Assembly: GCF_011761265.1 (NCBI RefSeq)
Contig: NZ_JAAOZB010000002.1
Coordinates: 744,001-808,000, forward strand
Length of the DNA stretch: 64,000 bases
Direction: 5' to 3'
From: Microbacterium halimionae
GTDB taxonomy: Bacteria; Actinomycetota; Actinomycetes; Actinomycetales; Microbacteriaceae
The translations under genes and the position numbers were made by a program. Below, piece by piece: positions 1 to 64,000 of this stretch. How positions within the stretch are numbered: the first letter of the stretch is position 1; each line of letters begins with the position of its first letter. A model generated the notes under the pieces. That model did no database searches. It was not told the origin of the DNA and saw only the letters and a list, made by a program, of their open reading frames with translations.

Positions 1-1807
1 CGTCGTCGCTCCAGTGCGCGGAGAAATTCCTCAGTTGTCGAAGCGCCGGATGCGCGGCTCGAATCTCGTTGAGTTTTCGAATAAACGGAGCGAGAGAATC
101 ATCGGCTGCCGCGGCCGCTTCCCAATCGCGGAACTTGTATTCGTACTTCTCGTTGTCGATGTTCTCTTCGGCGCCAGGACGAGCAACGTTTTCGAAGAGC
201 TCGAATCCGGCGTACACGCCGTAGCTTGGCGCAGCTGTCGCGGCGACTGCCGCCCGAATCTGAAATCCTGGCCGGCCGCCGTACTGGAGGTACTCGGTGA
301 GGATGTCTGGTGTGTTCACGAAAAGGTTCGGCCGCATAAAGTCGGCGGTTTCGTGAGAGACCTCACCAAGAAATTCTTCGAGCTCCTGCTTCGTATTGCG
401 CCACGTGAAGTAGGAGTAACTCTGCTGGAAACCTGCTGTGGCGAGTCCCTGCATAATTGCGGGTCGTGAGAACGCTTCCGCTAGGAACACGACGTCAGGG
501 AACTCGTCATTTACTCGCGCGATAAGCCATTCCCAAAACTGGAGTGGCTTTGTGTGAGGGTTATCCACCCGAAAGATCTGAACACCCTGCGAGATCCAAA
601 GACGCACAACGCGAAGTACTTCTGCGCTGAGACCATCCGGATCGATATCGAAGTTCAGCGGGTAAATGTCTTGGTATTTCTTCGGCGGGTTTTCCGCGTA
701 TGCGATCGTGCCGTCCGGCAAAGTCGTGAACCACTCCGGGTGCGCTGCCACCCACGGGTGGTCGGGTGCTGCTTGGAGTGCGAGGTCGAGAGCGACCTCG
801 ATCCCGTATTCTCGCGCCGCAGATACGAACTCACGGAAGTCTTCTAGCGTGCCGAGATCTGGATGGACGCTATCGTGGCCGCCGTCCGCGCTCCCGATCG
901 CCCAGGGTGAGCCTGGCTCTCCTGCGGCCGCAGTAAGCGAGTTGTTCTTCCCCTTGCGATTGCGGTGGCCAATCGGGTGAATCGGCGGCAGATACAGCAC
1001 ATCGAAGCCCATGTCCGCCACAGCGGGGAGCCGCTTCGCGGCAGTGGCAAATGTGCCGCTGTGCACAGCACCATCGTTATCGATGAAAGCTCCTTCTGAC
1101 CTCGGAAAAAACTCGTACCACGCGCCGACGCCAGCGCGTTCGCGCTCAACGATGATCGTTGATTGCTCGGTTAGCGTGCTCAACGACTGAAGCGGGCGTG
1201 CCCGCAGGAACGCAGCGATTTGGGCATCTCCGACGAGGTCCAACGCGGCTGCGTCGTCTACTGTGTCGTCTCGAAGCGAGGCTGCGGCTTTCTTCAGTGT
1301 GCGCCGCTCGGCTGTTGGCCGAGTGCTCTCAGCCGCTGCCCTGAGGAGCAGGAGTGCTCCAGTTTCACGCATGAGTTCGCTATCGACACCAGCCGCTATT
1401 TTCAGAGCAGCCGCATGACGCCACGTCGCGAAGTCGTCGGTGAAAGACTCAAAGTGAAACTGCCATACCCCGGGCTCACGCAGTTCGACGTCGCACGACC
1501 AGCGGTCAAGACCCGGAGCTGTGTGCTCAAGTCGATGAAGCGACGTGTCACCAGAAGGCGCCTGTAAACGCAGGTGAACGCCGATGAGGTCGTGGCCATC
1601 CCGAAAAGCAGTCACCATGAACGGCACAACCTCGCCGACAAACGCCTTCGGTCTATACCTCCCGGGTGCCGAAGGATGCAAAACCGACGTGGGGATCCGC
1701 CCAACCAGAGTCGGGAAGCTCGTCGGCCACTGCTCGATCGAGCGATTCGGCAACGCTGTCGCGCTGCGCCACGAAGAAGAGGTCACGGATTGCTCTGTGG
1801 TATCCAC
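1..1807 (-). CDS. glgE: Alpha-1,4-glucan:maltose-1-phosphate maltosyltransferase, 3' end outside window
   Basis: GlgE extends alpha-glucans with maltose-1-phosphate in the cytoplasm (TreS-Pep2-GlgE-GlgB route). The frame is open from the window edge to a GTG at 1807, directly preceded by an in-frame TAG, giving about 602 visible codons of a family of roughly 650-700. The N-terminus contains VGRIPTSVLHPSAPGRYRPK. Residues about 266-280 read MGFDVLYLPPIHPIG, a GlgE hallmark. The nucleophile is expected at Asp415 in FRVDNPHTK and the acid/base at Glu444 in FLAEAF. The alternative GTG start at 1786 cannot be excluded. It lies 52 nt downstream of glgX on the same strand, so the two are probably cotranscribed. 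The C-terminus is not visible. Confidence 0.93.
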   Translation of the reverse strand, partial: MDTTEQSVTSSSWRSATALPNRSIEQWPTSFPTLVGRIPTSVLHPSAPGRYRPKAFVGEVVPFMVTAFRDGHDLIGVHLRLQAPSGDTSLHRLEHTAPGLDRWSCDVELREPGVWQFHFESFTDDFATWRHAAALKIAAGVDSELMRETGALLLLRAAAESTRPTAERRTLKKAAASLRDDTVDDAAALDLVGDAQIAAFLRARPLQSLSTLTEQSTIIVERERAGVGAWYEFFPRSEGAFIDNDGAVHSGTFATAAKRLPAVADMGFDVLYLPPIHPIGHRNRKGKNNSLTAAAGEPGSPWAIGSADGGHDSVHPDLGTLEDFREFVSAAREYGIEVALDLALQAAPDHPWVAAHPEWFTTLPDGTIAYAENPPKKYQDIYPLNFDIDPDGLSAEVLRVVRLWISQGVQIFRVDNPHTKPLQFWEWLIARVNDEFPDVVFLAEAFSRPAIMQGLATAGFQQSYSYFTWRNTKQELEEFLGEVSHETADFMRPNLFVNTPDILTEYLQYGGRPGFQIRAAVAATAAPSYGVYAGFELFENVARPGAEENIDNEKYEYKFRDWEAAAAADDSLAPFIRKLNEIRAAHPALRQLRNFSAHWSDD

Positions 1808-1859
1808 CTACCGAACCTATCGCGAGCATGGCAACCCTGCAGCTATCAACTTGAGTGTG

Positions 1860-3944
1860 CTAAGAGGCGCGAAAAAGATGCATCGAGGTCGGCGGCATGT
1901 TGACGGCGCCACCCGGGACGTAGCTATCGCCCGGTACGAGCGGGACGTCGTCGGCGCTCGACCACAGGGACGTGAATCCCTGCACATCGTCAACGAGAGG
2001 AAGCGTGACATCGATTGAGGTCTCGTTGCCGTGGACTATCAGCAAGATGCGGTTGAACTCTTCGGATTCCGGAGTCGACGAGGCAACATACTGCAAGGTG
2101 CGGTGAGAGGGGTCAGTCCATCGTTCGCTCGACATTGTCTGCCCGCCTTCGTCGAACCACTCCATCACCGATGCAGATGGGGTGAGTTCTCCGAGTCGCG
2201 CGAAATGGACCGGGCGGAGCGCGGGGTTTTCCGCGCGAACAGCGAGAAGGCGTTGTACATGTGCGAAAAGGTCCTCTTGCCAAGGCGAGTTTTGCCACGA
2301 CATCCAGGTGAGTGCGGAATCGTGACAGTACGCGTTGTTGTTGCCGCGCTGTGTCCGACCGAATTCGTCGCCTGCGGTAAGCATCGGAACACCGGCCGAG
2401 AGGAGCAGCGTCCCGAGGAGGTTGCGCATGGCTTTCCTGCGTGTGGCAAGGATTCCCTCATCAGTCGTTGGCCCCTCAGCGCCATGATTGAAGGATCGGT
2501 TTGTACTTGCGCCATCGCGGTTTTGCTCACCGTTGCCCATGTTGTGCTTGACGTCGTAAGAAACGAGGTCGCGCAGGGTGAATCCGTCATGTGCTGTGAC
2601 GAAATTGACGCTCGCCAACGGACCACGCTCGGCGCTGAAGGTGTTTGACGAACCCGCGAGGCGTGTCGCGAATCCGCCGATGCCTACCGGAGCACTCGCG
2701 GCGCGACGCGCATAGTCCACATCGCTTAACCAGAAGTTCCGTACGCGATCACGGTACCTGTCGTTCCATTCGAGCCAGCCTTCGCCAAAGTTGCCGGTCT
2801 GCCATCCGCCGAGTCCGACATCCCACGGCTCGGCGATCTTCTTCACACCAGCGAGCTGCGGATCGTCGATGATCGCACGCAGCAACGGATGCTCGGGGGT
2901 GAAGCTGTGGTGACTGTCACGGCCGAGCGTCGCCGCAAGATCAAAACGGAATCCGTCGATCTGCACGTCTTGTGCCCAGTAGCGCAGCGAGTCGAGCACA
3001 AGCCTTGCTGCGGCATCCGTCGCAGTGTTCACCGAATTGCCACATCCTGTGACGTCGATGTACGTGCCTTCATCCTGCTGGCGGTAGTAATTGCGGTTGT
3101 CAATCCCGCGAAAGCTACTTCGCGGTCCCCCGATGCCCTCCTCTGCTGTGTGGTTGTAGACCACATCGAGGATGACTTCGAGCCCCGCTTCGTGGAGAAG
3201 CTTCACCATGCCTTTAAACTCGCGCAACACAGCCTCTGGCCCCTCGCTTCGTGCGGCTTGAGTCGCGTAGGCGCTGTGTGGCGTAAAGAAATTGACGGAG
3301 TTATAGCCCCAGTAGTTGGTGAGTCCGAGTTGCAACAATCGCGGCTCGGAAGCGAACTGATGCACCGGCAGAAGTTGGATGCTGGTGATACCGAGCTTCA
3401 GGTAGTGCTCAATCATCGCCGGATGGGCAAGCCCCGCATAGGTGCCGTGCAGAGAGGGCGGCACATCGGGGTGCCGTTTGGAGATTCCTTTGACGTGAGT
3501 CTCGTATATGACGGTTCGATCCATCGGAATAGCTGGTTTCTGGACGCCGCCCCAGTTGAATTCACCGTCCACAACAACCGAGCGCCAGTCCTGGTAGCCC
3601 GTGCTCACGAGTCCTTTCGAGTAGGGCTCGATGAGAAGCGTCTGAGGATTGAACGTGTTACCAGGCCCGTAGGGCCCGTTCGCCCGCACCGCATACCGCA
3701 CGCCGGGGCGAAGGGCCGTGGTCGTGATCTCCCACACGTCATCGCCGCGAGGTTCTAACGGGAGAGTGTCGAGGGCCCAATCGAGGTCGGTGTCATCAAA
3801 AATAACGAGCTCGAGACTCGACGCCGATGCGGACCAGACTCGCAGAGTCGCGCCGTCGGCATGCAAGGTAATTCCAAGGTCGTTGAAAATGGGGTCTAGG
3901 AGACCCGCACGGGGAGAGGGCGCTGAGGGCTCCGTTGTGAGCAT
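1860..3944 (-). CDS. glgX: Glycogen debranching enzyme GlgX
   Basis: GlgX is an isoamylase-type GH13 enzyme that removes alpha-1,6 branches from glycogen limit dextrin. The 694-residue protein has an N-terminal CBM48-like domain (about 20-110), then the catalytic barrel. Expected catalytic residues are Asp335 (DGFRFDLAATLG), Glu372 (KIAEPWDVG) and Asp453 (VTAHDGFTL). A longer frame exists to 4160, but it would run into the divergent desulfurase gene and carries non-family sequence, so ATG 3944 is preferred. A TACTGT box lies 7 nt upstream, suggesting a leaderless transcript. With glgE downstream, the context is alpha-glucan turnover. Confidence 0.95.
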   Translation of the reverse strand: MLTTEPSAPSPRAGLLDPIFNDLGITLHADGATLRVWSASASSLELVIFDDTDLDWALDTLPLEPRGDDVWEITTTALRPGVRYAVRANGPYGPGNTFNPQTLLIEPYSKGLVSTGYQDWRSVVVDGEFNWGGVQKPAIPMDRTVIYETHVKGISKRHPDVPPSLHGTYAGLAHPAMIEHYLKLGITSIQLLPVHQFASEPRLLQLGLTNYWGYNSVNFFTPHSAYATQAARSEGPEAVLREFKGMVKLLHEAGLEVILDVVYNHTAEEGIGGPRSSFRGIDNRNYYRQQDEGTYIDVTGCGNSVNTATDAAARLVLDSLRYWAQDVQIDGFRFDLAATLGRDSHHSFTPEHPLLRAIIDDPQLAGVKKIAEPWDVGLGGWQTGNFGEGWLEWNDRYRDRVRNFWLSDVDYARRAASAPVGIGGFATRLAGSSNTFSAERGPLASVNFVTAHDGFTLRDLVSYDVKHNMGNGEQNRDGASTNRSFNHGAEGPTTDEGILATRRKAMRNLLGTLLLSAGVPMLTAGDEFGRTQRGNNNAYCHDSALTWMSWQNSPWQEDLFAHVQRLLAVRAENPALRPVHFARLGELTPSASVMEWFDEGGQTMSSERWTDPSHRTLQYVASSTPESEEFNRILLIVHGNETSIDVTLPLVDDVQGFTSLWSSADDVPLVPGDSYVPGGAVNMPPTSMHLFRAS

Positions 3945-3951
3945 GCGATCT

Positions 3952-3957
3952 ACAGTA
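3952..3957 (-). promoter_or_regulatory. Candidate -10 box of glgX (leaderless)
   Basis: TACTGT on the minus strand ends 7 nt before the ATG at 3944, so transcription would begin at or next to the start codon. No convincing Shine-Dalgarno sequence is seen. No clear -35 box is recognised. Confidence 0.45.
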
Positions 3958-4000
3958 GTAATGCCAGGGCTAGTCAGAACACAGTGGAGGGAGAACTGCT

Positions 4001-5182
4001 TTGTCGGTTTATCTTGACCACGCCGCCACAAGCCCGTTGCGGCCCGAGGCTCGGGACGCGTGGCTCGCGGCTGTAGATGTGACGGGCAACGCCTCTTCAA
4101 TCCACGGTAGCGGTCAGTCGGCACGGCGTTTGCTTGAAGAATCACGTGAAAAACTCGCACACGTTCTGGGCTGTGATCCGGTTGAAGTGCTGTTCACTTC
4201 TGGTGGCACCGAATCCATCAACCTTGCTGTGAAGGGACTTTGGTGGGCGCGGCAAAGCGGTGGCGTAGTCGTTCTTCCTGACGGAGAACATCACGCGACA
4301 ATGGATGCCGTGACCTGGCTGACGACTCACGAGGGTGCCGAGGTCCGCGCAGTCTCGCTCGATGGAGTGGGTCGAATATCTCTTGATGGCTTCGCCGACA
4401 GCCTGCAGGGAGCGGCTTTAGCCACAGCTCTTGTAGCGAACAACGAGGTCGGCACGGTGAATGAGGTGGCGCGGCTCTCTGCGCTTTCAGCCGAGGCACA
4501 CGTACCGCTTCACCTCGATGCAGTTGCAGCATTCGGCCACATTCCGCTCTCGTTCTCATCCATCCGTGCCGAAGCCGACGCAGGGGTGGGCCTCGTGGCG
4601 TTGAGCGTGTCGGCCCACAAAGTGGGCGGCCCGGTCGGAGTCGGTGCTCTTGTCGCATCGCGCACTGCGAGGCTGTCGCCGCTCCAACATGGTGGGGGGC
4701 AACAGCGCGGGCTCCGCGCAGGCACCCAGGACGTTCCGGGAGCCGCGGCGTTCGCTGCGGCGGCTGTTGCGGCAGAGGCCGAGCGGGAACACGAGAGCGC
4801 CCGGCTGAGTGCTTTAGCGCAGCATCTCGTGCGCGGCATCCGCTTGGCTGTCCCTGACGCCGAGCTGCTGGGGGACCCGAGCGATCGGATACCCGGCAAC
4901 GTGAATATTCTCTTTCCTCGTGCACACGGCGAAACGTTGCTCTTTATGCTCGATCAGGCCCAAATCTCGGTTTCGACGGGTTCTGCCTGCCAAGCGGGAG
5001 TGGCCGAACCCTCTCACGTTGTTCGCGCTTTGGGTCGATCGGATGCCGATGCGCGCTCTGTACTACGAATTTCTCTCGGACGAACAACCGCCGCCGCCGA
5101 TGTCGATGAATTGCTCTTTGCGCTCCCTGTTGCGCACGAGCGAGCTGCGGCGTCTCGCGCCCGTGCCGACGCGCGCTCGTAG
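4001..5182 (+). CDS. Cysteine desulfurase (IscS/NifS family)
   Basis: This is a PLP-dependent class V aminotransferase fold that takes sulfur from cysteine onto an enzyme persulfide. Visible motifs are LDHAATSPLRP (5-15), the PLP lysine Lys207 in SAHKVGGPVG, and the persulfide cysteine Cys330 in STGSACQAG. The length of 393 residues is normal. The start is TTG at 4001, chosen because GGAGGGAG lies just upstream (3986-3993). mnmA follows 9 nt after the stop, so this enzyme probably supplies sulfur for tRNA 2-thiouridine. Use in Fe-S assembly is also possible; no scaffold gene is nearby. Confidence 0.93.
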   Translation: MSVYLDHAATSPLRPEARDAWLAAVDVTGNASSIHGSGQSARRLLEESREKLAHVLGCDPVEVLFTSGGTESINLAVKGLWWARQSGGVVVLPDGEHHATMDAVTWLTTHEGAEVRAVSLDGVGRISLDGFADSLQGAALATALVANNEVGTVNEVARLSALSAEAHVPLHLDAVAAFGHIPLSFSSIRAEADAGVGLVALSVSAHKVGGPVGVGALVASRTARLSPLQHGGGQQRGLRAGTQDVPGAAAFAAAAVAAEAEREHESARLSALAQHLVRGIRLAVPDAELLGDPSDRIPGNVNILFPRAHGETLLFMLDQAQISVSTGSACQAGVAEPSHVVRALGRSDADARSVLRISLGRTTAAADVDELLFALPVAHERAAASRARADARS

Positions 5183-5185
5183 ACT
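5180..5185 (+). promoter_or_regulatory. Candidate -10 box of mnmA overlapping upstream stop codon
   Basis: TAGACT starts with the TAG stop codon of the desulfurase gene and ends exactly 6 nt before the mnmA ATG at 5192. No Shine-Dalgarno is seen in the short gap, so a leaderless internal promoter is plausible. Confidence 0.5.
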
Positions 5186-5191
5186 GTTCTT

Positions 5192-6289
5192 ATGCGTGTT
5201 CTTGCAGCAATGAGTGGTGGTGTTGATTCTGCCGTGGCGGCTGCCCGGGCAGTCGACGAAGGTCATGACGTCGTGGGCGTGCATCTTGCTCTCTCACGCG
5301 CCGGTGGCACGCTCCGCGCGGGTAGTCGTGGGTGCTGCACGATCGAAGATGCGATGGACGCTCGTCGGGCATCTGACCTCCTTGGGATTCCCTTCTACGT
5401 GTGGGACTTCTCGGAGCGCTTCCGCGACGACGTCATCGAGGATTTCATCTCGGAGTATCAGGCCGGACGTACCCCCAACCCCTGCATGCGTTGCAACGAG
5501 AAAATCAAGTTCGCGGCTCTCTTGGAGCGTGCGATTGAGCTCGGGTTCGATGCTGTCTGCACGGGCCACTATGCGACGCTGGTCGATGAGGGGAACGGTC
5601 TCGAGCTGCACCGCGCATCGGATGCCGCGAAGGACCAGTCGTATGTGCTCGGGGTTTTGACGGAAGAGCAGCTGCGGTACACGTACTTTCCGCTCGGGTC
5701 GACACCATCGAAAGCGATTGTGCGGGCCGAAGCGCAGGCGCGGGGACTGACGGTTGCGAACAAGCCCGACAGCCACGACATTTGTTTTATTCCCGACGGC
5801 GACACCCGCGGTTGGCTCGGCGAACGAGTCGGTGCTGAGACTGGCGAAGTTCTTGACCGGAACGGCGACGTCGTGGGAAGCCACGAAGGCGCGCACGCCT
5901 TCACTGTTGGTCAGCGGCGCGGGCTGAAATTGGGCGTGCCGGCATCCGATGGAAAGCCCCGTTTCGTTCTTGAGGTTCGACCCGTATCAAACACAGTTGT
6001 TGTCGGTCCAAAAGAGGCGCTCGCGACAGCAGAGATTTCGGGAGTTCGCTTTTCATGGGCTGGCCGTGCCCCCCTTGAAACAGAATTTCGTTGTCACGTG
6101 CAGATTCGTGCGCATTCAGAACCTGTTCCGGCTCTCGCGACCTGGCAAAACGGCACAGTGACGGCGACCCCCGATGTGCCTTTTGATGGCGTCGCGCCTG
6201 GTCAGACAGCTGTGCTTTACGACGGTACCCGCGTCGTCGGGCAGTTCACCGTCGACAAAACGGTTTCTGCGGTTCCTGTCAACGCATGA
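5192..6289 (+). CDS. mnmA: tRNA-uridine 2-sulfurtransferase MnmA
   Basis: MnmA adenylates and then thiolates U34 of tRNA-Lys, -Glu and -Gln. At 365 residues it is full length. It shows the PP-loop SGGVDSAV (8-15), the catalytic cysteine Cys101 in [11 protein letters not shown], and the second catalytic cysteine Cys198 in [10 protein letters not shown]; the C-terminal beta-barrel follows. The ATG at 5192 has no ribosome-binding site, but a TAGACT box lies 6 nt upstream. It follows the cysteine desulfurase, its likely sulfur donor, and precedes ligA by 32 nt. Confidence 0.95.
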
Positions 6290-6309
6290 CGCGTGTCGGT
6301 GGCCCTCTC

Positions 6310-6315
6310 TAGAAT
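6310..6315 (+). promoter_or_regulatory. Candidate -10 box of ligA (leaderless)
   Basis: TAGAAT, close to the sigma-70 consensus, is followed by exactly 6 nt (TGAGAG) and the GTG start of ligA at 6322. This implies a transcript with little or no 5' leader, although GAGAG could also be read as a weak Shine-Dalgarno. Confidence 0.5.
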
Positions 6316-6318
6316 TGA

Positions 6319-10265
<3,947 letters not shown>

Positions 10266-10271
10266 GCGATT

Positions 10272-10277
10272 AGCCTA
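10272..10277 (-). promoter_or_regulatory. Candidate -10 box of the FadD-type gene (leaderless)
   Basis: TAGGCT on the minus strand lies exactly 6 nt before the GTG at 10265. With the gatC box at 10303-10308 it forms a back-to-back leaderless promoter pair in a 49 nt divergent gap. Confidence 0.5.
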
Positions 10278-10302
10278 GGCGGGCCAAACGATGTCGACGG
10301 CC

Positions 10303-10308
10303 TAGACT
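10303..10308 (+). promoter_or_regulatory. Candidate -10 box of gatCAB (leaderless)
   Basis: TAGACT is followed by 6 nt (TGTGCG) and the GTG start of gatC at 10315. No Shine-Dalgarno precedes the GTG. Confidence 0.5.
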
Positions 10309-10314
10309 TGTGCG

Positions 10315-10614
10315 GTGTCTGAAATCACCCCCGAACTCGTCCACCATCTCGGTGTCCTCGCCCGGATTCAGCTGAGTGCCGACGAGGTGGAACGCCTCAC
10401 CGATCAGCTCGACGCCATTGTCGACAATGTCGCGAAGGTGTCGCAGGTCGCGACGGCTGAAGTGCCCGCGATGAGTCATCCGATCGCGCTGCAGAATGTG
10501 TATCGTCCAGATGTTCCTGAAGCCGTGCTGACTCCGGCTCAGGCTCTGCAGAATGCACCTGATGCGGCTGAAGGTAGATTCCGCGTGACAGCGATCTTGG
10601 GAGAAGAGCAGTGA
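10315..10614 (+). CDS. gatC: Asp-tRNA(Asn)/Glu-tRNA(Gln) amidotransferase subunit C
   Basis: GatC wraps around GatA and GatB and stabilises the amidotransferase. The 99-residue protein matches the family from [21 protein letters not shown] onward and ends with the typical [11 protein letters not shown]. The start is GTG 10315, with a TAGACT box 6 nt upstream. Its TGA stop overlaps the GTG of gatA, giving tight translational coupling in gatCAB. Confidence 0.95.
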
Positions 10615-12122
10615 GCGATCTCATAAAGCTGAGCGCGGCCGAACTTGCGGGCAAGCTCGCCGCGGGCGAAGTATCAAGCGTTGAAGCAACGACTGCACAC
10701 CTCGAGCGAATTCGCGCTGTAGACGGTGAGATCCACGCGTTTCTCCACGTCAATGAAGCTGCTCTTGAAGCCGCGGCAGACATCGACCGGCGACGGGCGG
10801 CGGGGGAGAAACTCGGCCCAGTAGCCGGCGTTCCGCTTGCGATCAAAGATGTGTTGGTCACCACCGACATGCCTTCGACGAGCGGCTCACGAATTCTTGA
10901 GGGTTACATGTCACCGTTCGACGCGACGGTTGTGGCGAACGCGCGGGCTGCAGGTCTCATTCCCCTCGGAAAGACCAACATGGATGAATTTGCCATGGGT
11001 TCCTCCACTGAGCACTCGGCCTACGGTCCGACGCACAACCCGTGGCACCTCGACCGCGTGCCTGGTGGCTCCGGTGGTGGGTCTGCTGCGGCTGTAGCTG
11101 CATTTGAAGCGCCATTGGCGCTCGGGTCAGACACCGGTGGCTCCATTCGCCAGCCCGCACATATGACGGGAACGGTGGGCGTGAAGCCGACCTACGGTGG
11201 CGTGAGTCGCTACGGTGCTATTGCGCTCGCTTCAAGCCTTGATCAGGTCGGCCCGGTCACCAGGACTGTGCTTGACGCCGGCCTGTTGCACGATGTCATC
11301 GCCGGTCACGACGTTCGAGACTCGACATCGCTTGTCGAGGCGTGGCCTTCATTCGCGGATGCCGCGCGTGAAGGTGCCCGCGGTGATGTTTTGAAAGGCC
11401 TCCGCGTCGGCGTTGTGCGCGAACTGCCGGAAGCTGGTTTCCAACCCGGTGTTGCGTCATCTTTCCGGAATGCTCTGAATAAGCTCGAGCAACTTGGAGC
11501 GGAGATCGTGGAGGTAAGCGCGCCTCACTTCGAGCACGGTGTTGCTGCCTACTACCTGATTTTGCCCGCTGAGGCTTCGAGCAACCTCGCCAAATTCGAC
11601 TCGGTGCGATTCGGTATGCGCGTCGACGTACCCGGTGGAACAGTCGAGGACGTCATGGCTGCAACACGCGACGCAGGATTCGGCGACGAGGTGAAGCGTC
11701 GAATCATCCTCGGCACATACGCGCTGAGCGCTGGTTATTACGATGCGTATTACGGTTCGGCACAGAAGGTTCGCACCTTGATTCAGCAGGACTTCGACGC
11801 GGCTTTCAGCTCGGTCGATGTGATTGCCACGCCCACCGCACCAACGACAGCATTCCGTCTTGGCGAACAGCTTGAAGACCCGCTGCAGATGTACCTCAAC
11901 GACGTCGCAACGATCCCGGCGAACCTCGCTGGCATCCCCGGAATCTCGATCCCGTCAGGGCTCGCCGAAGAAGACGGTCTGCCGGTGGGTATTCAGTTCC
12001 TGGCCCCGGCCCGAGAGGATGCCCGGTTGTATCGAGTAGGCGCGGCAATGGAAGCGGCTTTGGTCGCGGAGTGGGGCGGCCCGCTATGGGACCGCGCACC
12101 TGTTCTGGGAGGGGCACGCTGA
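10611..12122 (+). CDS. gatA: Asp/Glu-tRNA amidotransferase subunit A (glutaminase)
   Basis: GatA hydrolyses glutamine and supplies ammonia to GatB for amidation of misacylated Glu-tRNA(Gln) or Asp-tRNA(Asn). The amidase signature is complete: Lys79 (LAIKDVLVT), Ser154 ([13 protein letters not shown]) and the nucleophile Ser178 ([12 protein letters not shown]). The length of 503 residues is normal. It starts with GTG inside the gatC stop and ends in the TGATG overlap with gatB. GatCAB implies indirect synthesis of at least Gln-tRNA or Asn-tRNA here. Confidence 0.97.
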
Positions 12123-13636
12123 TGGCTAAGGCTCAGTTGATGGATTTCGACGAGGCTCTTGAAATGTTCGAGCCCGTCATGGGCTTCGAAGTTCACGTCG
12201 AACTCAATACCAAAACGAAGATGTTCTCGCCCGCAGCTAATCCTGCTGCACTAGAGAACCATGGCGCGGCGCCGAACACTCTGGTGGCGCCGGTAGACAT
12301 GGGTCTTCCCGGCGCGATGCCGGTTGTCAACGAAGAAGCCATTCGCTCTTCGATCAGCCTTGGTCTAGCTTTGGGCTGTTCGATTGCGCCCTCGAGCCGA
12401 TTCGCGCGGAAGAACTACTTCTACCCGGACCTCGGCAAGAACTACCAGATTTCGCAGTTCGATGAGCCGATTGCATTCGAAGGATCGGTGGAGATCGAGC
12501 TATCTGACGGCACGATCATCCAGCTTCCTATCGAGCGTGCGCACATGGAAGAAGACGCCGGCAAGCTCACCCACATGGGCGGGTCAACCGGCCGAATTCA
12601 GGGTGCCGAGTATTCGCTCGTTGACTACAACCGTGCTGGTGTTCCTCTCGTGGAGATCGTCACCAAGCCGATCTATGGCGGCGAACACCGCTCGCCCGAG
12701 ATCGCGAAAGCCTACGTCTCGACTATTCGTGACATCGTGCGTTCGCTAGGGATCTCGGAAGCACGCATGGAACTCGGAAACCTCCGCTGTGACGCGAACG
12801 TTTCGCTTCGCCCGCGCGGTGCCGAAAAGCTTGGCACGCGCACCGAGACCAAGAACGTGAATTCCATGCGTTCGGTCGAGCGCGCGGTGAAGTATGAGAT
12901 TCAGCGACAGGCCGCGATTCTCGCCTCGGGCGGAACGATTACTCAAGAAACCCGACACTGGCACGAAGACACCGGAACAACATCGCCGGGTCGCCCGAAG
13001 TCGGATGCAGATGACTACCGGTACTTTCCGGAGCCGGATCTTTTGCCGGTGGCACCGTCTATCGAGTTGATTGACTCGCTGCGTGCGGCTCTTCCGGAGC
13101 CTCCGGTAGCTCGTCGTCGTCGTCTGAAGATCGCTTGGGATTTCACTGACCTCGACTTCCAGAGTGTCGTGAACGGTGGAGTTCTCGCTGAGGTTGAGGC
13201 GACGATTGACGCGGGCGCAAGCCCGGCCGCTGCCCGCAAGTGGTGGACAGGCGAAATTACACGTATTGCGAACGCCGAAAACCGGGAGCCGTCTGAGCTT
13301 GTGAGCCCATCGCATATCGCGCAGCTGCAGGAGCTCATCGATGAGGGAACACTCAACGACAAGCTCGCCCGGCAGGTGCTCGAGGGCTTGATTGCAGGTG
13401 AAGGGACGCCGCAAGAGATCGTCGACGCGCGCGGACTCGCTGTCGTTTCGGATGACGGCCCACTGATCGCTGCAATCGATGAAGCGCTCCAGTCTCAGCC
13501 GGACGTGCTCGCGAAGATTCGCGATGGAAAAGTTCAGGCTGCGGGCGCAGTCATCGGAGCCGTGATGAAGGCTATGAGAGGCCAAGCTGATGCTGCTCGA
13601 GTGCGTGAGCTAGTCCTGGAGCGTGCAGCGGGCTAA
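12122..13636 (+). CDS. gatB: Asp/Glu-tRNA amidotransferase subunit B
   Basis: GatB binds the misacylated tRNA and carries the kinase/transamidase site. The 504-residue protein shows GFEVHVELNTKTKMF near the N-terminus, the HMEEDAGKLTH motif, DYNRAGVPLVEIVT, and a C-terminal YqeY-like helical domain. The frame extends upstream inside gatA, but ATG 12122 overlaps the gatA stop (TGATG) and follows a GGGAGGGG ribosome-binding site, so it is preferred. It is the last gene of gatCAB and is followed by a GC-rich hairpin. Confidence 0.97.
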   Translation: MAKAQLMDFDEALEMFEPVMGFEVHVELNTKTKMFSPAANPAALENHGAAPNTLVAPVDMGLPGAMPVVNEEAIRSSISLGLALGCSIAPSSRFARKNYFYPDLGKNYQISQFDEPIAFEGSVEIELSDGTIIQLPIERAHMEEDAGKLTHMGGSTGRIQGAEYSLVDYNRAGVPLVEIVTKPIYGGEHRSPEIAKAYVSTIRDIVRSLGISEARMELGNLRCDANVSLRPRGAEKLGTRTETKNVNSMRSVERAVKYEIQRQAAILASGGTITQETRHWHEDTGTTSPGRPKSDADDYRYFPEPDLLPVAPSIELIDSLRAALPEPPVARRRRLKIAWDFTDLDFQSVVNGGVLAEVEATIDAGASPAAARKWWTGEITRIANAENREPSELVSPSHIAQLQELIDEGTLNDKLARQVLEGLIAGEGTPQEIVDARGLAVVSDDGPLIAAIDEALQSQPDVLAKIRDGKVQAAGAVIGAVMKAMRGQADAARVRELVLERAAG

Positions 13637-13644
13637 GTCTCGAT

Positions 13645-13676
13645 TCTCCCACCCCGCATGTCGGTGGGGTGGGAGA
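13645..13676 (+). terminator. Hairpin after gatB
   Basis: TCTCCCACCCC (13645-13655) and GGGGTGGGAGA (13666-13676) form a perfect 11-bp stem with a 10-nt loop, directly after gatB. There is no T tract. The 3' arm runs into the GAGAAT box proposed for dinB, so termination and dinB initiation may interfere. Confidence 0.6.
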
Positions 13677-13686
13677 GAATTGTGCC

Positions 13687-14949
13687 ATGGGTAAAGGGGA
13701 TGGTCGGGGTCGCCTGACGTCGCCCGCCGACGTCGACGACACCGGTGCGCACGTGCTGCACGTCGACATGGACGCTTTCTACCCGTCGGTAGCGATTCTT
13801 GATAACCCCACGCTTCGCGGCAAGCCGGTCATCATCGGTTCTCCCGAAGGTAGGAGCGTCGTATCGAGTGCCTCATATGAGGCGCGAGTTTACGGAGTGA
13901 GGTCCGCGATGCCGGTGTCGCAGGCCTTGCGGTTGTGCCCGAAAGCAATCGTTGTCCCGCCGAATTTTGCGCGATACCGCGAACTCTCCCAGCAGGTCAT
14001 GGAGGTCTTCCATGAGGTGACTCCACTCGTCGAGCAGCTGTCGATCGACGAAGCGTTTCTCGATGTCAGCGGATCACGCCGCCTGTGGGGAAGACCGAGA
14101 GAAATCGCGCAGATGGTCCGGGAGCGTGTCTATGAGAAGACTGGTCTAACCTGCAGCGTCGGGGCGGCCGCGACGAAGCACGTCGCAAAGATGGCATCCA
14201 CTCTGAGTAAGCCGGATGGCTTACTGGTGGTGTCCGCCGCCTCCACAACGTCGTTTCTCGCGCCGTTGTCGGTGCGCAACCTCTGGGGCGTGGGTCCGAA
14301 GTCTGCTGATCTTCTAGAAGCCCGTGGCATCCGCATCGTCGCTGATGTACTCACGACACCGATCGAGGTGCTGCAACGAGTGCTCGGCGCGTCGATGGGG
14401 GAGCGGGTGTGGCAGCTTGCCCGTGGAATCGACGCTCGCTCGGTACAAACTGAACGCATCGAAAAGAGCGTCGGCCACGAAGAGACATTTGACGTAGACG
14501 TCAGTGATGATGATGCGCTCCGTGCAGAACTGCGAAGGTTGTCGGATCGTGTGGGAGCGCGCCTGCGCCGCCACGACTGGAGTGCTCAAACCGTGTCGAT
14601 CAAGATTAGATTCGCTGATTTCACCACTGTCACTCGTGGCCTTACGCTCGCTGAACCGTCGAACGTGAGTCAGCGCATCGGTGATGTAGCGCTTGACTTG
14701 TTCTCGCAGTTGCACCGTGGGCAAGCTGTGCGTTTGGTCGGTGTGCGAGCTGAGAATCTTCGTCCAGCGTCGATGCAAGGCGCAGGGCTGTGGGATGACG
14801 ACGCGGAGTGGCGGCGAGTGGATGGCGCTCTAGACGGCGCTGCGACGCGCTTTGGTGCCGGCGCAATAACCCGCGCAGCGCTAATCGGACCCAAGCGAGG
14901 TGGCGGCTCGTTGCCGAGCCATCCGCGGCCCGACGACGACCTTTCGTGA
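13687..14949 (+). CDS. dinB: DNA polymerase IV (Y-family, DinB)
   Basis: DinB is a distributive lesion-bypass DNA polymerase. The 420-residue protein shows the metal-binding HVDMDAFYPSV near residue 25, the second acidic motif SIDEAFLDVSG, HhH motifs around LWGVGPKSADLLE, and a little-finger domain (VGHEETFDVDV onward). The frame also opens at GTG 13669, but ATG 13687 gives the usual N-terminus and lies 6 nt after GAGAAT. No LexA-like operator was recognised upstream. A canonical C-terminal beta-clamp peptide is not obvious. Confidence 0.93.
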   Translation: MGKGDGRGRLTSPADVDDTGAHVLHVDMDAFYPSVAILDNPTLRGKPVIIGSPEGRSVVSSASYEARVYGVRSAMPVSQALRLCPKAIVVPPNFARYRELSQQVMEVFHEVTPLVEQLSIDEAFLDVSGSRRLWGRPREIAQMVRERVYEKTGLTCSVGAAATKHVAKMASTLSKPDGLLVVSAASTTSFLAPLSVRNLWGVGPKSADLLEARGIRIVADVLTTPIEVLQRVLGASMGERVWQLARGIDARSVQTERIEKSVGHEETFDVDVSDDDALRAELRRLSDRVGARLRRHDWSAQTVSIKIRFADFTTVTRGLTLAEPSNVSQRIGDVALDLFSQLHRGQAVRLVGVRAENLRPASMQGAGLWDDDAEWRRVDGALDGAATRFGAGAITRAALIGPKRGGGSLPSHPRPDDDLS

Positions 14950-14984
14950 ACGGATGCGTTCTGGGCAGGAAGCGTTTCACGGGG

Positions 14985-14990
14985 TAGCGT
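14985..14990 (+). promoter_or_regulatory. Candidate -10 box of the GerW-like gene (leaderless)
   Basis: TAGCGT is followed by 6 nt (GGGAGC) and the ATG at 14997. GGGAG could serve as a short-spaced Shine-Dalgarno, so this case is ambiguous. Confidence 0.4.
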
Positions 14991-14996
14991 GGGAGC

Positions 14997-15317
14997 ATGC
15001 CAAACATCGCACTCGACATCGGTAAGCAAACTGCGACACTGGGCGTGAAGGCGGCCTACGGGGAACAGCAGGATGTCGATGGCATCCGAATCATTCCTGT
15101 CGCTCTCACGTGGACCGGCTTCGGCGGCGGGTCCGACGAATCTGGCAACGGTGGCGGCGGTGGCGGCGGATACGCTGTGCCGCTCGGCGCATACATCCGT
15201 ACGGGTGACGAATTGCGTTTCGTCCCGAACGTCGTGTCGTTTGTTGCGGTGGCAATTCCGTTCGTGTGGGTCGCCGGTCGCGCGCTGAGCCGTGTCATCC
15301 GCGCGCTCAAAAAGTAG
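14997..15317 (+). CDS. GerW/YtfJ-like membrane-anchored protein
   Basis: The 106-residue protein has the GerW (YtfJ) layout: a short beta segment ending GIRIIPVALTW, a glycine-rich centre (FGGGSDESGNGGGGGGG), a second beta segment YAVPLGAYIRTGDELRFVPN, and a hydrophobic stretch of about 18 residues before a basic tail (RALSRVIRALKK). In spore formers GerW acts in germination; the role of this type in non-sporulating actinobacteria is unknown to me. The C-terminal helix suggests a membrane anchor. It overlaps the next gene by 26 nt. Confidence 0.6.
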   Translation: MPNIALDIGKQTATLGVKAAYGEQQDVDGIRIIPVALTWTGFGGGSDESGNGGGGGGGYAVPLGAYIRTGDELRFVPNVVSFVAVAIPFVWVAGRALSRVIRALKK

Positions 15318-15885
15318 CTCTGCGCCGCTAGATTCGGCCTTACAGAACGCTGCACGGCACGTACTCCGCGCAGCCGACGGGTTCCGACAATCAGCACCGG
15401 TTGTTCTGATCGACGGCCGAAGTGGCGCGGGAAAGTCGACGCTTGCGCGACTTTTAACTGAGTTCGAGTCAAATTCGGCTCGTATGCAGTTGATTGCTCT
15501 CGACGATATTTATCCCGGGTGGGACGGTCTCGACGATGGTGTGGCCTACGTGCGACAACACGTTCTTGAGCCGCACGCGCGTGGTGAGGTTGCGCGGTGG
15601 CAGCGATGGGACTGGGAGCGGGACTGTCGCGCGGAACACAGCGAGGTTGACCCCGATCGGAGCCTCGTCATTGAAGGCTCCGGCATCATCACCGAGCTGA
15701 CGATGCCCTTTGCTTCTGTCGCAGTATGGCTCGACGCTCCAGATCTCGCACGGAAACAACGGGCGCTCGGGCGTGACGGTGACACGTATTCTCCCCACTG
15801 GGAACGGTGGGCGGCTCAGGAGGAGGCGCACATACTTCGAGATCAACCTTCCGCCCGCGCGACTTTGAGGTTCGACCTGCCGTAA
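15292..15885 (+). CDS. P-loop kinase-like ATPase (uridine kinase family)
   Basis: This 197-residue protein carries a Walker A motif, IDGRSGAGKSTLARLL, at about 41-56, an acidic LIALDDIYPGWDGL segment like the DDFY motif of uridine kinases, and a Walker B-like LVIEGSGIIT. A small-molecule kinase is likely, with unknown substrate. The GTG start at 15292 lies inside the preceding gene; GTG 15361 further in is the main alternative, since the first 20 residues are low-complexity. It converges on the DUF2017 gene. Confidence 0.7.
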   Translation: MSSARSKSSSAPLDSALQNAARHVLRAADGFRQSAPVVLIDGRSGAGKSTLARLLTEFESNSARMQLIALDDIYPGWDGLDDGVAYVRQHVLEPHARGEVARWQRWDWERDCRAEHSEVDPDRSLVIEGSGIITELTMPFASVAVWLDAPDLARKQRALGRDGDTYSPHWERWAAQEEAHILRDQPSARATLRFDLP

Positions 15886-15900
15886 CAACCGTCGGTGGCG

Positions 15901-16383
15901 TCAGGCGTTTATTGCGTTCACTAGACCGTCGAGGCGGTAGCCGACCCATTCGTAGATTCCGAAGCGGGGATCTTCGGAATCAAGATCATCCTCGGTGGTA
16001 ATGCCGAGCCGCGTCGCGAGAACGAGCCGGATTGCGCTGAGCGTCCGCAACCAGGATTCGGCATCGGACGCTGAAAGAGTGAGTACGACCTCTTCCAGCG
16101 CGCTCGCATGCGCCACATCTGCGGTATCGGTTGTCAGGCCCGCATCATTCAGGGCAGCGAGCACAACAGCTGAGTCCATGCGGCGACGTTCGAGCAGGGC
16201 GCTTCGCGTAAGGTCTCGGAATTCCGCCGATGCGGCAGCATCGTCGGGGTAAACCGACGGAGAGAGCCGTTCGATTGCTGGATCTTGATCGGGTTCAGAG
16301 AGAACCGTGGCGAATTGCGACACGAGGTCAGCAAGATGCGCTGCCTCAATCCGCGTGATTGTCATCAAGACGAGACCTGTCAC
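15901..16383 (-). CDS. DUF2017 family protein
   Basis: The 160-residue protein matches DUF2017, an actinobacterial helical family often encoded directly after clpS. It is acidic, with the conserved end DPRFGIYEWVGYRLDGLV. A mycobacterial relative has been described as a regulator of amino-acid/oxidative stress genes (AosR); equivalence here is only inferred. The start is GTG 16383, because it overlaps the clpS TGA (GTGA); the frame extends further upstream to 16410. It is the last gene of the zincin-clpS-DUF2017 run. Confidence 0.82.
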   Translation of the reverse strand: MTGLVLMTITRIEAAHLADLVSQFATVLSEPDQDPAIERLSPSVYPDDAAASAEFRDLTRSALLERRRMDSAVVLAALNDAGLTTDTADVAHASALEEVVLTLSASDAESWLRTLSAIRLVLATRLGITTEDDLDSEDPRFGIYEWVGYRLDGLVNAINA

Positions 16384-16676
16384 TGTGGACTCCTTCTCAC
16401 TGTTGCCCAAAGGCCGTAATCGTGCATCGCGTGCGCATGAAGCTCCATCACTTCGCGCGCGCCCTCAGCAACAACAGCCAAACCGTCGTTATGAACGGCG
16501 AGCATCAATCGGTTTGCTTCAGTCTGCGAGTATCCAAAATACGACCGAAACACGTGGACGACGTAACTCATGAGGTTGACGGGATCATTCCAGACAACTG
16601 TCTGCCAACTGCGGTCACGCTCGCTGCTCGCGGTTGTGTTTACTCGTTCATCGAGATCCAGGTCGGCGGTCGCCAT
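16380..16676 (-). CDS. clpS: ATP-dependent Clp protease adaptor ClpS
   Basis: ClpS delivers N-degron substrates to the Clp ATPase-protease. The 98-residue protein shows VVWNDPVNLMSYVVHVF, with the acidic/Asn pocket residues that recognise N-terminal amino acids, and the second pocket segment MLAVHNDGLAVVAEG. The ATG at 16676 lies 2 nt after the zincin stop; ATG 16688 in the same frame is an alternative that overlaps it. It is coupled to the DUF2017 gene by a GTGA overlap. clpP1, clpP2 and clpX lie 30 kb away in this window. Confidence 0.93.
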   Translation of the reverse strand: MATADLDLDERVNTTASSERDRSWQTVVWNDPVNLMSYVVHVFRSYFGYSQTEANRLMLAVHNDGLAVVAEGAREVMELHAHAMHDYGLWATVRRSPQ

Positions 16677-16678
16677 GC

Positions 16679-17029
16679 CTACGCCCATCCGAGTTCGTGG
16701 AGTCTGTCGTCGTCGATGCCGTAGAAATGCGCGATTTCGTGCACAAGGGTTGTGTGGACCTCGGCTCTGAGCTCATCTATCGCATCGACAGCGGCGAGAT
16801 GAGACTCGCGGAAAATTACAATTCGATCGGGGAGTTCGGCCATCCCATAGGTATCACGCTCGGGGAGAGACCATCCGTCATACAGGCCGAGAAGATCAAG
16901 GCTTCCGTCTTCAGGGCGATCCTCTACGACGAAGATAACGTTGTCGAGGCCCTCAACCATGTCGTCCGGGAGCTGGTCTAGCTCCTCGACGACGAGGCGT
17001 TCGAACGCTTCTGCATCCATTTCACACAT
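16679..17029 (-). CDS. Minimal zinc metallopeptidase (zincin family)
   Basis: This small protein (116 residues) ends in VHEIAHFYGIDDDRLHELGW, an extended HExxHxxGxxD zinc motif. It matches the zincin_1/DUF1025 family of actinobacterial and proteobacterial minimal metallopeptidases, whose substrates are unknown. The centre is acidic, with GLDNVIFVVEDRPED. The frame extends into the tRNA-His gene, so the start must be ATG 17029 or ATG 17020. It is the first protein gene of the clpS run, 3 nt from clpS, which suggests a link to protein turnover. Confidence 0.8.
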   Translation of the reverse strand: MCEMDAEAFERLVVEELDQLPDDMVEGLDNVIFVVEDRPEDGSLDLLGLYDGWSLPERDTYGMAELPDRIVIFRESHLAAVDAIDELRAEVHTTLVHEIAHFYGIDDDRLHELGWA

Positions 17030-17106
17030 TGGGGTGAGTAACGGGACTTGAACCCGCGACCACCTGGACCACAACCAGGTGCTCTACCAACTGAGCTATA
17101 CCCACC
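17030..17106 (-). tRNA. tRNA-His (anticodon GTG)
   Basis: The minus strand folds into a cloverleaf. The acceptor stem GTGGGTA pairs with TACTCAC. The anticodon loop TTGTGGT gives anticodon GTG. The T arm contains GGTTCAAGTC. G at -1 (17106) can pair with the discriminator C (17033), the tRNA-His identity element, and CCA is encoded (17032-17030). Confidence 0.96.
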
Positions 17107-17137
17107 ATGTGCCCTCGCGGGCAACTAAATAATTCTC

Positions 17138-17764
17138 TCACAAAGTGGAGGAAAAAGATGACACAACTGACGCGGATGCCGTTTTGGCTTGGTCACTTGT
17201 CGGTCCGGGCTCTGGAACAAATACCGCTTCGCGATAGTAGGCGAGCTCGCGGATGGACTCCAGAATGTCTGCAAGTGCCCGGTGCCCGCCATTTTTGTCG
17301 GGCGCGTTGAAGTAGGCCCGTGGATACCAGCGTCGTGAAAGTTCTTTGATGCTCGACACGTCGACGTTGCGGTAGTGAAGCCATCGATCGACACGCGGCA
17401 TATATTTGGCGAGGAACATGCGGTCTGTTCCGATCGTGTTCCCTGCGAGCGGCGCCTTGCCCTCGACCGGAGCAAAACGCTGGATGTATTCCAACGCCTG
17501 AAACTCAGCGTCGGCGAGACTCACTCCGTGCGGGATTTCTTCGATAAGCCCGGATGTCGTGTGCATCTGCGTGACGAAGTCGTTCATGTTCGCCAGCGCG
17601 GAGTCATCCGGTTTGATTACGACCTGGAATCCGGGATCAAGAATGCGCAGTTCGAAATCTGTGACGACAATAGCGATTTCGACGAGTTCGTCGACCTCGA
17701 GATCTAGTCCCGTCATTTCGCAGTCGATCCAGACAAGTCTGTCGTTTTCGGAGGTTCCCATCAT
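17138..17764 (-). CDS. orn: Oligoribonuclease Orn
   Basis: Orn degrades 2-5 nt RNAs and pGpG to mononucleotides. It is a DEDDh exonuclease: WIDCEMTGLD holds the first Asp/Glu pair, the middle holds GNTIGTDRMFLAKYMP, and GHRALADILESI holds His and the last Asp. The alanine/serine-rich tail after EPGPTSDQ is variable. The frame opens at 17794. ATG 17764 (208 residues) is preferred because AGGA lies 9-12 nt upstream and the family starts close to WIDCEMTG; the next codon is also ATG. Confidence 0.92.
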   Translation of the reverse strand: MMGTSENDRLVWIDCEMTGLDLEVDELVEIAIVVTDFELRILDPGFQVVIKPDDSALANMNDFVTQMHTTSGLIEEIPHGVSLADAEFQALEYIQRFAPVEGKAPLAGNTIGTDRMFLAKYMPRVDRWLHYRNVDVSSIKELSRRWYPRAYFNAPDKNGGHRALADILESIRELAYYREAVFVPEPGPTSDQAKTASASVVSSFSSTL

Positions 17765-17904
17765 GCGATCCATCCTGTCAGGGGGGTCGGACATCCCCGG
17801 GGGTTCCCTGCCGACTTTACCGGTGACTGAAAGAGTTGAAGACAGGTCACGACGCGCAAAGCGTTTCGCTCTGTTCGGGGTGCGCGGTATCTTAGGAGCA
17901 GTAC

Positions 17905-17977
17905 GCCCTCGTAGCTCAGTGGATAGAGCAGCGGCCTTCTAATCCGCCGGTCGCACGTTCGAATCGTGCCGAGGGCA
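17905..17977 (+). tRNA. tRNA-Arg (anticodon TCT)
   Basis: A cloverleaf with acceptor GCCCTCG/CGAGGGC and discriminator A at 17977. The anticodon loop CTTCTAA gives anticodon TCT and the T loop is in GTTCGAATC. CCA is not encoded (the genome continues CCG), unlike tRNA-His and tRNA-Gly here. A possible -10 box TATCTT lies at 17888-17893. Confidence 0.96.
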
Positions 17978-18054
17978 CCGTGGAATCAGGCCTGAGGGCT
18001 CGTCGAAGGGTCCGTCGATACGCCACATTTTGGCGACAGGATCTTTTCGTCTGG

Positions 18055-18060
18055 CATTAT
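18055..18060 (+). promoter_or_regulatory. Candidate -10 box of mgtE (leaderless)
   Basis: CATTAT is followed by 6 nt (GCCCGG) and GTG 18067. It differs from TANNNT at the first base, so it is weaker evidence than the others, but it supports the internal GTG as the mgtE start. Confidence 0.35.
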
Positions 18061-18066
18061 GCCCGG

Positions 18067-19413
18067 GTGGATCGTGAACTTGATGAGTTGAAAGCTCAGG
18101 TCGAACCGGCTCTCAGGCGGCGGGATCTGCCGACTCTGGCAGGCCTGTTGTACGGGACGAGCGCGGCAATTGTTAGCCGTCTGCTCGAAAGAGAAGATGC
18201 GGCAGACCGCGCCGTCTTGTACCGACTTCTTCCGCGCGAGCAAGCGCTGGAGGTATTTGAACTTTTAGACAGCGCAATGCGCGCAGAGCTTTTCGTTGGA
18301 TTGCGCCACGAAGACGTCGCCCGCGTTTTCGAGGAGCTTGACCCCGACGATCGCGCGCAGCTCGTTGACGAGCTGCCCGCGGGTGTCGCGCGACGACTTA
18401 TGAGTGGTCTGTCCGCGGGGGAGCGAGAGCTCACTGCCCCAATGCTGGGGTACGCACGAGGCACGATCGGTCGTCATATGAGTACGGAGTACGTGCGGCT
18501 GCAGCCTCAGCTCACGGTCGGAGATGCTCTCTCACATGTACGCCATCGTGGCCACAGTGCAGAAACCATCTACACGCTCCCGGTCACCGACAGTGCGCGA
18601 CGGATGCTGGGTGTCGTCGGCCTACGCGAGCTAGTGATGGGCGATGCGCACGTACTCGTTGGTGATGTCATGGTGGACGCCCACCAGGTGCACGCCACCG
18701 ACGATGCAGAAGTCGCCGCACGCTCGCTTGTGGATGCGCAGCTCTTGGCCGCTCCCGTGGTGGACGGCGAGGACCGTTTGCTCGGCATTCTGACGGTTGA
18801 CGATGCGTCGCGGATCTTGGACGATGCTGAAGCTGAAGACGCGGCACGCCAGGGCGCCTCCGAACCGTTGCGTCGGCCTTACCTCACGACGCCCGTGCTC
18901 GGCATCGTGCGAGCACGCGTGACGTGGCTGCTGGTCTTGGCAGTTTCAGCACTACTCACAGTGCAAGTACTGGATGTCTTCGAAGCGACTCTCGAGCAGG
19001 TCGTCACTCTCGCCCTCTTCATCCCACTTCTCACCGGAACCGCCGGGAACACCGGAGCGCAAGCGGCAACGACGGTGACCCGCGCGCTTGCCGTGGGCGA
19101 TGTTCGCCCACGTGACTCACTGCTGGTGGCGTGGCGTGAAGTGCGCGTCGGGCTGCTCCTCGGAGGACTCCTGGGGATTCTCGGACTCGTCTTGGGAAGT
19201 ATCGCATTCGACTTCGGGCTCGGTGCGGTCATCGGTCTCACTCTGCTCGCAGTGTGCACGCTTGCCGCAACCGTCGGCGGGGTGATGCCCATGCTTGCAC
19301 GTGCTGTCGGGGCGGATCCTGCGGTGTTCAGCACACCATTTATCTCCACGTTCTGCGATGCAACGAGCCTGATTATCTACTTCGGTATGGCTACCTGGAT
19401 TCTTCAGCTGTGA
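18067..19413 (+). CDS. mgtE: Magnesium transporter MgtE
   Basis: MgtE is a Mg2+-gated Mg2+ channel of the cytoplasmic membrane. The 448-residue protein has the cytoplasmic N domain of helical repeats (LDPDDRAQLVDELP), a CBS pair (about residues 125-260), and five C-terminal membrane segments with the pore signature TGTAGNTGAQAATTVTRAL. The frame opens at 17980 next to tRNA-Arg, but the extra N-terminus is basic and unlike the family. GTG 18067 gives the expected length and has a -10-like CATTAT 6 nt upstream. A strong hairpin follows. Confidence 0.93.
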   Translation: MDRELDELKAQVEPALRRRDLPTLAGLLYGTSAAIVSRLLEREDAADRAVLYRLLPREQALEVFELLDSAMRAELFVGLRHEDVARVFEELDPDDRAQLVDELPAGVARRLMSGLSAGERELTAPMLGYARGTIGRHMSTEYVRLQPQLTVGDALSHVRHRGHSAETIYTLPVTDSARRMLGVVGLRELVMGDAHVLVGDVMVDAHQVHATDDAEVAARSLVDAQLLAAPVVDGEDRLLGILTVDDASRILDDAEAEDAARQGASEPLRRPYLTTPVLGIVRARVTWLLVLAVSALLTVQVLDVFEATLEQVVTLALFIPLLTGTAGNTGAQAATTVTRALAVGDVRPRDSLLVAWREVRVGLLLGGLLGILGLVLGSIAFDFGLGAVIGLTLLAVCTLAATVGGVMPMLARAVGADPAVFSTPFISTFCDATSLIIYFGMATWILQL

Positions 19414-19417
19414 AGGA

Positions 19418-19447
19418 GGCAGTCCACTAAAGGGCATGTGGACTGCC
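19418..19447 (+). terminator. Hairpin after mgtE
   Basis: GGCAGTCCAC (19418-19427) and GTGGACTGCC (19438-19447) form a perfect 10-bp stem with a 10-nt loop starting 4 nt after the mgtE stop. No T tract follows, which is common for actinobacterial terminators. Confidence 0.65.
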
Positions 19448-19460
19448 CGAGATTCGCATA

Positions 19461-19483
19461 TTGGCACGTTCTCGGCGTGCCAA
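19461..19483 (+). promoter_or_regulatory. Candidate operator of the MocR-type regulator
   Basis: TTGGCAC (19461-19467) and GTGCCAA (19477-19483) are perfect 7-bp inverted arms separated by 9 bp. They sit just upstream of the TAATCT box and would cover the -35 region, where autorepression or activation by the adjacent GntR/MocR protein is plausible. Confidence 0.5.
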
Positions 19484-19489
19484 TCTCAG

Positions 19490-19495
19490 TAATCT
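19490..19495 (+). promoter_or_regulatory. Candidate -10 box of the MocR-type regulator (leaderless)
   Basis: TAATCT is followed by 6 nt (GTATAA) and the ATG at 19502. No Shine-Dalgarno is present. TATAAA overlapping the ATG is an alternative but would place the start site inside the gene. Confidence 0.45.
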
Positions 19496-19501
19496 GTATA
19501 A

Positions 19502-20935
19502 ATGGACTCTCGGATTTCGGCAAGATCGATGAGCGCACTTATCGGAAGCTGGCGTCTGAGCGATCCCGCCTATGAAGCACTAGCGAACAGCATCCGGTTG
19601 TTAAGCCTCGACAACCGGATCGCGCCGGGCACAGGACTCCCCGCAGAGCGAGAGCTAGCGGCGCACCTCAACATCAGCCGCACGACCGTTGCGGCGGCAT
19701 ATCAGAGCCTCAGAGACTCCGGCAACATCGAGAGTCTCCGCGGCTCGGGCAGCGTTACGAGGTCACTACCGGGTCGCGAGGGCGCGTCTATCGGCGCGCC
19801 CGGCGACACTATCGATCTCAGCCAAGCGAGCCCTGCCGCGTGGCCCGGCCTCGTGAGCGCATTCGCCGAAACGGCAGCGGTTGTCGCCTCGCTTCTCGGG
19901 CGGTCGGGATATGACGTGGTCGGTGCTCCGGAGCTACGACAGGCCATCGCTGCGCGATACACCGACGCCGGAATCCCGACATCCGAGTCGGAAATTCTTG
20001 TGACTAATGGCGCGCAAAGCGCCATCTTCCTGATCGCATCGGTCGCGCTCGGTCGCGGTGACCGTGTTGCAATGGAAACCCCGACATATCCGCACGCGGC
20101 CGACGCGATGCGTCGCGCTGGCGCGAGGGTGGTTGGGATCCCGGTGAGCACCGTGAGCGGGTGGGACCTTGACCGCGCCGAACAGGTATTCCGCCGAACG
20201 TCACCGACGCTCGCGTATGTGATGCCTGACTTCCACAACCCCACGGGCATGTCGATGACCAACAAGGCTCGCCGCATCTTCGAGGAGTCATCGGCGCGTG
20301 CGGGCACCATTCTGGTTGTCGACGAAACCACCGCGGAACTCGATATCGATCGAGTCGGTCTTTTTCGTCCATTGGGCCGCGGCGAATCGGCCGACGAACA
20401 GAATGTGGTTCGCCTTGGCTCGCTCGGAAAGACCGTGTGGGGCGGGCTCAGAATCGGCTGGGTACGCGCACAACCTGAATTTATCCGTCGGCTCGTCGTC
20501 GCCCGTTTTGCGCACGAACTCGGAACTGCCGAATTCGAGCAGTCGCTGGCAGTGCGGTTGCTCGACCGGATGCCCGAGATCATTGCCCATCGAGCTGCTC
20601 TGATGAGAGAAAGCCGTGACACCCTCATCAACGCGCTCTCTCAAAAGTTGCCGCAGTGGCAGGTGCCGCACACTCCAGGAGGAGTTTCGTTGTGGGTCGA
20701 GCTGGATGCCCCACTGAGCGGGCCACTCACAATGGCAGCGCGCTCCCAGGGCTTGATTCTTTCGTCCGGCTCACGATTCTCGCTCGAGGGCGGCCACGAA
20801 CGTCATCTTCGTATTCCCTTCACCGCAGCGCCGGCAGACTTGGAGCGTGCTGTCGAAATTCTCGCTGCGCAGTGGGGAAGTGTGCGAGCGGATGCTCCGC
20901 GGGTGATGAGTCATCCGCTCGAATCGGTTGTATAA
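19502..20935 (+). CDS. MocR-type PLP-dependent transcription regulator (GntR superfamily)
   Basis: The 477-residue protein has an N-terminal winged helix-turn-helix (LPAERELAAHLNISRTTVAA, about 44-63) fused to an aminotransferase-fold domain. The expected PLP lysine lies in RLGSLGKTVWGGLRIGW, preceded by VVDETTAELD. MocR proteins control genes of PLP, amine or amino-acid metabolism and often bind near their own promoter. The target is unknown: the next gene is a small unrelated protein on the other strand. A 7-bp inverted repeat upstream is a candidate operator. Confidence 0.88.
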   Translation: MDSRISARSMSALIGSWRLSDPAYEALANSIRLLSLDNRIAPGTGLPAERELAAHLNISRTTVAAAYQSLRDSGNIESLRGSGSVTRSLPGREGASIGAPGDTIDLSQASPAAWPGLVSAFAETAAVVASLLGRSGYDVVGAPELRQAIAARYTDAGIPTSESEILVTNGAQSAIFLIASVALGRGDRVAMETPTYPHAADAMRRAGARVVGIPVSTVSGWDLDRAEQVFRRTSPTLAYVMPDFHNPTGMSMTNKARRIFEESSARAGTILVVDETTAELDIDRVGLFRPLGRGESADEQNVVRLGSLGKTVWGGLRIGWVRAQPEFIRRLVVARFAHELGTAEFEQSLAVRLLDRMPEIIAHRAALMRESRDTLINALSQKLPQWQVPHTPGGVSLWVELDAPLSGPLTMAARSQGLILSSGSRFSLEGGHERHLRIPFTAAPADLERAVEILAAQWGSVRADAPRVMSHPLESVV

Positions 20936-20942
20936 CCCTCCG

Positions 20943-21212
20943 CTAGGAGTGTCGCAAGCATTCAATCGCGTCGGCGGCGCTCCAGAATGCCCCGACATCT
21001 CTGAAATTGCGGGTGGCGGCATGAAAACGCCGCGCGACAAACTGTGTACCTGAGGCGGTCTCCTCGGCTTTTAGATGGCCGATGATGCGGTCCCGGCCGT
21101 CGGTAACGCGCCACATGTTTTCCGGCAGAGGATGACATTTCAGACGCGATGTCGCGAAGGAAACATCTGGGATGAGGCGGTCGAGAGCGGGTGCTGCGTC
21201 GAGTGCTGTCAT
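20943..21212 (-). CDS. Small conserved hypothetical protein
   Basis: I do not recognise a characterised family. The 89-residue protein starts at ATG 21212, chosen because AAGGAG lies 8 nt upstream; the frame itself continues upstream. It has a central WRVTDGRDRIIGHL segment that could form a beta hairpin, and an aromatic, basic C-terminal half (FVARRFHAATRNFRDVGAFW). No signal peptide or membrane segment is seen. It is divergent from the ssb paralogue, which hints at a shared control region. Confidence 0.65.
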   Translation of the reverse strand: MTALDAAPALDRLIPDVSFATSRLKCHPLPENMWRVTDGRDRIIGHLKAEETASGTQFVARRFHAATRNFRDVGAFWSAADAIECLRHS

Positions 21213-21361
21213 GGTTTTCTCCTTCGCTGATTCGAAAGTATCTGTAGCCACCGACACCGACGCGGAAGTTGGATTCTCCCCACAGCTGCGGGCGCGCAGT
21301 TCCGTCCACAAAGCGAGGCATCTGCGTCGCTGTCTCGTCAGCGTCGTCGAGAGTGGATACC

Positions 21362-21396
21362 GCCCTGGCGCCCGCCGGGCACTCGGGCGCCAGGGC
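21362..21396 (+). repeat. 13-bp inverted repeat in the ssb leader
   Basis: GCCCTGGCGCCCG (21362-21374) and CGGGCGCCAGGGC (21384-21396) are perfect arms with a 9-nt loop. The repeat ends 31 nt before the ssb-like ATG and just before its ribosome-binding site. It could be a terminator, an RNA leader hairpin or an operator. Confidence 0.6.
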
Positions 21397-21427
21397 ACCC
21401 GAATCAATAAGGAGAGGAGTCGCTCCG

Positions 21428-21958
21428 ATGAGTGACAGCATCACGATCACGGGAAACATCACAGAGCCAGAGCGGCGAGAAACGAACGCAGGCGTGCCAG
21501 TCACGACGTTTCGGCTCGCGCGAACCGAGCGGCGTTACGACCGTGAAAAGGGTTCGTGGGCGGACGGCATAACGAGTTGGTTTACCGTGTCGGTATTTCG
21601 CACACTGGCAGATCATGCTTTTCAATCGCTTCATCGCGGCGACCGCGTGATTGTGCACGGTCGTTTGCGCTTACGAGAGTGGGACACCGGCACCAAAAAG
21701 GGAGTCTCGGCTGAAGTGGACGCTGAGTCAATCGGCCCGGACCTGCTCTGGGGCACCACGACATTTCGACGGGGCAGCTCCGGTGATTCTGACAGTTCTC
21801 GATCGACGAGTTCGGCAGAGCAGGAATGGGCGGCACCAACAGGTGACGACGTGTGGAAAGCGCCCATGAGCGCGACAGCAGACGCGTCGTCACGTTCTGA
21901 TTCAGGCAGCGAAGCGCTTCTGGCGAGCAGCGAAGGCGGCGTCGAGGTGCCGTTCTAG
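21428..21958 (+). CDS. Single-stranded DNA-binding protein, paralogue type
   Basis: The N-terminal 110 residues form an SSB OB fold: ITITGNITEPERRET, TTFRLARTERRYD, WFTVSVFRTLADHA, HRGDRVIVHGRLRLREWD. A low-complexity Ser/Asp tail follows and ends in GVEVPF, which keeps the Pro-Phe of the SSB tip but not its paired acidic residues. This and the length (176) suggest the secondary actinobacterial SSB rather than the replicative one that normally lies next to rpsF/rpsR. ATG 21428 follows GGAGAGGAG; the upstream open frame is not used. Confidence 0.87.
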   Translation: MSDSITITGNITEPERRETNAGVPVTTFRLARTERRYDREKGSWADGITSWFTVSVFRTLADHAFQSLHRGDRVIVHGRLRLREWDTGTKKGVSAEVDAESIGPDLLWGTTTFRRGSSGDSDSSRSTSSAEQEWAAPTGDDVWKAPMSATADASSRSDSGSEALLASSEGGVEVPF

Positions 21959-21995
21959 ACGCTCTCCTCACGACAACGCCACAGCGCAGGGCACA

Positions 21996-22001
21996 TAGAC
22001 T
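21996..22001 (+). promoter_or_regulatory. Candidate -10 box of the lipoprotein gene (leaderless)
   Basis: TAGACT is followed by 6 nt (TGCCGC) and GTG 22008. The pattern is the same as at gatC and mnmA. Confidence 0.5.
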
Positions 22002-22007
22002 TGCCGC

Positions 22008-22502
22008 GTGAATCGCCGTCGGAACGTTCGCTTGTCAATCGCAGTAGTGGCTTTAGCGTCACTCGGCGTGATCGTTGCTGGATGTACAGCCACGCCAATC
22101 ACCCCAAGCCCGACAGTGACAAAATCTCCAGTTGCCACGGCGGAACCGACTGTCGACGCCGCGCCAGCGCTCGTGCCGAACGGAACCGCTGACGAGAACC
22201 TCCCGTTCTTCGCTCAGATTGTGCAAAGAGTGTGGGACGGAGGCGGGTCCGACGCTGTTTCTGGGCGTGCGTACATCGATGCGCTTTCTGCAGCCGGCTT
22301 CGATAAGGCATCGATGCAGGTGACCCAAGATATGACGACCGTTGGCAACCCCGCTGAAAGTATTCAGTTTTCAGTGCTGTTGGGGGAGGACTGCCTCGTC
22401 GGACAGGTGGGGCCAGCAACAGGCGAAGCCGTGAGCGTCGTTCTGCCTGTTTTGGGTACGGGTACTTGCCTCCTCGGCGAGACGCGTCTCATCGACTGGT
22501 AG
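22008..22502 (+). CDS. DUF6993-like lipoprotein
   Basis: The 164-residue protein has a type II signal peptide: basic start MNRRRNVR, a hydrophobic core, and a lipobox VIVAGC with Cys26. A Thr/Pro/Ala-rich linker follows, then a small domain ending SIQFSVLLGEDCLVGQVGP and a second cysteine-containing segment TGTCLLGETRLIDW. This resembles DUF6993, found in Microbacteriaceae. It is likely anchored outside the membrane. Its function is unknown. Start GTG 22008 is 6 nt after TAGACT. Confidence 0.75.
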   Translation: MNRRRNVRLSIAVVALASLGVIVAGCTATPITPSPTVTKSPVATAEPTVDAAPALVPNGTADENLPFFAQIVQRVWDGGGSDAVSGRAYIDALSAAGFDKASMQVTQDMTTVGNPAESIQFSVLLGEDCLVGQVGPATGEAVSVVLPVLGTGTCLLGETRLIDW

Positions 22503-22527
22503 GCGTCACAACGGTTCTGGATACATG

Positions 22528-22543
22528 CCGGTGGCTACACCGG
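22528..22543 (+). repeat. Short hairpin between the lipoprotein gene and ettA
   Basis: CCGGTG (22528-22533) and CACCGG (22538-22543) are perfect arms around a 4-nt loop. A possible ettA -10 box, TAGGCT (22544-22549), follows immediately. It may end the lipoprotein transcript or lie within the ettA promoter. Confidence 0.35.
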
Positions 22544-22591
22544 TAGGCTGGGTCGCTGACGTCATCACCCAGAGGAGAACGTTCAAAAGCT

Positions 22592-24274
22592 ATGGCTGAG
22601 TACATCTATCAGATGGTCCGTGCCCGCAAAACGGTGGGCGACAAGCTCATTCTCGACGATGTAACCATGGCGTTCTTGCCAGGGGCAAAAATCGGAATGG
22701 TCGGCCCTAACGGGGCCGGTAAGTCGACGATTCTGAAGATTATGGCGGGGCTCGATCAACCTTCAAACGGTGACGCGAACCTAAGCCCCGGGTTTACCGT
22801 CGGCATCTTGATGCAAGAACCCGAACTGAACGAATCGAAGTCAGTTCTCGAAAACGTCGAAGAGGGCGTCGGCGAGATCAAGGCCAAGGTTGACCGATTC
22901 AACGAGATTTCAGCGCTGATGGCTGAGCCTGATGCTGACTTCGACGCGCTGCTCGCCGAAATGGGCACGCTGCAAGAAGACATCGATGCCGCCGACGCGT
23001 GGGACCTCACTTCCCAACTCGAACAGGCGATGGACGCTCTGCGCACCCCGCCTGGCGACGCAACGGTCGCCAACCTTTCCGGTGGTGAGAAGCGCCGAGT
23101 TGCGCTGACAAAACTGCTGTTGCAAAAGCCTGACCTGCTCTTGCTCGATGAGCCGACGAACCACCTGGATGCCGAGAGTGTGCTGTGGCTTGAACAGCAC
23201 CTCCAGAAGTACCCAGGAGCTGTCATCGCGATCACTCACGATCGATACTTCCTCGATAACGTGGCCCAGTGGATCGCTGAAGTCGACCGTGGTCGACTGA
23301 TCGGGTATGAGGGAAACTACTCCACGTATCTCGAAAAGAAGGCCGAGCGCCTCAACGTTCAGGGCAAGAAAGACGCCAAACTTGCGAAGCGCCTCACCGA
23401 AGAACTCGCGTGGGTTCGCTCCAACGCGAAGGGCCGCCAGGCGAAGTCGAAGGCACGACTCGCTCGCTACGAGGAAATGGCGACCGAGGCTGAGCGCACA
23501 AAGAAGCTCGATTTCGATGAAATCCAGATCCCGGCTGGCCCGCGTCTTGGATCCGTTGTCATTGAAGCGAAGAAGCTGCAAAAGGGCTTCGACGGCCGAA
23601 TGCTCATCAATGGGCTGAGTTTTAGCCTTCCGCCGAACGGAATCATCGGCGTTATCGGCCCCAACGGTGTCGGAAAGACGACTCTGTTCAAGACGATCGT
23701 GGGCCTGGAGCCAATCGATGGCGGTGACCTCAAAATCGGCGAGACCGTGAAGATCAGCTATGTCGATCAGACGCGCGGCGGTATCGATCCCAACAAGACG
23801 CTCTGGGAAGTGGTCTCGGACGGGCTCGATATCATCACGATCGGAAAGACCGAGATTCCGTCACGCGCATACGTGTCGAAATTCGGGTTCAAGGGTCCGG
23901 ACCAGCAAAAGAAAGCCGGCGTTCTCTCCGGCGGTGAGCGCAACCGCTTGAACCTCGCGCTCACGCTGAAGCAGGGCGGAAACTTGCTGCTTCTTGACGA
24001 ACCGACCAACGACCTGGACGTGGAAACACTCCAGTCCCTGGAAAACGCACTTCTCGAGTTTCCTGGTTGTGCTGTGGTCATCACGCACGATCGGTGGTTC
24101 CTCGACCGAATTGCGACGCACATCTTGTCTTACGAGGGCACGGAAGAGCATCCCGACCAGTGGCACTGGTTCGAGGGGAACTTCGAGGCATACGAAGAAA
24201 ACAAGATCGAGCGACTCGGGCCCGACGCTGCCAAGCCATCGCGCGCGACATATCGCAAGCTGACGCGTGACTAA
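22592..24274 (+). CDS. ettA: Energy-dependent translational throttle protein EttA (ABC-F)
   Basis: EttA is a cytosolic ABC-F ATPase that binds the ribosomal E site and gates entry into elongation according to ATP/ADP. The 560-residue protein has two ABC domains: Walker A GPNGAGKST with signature LSGGEKRRVAL, and GPNGVGKTT with signature LSGGERNRLNL; both are followed by DEPTN. Between them is the P-site tRNA interaction linker, rich in Lys/Arg (NAKGRQAKSKARLARYEEM). There are no membrane segments. AGAGGAG lies upstream of the ATG. It overlaps the thioesterase gene by 8 nt. Confidence 0.95.
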   Translation: MAEYIYQMVRARKTVGDKLILDDVTMAFLPGAKIGMVGPNGAGKSTILKIMAGLDQPSNGDANLSPGFTVGILMQEPELNESKSVLENVEEGVGEIKAKVDRFNEISALMAEPDADFDALLAEMGTLQEDIDAADAWDLTSQLEQAMDALRTPPGDATVANLSGGEKRRVALTKLLLQKPDLLLLDEPTNHLDAESVLWLEQHLQKYPGAVIAITHDRYFLDNVAQWIAEVDRGRLIGYEGNYSTYLEKKAERLNVQGKKDAKLAKRLTEELAWVRSNAKGRQAKSKARLARYEEMATEAERTKKLDFDEIQIPAGPRLGSVVIEAKKLQKGFDGRMLINGLSFSLPPNGIIGVIGPNGVGKTTLFKTIVGLEPIDGGDLKIGETVKISYVDQTRGGIDPNKTLWEVVSDGLDIITIGKTEIPSRAYVSKFGFKGPDQQKKAGVLSGGERNRLNLALTLKQGGNLLLLDEPTNDLDVETLQSLENALLEFPGCAVVITHDRWFLDRIATHILSYEGTEEHPDQWHWFEGNFEAYEENKIERLGPDAAKPSRATYRKLTRD

Positions 24275-24770
24275 TACATCAATCCCTGGGGTGGCTCGTC
24301 GAATTCATATTCCGATTCACCTCAGGTGGGGTGATGTTGACGCGTTCAATCACGTCAACAACACCTCGATGCTAAAGCTCCTCGAAGAAGCCAGAGTCCG
24401 CGCATTTTGGCGACCCGGCGCTCACGAGACGGCGCCGGAGACTGCGGTTGTCGATGCGTCATCCGAGGTTGGCGCGATGACGCTCATCGCTCGTCAGGAG
24501 ATCGAATACCTCGCCCCGGTGCCGTATCAACGACCGCCGCTCGACGTGCAAATGTGGTTCGGAGCGCTCGGCGGTTCAAGTCTCGAAGTCTGCTACGAAG
24601 TGTTCTCTGGCGAGGGACACTTAGCGGCTCCAGTTCTCTACGCCAGGGCTACAGTCGTCATCGTGATGGTGAGCGTTGAGACTGGGCGACCGGTACGGCT
24701 AACCAACGAGCAACGTTCGGTGTGGTCCCAATACGTTGGCGAACCGATCGTCTACGCGCACCGCAGGTGA
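24267..24770 (+). CDS. Hotdog-fold acyl-CoA thioesterase (4HBT family)
   Basis: The 167-residue protein has the 4HBT motif LRWGDVDAFNHVNNTSMLKLLEEARV near the N-terminus, with the catalytic Asp in WGDVDAFNHVNN. Such enzymes hydrolyse acyl- or aryl-CoA thioesters; the substrate cannot be inferred. GTG 24267 lies inside the ettA stop region, so the genes are coupled. It converges on tesB, another thioesterase, with a 4-nt gap. Confidence 0.85.
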   Translation: MTNTSIPGVARRIHIPIHLRWGDVDAFNHVNNTSMLKLLEEARVRAFWRPGAHETAPETAVVDASSEVGAMTLIARQEIEYLAPVPYQRPPLDVQMWFGALGGSSLEVCYEVFSGEGHLAAPVLYARATVVIVMVSVETGRPVRLTNEQRSVWSQYVGEPIVYAHRR

Positions 24771-24774
24771 AGCG

Positions 24775-25644
24775 CTAACCAGCAGGAACCCGCACCATGA
24801 CTTCTTGTGCCACGCTGACCAGTAATTCCCCCGCGCGCGAGTAGATGCGTCCGGTCGCAAGGCCTCGACCGCCGCGCGCGCTTGGGGACTCTTGCATGTA
24901 GAGCACCCATTCGTCGGCGCGTCCATCTCGGTGCCACCACATCGCGTGATCCAAGCTCGCAACTTTCAAACCAGGCGTCATCCATGCGATTCCGTGCGCC
25001 CGCAGAATTGTCTCTTGAATCGTCAAGTCGCTCATGTACGCGAGAGCGGCGCGGTGCACACCCGGCTCGTCCGGCAGAGCACCGCGCGTACGCATCCACA
25101 CGGCCTGCGTCGCCGACGGCTCGACTGCTTCTGTGTATAACGCGCCGTGAACATGCCTTACATCGAGTGGCTGCTCGCTGAAGATTCGGTCTGAGAACGG
25201 GTGCGACCCATCGCTGTCGGGATCAGGCAGGCTCTCCGGGTCCGGGATGCCTGTCGGCATTGCGGCGTGGTGTTCCATTCCTGGGGACTCATCTTGAAAC
25301 GAGGCGATCATAGAGAAAATGGGAACGCCGTCCTGAAATGCTTGCGTTCGTCGGGTTGAGAACGAGCGACCGTCGTGAATGCGATCAACCGAAAACGTGA
25401 TGCTTCTCGACGCGTCACCTGGTCGCAAAAAGTAGCCATGCATCGAGTGCGGCAGCCGTTCATCGGGCAGTGTACGGCCGGCAGCTACGACCGCCTGCGC
25501 GAGAACCTGTCCGCCAAAAACTCGTCCGTACGGCATCGGTTGCGAACGCCCCGTGAAGATGTCTTCGGTCGTCCGCGCATCTGATGACTCCAGTGCGAGT
25601 ACACCGAGCAGGTTGACGATTGGATCTTCGGGCACAGGGTTCAC
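24775..25644 (-). CDS. Acyl-CoA thioesterase II (TesB family)
   Basis: TesB is a double-hotdog thioesterase that hydrolyses medium to long acyl-CoAs. The 289-residue protein shows GRVFGGQVLAQAVVAAGRT and PHSMHGYFLRPGD in the first hotdog, and SLDHAMWWHRD with GRGLATGRIYSRAG in the second. Length and motif order are standard. The start is GTG 25644, with GGGAGAAG upstream on the minus strand. It is divergent from the conserved hypothetical gene at 25702. Confidence 0.9.
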   Translation of the reverse strand: MNPVPEDPIVNLLGVLALESSDARTTEDIFTGRSQPMPYGRVFGGQVLAQAVVAAGRTLPDERLPHSMHGYFLRPGDASRSITFSVDRIHDGRSFSTRRTQAFQDGVPIFSMIASFQDESPGMEHHAAMPTGIPDPESLPDPDSDGSHPFSDRIFSEQPLDVRHVHGALYTEAVEPSATQAVWMRTRGALPDEPGVHRAALAYMSDLTIQETILRAHGIAWMTPGLKVASLDHAMWWHRDGRADEWVLYMQESPSARGGRGLATGRIYSRAGELLVSVAQEVMVRVPAG

Positions 25645-25688
25645 CGTTCTTCTCCCGTCGAGAGCGAACCGGACGCACTCCCTGTTGA

Positions 25689-25694
25689 TAGTTT
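25689..25694 (+). promoter_or_regulatory. Candidate -10 box of the gene at 25702
   Basis: TAGTTT is followed by 7 nt and GTG 25702, close to the leaderless spacing seen elsewhere. TAGGAC nearer the start is an alternative. Confidence 0.35.
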
Positions 25695-25701
25695 AGGACG
25701 G

Positions 25702-26376
25702 GTGCCCGCTCGCCTACATTTTCCCGATTCCGCCGCCGCCTCTGATCTCGTCACCTTCGCCTCCCGCGCGTCGAAACTCGGTGCAGAATCTCGTATTCGT
25801 CTCCAGGCCGCGGGCGGAACGATCGCGATGACAACCGCGATTCTCTCCCCAAAGGGTTTGTTGGACGCGACCCCGACGATTCTTGCGATGCGCGCGATCC
25901 CCGTGGATGCCGATCTCGTCTGTGACTTCGTTGTAGCGGCGAGTGACCTCGTTGCCGATGCGGATGATTCGAATCAGGTCGTGCTGCCAGAAAACAGCGT
26001 GACCGCGGCTTGGGCCGGAATCGCGCCCCCGCGTGCCGGTTGGGAATCTTCTGAGCCGATTGCAGCATCTGTCATCGCCGCTCGAGCGCAGTGGGGGATA
26101 GCTGCGGTGTCCGATGCAATGCCGCAGGACGCGGGCGAAGACATCGTGCATGGAGTTCGGGCTTCGATCTGGGGCGTGGCTGATGCCGAACTTGCCGGGC
26201 TACCGCTAGGAGTCGCTTTCGCGGCGTTCACCATGGGGTTCATTGCTGGTGACGAGCTCGCTCAACTTCGGCGTGCGCCGTCATGGCAACGGCTCACTCT
26301 GTCTCGAGGTCATGTGTTGGTGCGCGTTCCCAAGCACAGCGGACTAACTCCGGTGCGAGCAACCGGGTCGCGCTAG
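25702..26376 (+). CDS. Conserved hypothetical protein
   Basis: I do not recognise a characterised family. The 224-residue protein is acidic and alanine-rich, with an N-terminal FASRASKLGAESRIRLQ and a central GIAPPRAGWE. It has no signal peptide; a mildly hydrophobic stretch (LPLGVAFAAFTMGFIAGDE) is probably a buried helix. The TAG stop shares CTAG with the stop of the convergent FAD dehydrogenase. Coding periodicity and composition match the neighbours. Confidence 0.7.
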   Translation: MPARLHFPDSAAASDLVTFASRASKLGAESRIRLQAAGGTIAMTTAILSPKGLLDATPTILAMRAIPVDADLVCDFVVAASDLVADADDSNQVVLPENSVTAAWAGIAPPRAGWESSEPIAASVIAARAQWGIAAVSDAMPQDAGEDIVHGVRASIWGVADAELAGLPLGVAFAAFTMGFIAGDELAQLRRAPSWQRLTLSRGHVLVRVPKHSGLTPVRATGSR

Positions 26377-28034
26377 ACCGCCGCAGCAGCGGCGCGTCCT
26401 GCGGCCCGCCCGGAGAAAAGGCAGCCACCTAAGAAGGTTCCCTCCAAGGCTCGGTAGCCGTGTATACCTCCACCCCCGAAACCGCTCGCTTCCCCAGCGG
26501 CGTAGAGCCCTGGAATAGCAGCACCGTTGTTTCCGAGGGCTCGGGAAGACAGATCCGTCTCGATCCCGCCGAGAGATTTACGCGTGATCACGTGCAGCTT
26601 GACGGCGATTAGTGGCCCTGCCGCAGGATCGAGAATGCGATGCGGCGAAGCGGTTCGAACGAGCTTGTCACCGCGGTACGCGCGTGCCGAGCGGAGCATC
26701 GCAATTTGGGCGTCTTTTGTGAACTCGTTCGTGAGCTCGCGGTCGCGAGCTTCGACTTCGGCGCGGACCCGGTTCGCGTCGAGTGCCTCACCGCCGGGCA
26801 GCGCGCGCATACCTGCGATGAGTGCATCGAGGTTGTGACGCACAACGAAGTCCTCACCATGGTCGAGGAAAGACTGAACGGGGCCGGCTGCGCCGGGCCC
26901 GAGCCGTGAGCGCAGGAGCAGGGGGATGTCTTTTCCTGTGAGGTCTGGGTTTTGTTCGCTGCCTGAAAGCGTGAATTCCTTCTCCACGATGCGTTGTGAA
27001 AGAACGAACCAGGAATGATCGTGTCCGGTCCGTCGCAGGTACTCAAGCGTCCCGAGCGTATCGAAGCCAGGGAACAGCGGCACCGGTAGTCGTTTGCCCG
27101 TGGCATCCAACCAGATCGACGAGGGCCCCGGAAGAATTCGGATGCCGTGAGAAGGCCAGACCGGGCTCCAGTTTTTGATTCCCTCGACGTAGTGCCACAT
27201 TCGGTCGCCGTTGATGAGTCGCGCTCCGGCAGCTTCTGACACTGATTGCATAGAACCATCTACGTACGCTGGCACGCCCGTGAGCATTGACTCGGGTGGG
27301 GCTCCCAATCGTGGCGGCCACTGCTTTCGTACGAGGTCGTGGTTTCCACCAATTCCTCCGGTGCTGACAATCGTGGATTGCGCGCGAATCGAGAAATCGC
27401 CAACAGGTTCACGTGACGTCGCGATGCCGCGGGCGTCGTCGGCGGGGGCGAGGACGACTCCGGTGGCGCCGGTGACCGAGCCATCCGCGGAGGTTAGCTC
27501 GGTGACCCGGTGCCGCGGCAGGATCGTGAGGCGACCGTTTTCTTCTGCGGTTTCGACAGTGCGCTGGAATGGCGAAACAACTCCCGGTCCGGTACCCCAC
27601 GTGATGTGGAATCGTGGCACCGAGTTTCCGGGCCCCATTGCCGTATAGCCGCCGCGCTCGGCCCACCCCACTACAGGGAAAAAAGACACACCTTTGCTGC
27701 GCAGCCACGCGCGCTTTTCTCCCGCCGCAAAATCGAGATATGCCTCTGCCCAGCGACGAGGCCACGCATCTTCATCGCGATCGAAACCAGCGGTTGCCTC
27801 CCAGTCTTGACGGGCCAGCGCCACGGAGTCCCGAATACCCATCCGTCGCTGTTCCGGAGAATCGACGAAGAAGAGGCCCCCGAAGGACCACCACGCTTGA
27901 CCACCGAGGTTCGATCGTGATTCTTGATCGATAAGAGTGACAGATACTCCTGCTGCAAGCGCTTCGGAGGCGGCAACAAGCCCCGCGAGTCCCCAACCGA
28001 TCACAAGCACGTCGGTGTCGTAATTCATTGTCAT
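26373..28034 (-). CDS. FAD-binding dehydrogenase (ketosteroid-dehydrogenase/fumarate-reductase-like)
   Basis: The 553-residue flavoprotein has the N-terminal dinucleotide fold DVLVIGWGLAGLVAASEA, FAD contacts around SRSNLGGQAWWSFGG, and a C-terminal FAD site GLYAAGEASGFGGGGIHGYR. It matches the putative FAD-binding dehydrogenases related to 3-ketosteroid delta-1-dehydrogenase and fumarate reductase. No steroid genes lie nearby, so the substrate is unknown. ATG 28034 follows AAAGGAG by 6 nt. Its 3' end overlaps the convergent gene by CTAG. Confidence 0.85.
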   Translation of the reverse strand: MTMNYDTDVLVIGWGLAGLVAASEALAAGVSVTLIDQESRSNLGGQAWWSFGGLFFVDSPEQRRMGIRDSVALARQDWEATAGFDRDEDAWPRRWAEAYLDFAAGEKRAWLRSKGVSFFPVVGWAERGGYTAMGPGNSVPRFHITWGTGPGVVSPFQRTVETAEENGRLTILPRHRVTELTSADGSVTGATGVVLAPADDARGIATSREPVGDFSIRAQSTIVSTGGIGGNHDLVRKQWPPRLGAPPESMLTGVPAYVDGSMQSVSEAAGARLINGDRMWHYVEGIKNWSPVWPSHGIRILPGPSSIWLDATGKRLPVPLFPGFDTLGTLEYLRRTGHDHSWFVLSQRIVEKEFTLSGSEQNPDLTGKDIPLLLRSRLGPGAAGPVQSFLDHGEDFVVRHNLDALIAGMRALPGGEALDANRVRAEVEARDRELTNEFTKDAQIAMLRSARAYRGDKLVRTASPHRILDPAAGPLIAVKLHVITRKSLGGIETDLSSRALGNNGAAIPGLYAAGEASGFGGGGIHGYRALEGTFLGGCLFSGRAAGRAAAAAV

Positions 28035-28059
28035 GGCGACTCCTTTGTCGGCCTTGGAC

Positions 28060-28458
28060 TTATGGTGTTGGTTCGAAGGTGTTCACCATAGCGAGCGCAG
28101 CTCTTTGGAGATAGTCCCACAGAGTCGCTTCGTGCAGTGGAGACAGCCCGAGCTCATCGACAGCTTTTCGCATGTGTGCGAGCCAGCGATCGCGCGCATC
28201 CGGGTTGATGTGAAATCCCGCGTGCCGCATCCTTAGACGAGGATGACCGCGTTCCTGGCTGTAGGTCGTTGGGCCGCCCCAGTACTGCTCAAGAAAAAGG
28301 AGCAGGCGCTCCTTGGCAGGCCCGAGGTCCGCTTCGGGGTACATGGGTTCGAGAACCTCATCATTTGCGACGCCGTCGTAGAAGACATCGACGAGTTTGG
28401 CAAACGTCGGACGGCCACCTATTTGCTCATAAAAGCTCGGTGCTGCGTGATCTGTCAC
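28060..28458 (-). CDS. glbO: Truncated hemoglobin, group II (GlbO type)
   Basis: Group II truncated globins bind O2 and are linked to oxygen delivery or redox protection. The 132-residue protein shows YEQIGGRPTFAKLVDVFY, FLEQYWGGPTTYSQERGHPRL, the proximal histidine in RMRHAGFHI, and RDRW with the G8 Trp typical of the group. GTG 28458 is the start because it overlaps the mscS TGA (GTGA) and follows AAAGGAA; the longer frame to 28521 lies inside mscS. It is an unusual operon partner for a channel. Confidence 0.92.
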   Translation of the reverse strand: MTDHAAPSFYEQIGGRPTFAKLVDVFYDGVANDEVLEPMYPEADLGPAKERLLLFLEQYWGGPTTYSQERGHPRLRMRHAGFHINPDARDRWLAHMRKAVDELGLSPLHEATLWDYLQRAALAMVNTFEPTP

Positions 28459-29531
28459 TCGTTCGGTTCCTTTGATACATCCTGGACTTTGGGCTCCGGG
28501 CGCGGCAGCGTCGTGCGCCATAGCGGCCGGTCCGGGGTCGTCGCGATGGGGGTGGGGCGCGTGCGAGGCGGGTTTGCTCCGCGCACACGTTGCGCAGCAT
28601 CGTTGCCTGTGAGCGTGACCGAGCTGAGGCTCGGCACTGTGAGTCCGAGCGCCTCTACCGCGCTTTTCAAGCGGAGCTTCAATTCACTTGTCACGTCATC
28701 TTTTGCAGTGGCGCGCGTTTTCATGACCACTCGAATCACGAGGAGATCGCCCGAGATGGTCTCCAAACCCCATGTCTCGGGATGCTCCAAGATTCTGCTG
28801 TGCCACTTTGGCTCCTTCGCGAGATCGTTCGCCGCGTCAAGCATGGCAGATTCTGCTTCGGTGATATTGGTTCCAGAGGGAACTCCAACATCGACGATCG
28901 CGCGAGACCAACCCTGAGACATGTTTCCGATGCGGGTGATCTCGCCGTTTCGGACGTACCAAAGCGTGCCGTTCGCGTCACGCACGTGCGTGACCCGCAC
29001 ACTGACGAATTCGACGATTCCGGTCGCGAGACCGACGTCGACGATATCGCCGATTCCTATTTGGTCTTCCGCCACAATGAAGATGCCGTTGAGGACATCT
29101 TTCACAATGTTCTGGGCTCCAAATCCGAGCCCAGCGCCAATCGCGGCGGTCAGGAGAGTCAAGGAGCCGAGGGTGCCAGGTGCGAGAAGCTGCACGACGA
29201 GAACAAGCGCGATGATGACGATCGTTACGTTGGCGATGTTCTGCAGGATCGAGCCGAGAGTGCGTGTGCGCTGCACAACACGCACCGCCGCGAGTGGCGA
29301 GCGATCGAGGGCCTGGGTGTCTTCGACGTTCGCCTTGTTCTTCGTTCGGTTCACAATGCGATTGACGACCCGGTGAATGATTATGCGAAGCACCCAAGAC
29401 AGCAGGATGCCACCAACGACAATTCCGGCGACGTTCGCAACGTTCCATCCCACCGCCACCAATGCGGTGAGGATGTCGCTCCACCACAGCGTCGAGCCGA
29501 TTTCGTTCGACTCGAGCGCGACGGTGTTCAT
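28455..29531 (-). CDS. Mechanosensitive channel, MscS family
   Basis: The 358-residue membrane protein has an N-terminal helix near residues 20-50, a second at about 95-115, and the pore helix GLGFGAQNIVKDVLNGIFIV. The beta domain continues with DIVDVGLATGIVEFVSVRVTHVR, and the C-terminus is Pro/Arg-rich and probably cytoplasmic. It opens under membrane tension to release solutes. A TAGGAT box lies 7 nt before ATG 29531. It is coupled to glbO by GTGA. Confidence 0.9.
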   Translation of the reverse strand: MNTVALESNEIGSTLWWSDILTALVAVGWNVANVAGIVVGGILLSWVLRIIIHRVVNRIVNRTKNKANVEDTQALDRSPLAAVRVVQRTRTLGSILQNIANVTIVIIALVLVVQLLAPGTLGSLTLLTAAIGAGLGFGAQNIVKDVLNGIFIVAEDQIGIGDIVDVGLATGIVEFVSVRVTHVRDANGTLWYVRNGEITRIGNMSQGWSRAIVDVGVPSGTNITEAESAMLDAANDLAKEPKWHSRILEHPETWGLETISGDLLVIRVVMKTRATAKDDVTSELKLRLKSAVEALGLTVPSLSSVTLTGNDAAQRVRGANPPRTRPTPIATTPDRPLWRTTLPRPEPKVQDVSKEPNE

Positions 29532-29538
29532 TCTTTCG

Positions 29539-29544
29539 ATCCTA
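29539..29544 (-). promoter_or_regulatory. Candidate -10 box of mscS-glbO (leaderless)
   Basis: TAGGAT on the minus strand ends 7 nt before ATG 29531. GGA could act as a weak Shine-Dalgarno, so both readings are possible. Confidence 0.4.
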
Positions 29545-29582
29545 ACGAGGGCCGCTGAGACTTGCGCGTGAGCGCGCTATGG

Positions 29583-30272
29583 TCAGGAATCGCCCGGAAC
29601 AACATCCCATTCGTAGGCAAGAATGACGAGATGAATGCGGTCGCGAGCCTGCAGCTTGCCGAGTATGCGACCGACGTGTGTTTTGACGGTCGACTCGCTG
29701 AGAAAGAGAACTGTCGCGATCTCCGCATTTGTTTTTCCGTCGGCGATCTCACGAAAGACATCCAGCTCTCGGGGTGTCAGCTCGGCGAGCGGCAGGGACT
29801 GCGTTGGTGTTTCGCTTGTCCCGGACGGGACACGATGCGAAAAGAGATCGAGCATCTTTCGTGTGACGCGTGGCGAAAGCATCGCGTCGCCGTTGTGAAC
29901 AGCACGGATCGCTGACGTTAGCTCGGGAGCGCGTACGTCCTTGAGGAGAAAGCCGCTTGCTCCGGCGTGCAGCGCACCGAAGGCGTATTCATCGAGGTCG
30001 AATGTCGTCAGCACGATGATGCGCGCCGACGGCTGCGCACTCACGATCTGTCTCGTCGCTGTGATGCCATCGATGCGTGGCATCCGGACGTCCATAAGAA
30101 TCACATCGGGTTTCAGTGCCATCGCCCGCTCGATGCCTTCGGAGCCATCCGATGCTTCGCCGACGACATCAACATCGTCTTCGGCATCGAGAATCATCCG
30201 GAAGCCCATCCGGATGAGCTGTTGGTCATCAACGATAAGGACGCTGATGGGAGTTGACGCACTTTCAGGCAC
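29583..30272 (-). CDS. Response regulator, NarL/LuxR type
   Basis: The 229-residue regulator has a receiver domain with phospho-acceptor Asp61 (VILMDVRMPRIDG) and a C-terminal LuxR-type helix-turn-helix (LTPRELDVFREI to STVKTHVGRILGKL). Its start overlaps the end of the histidine kinase gene by 8 nt, and the pair follows an ABC-2 exporter. The likely job is to control that exporter in response to a membrane-sensed signal. Confidence 0.93.
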   Translation of the reverse strand: MPESASTPISVLIVDDQQLIRMGFRMILDAEDDVDVVGEASDGSEGIERAMALKPDVILMDVRMPRIDGITATRQIVSAQPSARIIVLTTFDLDEYAFGALHAGASGFLLKDVRAPELTSAIRAVHNGDAMLSPRVTRKMLDLFSHRVPSGTSETPTQSLPLAELTPRELDVFREIADGKTNAEIATVLFLSESTVKTHVGRILGKLQARDRIHLVILAYEWDVVPGDS

Positions 30273-31521
30273 GAGTGTCTTCTTTCGGGATGCGGGCGCG
30301 AAGACGCCAGATTGAGTCTGCGACGAACCCGGCCGTCATCGTTCCGCCGACGAAGGTAAGCCGCTCTCCCAGGCCTTTGAGACCGTAGCCGGAGCCCTGC
30401 GATGGCTCCGAGGGATGCGCGCCATCGTTTTCAATGCTGACTTCGATCTCGTTATCGGTGTAGATGACCGACAATGAGATCTGCGCGGGGTCGTGGCTGT
30501 ATCGCATTGCGTTGGTGAGTCCTTCGCGTGCGATGCGGAGGACAGCAAGGCGTGCTGCGGAGGACCCTCCAGGCTCACCCGAAGTGCTCAGCACGACGCG
30601 GAATCCGGCCGCTCGGGCGGCATCCACCAATTCTGAAAGCGAAGATGCGAGATCAGGCACCAACGGAACGATGTCGTTGTTGTCGTCGTCTCTCAACACA
30701 CCAAGCATGACGCGCATTTCGTCGAGCGCGCTCCGTGCCGTGCCTGCGATGGCTCGATTCGCTTCTGCGGCGCGTTCGCGGTCATTTGTCACACTGGCAC
30801 CTTCTGAGAGCGCGACGATCACTGTGAGCGAATGGGAGACAATGTCGTGCATTTCGCGGGCGATGCGTGTGCGTTCGGCCGCTGCCGCGAGCCGTGAGTG
30901 TTGATTGCGCTCGATCAAGATCTGGCGTGAGCGACCGATAAGGGCCTCAAGGTATCGCTTGCGGTTGCCGACGTTGATGCCGATGAGTACGCCGAGGAGC
31001 AGCAAGAATATAGCGCTCACATTGACGTTGATCGTCGTCATTCCATTTGCACCTGCCATTGAAATCGAAATCCACGAAACAACTGCGAACAGCACGATGG
31101 CGGAACCAAACGCGTACCAGCTCGCACGAGCGTTTCGATAAACGGCAATGGAGTAGATCGCGACGAGAGCCGCAGGCCCCAGCAATTCGACCCCGCCGCC
31201 TTCGAGAAGAAGGAGTGGCGCCACTGCGGCGATGAAGACAAGGATCGGCCAGCGGCGTCGCCAGACGAGGGCGACGCATCCACCCACCGTCAACGCAATG
31301 GTCGCCGCGACTGTTGCGCTGCTCGGCTCGACGCTCGTACTAGCGGAGACTCGAGCACCGGCAGCCGACAGAAGGAGGGCAAGCGTTGCGATCAGGATGT
31401 CGGTGGCGAGCGGATGCCGTGCCCAAAACCTCCGCACGACACCGGGAGGGCGAGGCAGGCGCAGCTCATCCTCGGGGGAGCCAGCGGCCCCGCCGAGGAT
31501 GAACGCTTGAGAATCGTGCAC
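30265..31521 (-). CDS. Sensor histidine kinase (HisKA_3/NarX type)
   Basis: The 418-residue kinase has about five or six membrane segments between residues 40 and 185, a short extracellular part, and a cytoplasmic DHp domain with His225 in RIAREMHDIVSHSL. The ATPase domain shows NAMRYSHDPAQISL and GYGLKGLGERL. Almost no extracytoplasmic domain is present, as in intramembrane-sensing kinases linked to ABC exporters. GTG 31521 lies 6 nt after TAGAGT, whose TAG is the permease stop codon. Confidence 0.93.
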   Translation of the reverse strand: MHDSQAFILGGAAGSPEDELRLPRPPGVVRRFWARHPLATDILIATLALLLSAAGARVSASTSVEPSSATVAATIALTVGGCVALVWRRRWPILVFIAAVAPLLLLEGGGVELLGPAALVAIYSIAVYRNARASWYAFGSAIVLFAVVSWISISMAGANGMTTINVNVSAIFLLLLGVLIGINVGNRKRYLEALIGRSRQILIERNQHSRLAAAAERTRIAREMHDIVSHSLTVIVALSEGASVTNDRERAAEANRAIAGTARSALDEMRVMLGVLRDDDNNDIVPLVPDLASSLSELVDAARAAGFRVVLSTSGEPGGSSAARLAVLRIAREGLTNAMRYSHDPAQISLSVIYTDNEIEVSIENDGAHPSEPSQGSGYGLKGLGERLTFVGGTMTAGFVADSIWRLRARIPKEDTRA

Positions 31522-31527
31522 GGCGTG

Positions 31528-31533
31528 ACTCTA
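31528..31533 (-). promoter_or_regulatory. Candidate internal -10 box overlapping the permease stop codon
   Basis: TAGAGT begins with the TAG stop of the permease gene (31533-31531) and ends 6 nt before the kinase GTG. It matches the arrangement at mnmA (5180-5185) and could give the kinase-regulator pair separate leaderless expression. Confidence 0.45.
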
Positions 31534-32385
31534 CGCGTCGCGCATTCTCAACACAGCAGCACCTCCGACAAGTGCAAGCAATGCCCATGCGATCAGCGTG
31601 GCGATGGCTGGCCACGTCTCAAGTGCATTTCCGGACATGCCGCTGCCCATGAAGAGCGATTGGCCAGCATTGGACGGCGCGTAGCTTGCGATCGTCTGGA
31701 TCCAGGCGTAGCTGTCGGCGCGGGGGAAGAATAAGAACAGGATTGGTGCGACGAAGACGAGTCCGATTCCAATCGCGAGTGCGCCGGGGCCGTTCCGGAT
31801 GACGAAGCCGATACCGACGCCCAAGATCGAGATCAGGCCGAGGTAAAGAGCTGCGCCGAGAAGCGGCATGAGTGAAGATGACAGATCACTGAAGTCGAGT
31901 GATGCGTCGCCCAGGATGGGTGCCGTGACCGCAACTGAGATTGCGAATGAGATCAGGCCGGTGATGAACATCGCGACGCCGACGACAAGTGCCTTCGCGA
32001 GCAGCGATCCGAACCGGCGCGGGGCCGCGGTGAGGGTCGATCTGATCATTCCCGTGGAGTATTCCCCGGTCACGGTGATGGCGCCGAGAATGACCGCAAG
32101 GAGTTGAGTAAGAATCGTACTGAAAACGATTGCCTGCACAGCGGCGTTGTTGGACGCGACCACTGATGCAGAAGCCTCACCGCCGAAAGAAGCAATTGCC
32201 GAGGCCATGAGCGCGCTCAGGCCCGCTGAAAGCACGGTGACAAGACAGATCGACCACCACGTCGATCTGACGGTTGTGAACTTGATCCACTCGGAGCGCA
32301 CGAGGTGCGCGAAGCTGAGGCGGTATGCACTACCACCGGCGGTTGTCGTGTTGCGCGGAGCCTGAACGGTGTCGATGGTGCTCAT
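31531..32385 (-). CDS. ABC-2 type transporter permease
   Basis: The 284-residue protein has six predicted membrane segments and the ABC-2 features VRSEWIKFTTVRSTWW at the N-terminus and GEYSTGMIRSTLTAAPRR between segments 2 and 3. It forms an exporter with the upstream ATPase, whose stop it overlaps by 4 nt. Drug, peptide or lipid export is typical of such pairs; the substrate is unknown here. Confidence 0.9.
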   Translation of the reverse strand: MSTIDTVQAPRNTTTAGGSAYRLSFAHLVRSEWIKFTTVRSTWWSICLVTVLSAGLSALMASAIASFGGEASASVVASNNAAVQAIVFSTILTQLLAVILGAITVTGEYSTGMIRSTLTAAPRRFGSLLAKALVVGVAMFITGLISFAISVAVTAPILGDASLDFSDLSSSLMPLLGAALYLGLISILGVGIGFVIRNGPGALAIGIGLVFVAPILFLFFPRADSYAWIQTIASYAPSNAGQSLFMGSGMSGNALETWPAIATLIAWALLALVGGAAVLRMRDA

Positions 32386-33293
32386 GCGAGGTCCTTTGTT
32401 TTGTACTCGACGTCGTCACCGGTAAGCCGGAGGTACGCGTCTTCGAGGGTTCCAGAAGCTGGTGTCAGTTCGTGCAGGGCAATACCGCGCGCCGCAGCGA
32501 GATCACCGATGTCAGCGGCTTCGACGCCGCTGACATCGAGAAGGTGGGCTTCCTGGCTTGTCGTCGTGACACCGTCACGTTCGAGCGCTGCAGCGAGGAG
32601 AGGTGCCTGAGGGCTCCGTACGCGCACAGACGCGCGAGTCCACTGCTTGACGAGTGCATCGACCGATGCATCCGCGAGTACTTTTCCCCGACCGAGCACG
32701 ATGATGTGGTCTGCTGTCACTGCCATTTCGCTCATCAGATGGCTCGAAAGCAATACGGTTTTTCCTTCCGATGCCGCGTGACGGACGAACCGACGTACCC
32801 ACAACACGCCCTCGGGGTCTAGTCCGTTGACTGGTTCGTCGAGCACAAGCGTGTGCGGGTCGCCAAGGAGCGCGGCCGCAATTCCCAGTCGCTGGCCCAT
32901 GCCGAGCGAGAATCCGCCGGCGCGCTTTTTTGCAACAGAGGTGAGACCCGTGATCTCGATAACTTCATCGACCCGCGAGCGGCGGATGCCGTGGGTCGCC
33001 GCCATCGCGCGCAGATGGTTCCGTGCGCTTCGTCCCGTGTGGACCGCCTTCGCGTCGAGCAGTACGCCGACTTCAGCTAGTGGAGCGCGGAGCTTCGTGT
33101 AGTCACGACCATTCACCGTGACCTGGCCATTGGTGGGCCGGTCGAGGCCGACGATCATGCGCATCGTGGTGGATTTACCTGCGCCGTTCGGGCCGAGGAA
33201 TCCTGTCACTTTGCCGGGTTGGACTGTGAAACTTACATCGGAGACGGCATTTTTGGCCCCGAAGCTCTTGCTGAGGTTCTCTGCAACGATCAT
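32382..33293 (-). CDS. ABC transporter ATP-binding protein
   Basis: The 303-residue ATPase shows Walker A LGPNGAGKSTTMRM, a signature region FSLGMGQRLGIAAALLGDP, Walker B LVLDEPVNGLDPEG and the switch LLSSHLMSEM. The C-terminal extension after residue 215 is typical of BcrA/NatA-type exporters. It is the first gene of an ATPase-permease-kinase-regulator run reading to 29583. A TAACCT box lies 6 nt before ATG 33293. Confidence 0.93.
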   Translation of the reverse strand: MIVAENLSKSFGAKNAVSDVSFTVQPGKVTGFLGPNGAGKSTTMRMIVGLDRPTNGQVTVNGRDYTKLRAPLAEVGVLLDAKAVHTGRSARNHLRAMAATHGIRRSRVDEVIEITGLTSVAKKRAGGFSLGMGQRLGIAAALLGDPHTLVLDEPVNGLDPEGVLWVRRFVRHAASEGKTVLLSSHLMSEMAVTADHIIVLGRGKVLADASVDALVKQWTRASVRVRSPQAPLLAAALERDGVTTTSQEAHLLDVSGVEAADIGDLAAARGIALHELTPASGTLEDAYLRLTGDDVEYKTKDLA

Positions 33294-33299
33294 GTCTTC

Positions 33300-33305
33300 A
33301 GGTTA
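33300..33305 (-). promoter_or_regulatory. Candidate -10 box of the ABC-2 exporter run (leaderless)
   Basis: TAACCT on the minus strand is followed by GAAGAC and ATG 33293. No other start signal is seen between it and the pepN terminator. Confidence 0.5.
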
Positions 33306-33390
33306 GGAAGACATCGCCGCTGCCCGAATCGGACGTGGGTATCATCCTGGTTGGGCACCGTGGCACCACGGGACCATTTCCAGACCAAAA

Positions 33391-33429
33391 GGTGAGTCCC
33401 CACGCCTACGAGAGGCATGGGGACTCACC
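33391..33429 (-). terminator. Intrinsic terminator of pepN
   Basis: GGTGAGTCCCCA and TGGGGACTCACC are perfect 12-bp arms around a 15-nt loop that can pair further. On the minus strand the stem is followed by TTTT. It begins about 20 nt after the pepN stop. Confidence 0.85.
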
Positions 33430-33449
33430 GGATGTGGTGCGTTGGGGTG

Positions 33450-35996
33450 CTAGCTCGCGTCACGTTCCTGCGCGGCAAGTGAGCGAACAGTGCCTGCGAG
33501 ATTCTCGCTCACGAGTCGGCGAAGAGCGCCGGGCGCATCGGAGTTGTCTGCAAGCCAGGCGCGCGTGGCATCGCGAAGGCTCACGTTTGCGAGCGCTGCG
33601 GGGTACAACCCGACAATCAGATAGCTAGCGATCTGGTAGCTGCGGCTGTTCCACACCGGCAGAAGCATGTCGAAGTACGCCGAGACGAAGTCCTCGAGAA
33701 GCTCGGCACTAGCCGGGTTTGTGAAACCGAGTGCCGTCGAGCGAACGATGGTGTTCGGAGCGTCTCCCGAAACGACGAGAGAATCCCACGCTGCGCGCTT
33801 TGCTTCGGCGGTAGGAATCGCAGCTTTTGCCTGGGCTGCGAACTCGCCACCCTTCGCGGTGTTGTCGGATTCGAGAGCAGTATCGATTTCTGATGCCGTC
33901 ACGACGCCACCCGCGGCCAGTGAGACCAAGAGCTGCCACGACAGATCTGTGTCGATCTCCAGGCCTTCGAGGACGTGCTCGCCGTCGCGAAGCGCGCGGA
34001 CGGTCTGCCATTGGGCAGCATTCGATGCAGCCGCCGCAAATGACGTGACGAACTGCAGCTGGCTGTCGCTTCCCTTTTCGGCATGCTGTGCGAGTTCCCA
34101 CAGCGCGTCGGCAACCTTGATGCGAGTGGCCTCGCGCTTGGCTGGAACGACGTAACTGTTGGCCGCGAGCAGAAGCTGGCCGAGGGTGGTTCGAACCGTC
34201 GTCGATTCGCTCTCGGAGCCAATGTTTCGGAGCACGAGATCGACATAGGCGGATGCGGCAGTCTCAGCATCGCGGGTCTGATCCCATGCCGCGCCCCAGA
34301 CGAGGGAGCGGGCCAGAGGGTCACTGATGTCACGAAGGTGCGCGATCGCGGTGGCCAGCGAGCGCTCATCGAGACGGATCTTGGCGTAGGCCAGATCGCT
34401 GTCGTTGAGTAGCACGAGGTCTGGGCGTTCGATACCGATCAGTGCGGGCACATCGGTTCGGTCGCCATCAACATCGATTTCGACGCTGTTGACGCGCTCA
34501 AGGCGGCCATCGCGCAGGCTGTAGAAGCCCACGCCGAGGCGGTGCGGGCGGATTGTCGGGTAGTCGGCCGGCGCTGTCTGCACGATTGCGAACCGTGTGA
34601 TCTTGCCGTCTCTCTCTTCGATGAGCGGCGACAGAGTGTTGACGCCGGCGGTTTCGAGCCACTTCTTGGCCCATTCGCCGAGTTCACGTCCACTCGTGGC
34701 TTCGAGCTCAACGAGCAGGTCGCTCAGTTCGGTGTTGCTCCACTCGTGCTTAGCGAAGTAGGCGGCAACACCGGCGAAGAACTGCTCGACGCCAACCCAT
34801 GCGGCCAGCTGTTTGAGCACTGATCCGCCCTTGGCATATGTAATGCCATCGAAGTTCACCTGTACGTCATCGAGATCGTTGATCTCAGCCACAACCGGGT
34901 GAGTGGAGGGGAGCTGGTCTTGACGGTAAGCCCAGGTCTTTTCCATCGCGTTGAAGGTAGTCCAAGCAGCAGTCCACTCGGTTGCTTCTGCCGTGGCGAT
35001 CGTAGAGGCCCACTCCGCGAACGACTCGTTGAGCCACAGTCCGTTCCACCACTTCATGGTGACGAGGTCACCGAACCACATGTGGGCGAGCTCATGCAGG
35101 ATCGTCACAACGCGGCGTTCCTTGACGGCATCCGTCACCTTGCTGCGGAAGACGTAGGTCTCCGTGAACGTGACAGCGCCAGCGTTCTCCATGGCGCCGG
35201 CGTTGAACTCCGGCACGAAGAGCTGGTCATACTTGGCGAACGGGTAGGGATAGTTGAACTTCTCTTCGTAGTACGCAAAGCCCTCACGGGTTTTGTCGAA
35301 GATGTAGTCAGCATCAAGGTGCTGCCACAGGCTCTTGCGACCGAAGACTCCGAGCGGGATGACGCGGCCTGATGCGCTCGTGAGTTCTGAGTACGTCGAC
35401 TCATACGGACCGGCGATTAAGGCCGTGATGTATGACGAGATGCGGGGCGTCGGCTCGAAGGCCCACGTCGCGGATCCGTTGCCGTGGTCTTCTGGAGCGC
35501 TCGCTTCGGGTGAGTTCGAAATGACCTTCCACGCGGCGGGTGCTGTCACCGTGAACGTGAACGCAGCTTTGAGGTCGGGCTGCTCGAACACGGCGTACAT
35601 GCGACGCGAGTCGGGGACCTCGAACTGTGAGTAGAGATACACCTCTTCGTCTACGGGGTCAACGAAACGGTGCAGTCCTTCGCCAGTGTTGGTGTACACA
35701 CAGTTGGCATCGACGACAAGCTCGTTTTCAGCGGCGAGGTCGTCAAGCGAGATGCGCGAGTCAGCGAACGCAGTCGCTGGGTCGATAGCGCGTCCGTTGA
35801 GTGTGATCGAGTGCACATCACGTGCGATGAGGTCTATAAAGGTGCTGGCACCGGCGGTTGCTGCGAAGCGCACAGTCGATCGCGAACGGAATATCTCCGG
35901 TCCTGTTGTCAGGTCGAGCGCGATGTCATAGGAGCGGGTGTCGACGACGGCACGGCGCTCCTGTGCTTCGATTCGGGTGAGGTTCTCTCCAGGCAC
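33450..35996 (-). CDS. pepN: Aminopeptidase N (M1 family)
   Basis: PepN is a cytosolic zinc aminopeptidase completing peptide breakdown. The 848-residue protein shows the exopeptidase motif GAMEN at about 267-271 and HELAHMWFG at about 301-309, with the third zinc ligand near Glu324, and the long C-terminal ERAP1-like domain. The frame extends to 36044, but GTG 35996 gives the family start PGENLTRIEAQERR and has GGGAG upstream. It is divergent from the ferrochelatase gene, with 146 nt between. Confidence 0.94.
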   Translation of the reverse strand: MPGENLTRIEAQERRAVVDTRSYDIALDLTTGPEIFRSRSTVRFAATAGASTFIDLIARDVHSITLNGRAIDPATAFADSRISLDDLAAENELVVDANCVYTNTGEGLHRFVDPVDEEVYLYSQFEVPDSRRMYAVFEQPDLKAAFTFTVTAPAAWKVISNSPEASAPEDHGNGSATWAFEPTPRISSYITALIAGPYESTYSELTSASGRVIPLGVFGRKSLWQHLDADYIFDKTREGFAYYEEKFNYPYPFAKYDQLFVPEFNAGAMENAGAVTFTETYVFRSKVTDAVKERRVVTILHELAHMWFGDLVTMKWWNGLWLNESFAEWASTIATAEATEWTAAWTTFNAMEKTWAYRQDQLPSTHPVVAEINDLDDVQVNFDGITYAKGGSVLKQLAAWVGVEQFFAGVAAYFAKHEWSNTELSDLLVELEATSGRELGEWAKKWLETAGVNTLSPLIEERDGKITRFAIVQTAPADYPTIRPHRLGVGFYSLRDGRLERVNSVEIDVDGDRTDVPALIGIERPDLVLLNDSDLAYAKIRLDERSLATAIAHLRDISDPLARSLVWGAAWDQTRDAETAASAYVDLVLRNIGSESESTTVRTTLGQLLLAANSYVVPAKREATRIKVADALWELAQHAEKGSDSQLQFVTSFAAAASNAAQWQTVRALRDGEHVLEGLEIDTDLSWQLLVSLAAGGVVTASEIDTALESDNTAKGGEFAAQAKAAIPTAEAKRAAWDSLVVSGDAPNTIVRSTALGFTNPASAELLEDFVSAYFDMLLPVWNSRSYQIASYLIVGLYPAALANVSLRDATRAWLADNSDAPGALRRLVSENLAGTVRSLAAQERDAS

Positions 35997-36142
35997 TACG
36001 TTGCTCCCAGGTTCGGGGTGGATGCTTCGTGAGGCTGAGCTCACATGGCGCGCTTGGGCGGATCGCGGCGGCGCGGCATATCAACCCTATCGTCGCCCGC
36101 TGTAGCGATCCAGGAGCGCCGCCGAGGTGCGAGGATAGCAAG

Positions 36143-37309
36143 ATGAGTGTTCCCTTCTCATCTGCCGCCGCCTCCACTGGCGCGCCCCACATCGAAACTC
36201 CCACCGCATACGACGGCATCCTGCTCGCAGGCTTTGGCGGACCCGAGGGCCAGGATGATGTCATCCCCTTCCTCCGTAACGTCACCCGCGGCCGAGGCAT
36301 CCCTGATGAACGGCTCGAGGAGGTTGCGCATCACTATCGCGCCTTTGGCGGGATCAGCCCCATCAACGCACAGAACCGTGCGCTCAAGGCCGCACTCGAA
36401 GACGAACTTGCCCGGCGCGAGATCGACATCCCCATTTACTGGGGCAACCGCAACTGGGCGCCTTATCTCAACGAGGCAGTCCAAGAAGCAGCGGATGCCG
36501 GCGACCACACCCTCCTCGGGCTCGCCACAAGTGCTTACAGCTCGTTCTCAAGCTGTCGTCAGTACCGCGAAGATTACGCACGAGTACTTACCGAAACCGG
36601 GCTGAGCGACACGGTCACGATCGACAAGGTGCGGCAGTTCTTCGATCACCCGGGCTTCGTCGCTCCGTTCGTTGACGGCGTCAAAGCCGCGGTTGTTCAG
36701 ATGCTGGCAGACGGTGAAGAAGCTGACGGCATCCGAATTCTCTTCTCGACCCACTCGGTACCGATGGCTGACGCTGAGCGATCGGGTCCCCGGGATCTTG
36801 ATCTCGGCCCGGGTGGAGCATACGCGGCGCAGCACGAAGCTGTCGCTGCCTACGTGATGTCTGAGGTCACGAGCGAAGTTCCCGCCGCAGCTGTTATCGA
36901 TTGGCAGCTCGTTTATCAGTCGCGTTCGGGCCCGCCGACACAACCCTGGCTCGAGCCCGACGTCTGCGATGTCATTGAGGAGCTTCCCGCGACTGGCGCT
37001 ACCGCCGTCATCGTTGTGCCGCTCGGCTTTGTCAGCGACCACATGGAAGTTATGTGGGACCTCGATACCGAAGCGATGGAAGCCGCGGCTGAAGCTAACC
37101 TTCGTTTCGCGCGGACTCCGACGCCGGGCACTGCCCCCGAGTACGTTGCTGGCCTCGTCGACCTGATCGAAGAGCGCCTCAACGGAACTCCTGTGGCTGA
37201 GCGTCCACACGTCACGAAACTCGGCCCCTGGTTCGACGTGTGCCGACCGGGTTGCTGTGAGAACGTGCGCGCCGGGTTTAAACCTGCCGCCGCCGGTATC
37301 GTCCCGTAA
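36143..37309 (+). CDS. Ferrochelatase (coproporphyrin type, CpfC/HemH)
   Basis: The enzyme inserts Fe2+ into a porphyrin; in Gram-positives the substrate is normally coproporphyrin III. The 388-residue protein shows LLAGFGGPEGQDDVIPFLRN, a metal-site histidine in LFSTHSVPMAD, and FVSDHMEVMWDLD. The C-terminal CRPGCCEN, together with the cysteine in SSFSSCRQY, may ligate a [2Fe-2S] cluster as in other actinobacterial enzymes. The frame extends upstream, but ATG 36143 fits the family; GAGGAT precedes it. No other heme genes are in the window. Confidence 0.92.
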   Translation: MSVPFSSAAASTGAPHIETPTAYDGILLAGFGGPEGQDDVIPFLRNVTRGRGIPDERLEEVAHHYRAFGGISPINAQNRALKAALEDELARREIDIPIYWGNRNWAPYLNEAVQEAADAGDHTLLGLATSAYSSFSSCRQYREDYARVLTETGLSDTVTIDKVRQFFDHPGFVAPFVDGVKAAVVQMLADGEEADGIRILFSTHSVPMADAERSGPRDLDLGPGGAYAAQHEAVAAYVMSEVTSEVPAAAVIDWQLVYQSRSGPPTQPWLEPDVCDVIEELPATGATAVIVVPLGFVSDHMEVMWDLDTEAMEAAAEANLRFARTPTPGTAPEYVAGLVDLIEERLNGTPVAERPHVTKLGPWFDVCRPGCCENVRAGFKPAAAGIVP

Positions 37310-37346
37310 CCGAAGGCAGCGTTTATTCGCCGCTCGCCCAAATCTC

Positions 37347-37352
37347 TAGGAT
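37347..37352 (+). promoter_or_regulatory. Candidate -10 box of rpiB (leaderless)
   Basis: TAGGAT is followed by 6 nt (CGACAC) and ATG 37359, with no Shine-Dalgarno besides the overlapping AGGA. Confidence 0.45.
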
Positions 37353-37358
37353 CGACAC

Positions 37359-37892
37359 ATGCGCATCCACATCGCGACAGATCATGCTGGCCTCGAGTTC
37401 TCGACGGAGTTGCAACGCCATTTGGCGAACGCGGGCCACGAGGTCGTTGACCACGGCCCGATCGCGTACGAGCCGCTCGATGACTATCCCGCTTTTTGTA
37501 TTCGCGCGGCGCAAGCTGTCGTTCGCGACCAAGCTGCGGGAATCGAGACGCTCGGCGTGGTGTTCGGCGGTTCGGGAAACGGTGAACAGATCGCTGCGAA
37601 CAAGGTATTGGGCGTCCGCGCGGCACTCGTGTGGAATCTGTCGACCGCAGAACTTGCGCGACAGCACAACGATGCGAATGTGATTGCTATCGGGGCTCGC
37701 CAGCACACCTTTGCCGAGGCATCCGAACTCATCGATCGATTCATCGCGACACCCTTTTCAGACGAAGAGCGCCATGCGCGCCGCATCGCGCAGCTGGCCG
37801 AGTATGAGACTGACGGGTCTCTCGTGGCCGACCCGCGCGCTGGTCGCACAGGTGTGAGCGCCCCCGATTCGTTCGACCCCGAAGCCGGCTGA
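37359..37892 (+). CDS. rpiB: Ribose-5-phosphate isomerase B
   Basis: RpiB interconverts ribose-5-phosphate and ribulose-5-phosphate. The 177-residue protein shows IHIATDHAGLEFS near the N-terminus, the anion-hole motif GVVFGGSGNGEQIAANK and the conserved HNDANVIAIGAR. The expected catalytic Cys/Ser position is held by Ser in FGGSGNGE, as in the actinobacterial (mycobacterial) enzymes. Its stop overlaps the ATG of the glycosylase gene (TGATG). Confidence 0.94.
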   Translation: MRIHIATDHAGLEFSTELQRHLANAGHEVVDHGPIAYEPLDDYPAFCIRAAQAVVRDQAAGIETLGVVFGGSGNGEQIAANKVLGVRAALVWNLSTAELARQHNDANVIAIGARQHTFAEASELIDRFIATPFSDEERHARRIAQLAEYETDGSLVADPRAGRTGVSAPDSFDPEAG

Positions 37893-38893
37893 TGCCCGAA
37901 GGACATTCCGTCCACCGGATCGCACGCCAATTTGCACGTAATTTTCAAGGCCGCACGGTTGCCGCGTCGAGCCCACAAGGACGGTTTTCTGAGGGGGCGT
38001 CCCTGCTGTCGGGCCGTACGCTCCTCGGTGCGCGCGCCGTGGGCAAGCAGATGTTCTTGGAGTTTGAAGGCGATCTTTGGCTTCGAGTGCACCTCGGCCT
38101 TTACGGTGCATGGGACTTTTCCGGCGAGATTCTCGTGGATTCGACTATTGCTTCGGCGAACGGGCGCATGGGTCAGACCAACCAACGCGGGACTGTTCTC
38201 GAAGACCAAGCAATCATGGATGCAGCGGGTGAAAACTCTCTCGCCTCAATAGGTGCACCGCGAAAAGCTCGGGTGCATGTGCGGATGTCTGAGCAGACGA
38301 AGGGGCTCGCCGAGGATGACGCGGAGTGGCCTCCGCCGATTGTTGGACAGGTGCGACTGCGACTTCTCACAGACTCGACGTGTGCCGACCTCCGCGGGCC
38401 CACAGCGTGTCAAGTGCAGACATCTGATGAGATGGCGGCGTCGGTTGCAAAACTCGGCCCTGATCCGCTCGTTGATGACCCCGCAGTGGGGGAGGAACGC
38501 TTTGTCTCGGTCGTTGCCCGTAAACCTACGGCGATCGGACTTCTCCTGATGGACCAGGCCGTGATCAGTGGCATCGGAAACGTGTATCGCGCCGAGATGC
38601 TCTTTCGCGCCCGCCAAAATCCGCACACGCCCGGGCGGGAGGTTCCAACGGCGACCGTTCGTGAGCTGTGGCGGGACTGGGTTCGTTTGCTGTCGATTGG
38701 CGTTGAGACCGGTCAAATGATGACAATGGACGATCTCGATCCGGAGTCGTACCGTCGCGCCATGGCTTCGCGGGACGACCGCCACTGGGTCTACCACCGT
38801 GCCGGACTGCCATGTCGAGTCTGCGGTACGGCGATATTGCTCGAAGAGGCGGCCGGTCGAAAACTCTACTGGTGCCCCAAATGCCAAGCGTAA
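37892..38893 (+). CDS. DNA glycosylase/AP lyase, Fpg-Nei family (Nei type)
   Basis: The enzyme excises oxidised bases and cleaves abasic sites. The 333-residue protein begins MPEGHSVHR; Pro2 is the Schiff-base nucleophile and PEGH marks the Nei branch. It has H2TH sequence around MDQAVISGIGNVYRAEML and a C-terminal Cys4 zinc finger, C-x2-C-x16-C-x2-C, ending WCPKCQA. A longer-than-usual segment after residue 75 may be a lineage insert. It is coupled to rpiB and probably cotranscribed with paiB. Confidence 0.92.
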   Translation: MPEGHSVHRIARQFARNFQGRTVAASSPQGRFSEGASLLSGRTLLGARAVGKQMFLEFEGDLWLRVHLGLYGAWDFSGEILVDSTIASANGRMGQTNQRGTVLEDQAIMDAAGENSLASIGAPRKARVHVRMSEQTKGLAEDDAEWPPPIVGQVRLRLLTDSTCADLRGPTACQVQTSDEMAASVAKLGPDPLVDDPAVGEERFVSVVARKPTAIGLLLMDQAVISGIGNVYRAEMLFRARQNPHTPGREVPTATVRELWRDWVRLLSIGVETGQMMTMDDLDPESYRRAMASRDDRHWVYHRAGLPCRVCGTAILLEEAAGRKLYWCPKCQA

Positions 38894-38900
38894 GGAAAAG

Positions 38901-39536
38901 ATGAGACAGAACCCGAGTTTCGTGATGACGGATGTCGCCGAGCTGCGACGTCTCATCGAACTCAACCCCTGGGTCACATTGGTGAGCACCGGTCCCGATG
39001 GCCTGGTGGCATCTCACTACGCTGTGCTGCTCGACGACAGCCGCGATGACCTGACAATTGTCGGTCATGTGGGCAAACCAGACGACGCGATTCTTGGCCT
39101 CGGTGAGCGCGAGTTGCTTGTTGTCGTGCAGGGTCCGCATGGATACATCTCACCGTCTTGGTACGGCGACGTCGCGGCCGTGCCCACGTGGAACTTCATC
39201 TCGGCACATTTGAGCGGCGTCCCGGAGCTTCTTAGCGCCGAAGAGAATCTGGCGGTCCTTGATCGCCTGGTGAACCGATTCGAAAATGGAATGCCGCATC
39301 CCAGAGGCATGTGGGAGCGTCCCAATGATGAAGCCTTCGTGCAGCGCTTGGCCAGTGGAACTGTGGGCTTCCGTCTCACTCCGTCGCGAGTCGTCGGTAA
39401 ACGAAAGATGAGTCAGAACCGGCCGGCGGACGTCATCGACACGATCATCGGCGAACTCGAGGATGACGGTGTGCATTCGAACCAGTCGCTCGCCGAAGAG
39501 ATGCGCCGAGCGCGTGTGAGGGGTGTGAACGCATGA
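38901..39536 (+). CDS. FMN-binding PaiB-type regulator
   Basis: The 211-residue protein matches PaiB: MRQNPSFVMTDVAELRRLI, SHYAVLLDD, GPHGYISPSWYG, VPTWNFISAHLSG and FRLTPSRVVGKRKMSQN. It has a split-barrel flavin-binding fold. In Bacillus PaiB was linked to repression of degradative enzymes, but biochemical activity is poorly defined. ATG 38901 follows AAGGAAA. The ATG of the amidohydrolase overlaps its stop, so the two are tightly coupled. Confidence 0.88.
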   Translation: MRQNPSFVMTDVAELRRLIELNPWVTLVSTGPDGLVASHYAVLLDDSRDDLTIVGHVGKPDDAILGLGERELLVVVQGPHGYISPSWYGDVAAVPTWNFISAHLSGVPELLSAEENLAVLDRLVNRFENGMPHPRGMWERPNDEAFVQRLASGTVGFRLTPSRVVGKRKMSQNRPADVIDTIIGELEDDGVHSNQSLAEEMRRARVRGVNA

Positions 39537-41032
39537 CTGCGGTAGGGGAGCACGTCGGCACGATTCGCGGTGGTCGAATTTCGGGCTCTGGCAGCGCGCT
39601 TCTGCCCTGGGACGGCCCATCCGACATCTTCATTGCGAACGGGCACATCGCAGATATTGCGCCTGCGGGGGCTGTGCCACCGCAGGGCGAGGTCGTTGAT
39701 GCCCACGGCGGCTGGGTGCTGCCGGGTCTCTGGGATCATCACGTGCACGTTCTTCAAACCGCACTGAGCGCACAACGTCGTGATGTTGGCGAAGCTGTTT
39801 CTGCCGTTCATGCCGCATCGATCATGGCTGATACGCCGCCGCTCGTGGACGGTCGTCGCGTCGGTGTCGGCTTTCGAGACGCACTCTGGAACGATGTGCC
39901 CAGCTTGGCTTTGCTCGACGAGGCAACGGGCCAAATACCGACCTACATCATCAATGCAGATGTGCACAGCGTGTGGATGAACTCTGCCGCTCTCCGTCGC
40001 GAACAGATGGATGCCGCTGACGGAGTTGTGCGCGAAGAGCCCGCTTTCGAGATCTCTCGGCGGTTGAATCATGTCGATCCGCGAATGGGAGATGCGCACG
40101 TGCGCCAGATGGCGCGTGCCGCGGCGGCGCGGGGAGTCGTCGGTCTCATCGACTTCGACATGGAATGGAACGACGAATCATGGGCGCGCCGCCTCGAGGG
40201 TGGATTCGACGAACTCCGCGTTCGGTTTGGCATCTACCCAATGTTTTTGGAGCGTGCAATAACCGAGGGTCTTCGTACCGGCGACACAGTGCGAGGCGCG
40301 GCATCCGATCTTGTTCGCGTTGGTCCACTGAAAGTGATTCGCGATGGCTCACTGGGCACGCGCACTGCTGCATGCTCCCACCCATATACCGGCGATCCGT
40401 TGAACCACGGCGTGCTCACAATCGATAACGACACACTTCGTGAACTCATGACGATCGCGACCGCCAACGGCATCGACAGCGCAATTCACGCCATTGGCGA
40501 CGTCGCAGGTTCGGGTGCTCTGGATGCTTTCGCCCTCACGGGCGCGCGTGGATCGATTGAGCATGCACAATTGGTTGCGCACGCCGATATTCAGCGATTC
40601 GCGCGGCTTGGCATCACCGCAAGCGTGCAGCCGGAACACGCGATTGATGACCGCGATATCACCGATGTGGAGTGGGCCGGGCAGACGGCTCTCGCCTACC
40701 CGCTTCGGGCGCTGGCTGACGCAGGAATTGCGCTCCAGTTTGGCTCCGACGCTCCTGTCTCGCCGCTGGATCCGTGGGCAGCTCTTGCAGCGGCGACATT
40801 CCGCACTCGTGATGGGCGCGAACCGTGGCGACCCGAGCAGGCGCTCGATATTGATACGGCGCTTGCCGCGTCCACTCACTCCGGCTCGCTTTCTCCGGAG
40901 ACTATTGTTCCTGGTGCGCTAGCGGACCTCATCGTTGTAGACGCTGATCCGCGTACCGCCGATCAGTCAGAGCTTCGCGCGATGTCGGTGCGAGCAACGA
41001 TGATCTCGTCTCGTCTCACTCACCTCGCTTAA
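39533..41032 (+). CDS. Amidohydrolase, YtcJ-like (amidohydrolase 3 family)
   Basis: The 499-residue metal-dependent hydrolase has HHVHV at the first metal site (GLWDHHVHVLQ), a downstream IHAIGDVAGSGALDAF motif, and the catalytic Asp in FGSDAPVSPLDPW, as in the YtcJ branch. The substrate is unknown; relatives act on N-acyl or formyl compounds. It is coupled to paiB by ATGA, so the two may share a metabolite. It ends at a strong bidirectional hairpin. Confidence 0.88.
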   Translation: MTAVGEHVGTIRGGRISGSGSALLPWDGPSDIFIANGHIADIAPAGAVPPQGEVVDAHGGWVLPGLWDHHVHVLQTALSAQRRDVGEAVSAVHAASIMADTPPLVDGRRVGVGFRDALWNDVPSLALLDEATGQIPTYIINADVHSVWMNSAALRREQMDAADGVVREEPAFEISRRLNHVDPRMGDAHVRQMARAAAARGVVGLIDFDMEWNDESWARRLEGGFDELRVRFGIYPMFLERAITEGLRTGDTVRGAASDLVRVGPLKVIRDGSLGTRTAACSHPYTGDPLNHGVLTIDNDTLRELMTIATANGIDSAIHAIGDVAGSGALDAFALTGARGSIEHAQLVAHADIQRFARLGITASVQPEHAIDDRDITDVEWAGQTALAYPLRALADAGIALQFGSDAPVSPLDPWAALAAATFRTRDGREPWRPEQALDIDTALAASTHSGSLSPETIVPGALADLIVVDADPRTADQSELRAMSVRATMISSRLTHLA

Positions 41033-41077
41033 ACGATGACGGCCCCGCTGGCATAGCGCCAGCGGGGCCGTCATCGT
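41033..41077. terminator. Bidirectional terminator between the amidohydrolase gene and dps
   Basis: A perfect 20-bp stem (41033-41052 with 41058-41077) around a 5-nt loop lies exactly between two convergent stops. The left arm starts ACGATGACGGCCCC. This is the strongest hairpin of the window. Neither side has a long T tract. Confidence 0.85.
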
Positions 41078-41086
41078 GTGAATGAT

Positions 41087-41572
41087 TCAGCCGCTGATGT
41101 GTGCGACGAGGAACCAACGGTCCTTCTCGAGGCTCCGCTGAATCTCGATCGCGACGTCCTGGCTGGTCTGGTCGATCTCGTCGAGGCCTTCTACTGCCGC
41201 GCGCACGTCGACAAGAACTGTGTCCATGTCGGTCACGATGTTTGCGACAATCGCGTCCCACTGGGTGAATCCTGCCGGAACTGCAGTCTCAGCGGTCTTC
41301 TGCGCGATGGTGCTGAGGCGGGCGTCGATGGGGAGACCCAGAGCGACGATGCGCTCAGCAGCAGTGTCGGCGCCTGCCTGGGCGTTGCTCACGACGGTGT
41401 CGAGCAGTTCGTGGATAGCGATGAAGTTCGCGCCGCGCACGTTCCAGTGTGCCTGCTTGCCATTGACGGCGAGGGCCTGAAGACCGAGGGCTACGGGGGC
41501 GAGGAACTGTGCCGTGCCCGCTGCAACGGTGGGGTCGGCGGTGGTTGCGAGGGTGGTCTTTGTGTCAGTCAT
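41087..41572 (-). CDS. dps: Dps-family DNA-binding ferritin
   Basis: Dps dodecamers oxidise and store iron and shield DNA under stress. The 161-residue protein shows the ferroxidase motif GKQAHWNVRGANFIAIHELLD and a four-helix pattern, with EKDRWFLVAHISG at the end. ATG 41572 is chosen because CGGAGG lies 8-10 nt upstream; the frame itself continues to 41644. A DtxR/IdeR-like box (41662-41680) lies upstream in the divergent region, which would fit iron control. Confidence 0.93.
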   Translation of the reverse strand: MTDTKTTLATTADPTVAAGTAQFLAPVALGLQALAVNGKQAHWNVRGANFIAIHELLDTVVSNAQAGADTAAERIVALGLPIDARLSTIAQKTAETAVPAGFTQWDAIVANIVTDMDTVLVDVRAAVEGLDEIDQTSQDVAIEIQRSLEKDRWFLVAHISG

Positions 41573-41661
41573 AGTCGTACCTCCGGGTCTTGCAGTTGTT
41601 CTGCTTTGTTCAACGGTACTGAGCGGAAAATATTCCGCAAGCAAGTTGAGGCAACGCTTAT

Positions 41662-41680
41662 CAAGGTTCTGCTTACCTTC
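41662..41680. promoter_or_regulatory. Candidate DtxR/IdeR iron box
   Basis: CAAGGTTCTGCTTACCTTC resembles the DtxR/IdeR consensus TTAGGTTAGGCTAACCTAA, keeping AGGTT on the left and ACCT on the right. It lies in the 137-nt divergent region between dps and the carbonic anhydrase gene, about 90 nt upstream of the dps start. Confidence 0.4.
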
Positions 41681-41696
41681 CTTCGTAGAGCACCAC

Positions 41697-41702
41697 TACC
41701 GT
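41697..41702 (+). promoter_or_regulatory. Candidate -10 box of the gamma carbonic anhydrase gene
   Basis: TACCGT is followed by 7 nt and ATG 41710. An in-frame GTG at 41701 overlaps the box; ATG 41710 fits leaderless initiation better. Confidence 0.35.
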
Positions 41703-41709
41703 GATTCGT

Positions 41710-42246
41710 ATGACGATTGCTCAGAGTGCTTCAGTCCTCAGCCTCCCCGGCCATGTTCCGACCATCGATTCGACGGCATTCGTGGCAGATGGCGCACGCG
41801 TTGTGGGGGCAGTCACCCTCGCTGAAGGCGCGAGCATTTGGTACAACGCCGTTCTTCGAGCCGACAGCGCGGCAGTCACGATCGGGGCCGGAAGCAATGT
41901 GCAAGACAACGTATCGATTCACGTCGACAGCGGCCACGCGGCATCCGTGGGAGAAAACGTGTCGATCGGGCACAACGCTGTCGTCCACGGCTGCATAATC
42001 GAAGACGGATGCCTCATCGGAATGGGCAGCGTTATTCTTTCTGGCGCCGTCATCGGTGCCGGAAGCCTGGTCGCCGGGGGAGCAGTGGTGCTGGAAGGCG
42101 CGGTGATTCCGCCCGGATCACTTGTTGCTGGTGTCCCGGCGAAGGTGCGACGTGAGCTCACCGCGGAAGAGCGCGCCGGCATCCTGAAAAACGCAGCCTC
42201 TTATCGTGCGCACAGCGCCGAGCACCGCGGCGCACTACCCGCCTGA
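41710..42246 (+). CDS. Gamma carbonic anhydrase-like hexapeptide protein
   Basis: The 178-residue protein is a left-handed beta helix of hexapeptide repeats. It has the metal-site histidines in NVSIHVDSGH and SIGHNAVVHGCII, and the conserved WYNAVLRAD. Such proteins include active gamma carbonic anhydrases and acyltransferase-like relatives; activity is likely but not certain. The C-terminal helix GVPAKVRRELTAEER is typical. It shares its upstream region with dps. Confidence 0.87.
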   Translation: MTIAQSASVLSLPGHVPTIDSTAFVADGARVVGAVTLAEGASIWYNAVLRADSAAVTIGAGSNVQDNVSIHVDSGHAASVGENVSIGHNAVVHGCIIEDGCLIGMGSVILSGAVIGAGSLVAGGAVVLEGAVIPPGSLVAGVPAKVRRELTAEERAGILKNAASYRAHSAEHRGALPA

Positions 42247-42278
42247 GCCTCGAGTCACACTCCGTCTGAATAGAAACA

Positions 42279-42348
42279 GCGTCGGAGAATCGCACAAATT
42301 CGGAGACTCTTTGCGAGAAACCTCCTATGGAGTGCGATTCTCCGACGC
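42279..42348. repeat. Dispersed hairpin element, copy A
   Basis: Seventeen-nt perfect arms (GCGTCGGAGAATCGCAC and its complement) enclose a 36-nt centre. Inside, TCGGA and TCCTA flank a small stem CTC-TTTGC-GAG. The element sits between two convergent genes. The arm GTCGGAGAATCGC recurs in copies B, C and D. Confidence 0.85.
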
Positions 42349-42367
42349 AGTGAAGTGATGTTTTGGA

Positions 42368-43414
42368 CTACGGGACGATGACCGCGCGCGCCGACAGCGT
42401 GCCAGCCTGCATCCGCTTGTATGCCTCGGGGGCCTCATCGAGAGTGAAACGCTCGATGTCAGGTGTGATCTGGCCTGCCTGGTACATCGAGACAACCTCG
42501 TGAAGGTCGGCGATCGATCCCCAATAGGTGTTTGTGATGACAGCCTCGTACGGGTTCGTGAAGAACGACCACGTAGCTTCGCCGCCCGCGATGCCGACGA
42601 CTGTGAGGCGCCCGCCCTGGGCGAGAACTGACTGTCCGAGCTTGATCGTGGGAGTGACGCCGACGAAGTCGAAGATAGCGTCCACGCCACGACCGCCCGT
42701 GATTTCTCGAATGCGCGCGGCCTGGTCTTCGCCCGCGCCTACAGTGATTGCACCACGCTCAGCGGCGCGAGTCATGGCGTCTTCTTTCGCATCTGTTGCG
42801 ATGATCGTTGCGCCGGTCAATGCCTTGAGAATCTGTACGGCAATCTGACCAAGCCCACCGAGACCAATCACGAGCGCTGTCGCGCCGCCCTTGGCGAGAA
42901 CCGGCTGCGCGAGGGTGATCGCGTGATAGGGCGTCAGCGCGGCATCCGCCAGGGGAGCTGCAGCTACGGGGTCGGCGTCGCCGAGGGCGACAAGGTTTCG
43001 GGTGGGGACAACGACATACTCAGCCATGCCGCCATCGCGACCGAGGCCGATTCCAAGGTAGGGCTGTGTCGCGACGTTCTGGCAATACGTGTCCTGGCCG
43101 CGAGTGCATGGGATGCAGTGGCCACACCCGATGGGGCCGTACACAAGGTAGGCATCGCCTTTTTCAAAACCCGTCACGCCAGGGCCGACCTCTTCGATCC
43201 AGCCAGAGTTCTCATGACCAAGGGTGAACGGTGCGTTCATTCCGCCCGGTGCTGTCTCCGCCGTGAAGTCAGAGAAGATCGATACGTCAGAGTGGCAGGC
43301 TCCCGCGCCCGCGACTTTTAACAAGACTTCACCGGGACCCGGCGTCGGCCGCTCAATCTCTTCGAGTGTCGGAAAGCTCTGCCAGGCAGTAAAGCGCATC
43401 GCACGCATATTCAT
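42368..43414 (-). CDS. Zinc-dependent alcohol dehydrogenase (MDR family)
   Basis: The 348-residue enzyme oxidises an alcohol or reduces an aldehyde with NAD(P). It shows the catalytic zinc ligands CHSDV and GHENSG, a structural zinc loop with four cysteines (GCGHCIPCTRGQDTYC), and the cofactor motif VIGLGGLGQIAVQ. Asp after the fold (IATDAKED) suggests NAD over NADP. Start ATG 43414 (or ATG 43408) follows GTGAG. It stands alone between repeat copy A and the tRNA pair. Confidence 0.9.
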   Translation of the reverse strand: MNMRAMRFTAWQSFPTLEEIERPTPGPGEVLLKVAGAGACHSDVSIFSDFTAETAPGGMNAPFTLGHENSGWIEEVGPGVTGFEKGDAYLVYGPIGCGHCIPCTRGQDTYCQNVATQPYLGIGLGRDGGMAEYVVVPTRNLVALGDADPVAAAPLADAALTPYHAITLAQPVLAKGGATALVIGLGGLGQIAVQILKALTGATIIATDAKEDAMTRAAERGAITVGAGEDQAARIREITGGRGVDAIFDFVGVTPTIKLGQSVLAQGGRLTVVGIAGGEATWSFFTNPYEAVITNTYWGSIADLHEVVSMYQAGQITPDIERFTLDEAPEAYKRMQAGTLSARAVIVP

Positions 43415-43525
43415 GTACTCACTTTCGTGGCCTTTTTGCGCACGACCGTCGCACGTTCCGAAGCCTCAAATAGGCTACGCCCGCAATACCGCTGCGAGCT
43501 GAGCGTGCTGCCGGAAGGCTAGCTG

Positions 43526-43545
43526 AGGTCTTCATCGGAAGACCT
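43526..43545 (-). terminator. Hairpin after tRNA-Gly
   Basis: AGGTCTTC (43526-43533) and GAAGACCT (43538-43545) form a perfect 8-bp stem with a 4-nt loop, starting 6 nt beyond the CCA end of the minus-strand tRNA-Gly. No T tract is present. Confidence 0.55.
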
Positions 43546-43551
43546 AATGTA

Positions 43552-43625
43552 TGGAGGGGCTGACGAGAATCGAACTCGCATCATCTGTTTGGAAGACAGA
43601 GGCTTTACCACTAAGCTACAGCCCC
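43552..43625 (-). tRNA. tRNA-Gly (anticodon TCC)
   Basis: A minus-strand cloverleaf with acceptor GGGGCTG/CAGCCCC, anticodon loop CTTCCAA (anticodon TCC), T loop in GTTCGATTC, discriminator T and encoded CCA (43554-43552). Confidence 0.96.
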
Positions 43626-43825
43626 GCATGCGGCCAATCTTGGCCACAACGTGAGTGTTCAGTTATCGCGGATAACTTTCGCTTTCCGCTGCCCGTAGGC
43701 ACCGACTAATCGTAATACACATTCGACCGTCTCTCGTTCGCTCTTTCGCCCCGGTAGGGAGAACGGCGCGGGTCAGCTAGAGTAATGGGGGCCGATTTTC
43801 GTGCACGTTCGCGTGCGCGCCCGTC
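43626..43825. other. Divergent control region between tRNA-Gly and tRNA-Pro
   Basis: No gene is seen in these 200 nt. They hold a short hairpin GGCCAA-TC-TTGGCC (43632-43645), a 17-nt palindrome AGTTATC-GCG-GATAACT (43661-43677), and a possible -10 box TAGAGT (43778-43783) for the plus-strand tRNA-Pro and tig. Confidence 0.5.
43661..43677. promoter_or_regulatory. Perfect palindrome, candidate operator
   Basis: AGTTATC and GATAACT flank GCG. Its AT-rich arms stand out from the GC-rich surroundings, and its position about 36 nt upstream of the tRNA-Gly 5' end fits a promoter-overlapping protein site. Confidence 0.4.
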
Positions 43826-43899
43826 CGGGGCGTAGCTCAGCTTGGTAGAGCGCCCGCTTTGGGAGCGGGAGGCCGCAGGTTCGAATCCTGTCGCCCCGA
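43826..43899 (+). tRNA. tRNA-Pro (anticodon TGG)
   Basis: A cloverleaf with acceptor CGGGGCG/CGCCCCG, anticodon loop TTTGGGA (anticodon TGG), T loop in GTTCGAATC and discriminator A at 43899. CCA is not encoded. It lies 68 nt before the tig start and may share its promoter. Confidence 0.96.
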
Positions 43900-43967
43900 C
43901 ACAATTAGGCCCCCAGACCTTCAGCCCACGGCTCATGCGCGTGGAAATCAGAGGAGAACGAACAGGT

Positions 43968-45338
43968 ATGGTCACCAGCACCGTCGAGACACTCACGCCC
44001 ACACGTGTGAAGCTCCACATCACGGTCACCCCCGACGAGCTCAAGCCGAGCATCGCGCACGCCTACGAGCACATCGCTCAGGACATCCAGGTTCCTGGTT
44101 TCCGCAAGGGTAAGGTTCCCGCGCCGATCATCGACCAGCGCGTTGGGCGCGGTGCCGTCATTGAGCACGCCGTGAGTGAAGGCCTTGACACCTTCTATCG
44201 CGAAGCCGTCTCGGCTCACGAGATTCGCGTGATCGGCCGCCCGAGCGCCGACATCGTCGAATGGCCCAACGACAAAGACTTCTCCGGCGACCTGCTCGTC
44301 ACCGTCGAGGTCGACGTGCGTCCCGAGTTTGAACTCCCCGCATTCGAAGGCACAACCATTACGGTCGACGCCGTCGAGACCGACGAGGCCGCCATCGACA
44401 AGGAGCTCGACGAGCTCCGCGCACGCTTCGGCACGCTTGTCACCGTTGACCGTCCCGCGGCAACTGGTGACTTCGTTGAGCTTGACCTCGTCGCCACGAT
44501 TGATGGCAACGAAATCGACCGGGCCGAAGGCGTCTCTTACGAAGTTGGCTCCGGCGAGCTGCTCCAGGGTATCGACGAAGCACTTGACTCGTTGACCGCC
44601 GGTGAAGACACGACCTTCCGCTCGAAGCTCGTCGGCGGCGACCACGCCGGCGAAGAGGCCGAAGTTGCTCTTTCAGTGAAGGCCGTCAAGGAGCGCGAGC
44701 TTCCCGAAGCTGACGATGACTTCGCACAGATCTCCAGCGAGTTCGACACGCTGGCAGAGCTTCGTGGTTCGCTTGCCGACCGCGTTGCTCAGCAGTCGAC
44801 CTTCTCGCAGGGTTCAGCCGCACGCGACAAGCTCGTTGAGGCGCTGCTTGAGCAGGTTGAGATCCCCGTCCCGCCGCAGCTGGTGGAAGACGAGGTACAC
44901 ACTCACCTTGAAGGCGAAAACCGTCTTGACGACGACGAGCACCGCGCCGAGGTCACCGAAGCGAGCGAGAAGCAGTTCCGTACGCAGGTTCTGCTCGACA
45001 AAATCGCGGAAGAGAACAACGTTCAGGTCTCGCAAGACGAACTGACGCAGTACCTCATCCAGTCGGCCGCTCAGTACGGCATGGCTCCGCAGGACTTCGT
45101 CAACGCACTGCAGGAGAACAACCAGCTTCCTGCACTCATGGGTGAGGTTGCTCGAAACAAGGCTCTCGCCGTCGCGCTCGGTCGCGTCAACGTTGTTGAC
45201 ACCAACGGAAACGCTGTTGACCTTTCCGGTTTCATCGCTGTGGAAGATGAGGCTGAAGCCGAAGAAGAAATCGTCGACGAGGCTGAAGAAATCACCGAAG
45301 CCGCAGCAGACGCTGAGGCCGACGAAGACACCAAGTAA
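43968..45338 (+). CDS. tig: Trigger factor (peptidyl-prolyl isomerase chaperone)
   Basis: Trigger factor binds the ribosome exit and folds nascent chains. The 456-residue protein has the N-terminal ribosome-binding signature [12 protein letters not shown], a central FKBP-type PPIase domain ([16 protein letters not shown] onward), and a C-terminal helical domain ending in a very acidic tail ([16 protein letters not shown]). The frame extends back into tRNA-Pro; ATG 43968 follows AGAGGAG and is clearly the start. clpP1P2 and clpX follow downstream, as in many bacteria. Confidence 0.96.
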
Positions 45339-45348
45339 AGACGTTACT

Positions 45349-45386
45349 GACGAAGGCGTGGGTGCTGCGGCATCCGCGCCTTCGTC
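45349..45386 (+). terminator. Terminator after tig
   Basis: GACGAAGGCG (45349-45358) and CGCCTTCGTC (45377-45386) are perfect 10-bp arms around an 18-nt loop, followed by a short ATTT. It lies 10 nt after the tig stop. Confidence 0.7.
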
Positions 45387-45404
45387 ATTTGAGGAGACTG
45401 CGCC

Positions 45405-45902
45405 ATGAGCCTGAGCTGGCAAGAGCGCATCGATGCAGTGTGGGCCGACGCGGCTTTGAACGATGTAGAACGCATCGCCGCTATCGACCGTGTCGCCGCG
45501 GAACGAGATGAATCGGATCCGGTTGCCCTCTTCGAACGCGGGGGAGCCCGAGATTCAGCCGGTGTCGAACAGGATGCTGTCGCCTTCTACCGCCGTGCGC
45601 TTAAAGCAGGCCTTCCCGAGCTGCAGCGCGTGCAAGCGTCGATCCAACTAGCGAGCACTCTTCGAAATCTCGGCGATGTGACGGAAAGTATCAGGCTGCT
45701 GCAAGCTGAGCGCCAGACCGCCCACCGCCACGGTCTCGCGGACGCCGTCGAAGCCTTCTATGCGCTCGCGCTCGCGAGCGATGGCCGGCCTGCCGAAGCC
45801 GCCTCGGTTGCGCTTGCTGCTCTCTCTCCCCATTTGCCGCAATATTCACGTTCTGTGCGCGCGTACGCCGATGAGCTGCGATCTCCTACCCGCGAGATTT
45901 AG
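45405..45902 (+). CDS. Tetratricopeptide-repeat protein
   Basis: The 165-residue soluble protein consists of TPR-like helical pairs: LFERGGARDSAGVEQDAVAFYRRAL, IQLASTLRNLGDVTESIRLL and AFYALALASDGRPAEAASVAL. It resembles TPR_5-type proteins of actinobacteria and probably mediates protein contacts; no partner is known. ATG 45405 follows GAGGAGA. It sits between tig and clpP1, which may hint at a role in protein quality control. Confidence 0.8.
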   Translation: MSLSWQERIDAVWADAALNDVERIAAIDRVAAERDESDPVALFERGGARDSAGVEQDAVAFYRRALKAGLPELQRVQASIQLASTLRNLGDVTESIRLLQAERQTAHRHGLADAVEAFYALALASDGRPAEAASVALAALSPHLPQYSRSVRAYADELRSPTREI

Positions 45903-45922
45903 AGACCAGGATGCCGACACGT

Positions 45923-45940
45923 CGTATGCCGACGGCGAAC
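45923..45940 (+). promoter_or_regulatory. Candidate ClgR box upstream of clpP1
   Basis: The 18-mer CGTATGCCGACGGCGAAC matches 11 of 13 defined positions of the ClgR consensus WNNWCGCYNANRGCGWWS as I recall it from corynebacteria. It ends about 28 nt before the TAGATT box, a suitable place for an activator. Confidence 0.45.
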
Positions 45941-45967
45941 ACGGGCTGAGCCTCCATTTCCCGCCGG

Positions 45968-45973
45968 TAGATT
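45968..45973 (+). promoter_or_regulatory. Candidate -10 box of clpP1-clpP2
   Basis: TAGATT lies 31 nt before ATG 46005. A weak -35 candidate, GCTGAG at 45945-45950, is 17 nt upstream, which fits a promoter needing an activator. Confidence 0.4.
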
Positions 45974-46004
45974 CAATGTCACGTCCACGAAATCAGGAGT
46001 GAAC

Positions 46005-46589
46005 ATGGCCGAACCTCTCATGGCAACCAGCGTCTTTGACAGGCTGCTGAAGGATCGCATCATCTGGCTCGGTTCAGAGGTGCGCGACGAGAACGCAAAC
46101 GAAATCTGCGCCAAGATCTTGCTTCTGGCAGCTGAGGACGCGCAGAAAGACATCTACCTTTACATCAACTCTCCCGGTGGTTCTATCACCGCAGGCATGG
46201 CGATCTACGACACGATGCAGTTCGTTCCGAACGACATCGTGACAGTCGGAATTGGCATGGCAGCATCGATGGGACAGCTTCTGCTGACAAGCGGAACGAA
46301 GGGCAAGCGCTACATCACCCCGAACGCGCGTGTTTTGCTCCACCAGCCGCACGGTGGCTTCGGCGGTACCTCAAGCGACATTCAGACCCAGGCGCAGCTC
46401 ATTCTCGACATGAAGCGCCGTCTCGCTGAGATCACAGCGGGCCAGACCGGCAAGAGCGTCGAGCAGATTAACGCCGATGGTGACCGTGATCGCTGGTTCG
46501 GCGCTGAAGAGGCCCTTGAATACGGCTTCGTTGACCACATTCGCGAACACGCCACCGACGTCACTGGCGGCGGCGGTACCAAAAACTGA
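46005..46589 (+). CDS. clpP1: ATP-dependent Clp protease proteolytic subunit 1
   Basis: ClpP1 is one ring of the heteromeric ClpP1P2 serine protease. The 194-residue protein has Ser88 in GMAASMG, His113 in LLHQPHGG, and the expected Asp in DGDRDRWF. An AGGAG at 45991-45995 favours ATG 46005 over GTG 45999. clpP2 follows 29 nt downstream, and clpX after a terminator. In Actinobacteria both subunits are needed for activity and are usually essential. Confidence 0.96.
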
Positions 46590-46618
46590 GTATCGAAGGC
46601 GAAAGAGAGAATATCCGC

Positions 46619-47284
46619 ATGAACACCCCCTCCTTCGGTTACCCGCAGGGCCTTCAGATGCCCAGCAGCCGCTACGTACTGCCGCAGTTCGAAGAGCGCA
46701 CGGCTTATGGCTACAAGCGTCAGGACCCGTACAACAAACTCTTCGAAGACCGCGTCATCTTCCTCGGTGTGCAGGTTGACGACGCATCTGCGGATGACGT
46801 CATGGCACAGTTGCTGGTTCTCGAGAGCCAGGATCCTGACCGCGACATCATCATGTACATCAACTCACCCGGTGGATCGTTCACCGCGATGACGGCGATC
46901 TACGACACCATGCAGTACGTCTCTCCGCAGATCCAGACAGTCGTTTTGGGCCAGGCGGCATCCGCTGCGTCTGTTCTGCTCGCGGCTGGCGCACCCGGCA
47001 AGCGTCTCGCTTTGCCCAATGCTCGTATTCTGATTCACCAGCCTGCCGTCGGCGAGGCCGGTCAGGGTCAAGCCTCGGACATTGAAATCCAGGCGGCTGA
47101 GATCCTGCGCATGCGCACGTGGCTTGAAGCGACGCTCTCCAAGCACTCCAACCGCACCCAGGAGCAGGTGAACCGCGATATCGATCGTGACAACATCCTC
47201 TCGGCAGACCAGGCAGTGGAATACGGCCTTGTCGACCAGGTGCTGACGACTCGCAAGCGCACCCCCGCTGCGATCACGTCCTGA
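46619..47284 (+). CDS. clpP2: ATP-dependent Clp protease proteolytic subunit 2
   Basis: The 221-residue ClpP2 has an extra N-terminal segment rich in aromatic residues (about 1-35), likely partly a propeptide. The active site uses Ser115 in GQAASAAS and His140 in ILIHQPAV, with Asp expected in DIDRDNIL. ClpP2 of Actinobacteria docks the ClpX/ClpC ATPases. It forms an operon with clpP1 and ends at a classic terminator. Confidence 0.96.
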   Translation: MNTPSFGYPQGLQMPSSRYVLPQFEERTAYGYKRQDPYNKLFEDRVIFLGVQVDDASADDVMAQLLVLESQDPDRDIIMYINSPGGSFTAMTAIYDTMQYVSPQIQTVVLGQAASAASVLLAAGAPGKRLALPNARILIHQPAVGEAGQGQASDIEIQAAEILRMRTWLEATLSKHSNRTQEQVNRDIDRDNILSADQAVEYGLVDQVLTTRKRTPAAITS

Positions 47285-47296
47285 GCATGACCTCAT

Positions 47297-47341
47297 GCGG
47301 CGACGCTCCGGTTCTGTATACCGGAGCGTCGCCGCTTTTTT
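47297..47341 (+). terminator. Intrinsic terminator after clpP2
   Basis: A perfect 16-bp GC-rich stem (47297-47312 with 47320-47335) around a 7-nt loop is followed by six T residues. This is the most canonical rho-independent terminator of the window. Confidence 0.93.
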
Positions 47342-47460
47342 ATCGGATCTACCGGCGAGCGTGAAGCCATTCACGGCGAGCGCGCGACAATACCGGCGGA
47401 TGTCGGTTGCAGCGGCTAGGCTCGAAAACCACGGTGAAAGCCGCCTTAAGGAGGAGCGAA

Positions 47461-48729
<1,269 letters not shown>

Positions 48730-48745
48730 GGCAGTAACGCCTCTG

Positions 48746-49435
48746 CTACGCGCTCACGCGTGACTTCGTAAGAATCCCGTCACGCAGTTCCACGACCTCG
48801 TGCATTTGCGGTGCGAGCGCAAGGTCGTGGGTGACGAGCAGTGTGGCGGTTGATCGCTGAGTCGTGAGGTCGACTAAGAGCGACATAATCTGCACGCTTC
48901 GTTGACTGTCGAGTGCGCTGGTCGGTTCGTCCACGATAAGGACACTTGGCTCATTGATGAGTGCGCGCGCGATGTTGATGCGCTGACGCTGGCCACCCGA
49001 TAGCTGGTGAGGCCGTTTGTGACTGTGCTCACTCATTCCGACAGCATCGAGCAGCTCGTCGGCATGAGACCCGACGTCACCCCGTGCTCGACGTTTCCGC
49101 CCCGCGAGTTCATTCATTACGATCAGCTGCTCGCGAGCTGTCAACGACGGCAGGAGATTCGCCGACTGGAAGACTATTCCGATGCGTTCGCGGCGGAGCG
49201 TTGTGGCGTCATCGGCTGAGAGCGCTGCGGCATCCACTCCATCGATCACGACCTGACCGCTGTCGGGACGGATGAGTGTGGAAGCGACGGCAAGCAAGCT
49301 CGACTTACCTGACCCCGATGGGCCGGTCACACCTGTGACTGTGCCGGGCAGCACGCTAAGCGACACGTCGTCGACGGCTCGAACGCGCGTTGCGCCATCG
49401 GGGAAGGTGAGCGTTACGGAGGTGAGGGTGATCAT
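48746..49435 (-). CDS. ABC transporter ATP-binding protein (MacB/LolD type)
   Basis: The 229-residue ATPase shows Walker A GPSGSGKSSLLAVAS, signature LSGGQRQRINIARALI, Walker B VLIVDEPTSALDSQRS and switch LVTHDLALA. The short single-domain form belongs with FtsX-like permeases that move or sense envelope lipids and peptides. It is coupled to the upstream permease gene by an ATGA overlap. The adjacent divergent two-component system probably controls it. Confidence 0.92.
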   Translation of the reverse strand: MITLTSVTLTFPDGATRVRAVDDVSLSVLPGTVTGVTGPSGSGKSSLLAVASTLIRPDSGQVVIDGVDAAALSADDATTLRRERIGIVFQSANLLPSLTAREQLIVMNELAGRKRRARGDVGSHADELLDAVGMSEHSHKRPHQLSGGQRQRINIARALINEPSVLIVDEPTSALDSQRSVQIMSLLVDLTTQRSTATLLVTHDLALAPQMHEVVELRDGILTKSRVSA

Positions 49436-50487
49436 CGGTTGCTCCCGAGTGCTGTGAGTGGATCTGCAGTTGTTACGGAGCGAAGGGCGAACGCAGCGCC
49501 GACGAGACCGACAACGATCATGAGGAGAGCCGGCACAACTGTGGTGAGCGGGCTCAGCAGAAACGGCAGCGAACCCTGTATCGCGAGGCCTGCTCCGGTG
49601 ACTACCAGCATCCCGACGGCTGTGCCGCCTGTGAGCACCACGAGCGCTTGCCCCAGCGCGTCGCGGCGCAGAGCGGATGTGCTCGCCCCGAGCGCTTTAA
49701 GAATCGCCACATCGCCGCGGCGCTGCATCGTCCAGACCGTGAAGAAAGCTCCAACGACGAGAGAAGAGATTCCAAAAAGAAGGGCGACGATCAGCAGAAG
49801 CGAACCTATTTCGGAGCGGAATGCCGGCAGGGTGGCGAGAGCGCCGACGACGGATGCTGAGGTTGTGCCGGCTTCCGCGTCGACCGTGCTCCACGACGCT
49901 TCTCCCTTGACGAGCAGTGCCGTCGCGAACGCATCGTTATTGCCCGTCGCTGCCTGCAGCGCTTGCCAATCGCCGAGAGTGAGGCGAACAATCGGAGTAT
50001 GGCTGTACCAGTCGTCGCCGGCCACGGCACTGACTGTAAAGTCCAAACCGGCAATCGTCACGGTGTCACCGACGGCGGCATTCAGCTCCGATGCAGCCGG
50101 CGTCGACAGCAGAACATCGCCCTTCGAAACGCCCGCGACATCATCTTCGCCGTAGACGGCTACCGCGATTCGCTCGTCGCTCGTCTGTGCGCGGAGCTGA
50201 CTGATTCCAAGACCCGTAACGCTGTCTATGCCAGGACTGTTCGCCCACTCAGTTTTCTGGGCCGTGGTAACGGCGGAGTCGGCGAGCGAAGGCGTTGCGC
50301 CAGTGCTGCTTGGCGCGAGGACAACTCGGTCGGCGGGCAAGCTCACCACACCGGAGATGTTCTGCCATGCCAACCCACCCGTGAGCCCACTCAGAAACCC
50401 GACGAGAATTGTGATGAGTGTGACCACCGCGACGATGAGTGCGAACCGGCCACGGGCAAATCGAATATCTCGCCAAGCGACGAACAT
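49432..50487 (-). CDS. FtsX/MacB-type ABC permease
   Basis: The 351-residue protein has an N-terminal membrane segment (FALIVAVVTLITILVGFLSG), an extracytoplasmic MacB-like periplasmic-core domain (about 40-215), and three C-terminal segments with the FtsX region (LLLIVALLFGISSLVVGAFF). This one-permease layout fits mechanotransmission or export. GAGGAG precedes ATG 50487. The gene is divergent from a sensor kinase. Confidence 0.9.
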   Translation of the reverse strand: MFVAWRDIRFARGRFALIVAVVTLITILVGFLSGLTGGLAWQNISGVVSLPADRVVLAPSSTGATPSLADSAVTTAQKTEWANSPGIDSVTGLGISQLRAQTSDERIAVAVYGEDDVAGVSKGDVLLSTPAASELNAAVGDTVTIAGLDFTVSAVAGDDWYSHTPIVRLTLGDWQALQAATGNNDAFATALLVKGEASWSTVDAEAGTTSASVVGALATLPAFRSEIGSLLLIVALLFGISSLVVGAFFTVWTMQRRGDVAILKALGASTSALRRDALGQALVVLTGGTAVGMLVVTGAGLAIQGSLPFLLSPLTTVVPALLMIVVGLVGAAFALRSVTTADPLTALGSNR

Positions 50488-50643
50488 GTGTGCTCCTCAG
50501 TCGAAATGTGTGATCTCAGCCTCTCGCCGCATACTCGATTGCGCATCGGTAGTCAGAGTGAGGGTTCGCAACCCCGGGGATGAGAGCCACTCCACCTTTT
50601 GAACGATGTCTGTGCCTGTTGCTCCCCATAGTCTTGTGAGGAT

Positions 50644-51834
50644 ATGAGTGCGCATCATCAGACGGTGAGTCCAATCGTCGTGGGGCTGCAAATCGGTTTG
50701 CAGGCGCTGTTTGCGTTGTTGCTCGTCTTTGTCGTCTTCATTACCGGAATCGACGGAAACTCGCGTTGGGGCCTGATTCTGGCCGCGAGTGTAGCGATCG
50801 CTGTCGCTTACGCCTTGATATTGCTTTCTCACACGCTGCGTTCTGCCGCGCGTCGCATCCGCGCGCAGCGAATCTGGTTCGTCGTCCTCGCGTTGCTTTG
50901 GATAGCTCTCGTGATAGTCACGCCCTACGCCGCATACCTCGTGTTCCCACTGTTTTTTCTCGCACTCGATATCTCCCCACCGCGCTGGGAAGTACCGCTG
51001 GTCTTGTTGCTCACAGCAGCCTCGATCGGAGCGCTGGGTGTTCACGGGGAATGGACCGTTGGAGGCGTTGTCGGGCCGATCATCGGAGCGGGCGTCGCGC
51101 TCCTCATCGGGATGTCGTCGCTCGCACTCCGGCGCGAAAGCGAGGCGTACGAGCGGCTCTACACAGACCTTTTGGCGACACAGGGCCGCTTAGCTGCCAG
51201 CGAGCGTGCGGCGGGAGTGCTCGCCGAGCGCGAGCGACTGGCACGGGAAATTCACGACACCGTTGCTCAGGGGCTTTCGAGCATCACACTCCTGTTGAGT
51301 GCCGCCGAGCGTAAAGATCCAGCATCAGCTGCAAGGTCTCAAGTGAGCTTGGCCCGCGAAGCCGCCACGGCAAGTCTCGCTGAAGCTCGACGGTTTGTGC
51401 GCGAACTCGTGCCGCCGCCGCTCGACGAGCAGAGCCTTGGTGGAGCGCTGCGCCGACTCGCGGCGAGTGCATGGGCGGCGTCAGAGCTTGAGATCGATAT
51501 TCGCGTGGCCGACGCGCTTGAAATTGCGATGCCCATCCAAACTGCGCTCCTGCGCGTCACTCAGGGCGCGATGGCGAACGTCGTTGCACATTCGTCGGCA
51601 CGCCACGCTTGTATTGAAATCGTCCGGGAACCGGATGTGCTCGTTCTCACAGTAGAAGATGATGGAGTCGGTTTCGATCAGACCCTCGTCGAGCGAGACG
51701 CAGAAGCTCGCGGCTCCTTTGGTCTGCGGGCTACCCGCGAACGCGTCGAACAATTTGGGGGATCTGTGCGCATTTCAACGCAGCCCGGTCAGGGTACCCG
51801 CATGACAGTGCGCATTCCGGACGAACTGCAATGA
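50644..51834 (+). CDS. Sensor histidine kinase (HisKA_3/NarX type)
   Basis: The 396-residue kinase has about five or six membrane segments in residues 10-160 with no sizeable outside domain, a coiled-coil linker (ERLYTDLLATQGRLAAS), His204 in RLAREIHDTVAQGLSS, and an ATPase domain with TVEDDGVGFDQ and GSFGLRATRERVEQFG. GAGGAT lies just before ATG 50644. It overlaps the response regulator start (ATGA) and is divergent from the ABC exporter genes. Confidence 0.93.
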   Translation: MSAHHQTVSPIVVGLQIGLQALFALLLVFVVFITGIDGNSRWGLILAASVAIAVAYALILLSHTLRSAARRIRAQRIWFVVLALLWIALVIVTPYAAYLVFPLFFLALDISPPRWEVPLVLLLTAASIGALGVHGEWTVGGVVGPIIGAGVALLIGMSSLALRRESEAYERLYTDLLATQGRLAASERAAGVLAERERLAREIHDTVAQGLSSITLLLSAAERKDPASAARSQVSLAREAATASLAEARRFVRELVPPPLDEQSLGGALRRLAASAWAASELEIDIRVADALEIAMPIQTALLRVTQGAMANVVAHSSARHACIEIVREPDVLVLTVEDDGVGFDQTLVERDAEARGSFGLRATRERVEQFGGSVRISTQPGQGTRMTVRIPDELQ

Positions 51835-52460
51835 GCCGGGTTGTACGTGTTGTCATCGGGGATGATCACCCAGTGGTGCGCGCAGGGCTTCTTGCGCTGC
51901 TCAGTACAGCTCCCGATGTCGAGGTTGTCGGTGAGGCAGCAACTCCCACCGAAGCGGTAAGCGCTGCGGCCAGCACGAAGCCCGATGTTGTATTGATGGA
52001 TCTGCAGTTCGGAGCCGCTGAGACCGGCGCAGACGCAACGCGTGCGATCATCGCGAGCGAGCCGCATCCTGCCGTGCTCATCCTCACGAACTACGACACG
52101 GATGCTGACATCCTCACCGCGATCGAAGCCGGAGCGAGCGGATACCTCCTCAAAGATGCGCCGGCGGACGACTTGCTTGCTGCGATTCGCGCTGCGGCGG
52201 CAGGAGAAAGCGCCCTTGCCCCCGCGATAGCTGGCCGCCTAATGAATCGTCTCCGGAGCCCCGCCGTTTCACTATCTGCACGCGAAATTGACGTCCTCAG
52301 CGCTGTTGCCGAGGGATTGAGCAACGCAGAAGTAGCCGCGCGCTTGTTCGTCAGCGAAGCGACCGTGAAGACGCACCTAGCGCACGTGTACACGAAGCTT
52401 GGAGTCGCTTCACGCAGCGCTGCCGTCGCCGCAGCGCGGACGCACGGCATCTTCCGGTGA
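51831..52460 (+). CDS. Response regulator, NarL/LuxR type
   Basis: The 209-residue regulator has a receiver domain (VVIGDDHPVVRAG; phospho-acceptor Asp57 in VVLMDLQFG) and a LuxR-type helix-turn-helix (LSAREIDVLSAV to ATVKTHLAHVYTKL). It is translated with the kinase. The likely target is the divergent FtsX-type exporter and its own operon. It ends 4 nt from the convergent M3 peptidase gene. Confidence 0.93.
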   Translation: MSRVVRVVIGDDHPVVRAGLLALLSTAPDVEVVGEAATPTEAVSAAASTKPDVVLMDLQFGAAETGADATRAIIASEPHPAVLILTNYDTDADILTAIEAGASGYLLKDAPADDLLAAIRAAAAGESALAPAIAGRLMNRLRSPAVSLSAREIDVLSAVAEGLSNAEVAARLFVSEATVKTHLAHVYTKLGVASRSAAVAAARTHGIFR

Positions 52461-52464
52461 ACGC

Positions 52465-54519
52465 TTAGCTCGTGAGTCCCCGACGCTCCAACAACGGAGC
52501 GATGTCGGCATCCCGTCCGCGGAAGTTACGAAACGCATCGAGCGGGTTCTGTGACCCACCGACCCCGAGTACGAGCGAGCGGAAACGTTCACCATTTTCG
52601 AGCGCGAGCCCGCCGTTTTCGCCGAACCACTTCACGGTGTCAGCGTCGAGGACTTCGCTCCAGATGTAGGAGTAATACCCCGCGCTGTATCCACCGGAGA
52701 AGACATGCGCGAAGTAGGTGGACGAGTACCGCGGCGGAATGACGGGGTTCTGTAGGCCAATGTCGTCGAGAGCGTCTCGTTCGAATGCTGCGACGTCACT
52801 GACTGTGGCGGCATCCGCTGCACTGAGCGAATGCCACGCCTGATCGAGCCAGGCTGCAGCCAGATATTCGCTCGTTGCAAATCCCTCATTGAAAACCGCC
52901 GACGCTGTGAGGCTCTCAACAATCTCTTGCGGAAGCGGCGCACCGGTTTCGACATGGCGAGCGTAGTTCTGCAGGACCTCTGGCCAGTAGATCCACATCT
53001 CATTGACTTGGCTCGGGAACTCGACGAAGTCGCGGAAGACGTTAGTTCCACCGAACGAAGGGAACGTCACACGTGCGAAAAGACCGTGGAGCGCGTGTCC
53101 GAACTCGTGAAAAAGCGTGGTCACCTCGTCGAGGGTCAGAAGCGTCGGTTCGCCTTCGGCTGGCTTCGAAACGTTGAGATTGTTGACGACGATCGGATGC
53201 TCGTCGCCCAATGCCGACTGCACCGTGATGGAATTCATCCACGCACCGCCGCGCTTAGAGTCGCGCGTGTACAGATCGAGAATGAACAGCCCAATGGGTG
53301 AACCGTCGGACTCGTGCACTTCGAACACTCGCGCGTCTGGGTGGTACGCGCCGACATCTTCGCGTTCGGTGAACGTGACGCCGTAGAGGGCGGATGCCGC
53401 GAAGAACACTCCGTCTTTGAGTACGCGGTTGGCCTCGAACCATGGTCGAAGCGCGGCGGTATCTAGATCATATTCTGCCGCGCGCACTTTTTCGGTGGCG
53501 TACGCCCAGTCATAGGCCTTCAGCGGGTATGACTCATCTACGCCTTCGTCGATGATGCGCTGCAGCGCACTTTGCTCCGCGGCGGCATTTCGAGCGGCGG
53601 GCACGGCAAGACGGCGCAGCATTGCTGCTACGGCATCCGGCGAACCGGCTGTTTCGCCCGACGTGATGAACGCCGCATGGGACTCGAACCCGAGGAGCTC
53701 TGCGCGTTCGGCACGCAGCCGCACGATCTCAAGAAGTACGTGATCATTTGGGTGAGCGCCGCCCGCGGTGCCGCGCGCACGGGACGCATGCATGAGCTTC
53801 GCGCGAGTTTCTCGTGACGTGAGCGAGGCGAGAAGCGGATGCCCTGTGAACAGGCGGAGGGTGATCAAATACCCCTCAAGCCCGCGTTCGCCGGCCGCAG
53901 CCTTCGCCGACTGCAACTCGCCTGAGCCGAGACCGGAAAGTTCCGAATCATCAGTGAAATGCAGTGCGAGGTCGTTTGTGTCAGCGAGCAGGTTCTTTTC
54001 AAACGAAGTTGTGAGCACCGAGAGGCGCTGGTTGAGTTCGCGAAGGTCGCGTTTCGCTTCATCATTCAGGCCCGCACCTGCGCGAGTCATGGCGGTGAAT
54101 CGCCGTTCGACGAGATACCGCGGCTCAGGGTCGGTAAGCGCGCCGCGCTCCGCGTGGACCGCGGAAACGCGTTTGTAGAGCGCGCTATCGAGCAATATTC
54201 CATCGAAGTGCGCGGACATGAGCGGTGCGAGGAGCTCGTCGATCTCTTGAATCGCTGCCGTCGCATCGGCGGAGGAAACAGTGTAAAAAGTCCGCGAAAC
54301 TCGACCGAGTAGCTCTCCGCTTCGCTCCCACGCGACGAGCGTGTTCTCGAATGTTGCAGGCTCCTCAGACGCGGTGATCGCAGCAATCTGAGCGCGGTGC
54401 TCGGCGAAGCCCGCCTCGAACGCTGGCAGGTAATGGCTCGACTCGATCAGGTCGTACGGCGGAAGCCCGTACGGACGATCGCTGAGCGTTAGAAGGGGAT
54501 TGGCCGAGGCATCCGTCAT
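52465..54519 (-). CDS. M3 family metallopeptidase (Dcp/oligopeptidase A type)
   Basis: The 684-residue cytosolic zinc peptidase cleaves short peptides. It carries HEFGH at 471-475 in TTLFHEFGHALHGLF with the usual downstream glutamate region, and a C-terminal YSSTYFAHVFSGGYSAGYYSY segment that positions substrate. Length and order match peptidyl-dipeptidase Dcp and oligopeptidase A. A TACCCT box lies 6 nt before ATG 54519. It complements PepN and ClpP in peptide recycling. Confidence 0.92.
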   Translation of the reverse strand: MTDASANPLLTLSDRPYGLPPYDLIESSHYLPAFEAGFAEHRAQIAAITASEEPATFENTLVAWERSGELLGRVSRTFYTVSSADATAAIQEIDELLAPLMSAHFDGILLDSALYKRVSAVHAERGALTDPEPRYLVERRFTAMTRAGAGLNDEAKRDLRELNQRLSVLTTSFEKNLLADTNDLALHFTDDSELSGLGSGELQSAKAAAGERGLEGYLITLRLFTGHPLLASLTSRETRAKLMHASRARGTAGGAHPNDHVLLEIVRLRAERAELLGFESHAAFITSGETAGSPDAVAAMLRRLAVPAARNAAAEQSALQRIIDEGVDESYPLKAYDWAYATEKVRAAEYDLDTAALRPWFEANRVLKDGVFFAASALYGVTFTEREDVGAYHPDARVFEVHESDGSPIGLFILDLYTRDSKRGGAWMNSITVQSALGDEHPIVVNNLNVSKPAEGEPTLLTLDEVTTLFHEFGHALHGLFARVTFPSFGGTNVFRDFVEFPSQVNEMWIYWPEVLQNYARHVETGAPLPQEIVESLTASAVFNEGFATSEYLAAAWLDQAWHSLSAADAATVSDVAAFERDALDDIGLQNPVIPPRYSSTYFAHVFSGGYSAGYYSYIWSEVLDADTVKWFGENGGLALENGERFRSLVLGVGGSQNPLDAFRNFRGRDADIAPLLERRGLTS

Positions 54520-54525
54520 TGTTCG

Positions 54526-54531
54526 AGGGTA
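54526..54531 (-). promoter_or_regulatory. Candidate -10 box of the M3 peptidase gene (leaderless)
   Basis: TACCCT on the minus strand is followed by CGAACA and ATG 54519. No Shine-Dalgarno is visible. Confidence 0.45.
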
Positions 54532-54549
54532 GCCCGCGCGAAGGGCTGC

Positions 54550-54798
54550 TTACGCGAACTCGTCGTCTTCGTCGTGCCGCACGACCGCGTTGCCTTCATG
54601 GTCAAGAGTGACGATTGTGCCGGTCTCAAGCTCTGCGACGGGGCGACCCTCGAGAAACGTGAGCGTCCAGCGAGGTGTCGCTGCGGCAAGCCCGTCCGGG
54701 ATCATTGACTCTTCAACGCGCGCGATTTCGGCGTGCAGTGCGGCCGGTACGGCGGTCGGCGGTTGCGTGCCGACGCTCCAGCGGGTTCCGAGTTGCAT
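54550..54798 (-). CDS. Small acidic hypothetical protein downstream of valS
   Basis: I do not recognise a characterised family, though the type is common in Microbacteriaceae. The 82-residue protein has MQLGTRWSVG at the start, a central WTLTFLEGRPVAELETG and an acidic end (RHDEDDEFA). It is probably a small beta-rich cytosolic protein. ATG 54798 follows AGGAGG and begins 2 nt after the valS stop codon, so it is coupled to valS. Confidence 0.72.
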   Translation of the reverse strand: MQLGTRWSVGTQPPTAVPAALHAEIARVEESMIPDGLAAATPRWTLTFLEGRPVAELETGTIVTLDHEGNAVVRHDEDDEFA

Positions 54799-54799
54799 G

Positions 54800-57379
54800 T
54801 CAGACCTCCTGCGGTGCGAGTTCGATGTGGGTGACGGCGGTTGTCTCACCCGAAACGTAGTCGATTTCTGCGATGCGGCCCACGGCCTTGAGGTCGTCTT
54901 CGGCGAGCCGGAGCGCCGCGAGTGCGACCGGCGCCCCCGCGATCGTCATCCGTGCGACGGCTGTCTTTTGCGACGCTTTGGCCTCAGTCTTGGCGCGTCG
55001 AATACCGATCAGGGCTTCTCCGACGATCGACAGTACGGCAGTGTCACCGTGGGTTTCTTGAACCTCGGGCCACGCTGCTGTGTGAATCGAGCCTTCGTTG
55101 AACCACGACCATGATTCTTCGGTGGCAAACGACAGGACGGGCGCGAGCAGCCGCAGCAAGGACGAGAGGGCGATACGCAGCGCGAGAGCCGCAGATGCCT
55201 GAGCTTCGTGACGCTGGTCGTACGCGCGTTCTTTTACGAGCTCGAGGTAGTCATCGCAGAATGTCCAGAAGAACGACTCAGTGATTTCGAGCGCGCGGGC
55301 GTGATCGTAGTTTTCGAGAGCTGTTGTGGCATCCCGAATCACCGTGTTGAGGTTTGCGAGCATCGACGCGTCGAGCGGGTGCGTCACTTCTGCACCCTCG
55401 GGCACCGGGAACGACAGCACGAACTTCGCCGCATTCAGCACCTTGATCGCAAGGCGACGACCAATTTTGATCTGGGTCGGGTTCTGTGGGTCGAAAGCCG
55501 CGTCCGTGCCGAGGCGGCTAGAGGCTGCCCAGTAGCGCACAGCATCCGATCCATGCTTTTCGAGGATGTCGGCAGGCGTAACGACGTTGCCCTTCGACTT
55601 CGACATTTTCTTGCGGTCGGGGTCAACGATGAAGCCAGAGATGGCCGCGTTTTTCCACGGTGTGCGGTTGTCTTCGAGCGCGCTTCGCAGCATGGTCGAA
55701 AAGAGCCACGTGCGAATGATGTCTTGACCCTGCGGGCGAAGGTCGAACGGCGCAACAAGGTTCCAGAGCTCCGGGTCGCGCTCCCAGCCACCCGCGAGCT
55801 GCGGCGTAAGCGATGACGTCGCCCAGGTGTCGAAAATGTCGCGTTCGGCATCAAAACCGCCGGCGACGCCGCGCTGGTCTTCGCTGTAACCGGCAGGCAC
55901 ATCGGTGGTGGGGTCCACAGGAAGAAGCGAAGCGTCGGGCACGAGTACGCGGTCGTAGTCGCGCTCACCGTTCTCATCGAGCGCGTACCAAAGCGGAATC
56001 GGCACGCCGAAGAAGCGCTGACGCGAAACGAGCCAGTCGCCGGTGAGCCCGTTGGTCCAGTTTTCGTAGCGCACGCGCATGAAATCCGGATGCCACGCCA
56101 CCTCATGACCGAGGCTCACCAGCTTCTCGCGAAGTTCCGCATCACGAGCGCCGTTTCGCACGTACCACTGGCGGGTCGACACGATTTCAAGCGGGCGGTC
56201 ACCCTTCTCGAAGAACTTCACGGCGTGCGAGAAGGGCTTTCCAACTTCCAGCAGCTCGCCCGATTCGGTCAGCAGCTCAACGATGCGCTTTTTCGCGCTG
56301 AACACAGTCTTTCCAGCGAGCTCTGCGTAGTGTGCCTTCGCCGAGTCGCTGACAAGTGCAGCGGGAGCATCGGCGACGATGCGGCCGTCCTTGCCCATGA
56401 TTGTGCGGTTGGGGAGATCGAGTTCGCGCCACCAGATGATGTCGGTGACGTCACCGAACGTACAGATCATCGCGATGCCCGAGCCCTTGTCTTTCTGCGC
56501 AAGCTGGTGCGCGAGAACTGGCACTTCAACGTCGAAAAGTGGGCTGCGAACAGTGGTGCCAAACAGCGGCTGGTAGCGCTCGTCATCCGGGTGTGCAACG
56601 AGCGCGACGCACGCAGCGAGCAGCTCGGGGCGGGTGGTTTCAATCACTACGTCACCGCTGCCGTCGCTCTTGTGGAAAGCCACTCGGTGGTAGGCGGCCT
56701 GCTGCTCACGGTCTTCAAGCTCGGCCTGTGCGATCGCCGAGCGGAAGTCGACATCCCAGAGCGTGGGTGCCATCGACTGGTACGCCTCGCCCCGTTCGAT
56801 GTTTTTAAGGAAAGCGAGCTGACTGCTACGCATCGTCTCGTCCGAGATTGTGCGGTACGTCTGCGACCAATCGACGCTGAGTCCGAGGCTTCGCCAAAGC
56901 TCCTCGAAGAACTTCTCATCTTCGACAGTCAGCTGTTCGCACAGTTCGATGAAGTTGCGGCGGCTGATCGGCAGCTGGTCGGCAGCCTTGCTGCTCTTGT
57001 TGTCGCCACCTTCGTAGGGCGGCACGAAGTCGGGTGTGTAGGGGAGCGACGTGTCGCAGCGCACGCCATAGTAGTTCTGAACGCGACGTTCGGTGGGGAG
57101 TCCGTTGTCGTCCCAACCCATCGGGTAGAAGACAGTCTTGCCACGCATGCGCTCAAAGCGCACCTTGACATCGGTGTGGGTGTAGCTGAATACGTGTCCG
57201 ATGTGGAGGCTCCCCGACGCCGTCGGCGGGGGAGTATCGATGCTGAACACACCGGCCCGGCCGACCTTCGCCGCAGCGGCACGGTCAAAGGCGTAGGTTG
57301 CGGCCGCTGACCACGCGGCATCCCACTTCTTTTCGAGTCCTTCGAGGGCGGGCTTGTCGGGAATGATTGCTTCGGCCAC
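54800..57379 (-). CDS. valS: Valyl-tRNA synthetase
   Basis: ValS charges tRNA-Val and edits threonine. The 859-residue class I enzyme has the HIGH motif in TASGSLHIGHVFSYTH, an editing domain (SGDVVIETTRPELLAACVA), the KMSKS loop in DRKKMSKSKGNVV and an anticodon-binding domain. The C-terminal coiled-coil arm found in many ValRS is not obvious, consistent with a short actinobacterial form. The frame opens at 57511, but GTG 57379 follows GAGGAG by 6 nt and removes an unrelated extension. No T-box was seen upstream. Confidence 0.95.
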   Translation of the reverse strand: MAEAIIPDKPALEGLEKKWDAAWSAAATYAFDRAAAAKVGRAGVFSIDTPPPTASGSLHIGHVFSYTHTDVKVRFERMRGKTVFYPMGWDDNGLPTERRVQNYYGVRCDTSLPYTPDFVPPYEGGDNKSSKAADQLPISRRNFIELCEQLTVEDEKFFEELWRSLGLSVDWSQTYRTISDETMRSSQLAFLKNIERGEAYQSMAPTLWDVDFRSAIAQAELEDREQQAAYHRVAFHKSDGSGDVVIETTRPELLAACVALVAHPDDERYQPLFGTTVRSPLFDVEVPVLAHQLAQKDKGSGIAMICTFGDVTDIIWWRELDLPNRTIMGKDGRIVADAPAALVSDSAKAHYAELAGKTVFSAKKRIVELLTESGELLEVGKPFSHAVKFFEKGDRPLEIVSTRQWYVRNGARDAELREKLVSLGHEVAWHPDFMRVRYENWTNGLTGDWLVSRQRFFGVPIPLWYALDENGERDYDRVLVPDASLLPVDPTTDVPAGYSEDQRGVAGGFDAERDIFDTWATSSLTPQLAGGWERDPELWNLVAPFDLRPQGQDIIRTWLFSTMLRSALEDNRTPWKNAAISGFIVDPDRKKMSKSKGNVVTPADILEKHGSDAVRYWAASSRLGTDAAFDPQNPTQIKIGRRLAIKVLNAAKFVLSFPVPEGAEVTHPLDASMLANLNTVIRDATTALENYDHARALEITESFFWTFCDDYLELVKERAYDQRHEAQASAALALRIALSSLLRLLAPVLSFATEESWSWFNEGSIHTAAWPEVQETHGDTAVLSIVGEALIGIRRAKTEAKASQKTAVARMTIAGAPVALAALRLAEDDLKAVGRIAEIDYVSGETTAVTHIELAPQEV

Positions 57380-57483
57380 GGGAGACTCCTCGGCGATATG
57401 TGCGGCACTGTGTGAGCGTGCCTGAATGTCGGAACCCACCGATTCTAACGGCGCTTGTGGCGCTTGCGTTCCCGCGATCGCGC

Positions 57484-58047
57484 TCACACCCGGTCTGAAC
57501 CGGATCGCCACGTCGCGCGGTCGATCGCGAACGCCAAGTGGCGCATGTCAACGCCGCGGTAGTTGACGGTGAAGCTTCGCTGCACTGTCATTCCGAGCCT
57601 GATTGCGACATTCATAGACGCAATGTTGGTATCTCGCACTTTTGCAAAGATCGCATCGGCATCCAGCGCTTCAAAGGCCCAATCGCGAGATGCCGATGCG
57701 GCTTCCGTAGCAAAGCCGCGCCCCCAGACATCGCGTCGAAAGAGGTACCCGACTTCCCACACCTCATCGGAGTCGATCAGCTGACGCGTGATCCCGCACT
57801 GACCCACTAGTTCTCCGGTCGATCGCTCGACTACAGCCCAAAGCCCGCAGCCGTCGGTTGCGTAGCGTTCACGCTGTCGACGCAGCCATGACGCGCATTC
57901 CCTGGGCGAAAAGGCACCCTCGTACGCTGTCATCGTTATCGCATCGCCGAGGATGAGTTCGAGGGCTGGGAGGTCATGCTCTTGCAGCGGACGAATGCTG
58001 AGTCTCGTCGTCTCGATCCTGAGGTCGTAGCCTTCGGTGTCTTTCAC
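57484..58047 (-). CDS. GNAT family N-acetyltransferase (RimJ/RimL-like)
   Basis: The 187-residue protein has the GNAT pattern: IETTRLSIRPLQEHDLPAL at the start, VGQCGITRQ, the CoA loop VWGRGFATEAAS, and NIASMNVAIRLGM in the last part, as in RimJ/RimL-type Nα-acetyltransferases of many substrates. The substrate is unknown. GTG 58047 has GAGGAT 6 nt upstream, which could be a Shine-Dalgarno or a -10-like box. Repeat copy B lies just upstream. Confidence 0.85.
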   Translation of the reverse strand: MKDTEGYDLRIETTRLSIRPLQEHDLPALELILGDAITMTAYEGAFSPRECASWLRRQRERYATDGCGLWAVVERSTGELVGQCGITRQLIDSDEVWEVGYLFRRDVWGRGFATEAASASRDWAFEALDADAIFAKVRDTNIASMNVAIRLGMTVQRSFTVNYRGVDMRHLAFAIDRATWRSGSDRV

Positions 58048-58097
58048 TCAACAATCCTCAGGCACTCGGCCCACACTGCTCAAGCCCAATCCTCGTG

Positions 58098-58167
58098 CGG
58101 TCGGAGAAGCGCACTGTGTCGGGAGGTTCTTTGCGAAGGGATCCGACGGAATGCGATTCTCCGACCG
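58098..58167. repeat. Dispersed hairpin element, copy B
   Basis: Sixteen-nt arms CGGTCGGAGAAGCGCA and TGCGATTCTCCGACCG differ at one pair. Inside, TCGGG and TCCGA bound a 28-nt core with a small stem TTC-TTTGC-GAA. It lies between the MFS gene end and the acetyltransferase start, both minus strand, so it could also end the MFS transcript. Confidence 0.8.
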
Positions 58168-58170
58168 AAC

Positions 58171-59487
58171 TCAGACGCGCTCTTGGATGCTGTCGACCTT
58201 TGTCATGCGAGATGCCGCCCACGCGGCCACTAGCGTTATCGCCGACATCGCGCCCAACACAATTCCGGGATGCCACCACGCGAAGTCGGTGGACTTGCCG
58301 AGCTCAAGCGTGATGCTCGGAACGAATCCACTCACCGTCGCCGCGATCGCATAGGCGAACGAGAGCGCCGAATAGCGGAAGTGCGCTGGGAAGAGATCTG
58401 ACATGAGTCCGCCGAGGCCCGCCCACGCCATGGTGGGCAGGATGCCGCCAACGATCATCGTGCTGACGAGAATCGGGAAAGTTGCGAACTGCAGCAGGTA
58501 ATACATCGGGAACGCAATCAGCAGCGTGCCAAGTGACCCGAACATCACGAGACGTGCGGATCCGATGCGCGTGGCCCACGCTCCGAATAGGGGAATAGTG
58601 ACAAGCTGCAGTAACGCTCCGATAGTGGTCGCAACGAGCAGGCTCTGGTACGAAAAGCCGAGCTCAGTCACGCCGTAGTTGATCGTGTAGGTGTTCATGA
58701 GGGCGTACGAGCCGATTCCGAGAAGGGCGGCACCGATTGCTACGGCCATTGCGATTGGGCTGCTCTTGAACATCGTCAAGAAGGGAACGCGGTCGCGGCG
58801 TTTCTGCTCTTTCACACCTTCGAACACGGGAGTTTCGGTGATGTTGAGGCGGAGATAGATCGAGACTGCGAGCAGTGGGAAAGCGACGAGGAAGGGGACT
58901 CTCCATCCCCACGCGGAGAGATCCTCTGCGGGTAGCGCCGTGGTCATGATGATGAACAAAGTGGCGGAGAGGATCGAACCAACGGGCGATCCTAGTTGCG
59001 GAATTGCAGCGTAGAAAGCGCGCTTCACGGGGCTTGCATGCTCTGTTGCGATCAGGATCGATCCGCCCCACTCGCCGCCGAGCGAGATGCCCTGGGCGAT
59101 GCGGAGAACGACGAGCAAAACCGCGCCCAGCCATCCTGCCTGCGCGTAGGTGGGCAATACGCCGATTAGACCCGTTGCGACTCCCATGATGCCGATTGTC
59201 CAGAGGAGCGTCGTGCGCCGGCCGAGACGATCTCCCATGTAGCCGAAGATCAGGGCGCCAATGGGGCGAACGACGAAAGCAATCGCGATCGTCAGGAAAG
59301 CGAGCGTCGTGCCGCCGACCGCGCCGAGCGGATCGAAGAAGAGCGGTCCAACGAAGAACGCGGCGAAGTACGCATAGACGTAGAAGTCGAACGATTCGAG
59401 GGACGTACCGACCATTGATGCCCACGCCACGCGGCGAGTGGGCTTCGTCGACGCGGATGAGGGGGGAAGTGTCGCAGCAGAAGTCAC
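58171..59487 (-). CDS. MFS transporter, metabolite:proton symporter (MHS) family
   Basis: The 438-residue protein has 12 predicted membrane segments and MHS signatures: MVGTSLESFDFYVYAYFA at segment 1, GYMGDRLGRRTTLLWTI between segments 2 and 3, and GISLGGEWGGSILIATEH in segment 4. Such carriers take up carboxylates, betaines or shikimate-like compounds with protons; the substrate is unknown. The frame opens at 59547; GTG 59487 is preferred because the extra N-terminus is atypical, but this start is uncertain. Hairpin copies B and C flank the gene. Confidence 0.88.
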   Translation of the reverse strand: MTSAATLPPSSASTKPTRRVAWASMVGTSLESFDFYVYAYFAAFFVGPLFFDPLGAVGGTTLAFLTIAIAFVVRPIGALIFGYMGDRLGRRTTLLWTIGIMGVATGLIGVLPTYAQAGWLGAVLLVVLRIAQGISLGGEWGGSILIATEHASPVKRAFYAAIPQLGSPVGSILSATLFIIMTTALPAEDLSAWGWRVPFLVAFPLLAVSIYLRLNITETPVFEGVKEQKRRDRVPFLTMFKSSPIAMAVAIGAALLGIGSYALMNTYTINYGVTELGFSYQSLLVATTIGALLQLVTIPLFGAWATRIGSARLVMFGSLGTLLIAFPMYYLLQFATFPILVSTMIVGGILPTMAWAGLGGLMSDLFPAHFRYSALSFAYAIAATVSGFVPSITLELGKSTDFAWWHPGIVLGAMSAITLVAAWAASRMTKVDSIQERV

Positions 59488-59568
59488 GAGAGACCATCCT
59501 GCCACTGCTTTCGCGTGTTGTTGCACGCAGGCCAACAATTGCTTCAACCCTTCAGGCCGAGGTGTTGC

Positions 59569-59634
59569 GACGGAGAATCGCGCTCGGGCGGATGAAATGC
59601 CTATTTCCGTTCCGACTTACGGCGATTCTCCGAC
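59569..59634. repeat. Dispersed hairpin element, copy C
   Basis: Arms GACGGAGAATCGC and GCGATTCTCCGAC differ at one pair. The core is 32 nt with TCGGG/TCCGA and a stem GAAAT-GCCT-ATTTC. The left spacer is only 2 nt against 6 in the others. It lies in the divergent region between the MFS and DUF559-like genes and may affect both promoters. Confidence 0.78.
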
Positions 59635-59735
59635 CGATTCTTGTTCGTTCTCCACAGCTCGTTATCCGTCGCTGAAGTTCAGGAATGCGGTGCACGTCGC
59701 CGTCTAGGGCGTGCCAGCGACTCATCCTGATCTCT

Positions 59736-60560
59736 ATGAATCTCCTTGACGCCGTCGAATCGTCTAGTGGAGTCGCACGCGTTGCGACGTTGGAGCGACG
59801 GGGTGTGAGGCGACATCGCATCGCCGACGCTCTTCACAGAGGCACTTTGATCCGCCCTCGGCGGGGGTGGGTTGCGCTTCCACACGCTGACATTGAACTT
59901 GTCGCGGCTGCTCGATCGGGCGTCGTGCTCTCTTGCATTACCGCGGCGCGTCGACGCTCCTTGTGGGTGCTTGAAGAACCCGAATATCACGTCGCTGCGG
60001 CTCCGCACGCTCGCGGTGGCACGCGTCCAGGTGCCCATGTGCACTGGGCTCAACCCGTCGTGCCGCGGCATCCTGATCACTTGGTCGACGGCGTCGAGAA
60101 CATGCTGGCGATTGTCTCGTTGTGTCAACCTTTCGAGCCAGCACTCGCTGTGTGGGAATCGGCGCTTCGGGTCGGACTCATTACGAAGACAGCATTGGAG
60201 GCGCTGCCATTCCAGGCTCGCGCACGAGAAATTCTCTCCATCGCGTCGCCCTACTCTGATTCCGGCTTAGAGAGTTTTGTCATGCCGAGGTTGAAATGGA
60301 TGCGGGTCCGCATCGTTCCTCAAGCGTGGATACTCGGGCATCGGGTCGATTTTCTTATTGGTGCGAGGCTCATCCTGCAGATTGATGGCGCGCACCATGT
60401 GGGCGACCAGCGAACGAGTGACAACGCCCATAATGCGCTCCTGATGATCAATGGGTTTCATGTCGTCCGTATCGGCTACGCACAGGTTGTGGGGGACTGG
60501 CCGAGCGTGCAAGACATCATCATGAGGGCAGTTGCCCAGGGATTGCACCTCGCAAAGTGA
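59736..60560 (+). CDS. AbiEi-like winged-helix protein with DUF559 (Vsr-like nuclease) domain
   Basis: The 274-residue protein has an N-terminal region like the AbiEi-type antitoxin winged helix (ARVATLERRGVRRHRIADAL, RPRRGWVALP), a middle region, and a C-terminal DUF559-like domain. In that domain SGLESFVMPRL, HRVDFLIGARLILQIDGAHH and GFHVVRIGYAQVV correspond to the Glu, Asp and Asp/Glu-type positions of the PD-(D/E)xK fold. Gln replaces the usual Glu before IDG. No AbiEii toxin lies nearby. ATG 59736 gives a normal N-terminus. Hairpin copies C and D flank it. Nuclease activity is inferred only. Confidence 0.7.
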   Translation: MNLLDAVESSSGVARVATLERRGVRRHRIADALHRGTLIRPRRGWVALPHADIELVAAARSGVVLSCITAARRRSLWVLEEPEYHVAAAPHARGGTRPGAHVHWAQPVVPRHPDHLVDGVENMLAIVSLCQPFEPALAVWESALRVGLITKTALEALPFQARAREILSIASPYSDSGLESFVMPRLKWMRVRIVPQAWILGHRVDFLIGARLILQIDGAHHVGDQRTSDNAHNALLMINGFHVVRIGYAQVVGDWPSVQDIIMRAVAQGLHLAK

Positions 60561-60580
60561 CGCCGAGGCGTCCGCGTTGC

Positions 60581-60646
60581 GTCGGAGAATCTCATTCCCT
60601 CGGAAGATATTGCCGAAATAGCTCCGACGCCGCGCGATTCTCCGAC
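60581..60646. repeat. Dispersed hairpin element, copy D
   Basis: Arms GTCGGAGAATCTC and GCGATTCTCCGAC differ at one pair. The 28-nt core has TCGGA/TCCGA and a stem TATT-GCCGA-AATA. The element starts 20 nt after the DUF559-like gene and lies about 80 nt upstream of the ileS promoter candidate, so it may terminate the former. Confidence 0.8.
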
Positions 60647-60726
60647 GTAGCGGTGCTGAGCGGCACCCCGCCCCGTGATGCGGAACGGATGAGGAACATC
60701 AGCGAGCGCGCAGCGTGTGTAGCGAG

Positions 60727-60732
60727 TAGAAT
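60727..60732 (+). promoter_or_regulatory. Candidate -10 box of ileS
   Basis: TAGAAT lies within the loop and right arm of a strong hairpin (60713-60744). A start site near 60739 would put the T-box stem I at the 5' end of the transcript. No clear -35 box is seen. Confidence 0.4.
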
Positions 60733-60738
60733 CGCTGC

Positions 60739-60936
60739 ACACGCATTGATCCGGCTATCACCGGGGAGCACTCGGAAGAACGGCTTCGGCCAGGTAGAAC
60801 CGAGCGGGTCAGGCCCGTTACAGCCGCTGTGAGAGAGGTCGGATGCTTCGGCAACCGGCAACGCAGGGTGGTATCGCGGTCCTTCCCAGGGTCGTCCCGG
60901 CACAACCGAAACGCCGACACACCTGCGAGAACACTC
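60739..60936 (+). promoter_or_regulatory. T-box riboswitch, ileS leader, ultrashort stem I type
   Basis: CCGG-CTATCA-CCGG (60751-60764) is a very short stem I whose loop holds the Ile specifier codon ATC (60757-60759). GGAGCACTCGGAAGAACGG follows, as in actinobacterial ileS leaders. The T-box core AGGGTGGTATCGCGG (60865-60879) contains TGGT, which can pair with the ACCA end of uncharged tRNA-Ile. No terminator with a T tract precedes the ATG, so control is probably at translation initiation, as in mycobacterial ileS. The 5' boundary is estimated. Confidence 0.88.
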
Positions 60937-63900
60937 ATGAGCTATCCGCGTCGCTCCGCCTTCGGAGCTGCAGCAGATTCAACGACCGCGAACGCCGTCG
61001 TTCCGAGCCCGCGCTTTCCCGATATCGAGCGCGACGTGCTCGATTTTTGGAAGGCAGACGACACGTTCCGTGCGTCGATCGCGCAGCGCGAAGGCGCCGA
61101 GGAGTGGGTCTTCTACGACGGCCCTCCTTTTGCCAACGGGCTGCCGCACTACGGGCACTTGCTCACCGGTTACGCCAAAGATCTCTTCCCGCGCTTCCAG
61201 ACAATGCGTGGCAAGAAGGTTGACCGTGTCTTCGGTTGGGACACCCACGGTCTCCCCGCAGAGCTGGAGGCGATGAAGCAGCTCGGCATCACCGAGAAGA
61301 GCGAGATCGAAGCCATGGGCATCGAGACCTTCAACGCCAAGGCGCGAGCTTCGGTGCTGGAGTACACGCACGAGTGGGAAGACTATGTCACTCGCCAGGC
61401 GCGCTGGGTCGACTTCGAACGTGGCTACAAGACGCTCGACACGGGCTTTATGGAGTCAGTGCTGTGGGCGTTCAAGAGCCTCTACGACAAAGACCTCGCC
61501 TACGAGGGCTACCGCGTTCTGCCCTATTGCTGGCGCGACGAAACGCCGTTGTCGAACCACGAGCTGCGCATGGACGACGATGTCTACAAGATGCGCCAGG
61601 ACCCCTCCGTCACTGTCACGTTCCCGTTAACGGGAGTCAAAGCCGAGTCGCTCGGACTCACGGCAGTGCGCGCACTCGCGTGGACAACGACACCCTGGAC
61701 GCTCCCGACGAACCTCGCACTCGCCGTTGGACCCGAGATCACCTACGCCGTGCTCTCGGCCGGCCCCGCGGGCGCCGCCGACGTTCACCACACCCCTGAG
61801 GGTGCGTCCGATGACAAGCTTGAAGCAACGGCGCACCGCTACCTTCTTGCCGAAGATCTGGTTGGCGCACACGCGAAAGATCTGGGTTACGAGACTGCGG
61901 ATGCCGCGATCGCCGCTATCGAGCGGACGATCACCGGTGCCGAGCTCGAAGACGTCACGTACGACCGTCTTTTTGACTACTACGCGGACGCCGAGACGTG
62001 GGGAACTGAGTCAGCATGGCGCATCCTCGTCGACGACTACGTCACGACCACCGACGGCACCGGCATCGTGCACCAGGCTCCGGCTTACGGTGAAGATGAC
62101 CAGCGTGTCACGGGGGCTGCCGGCATCCCGCTCATCATGAGCCTTGACGACGGCGGCAAGTTCTTGCCGCAGGTGACGGATGTCGCGGGCGAACTGTGGA
62201 TGGATGCCAACCGTCCGCTCATCCGCCTGCTTCGCCAGGAGGGACGCTTGCTGCGCGAAGCAAGCTACGAGCACTCTTATCCGCACTGCTGGCGCTGCCG
62301 TAACCCCCTGATCTACAAAGCTGTCTCGAGCTGGTTCGTGCGTGTCACGTCGATCAAAGACCGTCTCGTTGAACTCAACGAGCAGATCACATGGGCGCCC
62401 GACAACGTCAAGCACGGCCAGTTCGGCAAATGGCTCGAGGGCGCGCGCGACTGGTCGATCAGCCGCAATAGGTACTGGGGTTCACCGATCCCGATCTGGA
62501 AGAGCGACGACCCGGCCTACCCGCGGGTCGACGCGTACGGCTCGCTCGAAGATATGGAACGTGACTTTGGCCGGTTGCCGAAGAACGAAAAGGGCGAGGT
62601 TGATCTGCACCGCCCGTACATCGATGACTTGACTCGGCCCAACCCCGACGACCCAACTGGGCAATCGACGATGCGTCGGATCGAAGACGTCTTCGACGTG
62701 TGGTTCGACTCCGGGTCTATGCCGTACGCGCAGGTTCACTACCCATTCGAGAACCGAGAATGGTTCGACTCGCACGCGCCCGCCGACTTCATCGTGGAGT
62801 ACATCGGTCAGACGCGCGGCTGGTTCTACGTGATGCACGTGCTGTCCGGGGCGCTCTTTGATCGTCCGGCATTCACTGGAGTGTCGTGCCACGGAATCGT
62901 GCTCGGTAGCGACGGCCAGAAAATGTCGAAGTCGCTGCGCAACTATCCCGACGTCAGTGAAGTGTTCGACCGTGACGGTTCCGACGCGATGCGCTGGTTC
63001 CTGATGTCGAGTTCAGTGCTTCGTGGCGGCAACCTCGTCGTGACAGAAGAGGGCATCCGCTCGGGCGTGCGCGAGTTCATGCTTCCGCTCTGGAACACGT
63101 GGTACTTCTTCTCGACCTACGCGAACGCTGCTGGGGGGCAGGCGGGGCAAGGCTATGAAGCGACCTGGCGCACGGACTCGACAGACGTTCTCGACCGCTA
63201 CATCCTCGCGCTGTTGGGTGATCTTGTGCGAGATGTCGCGACCGATTTGGATGCCCTCGATTCCACGTCTGCGACAGCCAAGCTGCGTGAGTTCAGCGAA
63301 GCTCTCACCAACTGGTACATCCGTCGTTCGCGCGACCGCTTCTGGACCGGCGTGGATGCTTCGAAGCCCGAATCACGTGATGCTTTCGACACGCTTTACA
63401 CGGTGCTCGAAACTCTCACGCGAGTGGCAGCCCCGCTTCTTCCGCTCATCTCTGAGCGCATCTGGCAGGGCCTGACGGGTGGCCGAAGCGTACACCTCAC
63501 GGACTGGCCGGATGCCTCCGCCTTTCCCGCAGCCCGTGACATTCGTACGGCAATGGATGCTGTGCGCGAAGTGTCATCAACCGCGAACGCGCTGCGTAAG
63601 CGCGAGGGGAAGCGCGTTCGGCTTCCGCTTCCGCAGCTCACTGTGGTTGTTTCAGACGCCGCCTCGCTCGCGCAGTTCGATGAAATCGTGCGCGACGAAC
63701 TCAACGTCAAGAGTGTCGCGCTCGTTGAACTGACAGAAACCGCCGCGGCTGACTATGGGATCACTCACCGCCTGTCTGTCAACGCTCGAGCCGCTGGTCC
63801 GCGCCTTGGTAAGCAGGTGCAGAATGCGATCAAGGCTGCTCGCGCAGGGGAGTGGTCGGATGAGAACGGCGTCGTCGTCGCCGGTGGCATCCAGCTCGAA

Positions 63901-64000
63901 GCGGGTGAGTACGACCTGGTACTTGAAACCACTGGCCGCCCAGAAGGCGAAGCACTCGGAACGCTCGATCGCGGCGGCTTCGTGCTGCTTGACACCGCAA
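60937..64000 (+). CDS. ileS: Isoleucyl-tRNA synthetase, 3' end outside window
   Basis: IleS charges tRNA-Ile and edits valine. About 1021 codons are visible from ATG 60937; the family in actinobacteria has roughly 1050-1110. HIGH appears as HYGH (71-74) in [13 protein letters not shown], and KMSKS at 662-666 in [14 protein letters not shown]. The editing domain carries [18 protein letters not shown]. It belongs to the eukaryote-like (type 2) IleRS branch by its [12 protein letters not shown] and GRVEYIG-like [13 protein letters not shown] motifs. The Shine-Dalgarno is weak, fitting a leader-controlled start. Confidence 0.95.

Follow-up and report, generated by a model that had tools for sequence, protein, structure and literature searches.

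Translational T-box riboswitches in front of actinobacterial ileS genes were described in 2005 by Seliverstov (PMC1262725). The features of the class, a short stem I carrying the specifier in its apical loop, a pseudoknot and a sequestrator, are reviewed with the ileS leaders of M. tuberculosis and N. farcinica in the available portion of PMC7583486, and the N. farcinica ileS T-box and its kink-turn are treated in PMC10651847. TBDB contains a separate model for translational T-boxes, according to the available portion of PMC7778990. A literature search retrieved no publication joining T-box, Microbacterium and isoleucyl-tRNA synthetase.

The T-box located upstream of ileS in Microbacterium halimionae is genuine but ordinary, a new instance of this well-known tRNA-sensing class. 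The window, that is, the whole 64-kb stretch of DNA that was analysed, contains ileS (isoleucine–tRNA ligase) on the plus strand from an ATG at 60937; the frame (60937-64000) leaves the window, and its product scores 795.4 bits against a cut-off of 621.4 for TIGR00392 in the NCBIfam profile search. The segment 60739-60936 is very probably the ileS leader, a translational T-box riboswitch with an ultrashort stem I, accompanied by a promoter palindrome that has no demonstrated role; we infer the RNA start site, the regulation and this species' own sequestrator. The leader shares with the actinobacterial translational ileS T-boxes the gene, the AUC specifier, the short stem I with apical-loop specifier, stem II, the 21-nt IIA/B pseudoknot, stem III, the antisequestrator and the absence of a terminator, as far as the available portions of PMC1262725 and PMC7583486 describe them. 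It departs from them in the antisequestrator bulge, which reads UGGUAUC in place of the usual UGGUACC, and in its Shine-Dalgarno-side strand, whose predicted partner is the T-box strand rather than the 3′ A1 strand. The core, the UGGN bulge and the specifier principle are common to the long-stem-I transcriptional T-boxes (RF00230; TBDB class I, available portion of PMC7778990), in contrast to which stem I of M. halimionae is far shorter, a terminator is absent and RF00230 scores below gathering.

RF00230, the Rfam T-box model, matches 60737-60902 with 34 bits (E 4.7e-6 on 401 nt), and in the whole genome the ileS leader (E 8.2e-6) is its sole match at E ≤ 0.1. The Rfam check named in the preliminary description thus gives a significant E value, but the 34 bits do not reach the gathering score of 93, and RF00230 is consequently absent from the default Rfam scan. 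Such a score is expected, because RF00230 is a long-stem-I model and TBDB built a separate one for this class (available portion of PMC7778990); this Microbacterium illustrates how the gathering score misses the short actinobacterial T-boxes. An sR28 match in the same search (17.2 bits of 39) was judged to be chance. The specifier AUC corresponds to the anticodon GAU, and the UGGU of the bulge (60869-60872) suits the 3′ end of tRNA-Ile(GAU). One gene for this tRNA was found among the 30 of 45 tRNA places given to ARAGORN, and since its base 73 is A, the ACCA end fits UGGU.

The leader was matched in 194 of the 198 genomes of the genus, its own included. With the elements found in their places and the genome-wide RF00230 E value, this bears out the original proposal of an ileS T-box with an ultrashort stem I and an ATC specifier. 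The leader set used below comprises the 130 best-ranked of the 194 matching genomes (30 loci and 100 regions), and divergent leaders are therefore under-represented in it; 129 were anchored, M. halimionae and 128 others, while one (L067), whose anchor fell elsewhere, was left out. GGTGGTA is present in 129 of 129 leaders, the anchoring itself having used the core with at most two substitutions, and ATC is likewise present in all 129, a uniformity that is partly by construction because the leaders were anchored on ATCACCGGGG with at most one substitution. A covariance model, R1, was built from 34 leaders of the genus and applied at E ≤ 0.001 with strict filters. It matches 43 of 149 phylum genomes, own included, many of the matches being weak or limited to the 3′ part, and 106 genomes have no match under these filters; its scores for the M. 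halimionae leader are not independent, because the model contains that leader. An IleRS gene adjoins the match in all 12 of the best loci among the 43 (own and 11 others). Of the 80 named loci that rank best by their IleRS N-terminus, most carry Microbacterium in the title, and one (L206) has no anchor. A Microbacterium-like ileS and its leader also occur on a contig (L182) whose title names Stenotrophomonas maltophilia strain P13, which is probably a case of contamination or mislabelling.

All leader elements are situated on the plus strand. Stem I (60743-60769) consists of a lower helix (60743-60744 with 60768-60769), an apparent kink-turn suggested by the sequence, and an upper helix (60751-60764), in which CCGG at 60751-60754 pairs with CCGG at 60761-60764 around the apical loop CTATCA (60755-60760) that holds the specifier ATC, AUC in the RNA (60757-60759). 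The upper helix and loop agree with the preliminary description; its restriction of stem I to these parts does not hold, as a covarying lower helix is also present. In an alignment of 34 rows, one pair of the lower helix (G60743-C60744 with G60768-C60769) is G-C in 30 rows and A-U in four, and the other is C-G in 32 and U-G in two. A third pair below this helix is formed in 27 of 34 rows and is a C-A mismatch in M. halimionae, the upper helix is without variation, and 11 of the 129 leaders have a five-base loop. The short stem I with its apical-loop specifier is supported by the sequence, by its covarying base and, by eye, by leaders of other genera beside IleRS.

Stem II, the IIA/B pseudoknot, stem III and the antisequestrator, which also mark the class, are found downstream of stem I. 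Stem II (60771-60804) contains an internal loop that would be S-turn-like by resemblance, and its five basal pairs are paired in 100% of cells, two of them changed on both sides. The 21-nt stem IIA/B pseudoknot (60805-60825; 60805-60807 with 60815-60817 and 60812-60814 with 60823-60825, the pair assignment being partly inferred) is invariant in the 34 rows and hence only consistent with the alignment. Stem III (60838-60859) shows changes on both sides at three of four counted pairs and is paired in 70.6% of cells on this alignment, which is poor there. The T-box core AGGGTGGTATCGCGG (60865-60879) lies in the antisequestrator (60863-60901), which comprises the helices A1 and A2 and the bulge UGGUAUC (60869-60875). 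A1 is paired in 93.1% and A2 in 98.8% of cells; A1 covaries at two pairs, and its third pair is broken in 14 of 34 rows, including M. halimionae (A-G). Taken as a whole, the structure is paired in 94.4% of 1122 cells, compared with 88.4% in shuffled and at most 48.6% in slid alignments, and its covariation score is 0.189 versus 0.093 when shuffled (reached in 0 of 500) and at most 0.077 when slid. Two of the five structure measures separate weakly: pairs changed on both sides (9 versus 6.8; 27 of 500 shuffles) and further pair types (29 versus 26.9; 88 of 500 shuffles).

The −10 box TAGAAT (60727-60732, plus strand) was assigned from column conservation, its four strongest columns being T in 103, A in 104, A in 95 and T in 104 of the 129 leaders; the assignment rests on conservation because a consensus scan of 60401-61100 gave no sigma-70-like promoter passing its thresholds. 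Position 60739 on the same strand is A in 114 of 129 leaders, and 11 of the 15 exceptions are five-base-loop leaders displaced by one base through the anchor. The conserved −10 box and A60739, along with the lower helix, suggest that the RNA begins at about 60739, within the right arm of the palindrome, which is where the preliminary description had tentatively placed it. The spacing of the promoter and of this putative start from stem I is constant throughout the genus.

The palindrome (60713-60744, no strand assigned) has 13-nt arms, GCGTGTGTAGCGA at 60713-60725 and TCGCTGCACACGC at 60732-60744, and a 6-nt loop. The near-perfect hairpin containing TAGAAT that was reported earlier is thus present, with 12 of 13 Watson-Crick pairs and one G-T. 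It is probably a species-specific, incidental sequence, and its left arm probably lies outside the transcript, since both the −10 box and A60739 keep their place across the leaders. The earlier suggestion of a protein site would make it an operator, at which a dimeric repressor over the −10 box governs ileS transcription in this species, a reading that we regard as very improbable. The 12/13 arm match is indeed centred on the −10 box, a free search of the 129 promoters ranks M. halimionae best (score 10; the next three score 9), and only 2 of 2000 mononucleotide shuffles reach this score, so base composition alone seldom yields a palindrome of this strength. Against an operator stands the fixed-site count, made in a single register whereas the free search permits shifts: the other 128 leaders pair 1-9 of 13 positions, the nearest relative (G152, leader 92% identical) pairs 5, and the 79 anchorable among the best 80 named loci, a set that overlaps the 128, pair 1-7. 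Nor are there genome copies above control, as the whole genome holds three other places with at most three mismatches and five for the reversed control pattern. The palindrome is therefore neither conserved in near relatives nor repeated in the genome; the window itself holds 14 palindromes scoring at least 10, this one included. The other suggestion, that the RNA begins upstream of 60713 and the palindrome adds a further stem to the riboswitch at its 5′ end, is slightly less credible still. It can draw on folding energies, in which the longer RNA outperforms shuffles (z −2.42; 3 of 200) and RNA from 60739 does not (z 0.18). Conservation, in contrast, begins with the −10 box and with position 60739: the left-arm columns 60713-60722 carry 0.13-0.41 bits, and 60723-60725, beside the −10 box, 0.69-0.84 bits (129 leaders). 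Moreover, the right arm of a longer transcript would occupy G60743-C60744 of the covarying lower helix of stem I, which speaks against a place for the palindrome in the riboswitch.

A scan of 60401-61100 gave no terminator-like site, and none of the 129 leaders has a T-rich 8-mer (five T) between the core and the ATG, in agreement with the absence of a terminator noted beforehand. The accompanying proposal of translational control is likely to be correct for the genus, where it is supported by a covarying Shine-Dalgarno sequestrator, although the usual pairing is weak in this species. Across 102 distinct leaders, pairing between the Shine-Dalgarno-side strand and the 3′ A1 strand of the same leader scores −11.57 kcal/mol, better than the −10.73 kcal/mol obtained with shuffled partners (1 of 500). 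M. halimionae has a weak Shine-Dalgarno candidate, GAGA (60927-60930, plus strand), 6 nt before the ATG, which matches the GAG/GGAG of its relatives. Its predicted sequestrator, 60862-60870 with 60918-60927 (60862-60927 overall, plus strand), comes from the energy model and has no covariation support. The unclean masking of GAG by this sequestrator would accord with control of transcription elongation, for example Rho-dependent, instead of translation. We consider such control improbable in view of the missing terminator-like site and T-rich 8-mers, the genus-wide covariation of the Shine-Dalgarno sequestrator and the description of the class as translational in the available portions of PMC1262725 and PMC7583486.

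Terminators and sequestrators usually employ the 3′ antiterminator strand. Judged by duplex energy, 67 of the 129 leaders favour the 3′ A1 strand as partner of the Shine-Dalgarno-side strand, 34 the T-box strand and 28 neither; by pairing probabilities the numbers are 84, 11 and 33 of 128, L010 being left out because the start pattern missed it. Seven of 129 leaders have neither sequestrator pairing at −9.9 or better. M. halimionae and its sister reach a duplex energy of −15.7 with the T-box strand and of −3.5 and −3.6 with the 3′ strand, and these are also the two of 129 leaders in which AUC replaces ACC in the antisequestrator bulge. It is conceivable, though on balance unlikely, that the two have exchanged strands, with the T-box strand 60862-60870, U60869 and G60870 included, becoming the partner of the Shine-Dalgarno-side strand. 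As U60869 and G60870 would read the tRNA acceptor end, an exchange would bring the sequestering strand into direct competition with the tRNA end for the same bases. The possible exchange poses a small, testable question on the drift of expression platforms. Sequestration by the T-box strand was rejected as a general rule: among the 102 distinct leaders the cognate pairing (−11.15) is worse than the shuffled one (−11.53), being equalled or beaten in 498 of 500 shuffles. It is also worse than shuffled in the 71 leaders with strong 3′ pairing (500 of 500) and no better than shuffled in the 31 with weak 3′ pairing (142 of 500).

Folding of 60834-60960 gives −42.0 kcal/mol when free, −41.6 kcal/mol with the sequestrator enforced and −36.2 kcal/mol with the antisequestrator enforced. 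A60928-G60929 remain unpaired in the modelled sequestrator (0.98 and 0.91), whereas enforcing the antisequestrator draws G60927-G60929 into other pairs (unpaired 0.04-0.12). This is opposite to what a clean switch would show, and the model accordingly does not turn the ribosome site cleanly on and off. The proposed mode of action would run as follows. Transcription from the promoter with the −10 box TAGAAT would begin at about A60739, and the AUC in the stem I loop would read the anticodon of tRNA-Ile(GAU), with stem II and the IIA/B pseudoknot assisting. The ACCA end of an uncharged tRNA would then pair with UGGU of the antisequestrator bulge, holding this fold and leaving the ileS start region open. 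A charged tRNA would make no such pairing, and the strand beside the weak Shine-Dalgarno would fold back onto the T-box, lowering translation.

The surroundings of the locus offer several minor observations. Four places, 42280-42347, 58099-58166, 59568-59635 and 60580-60647, carry GATTCTCCGACG-like ends in inverted orientation, 68 nt apart (0 to 2 mismatches), the last of these copies sitting just upstream of the ileS promoter. The genome has four places with perfect 11-nt ends of this kind at 66 nt, and none for a control pattern. The element, which is palindromic, dispersed and constant in length, resembles REP or MITE repeats. An open reading frame of 291 codons (59685-60560) lies upstream of ileS on the same strand and has no NCBIfam match at E ≤ 0.001. 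A long minus-strand frame near ileS (54800-57511) resembles, by eye, a class I aminoacyl-tRNA synthetase, perhaps valS.
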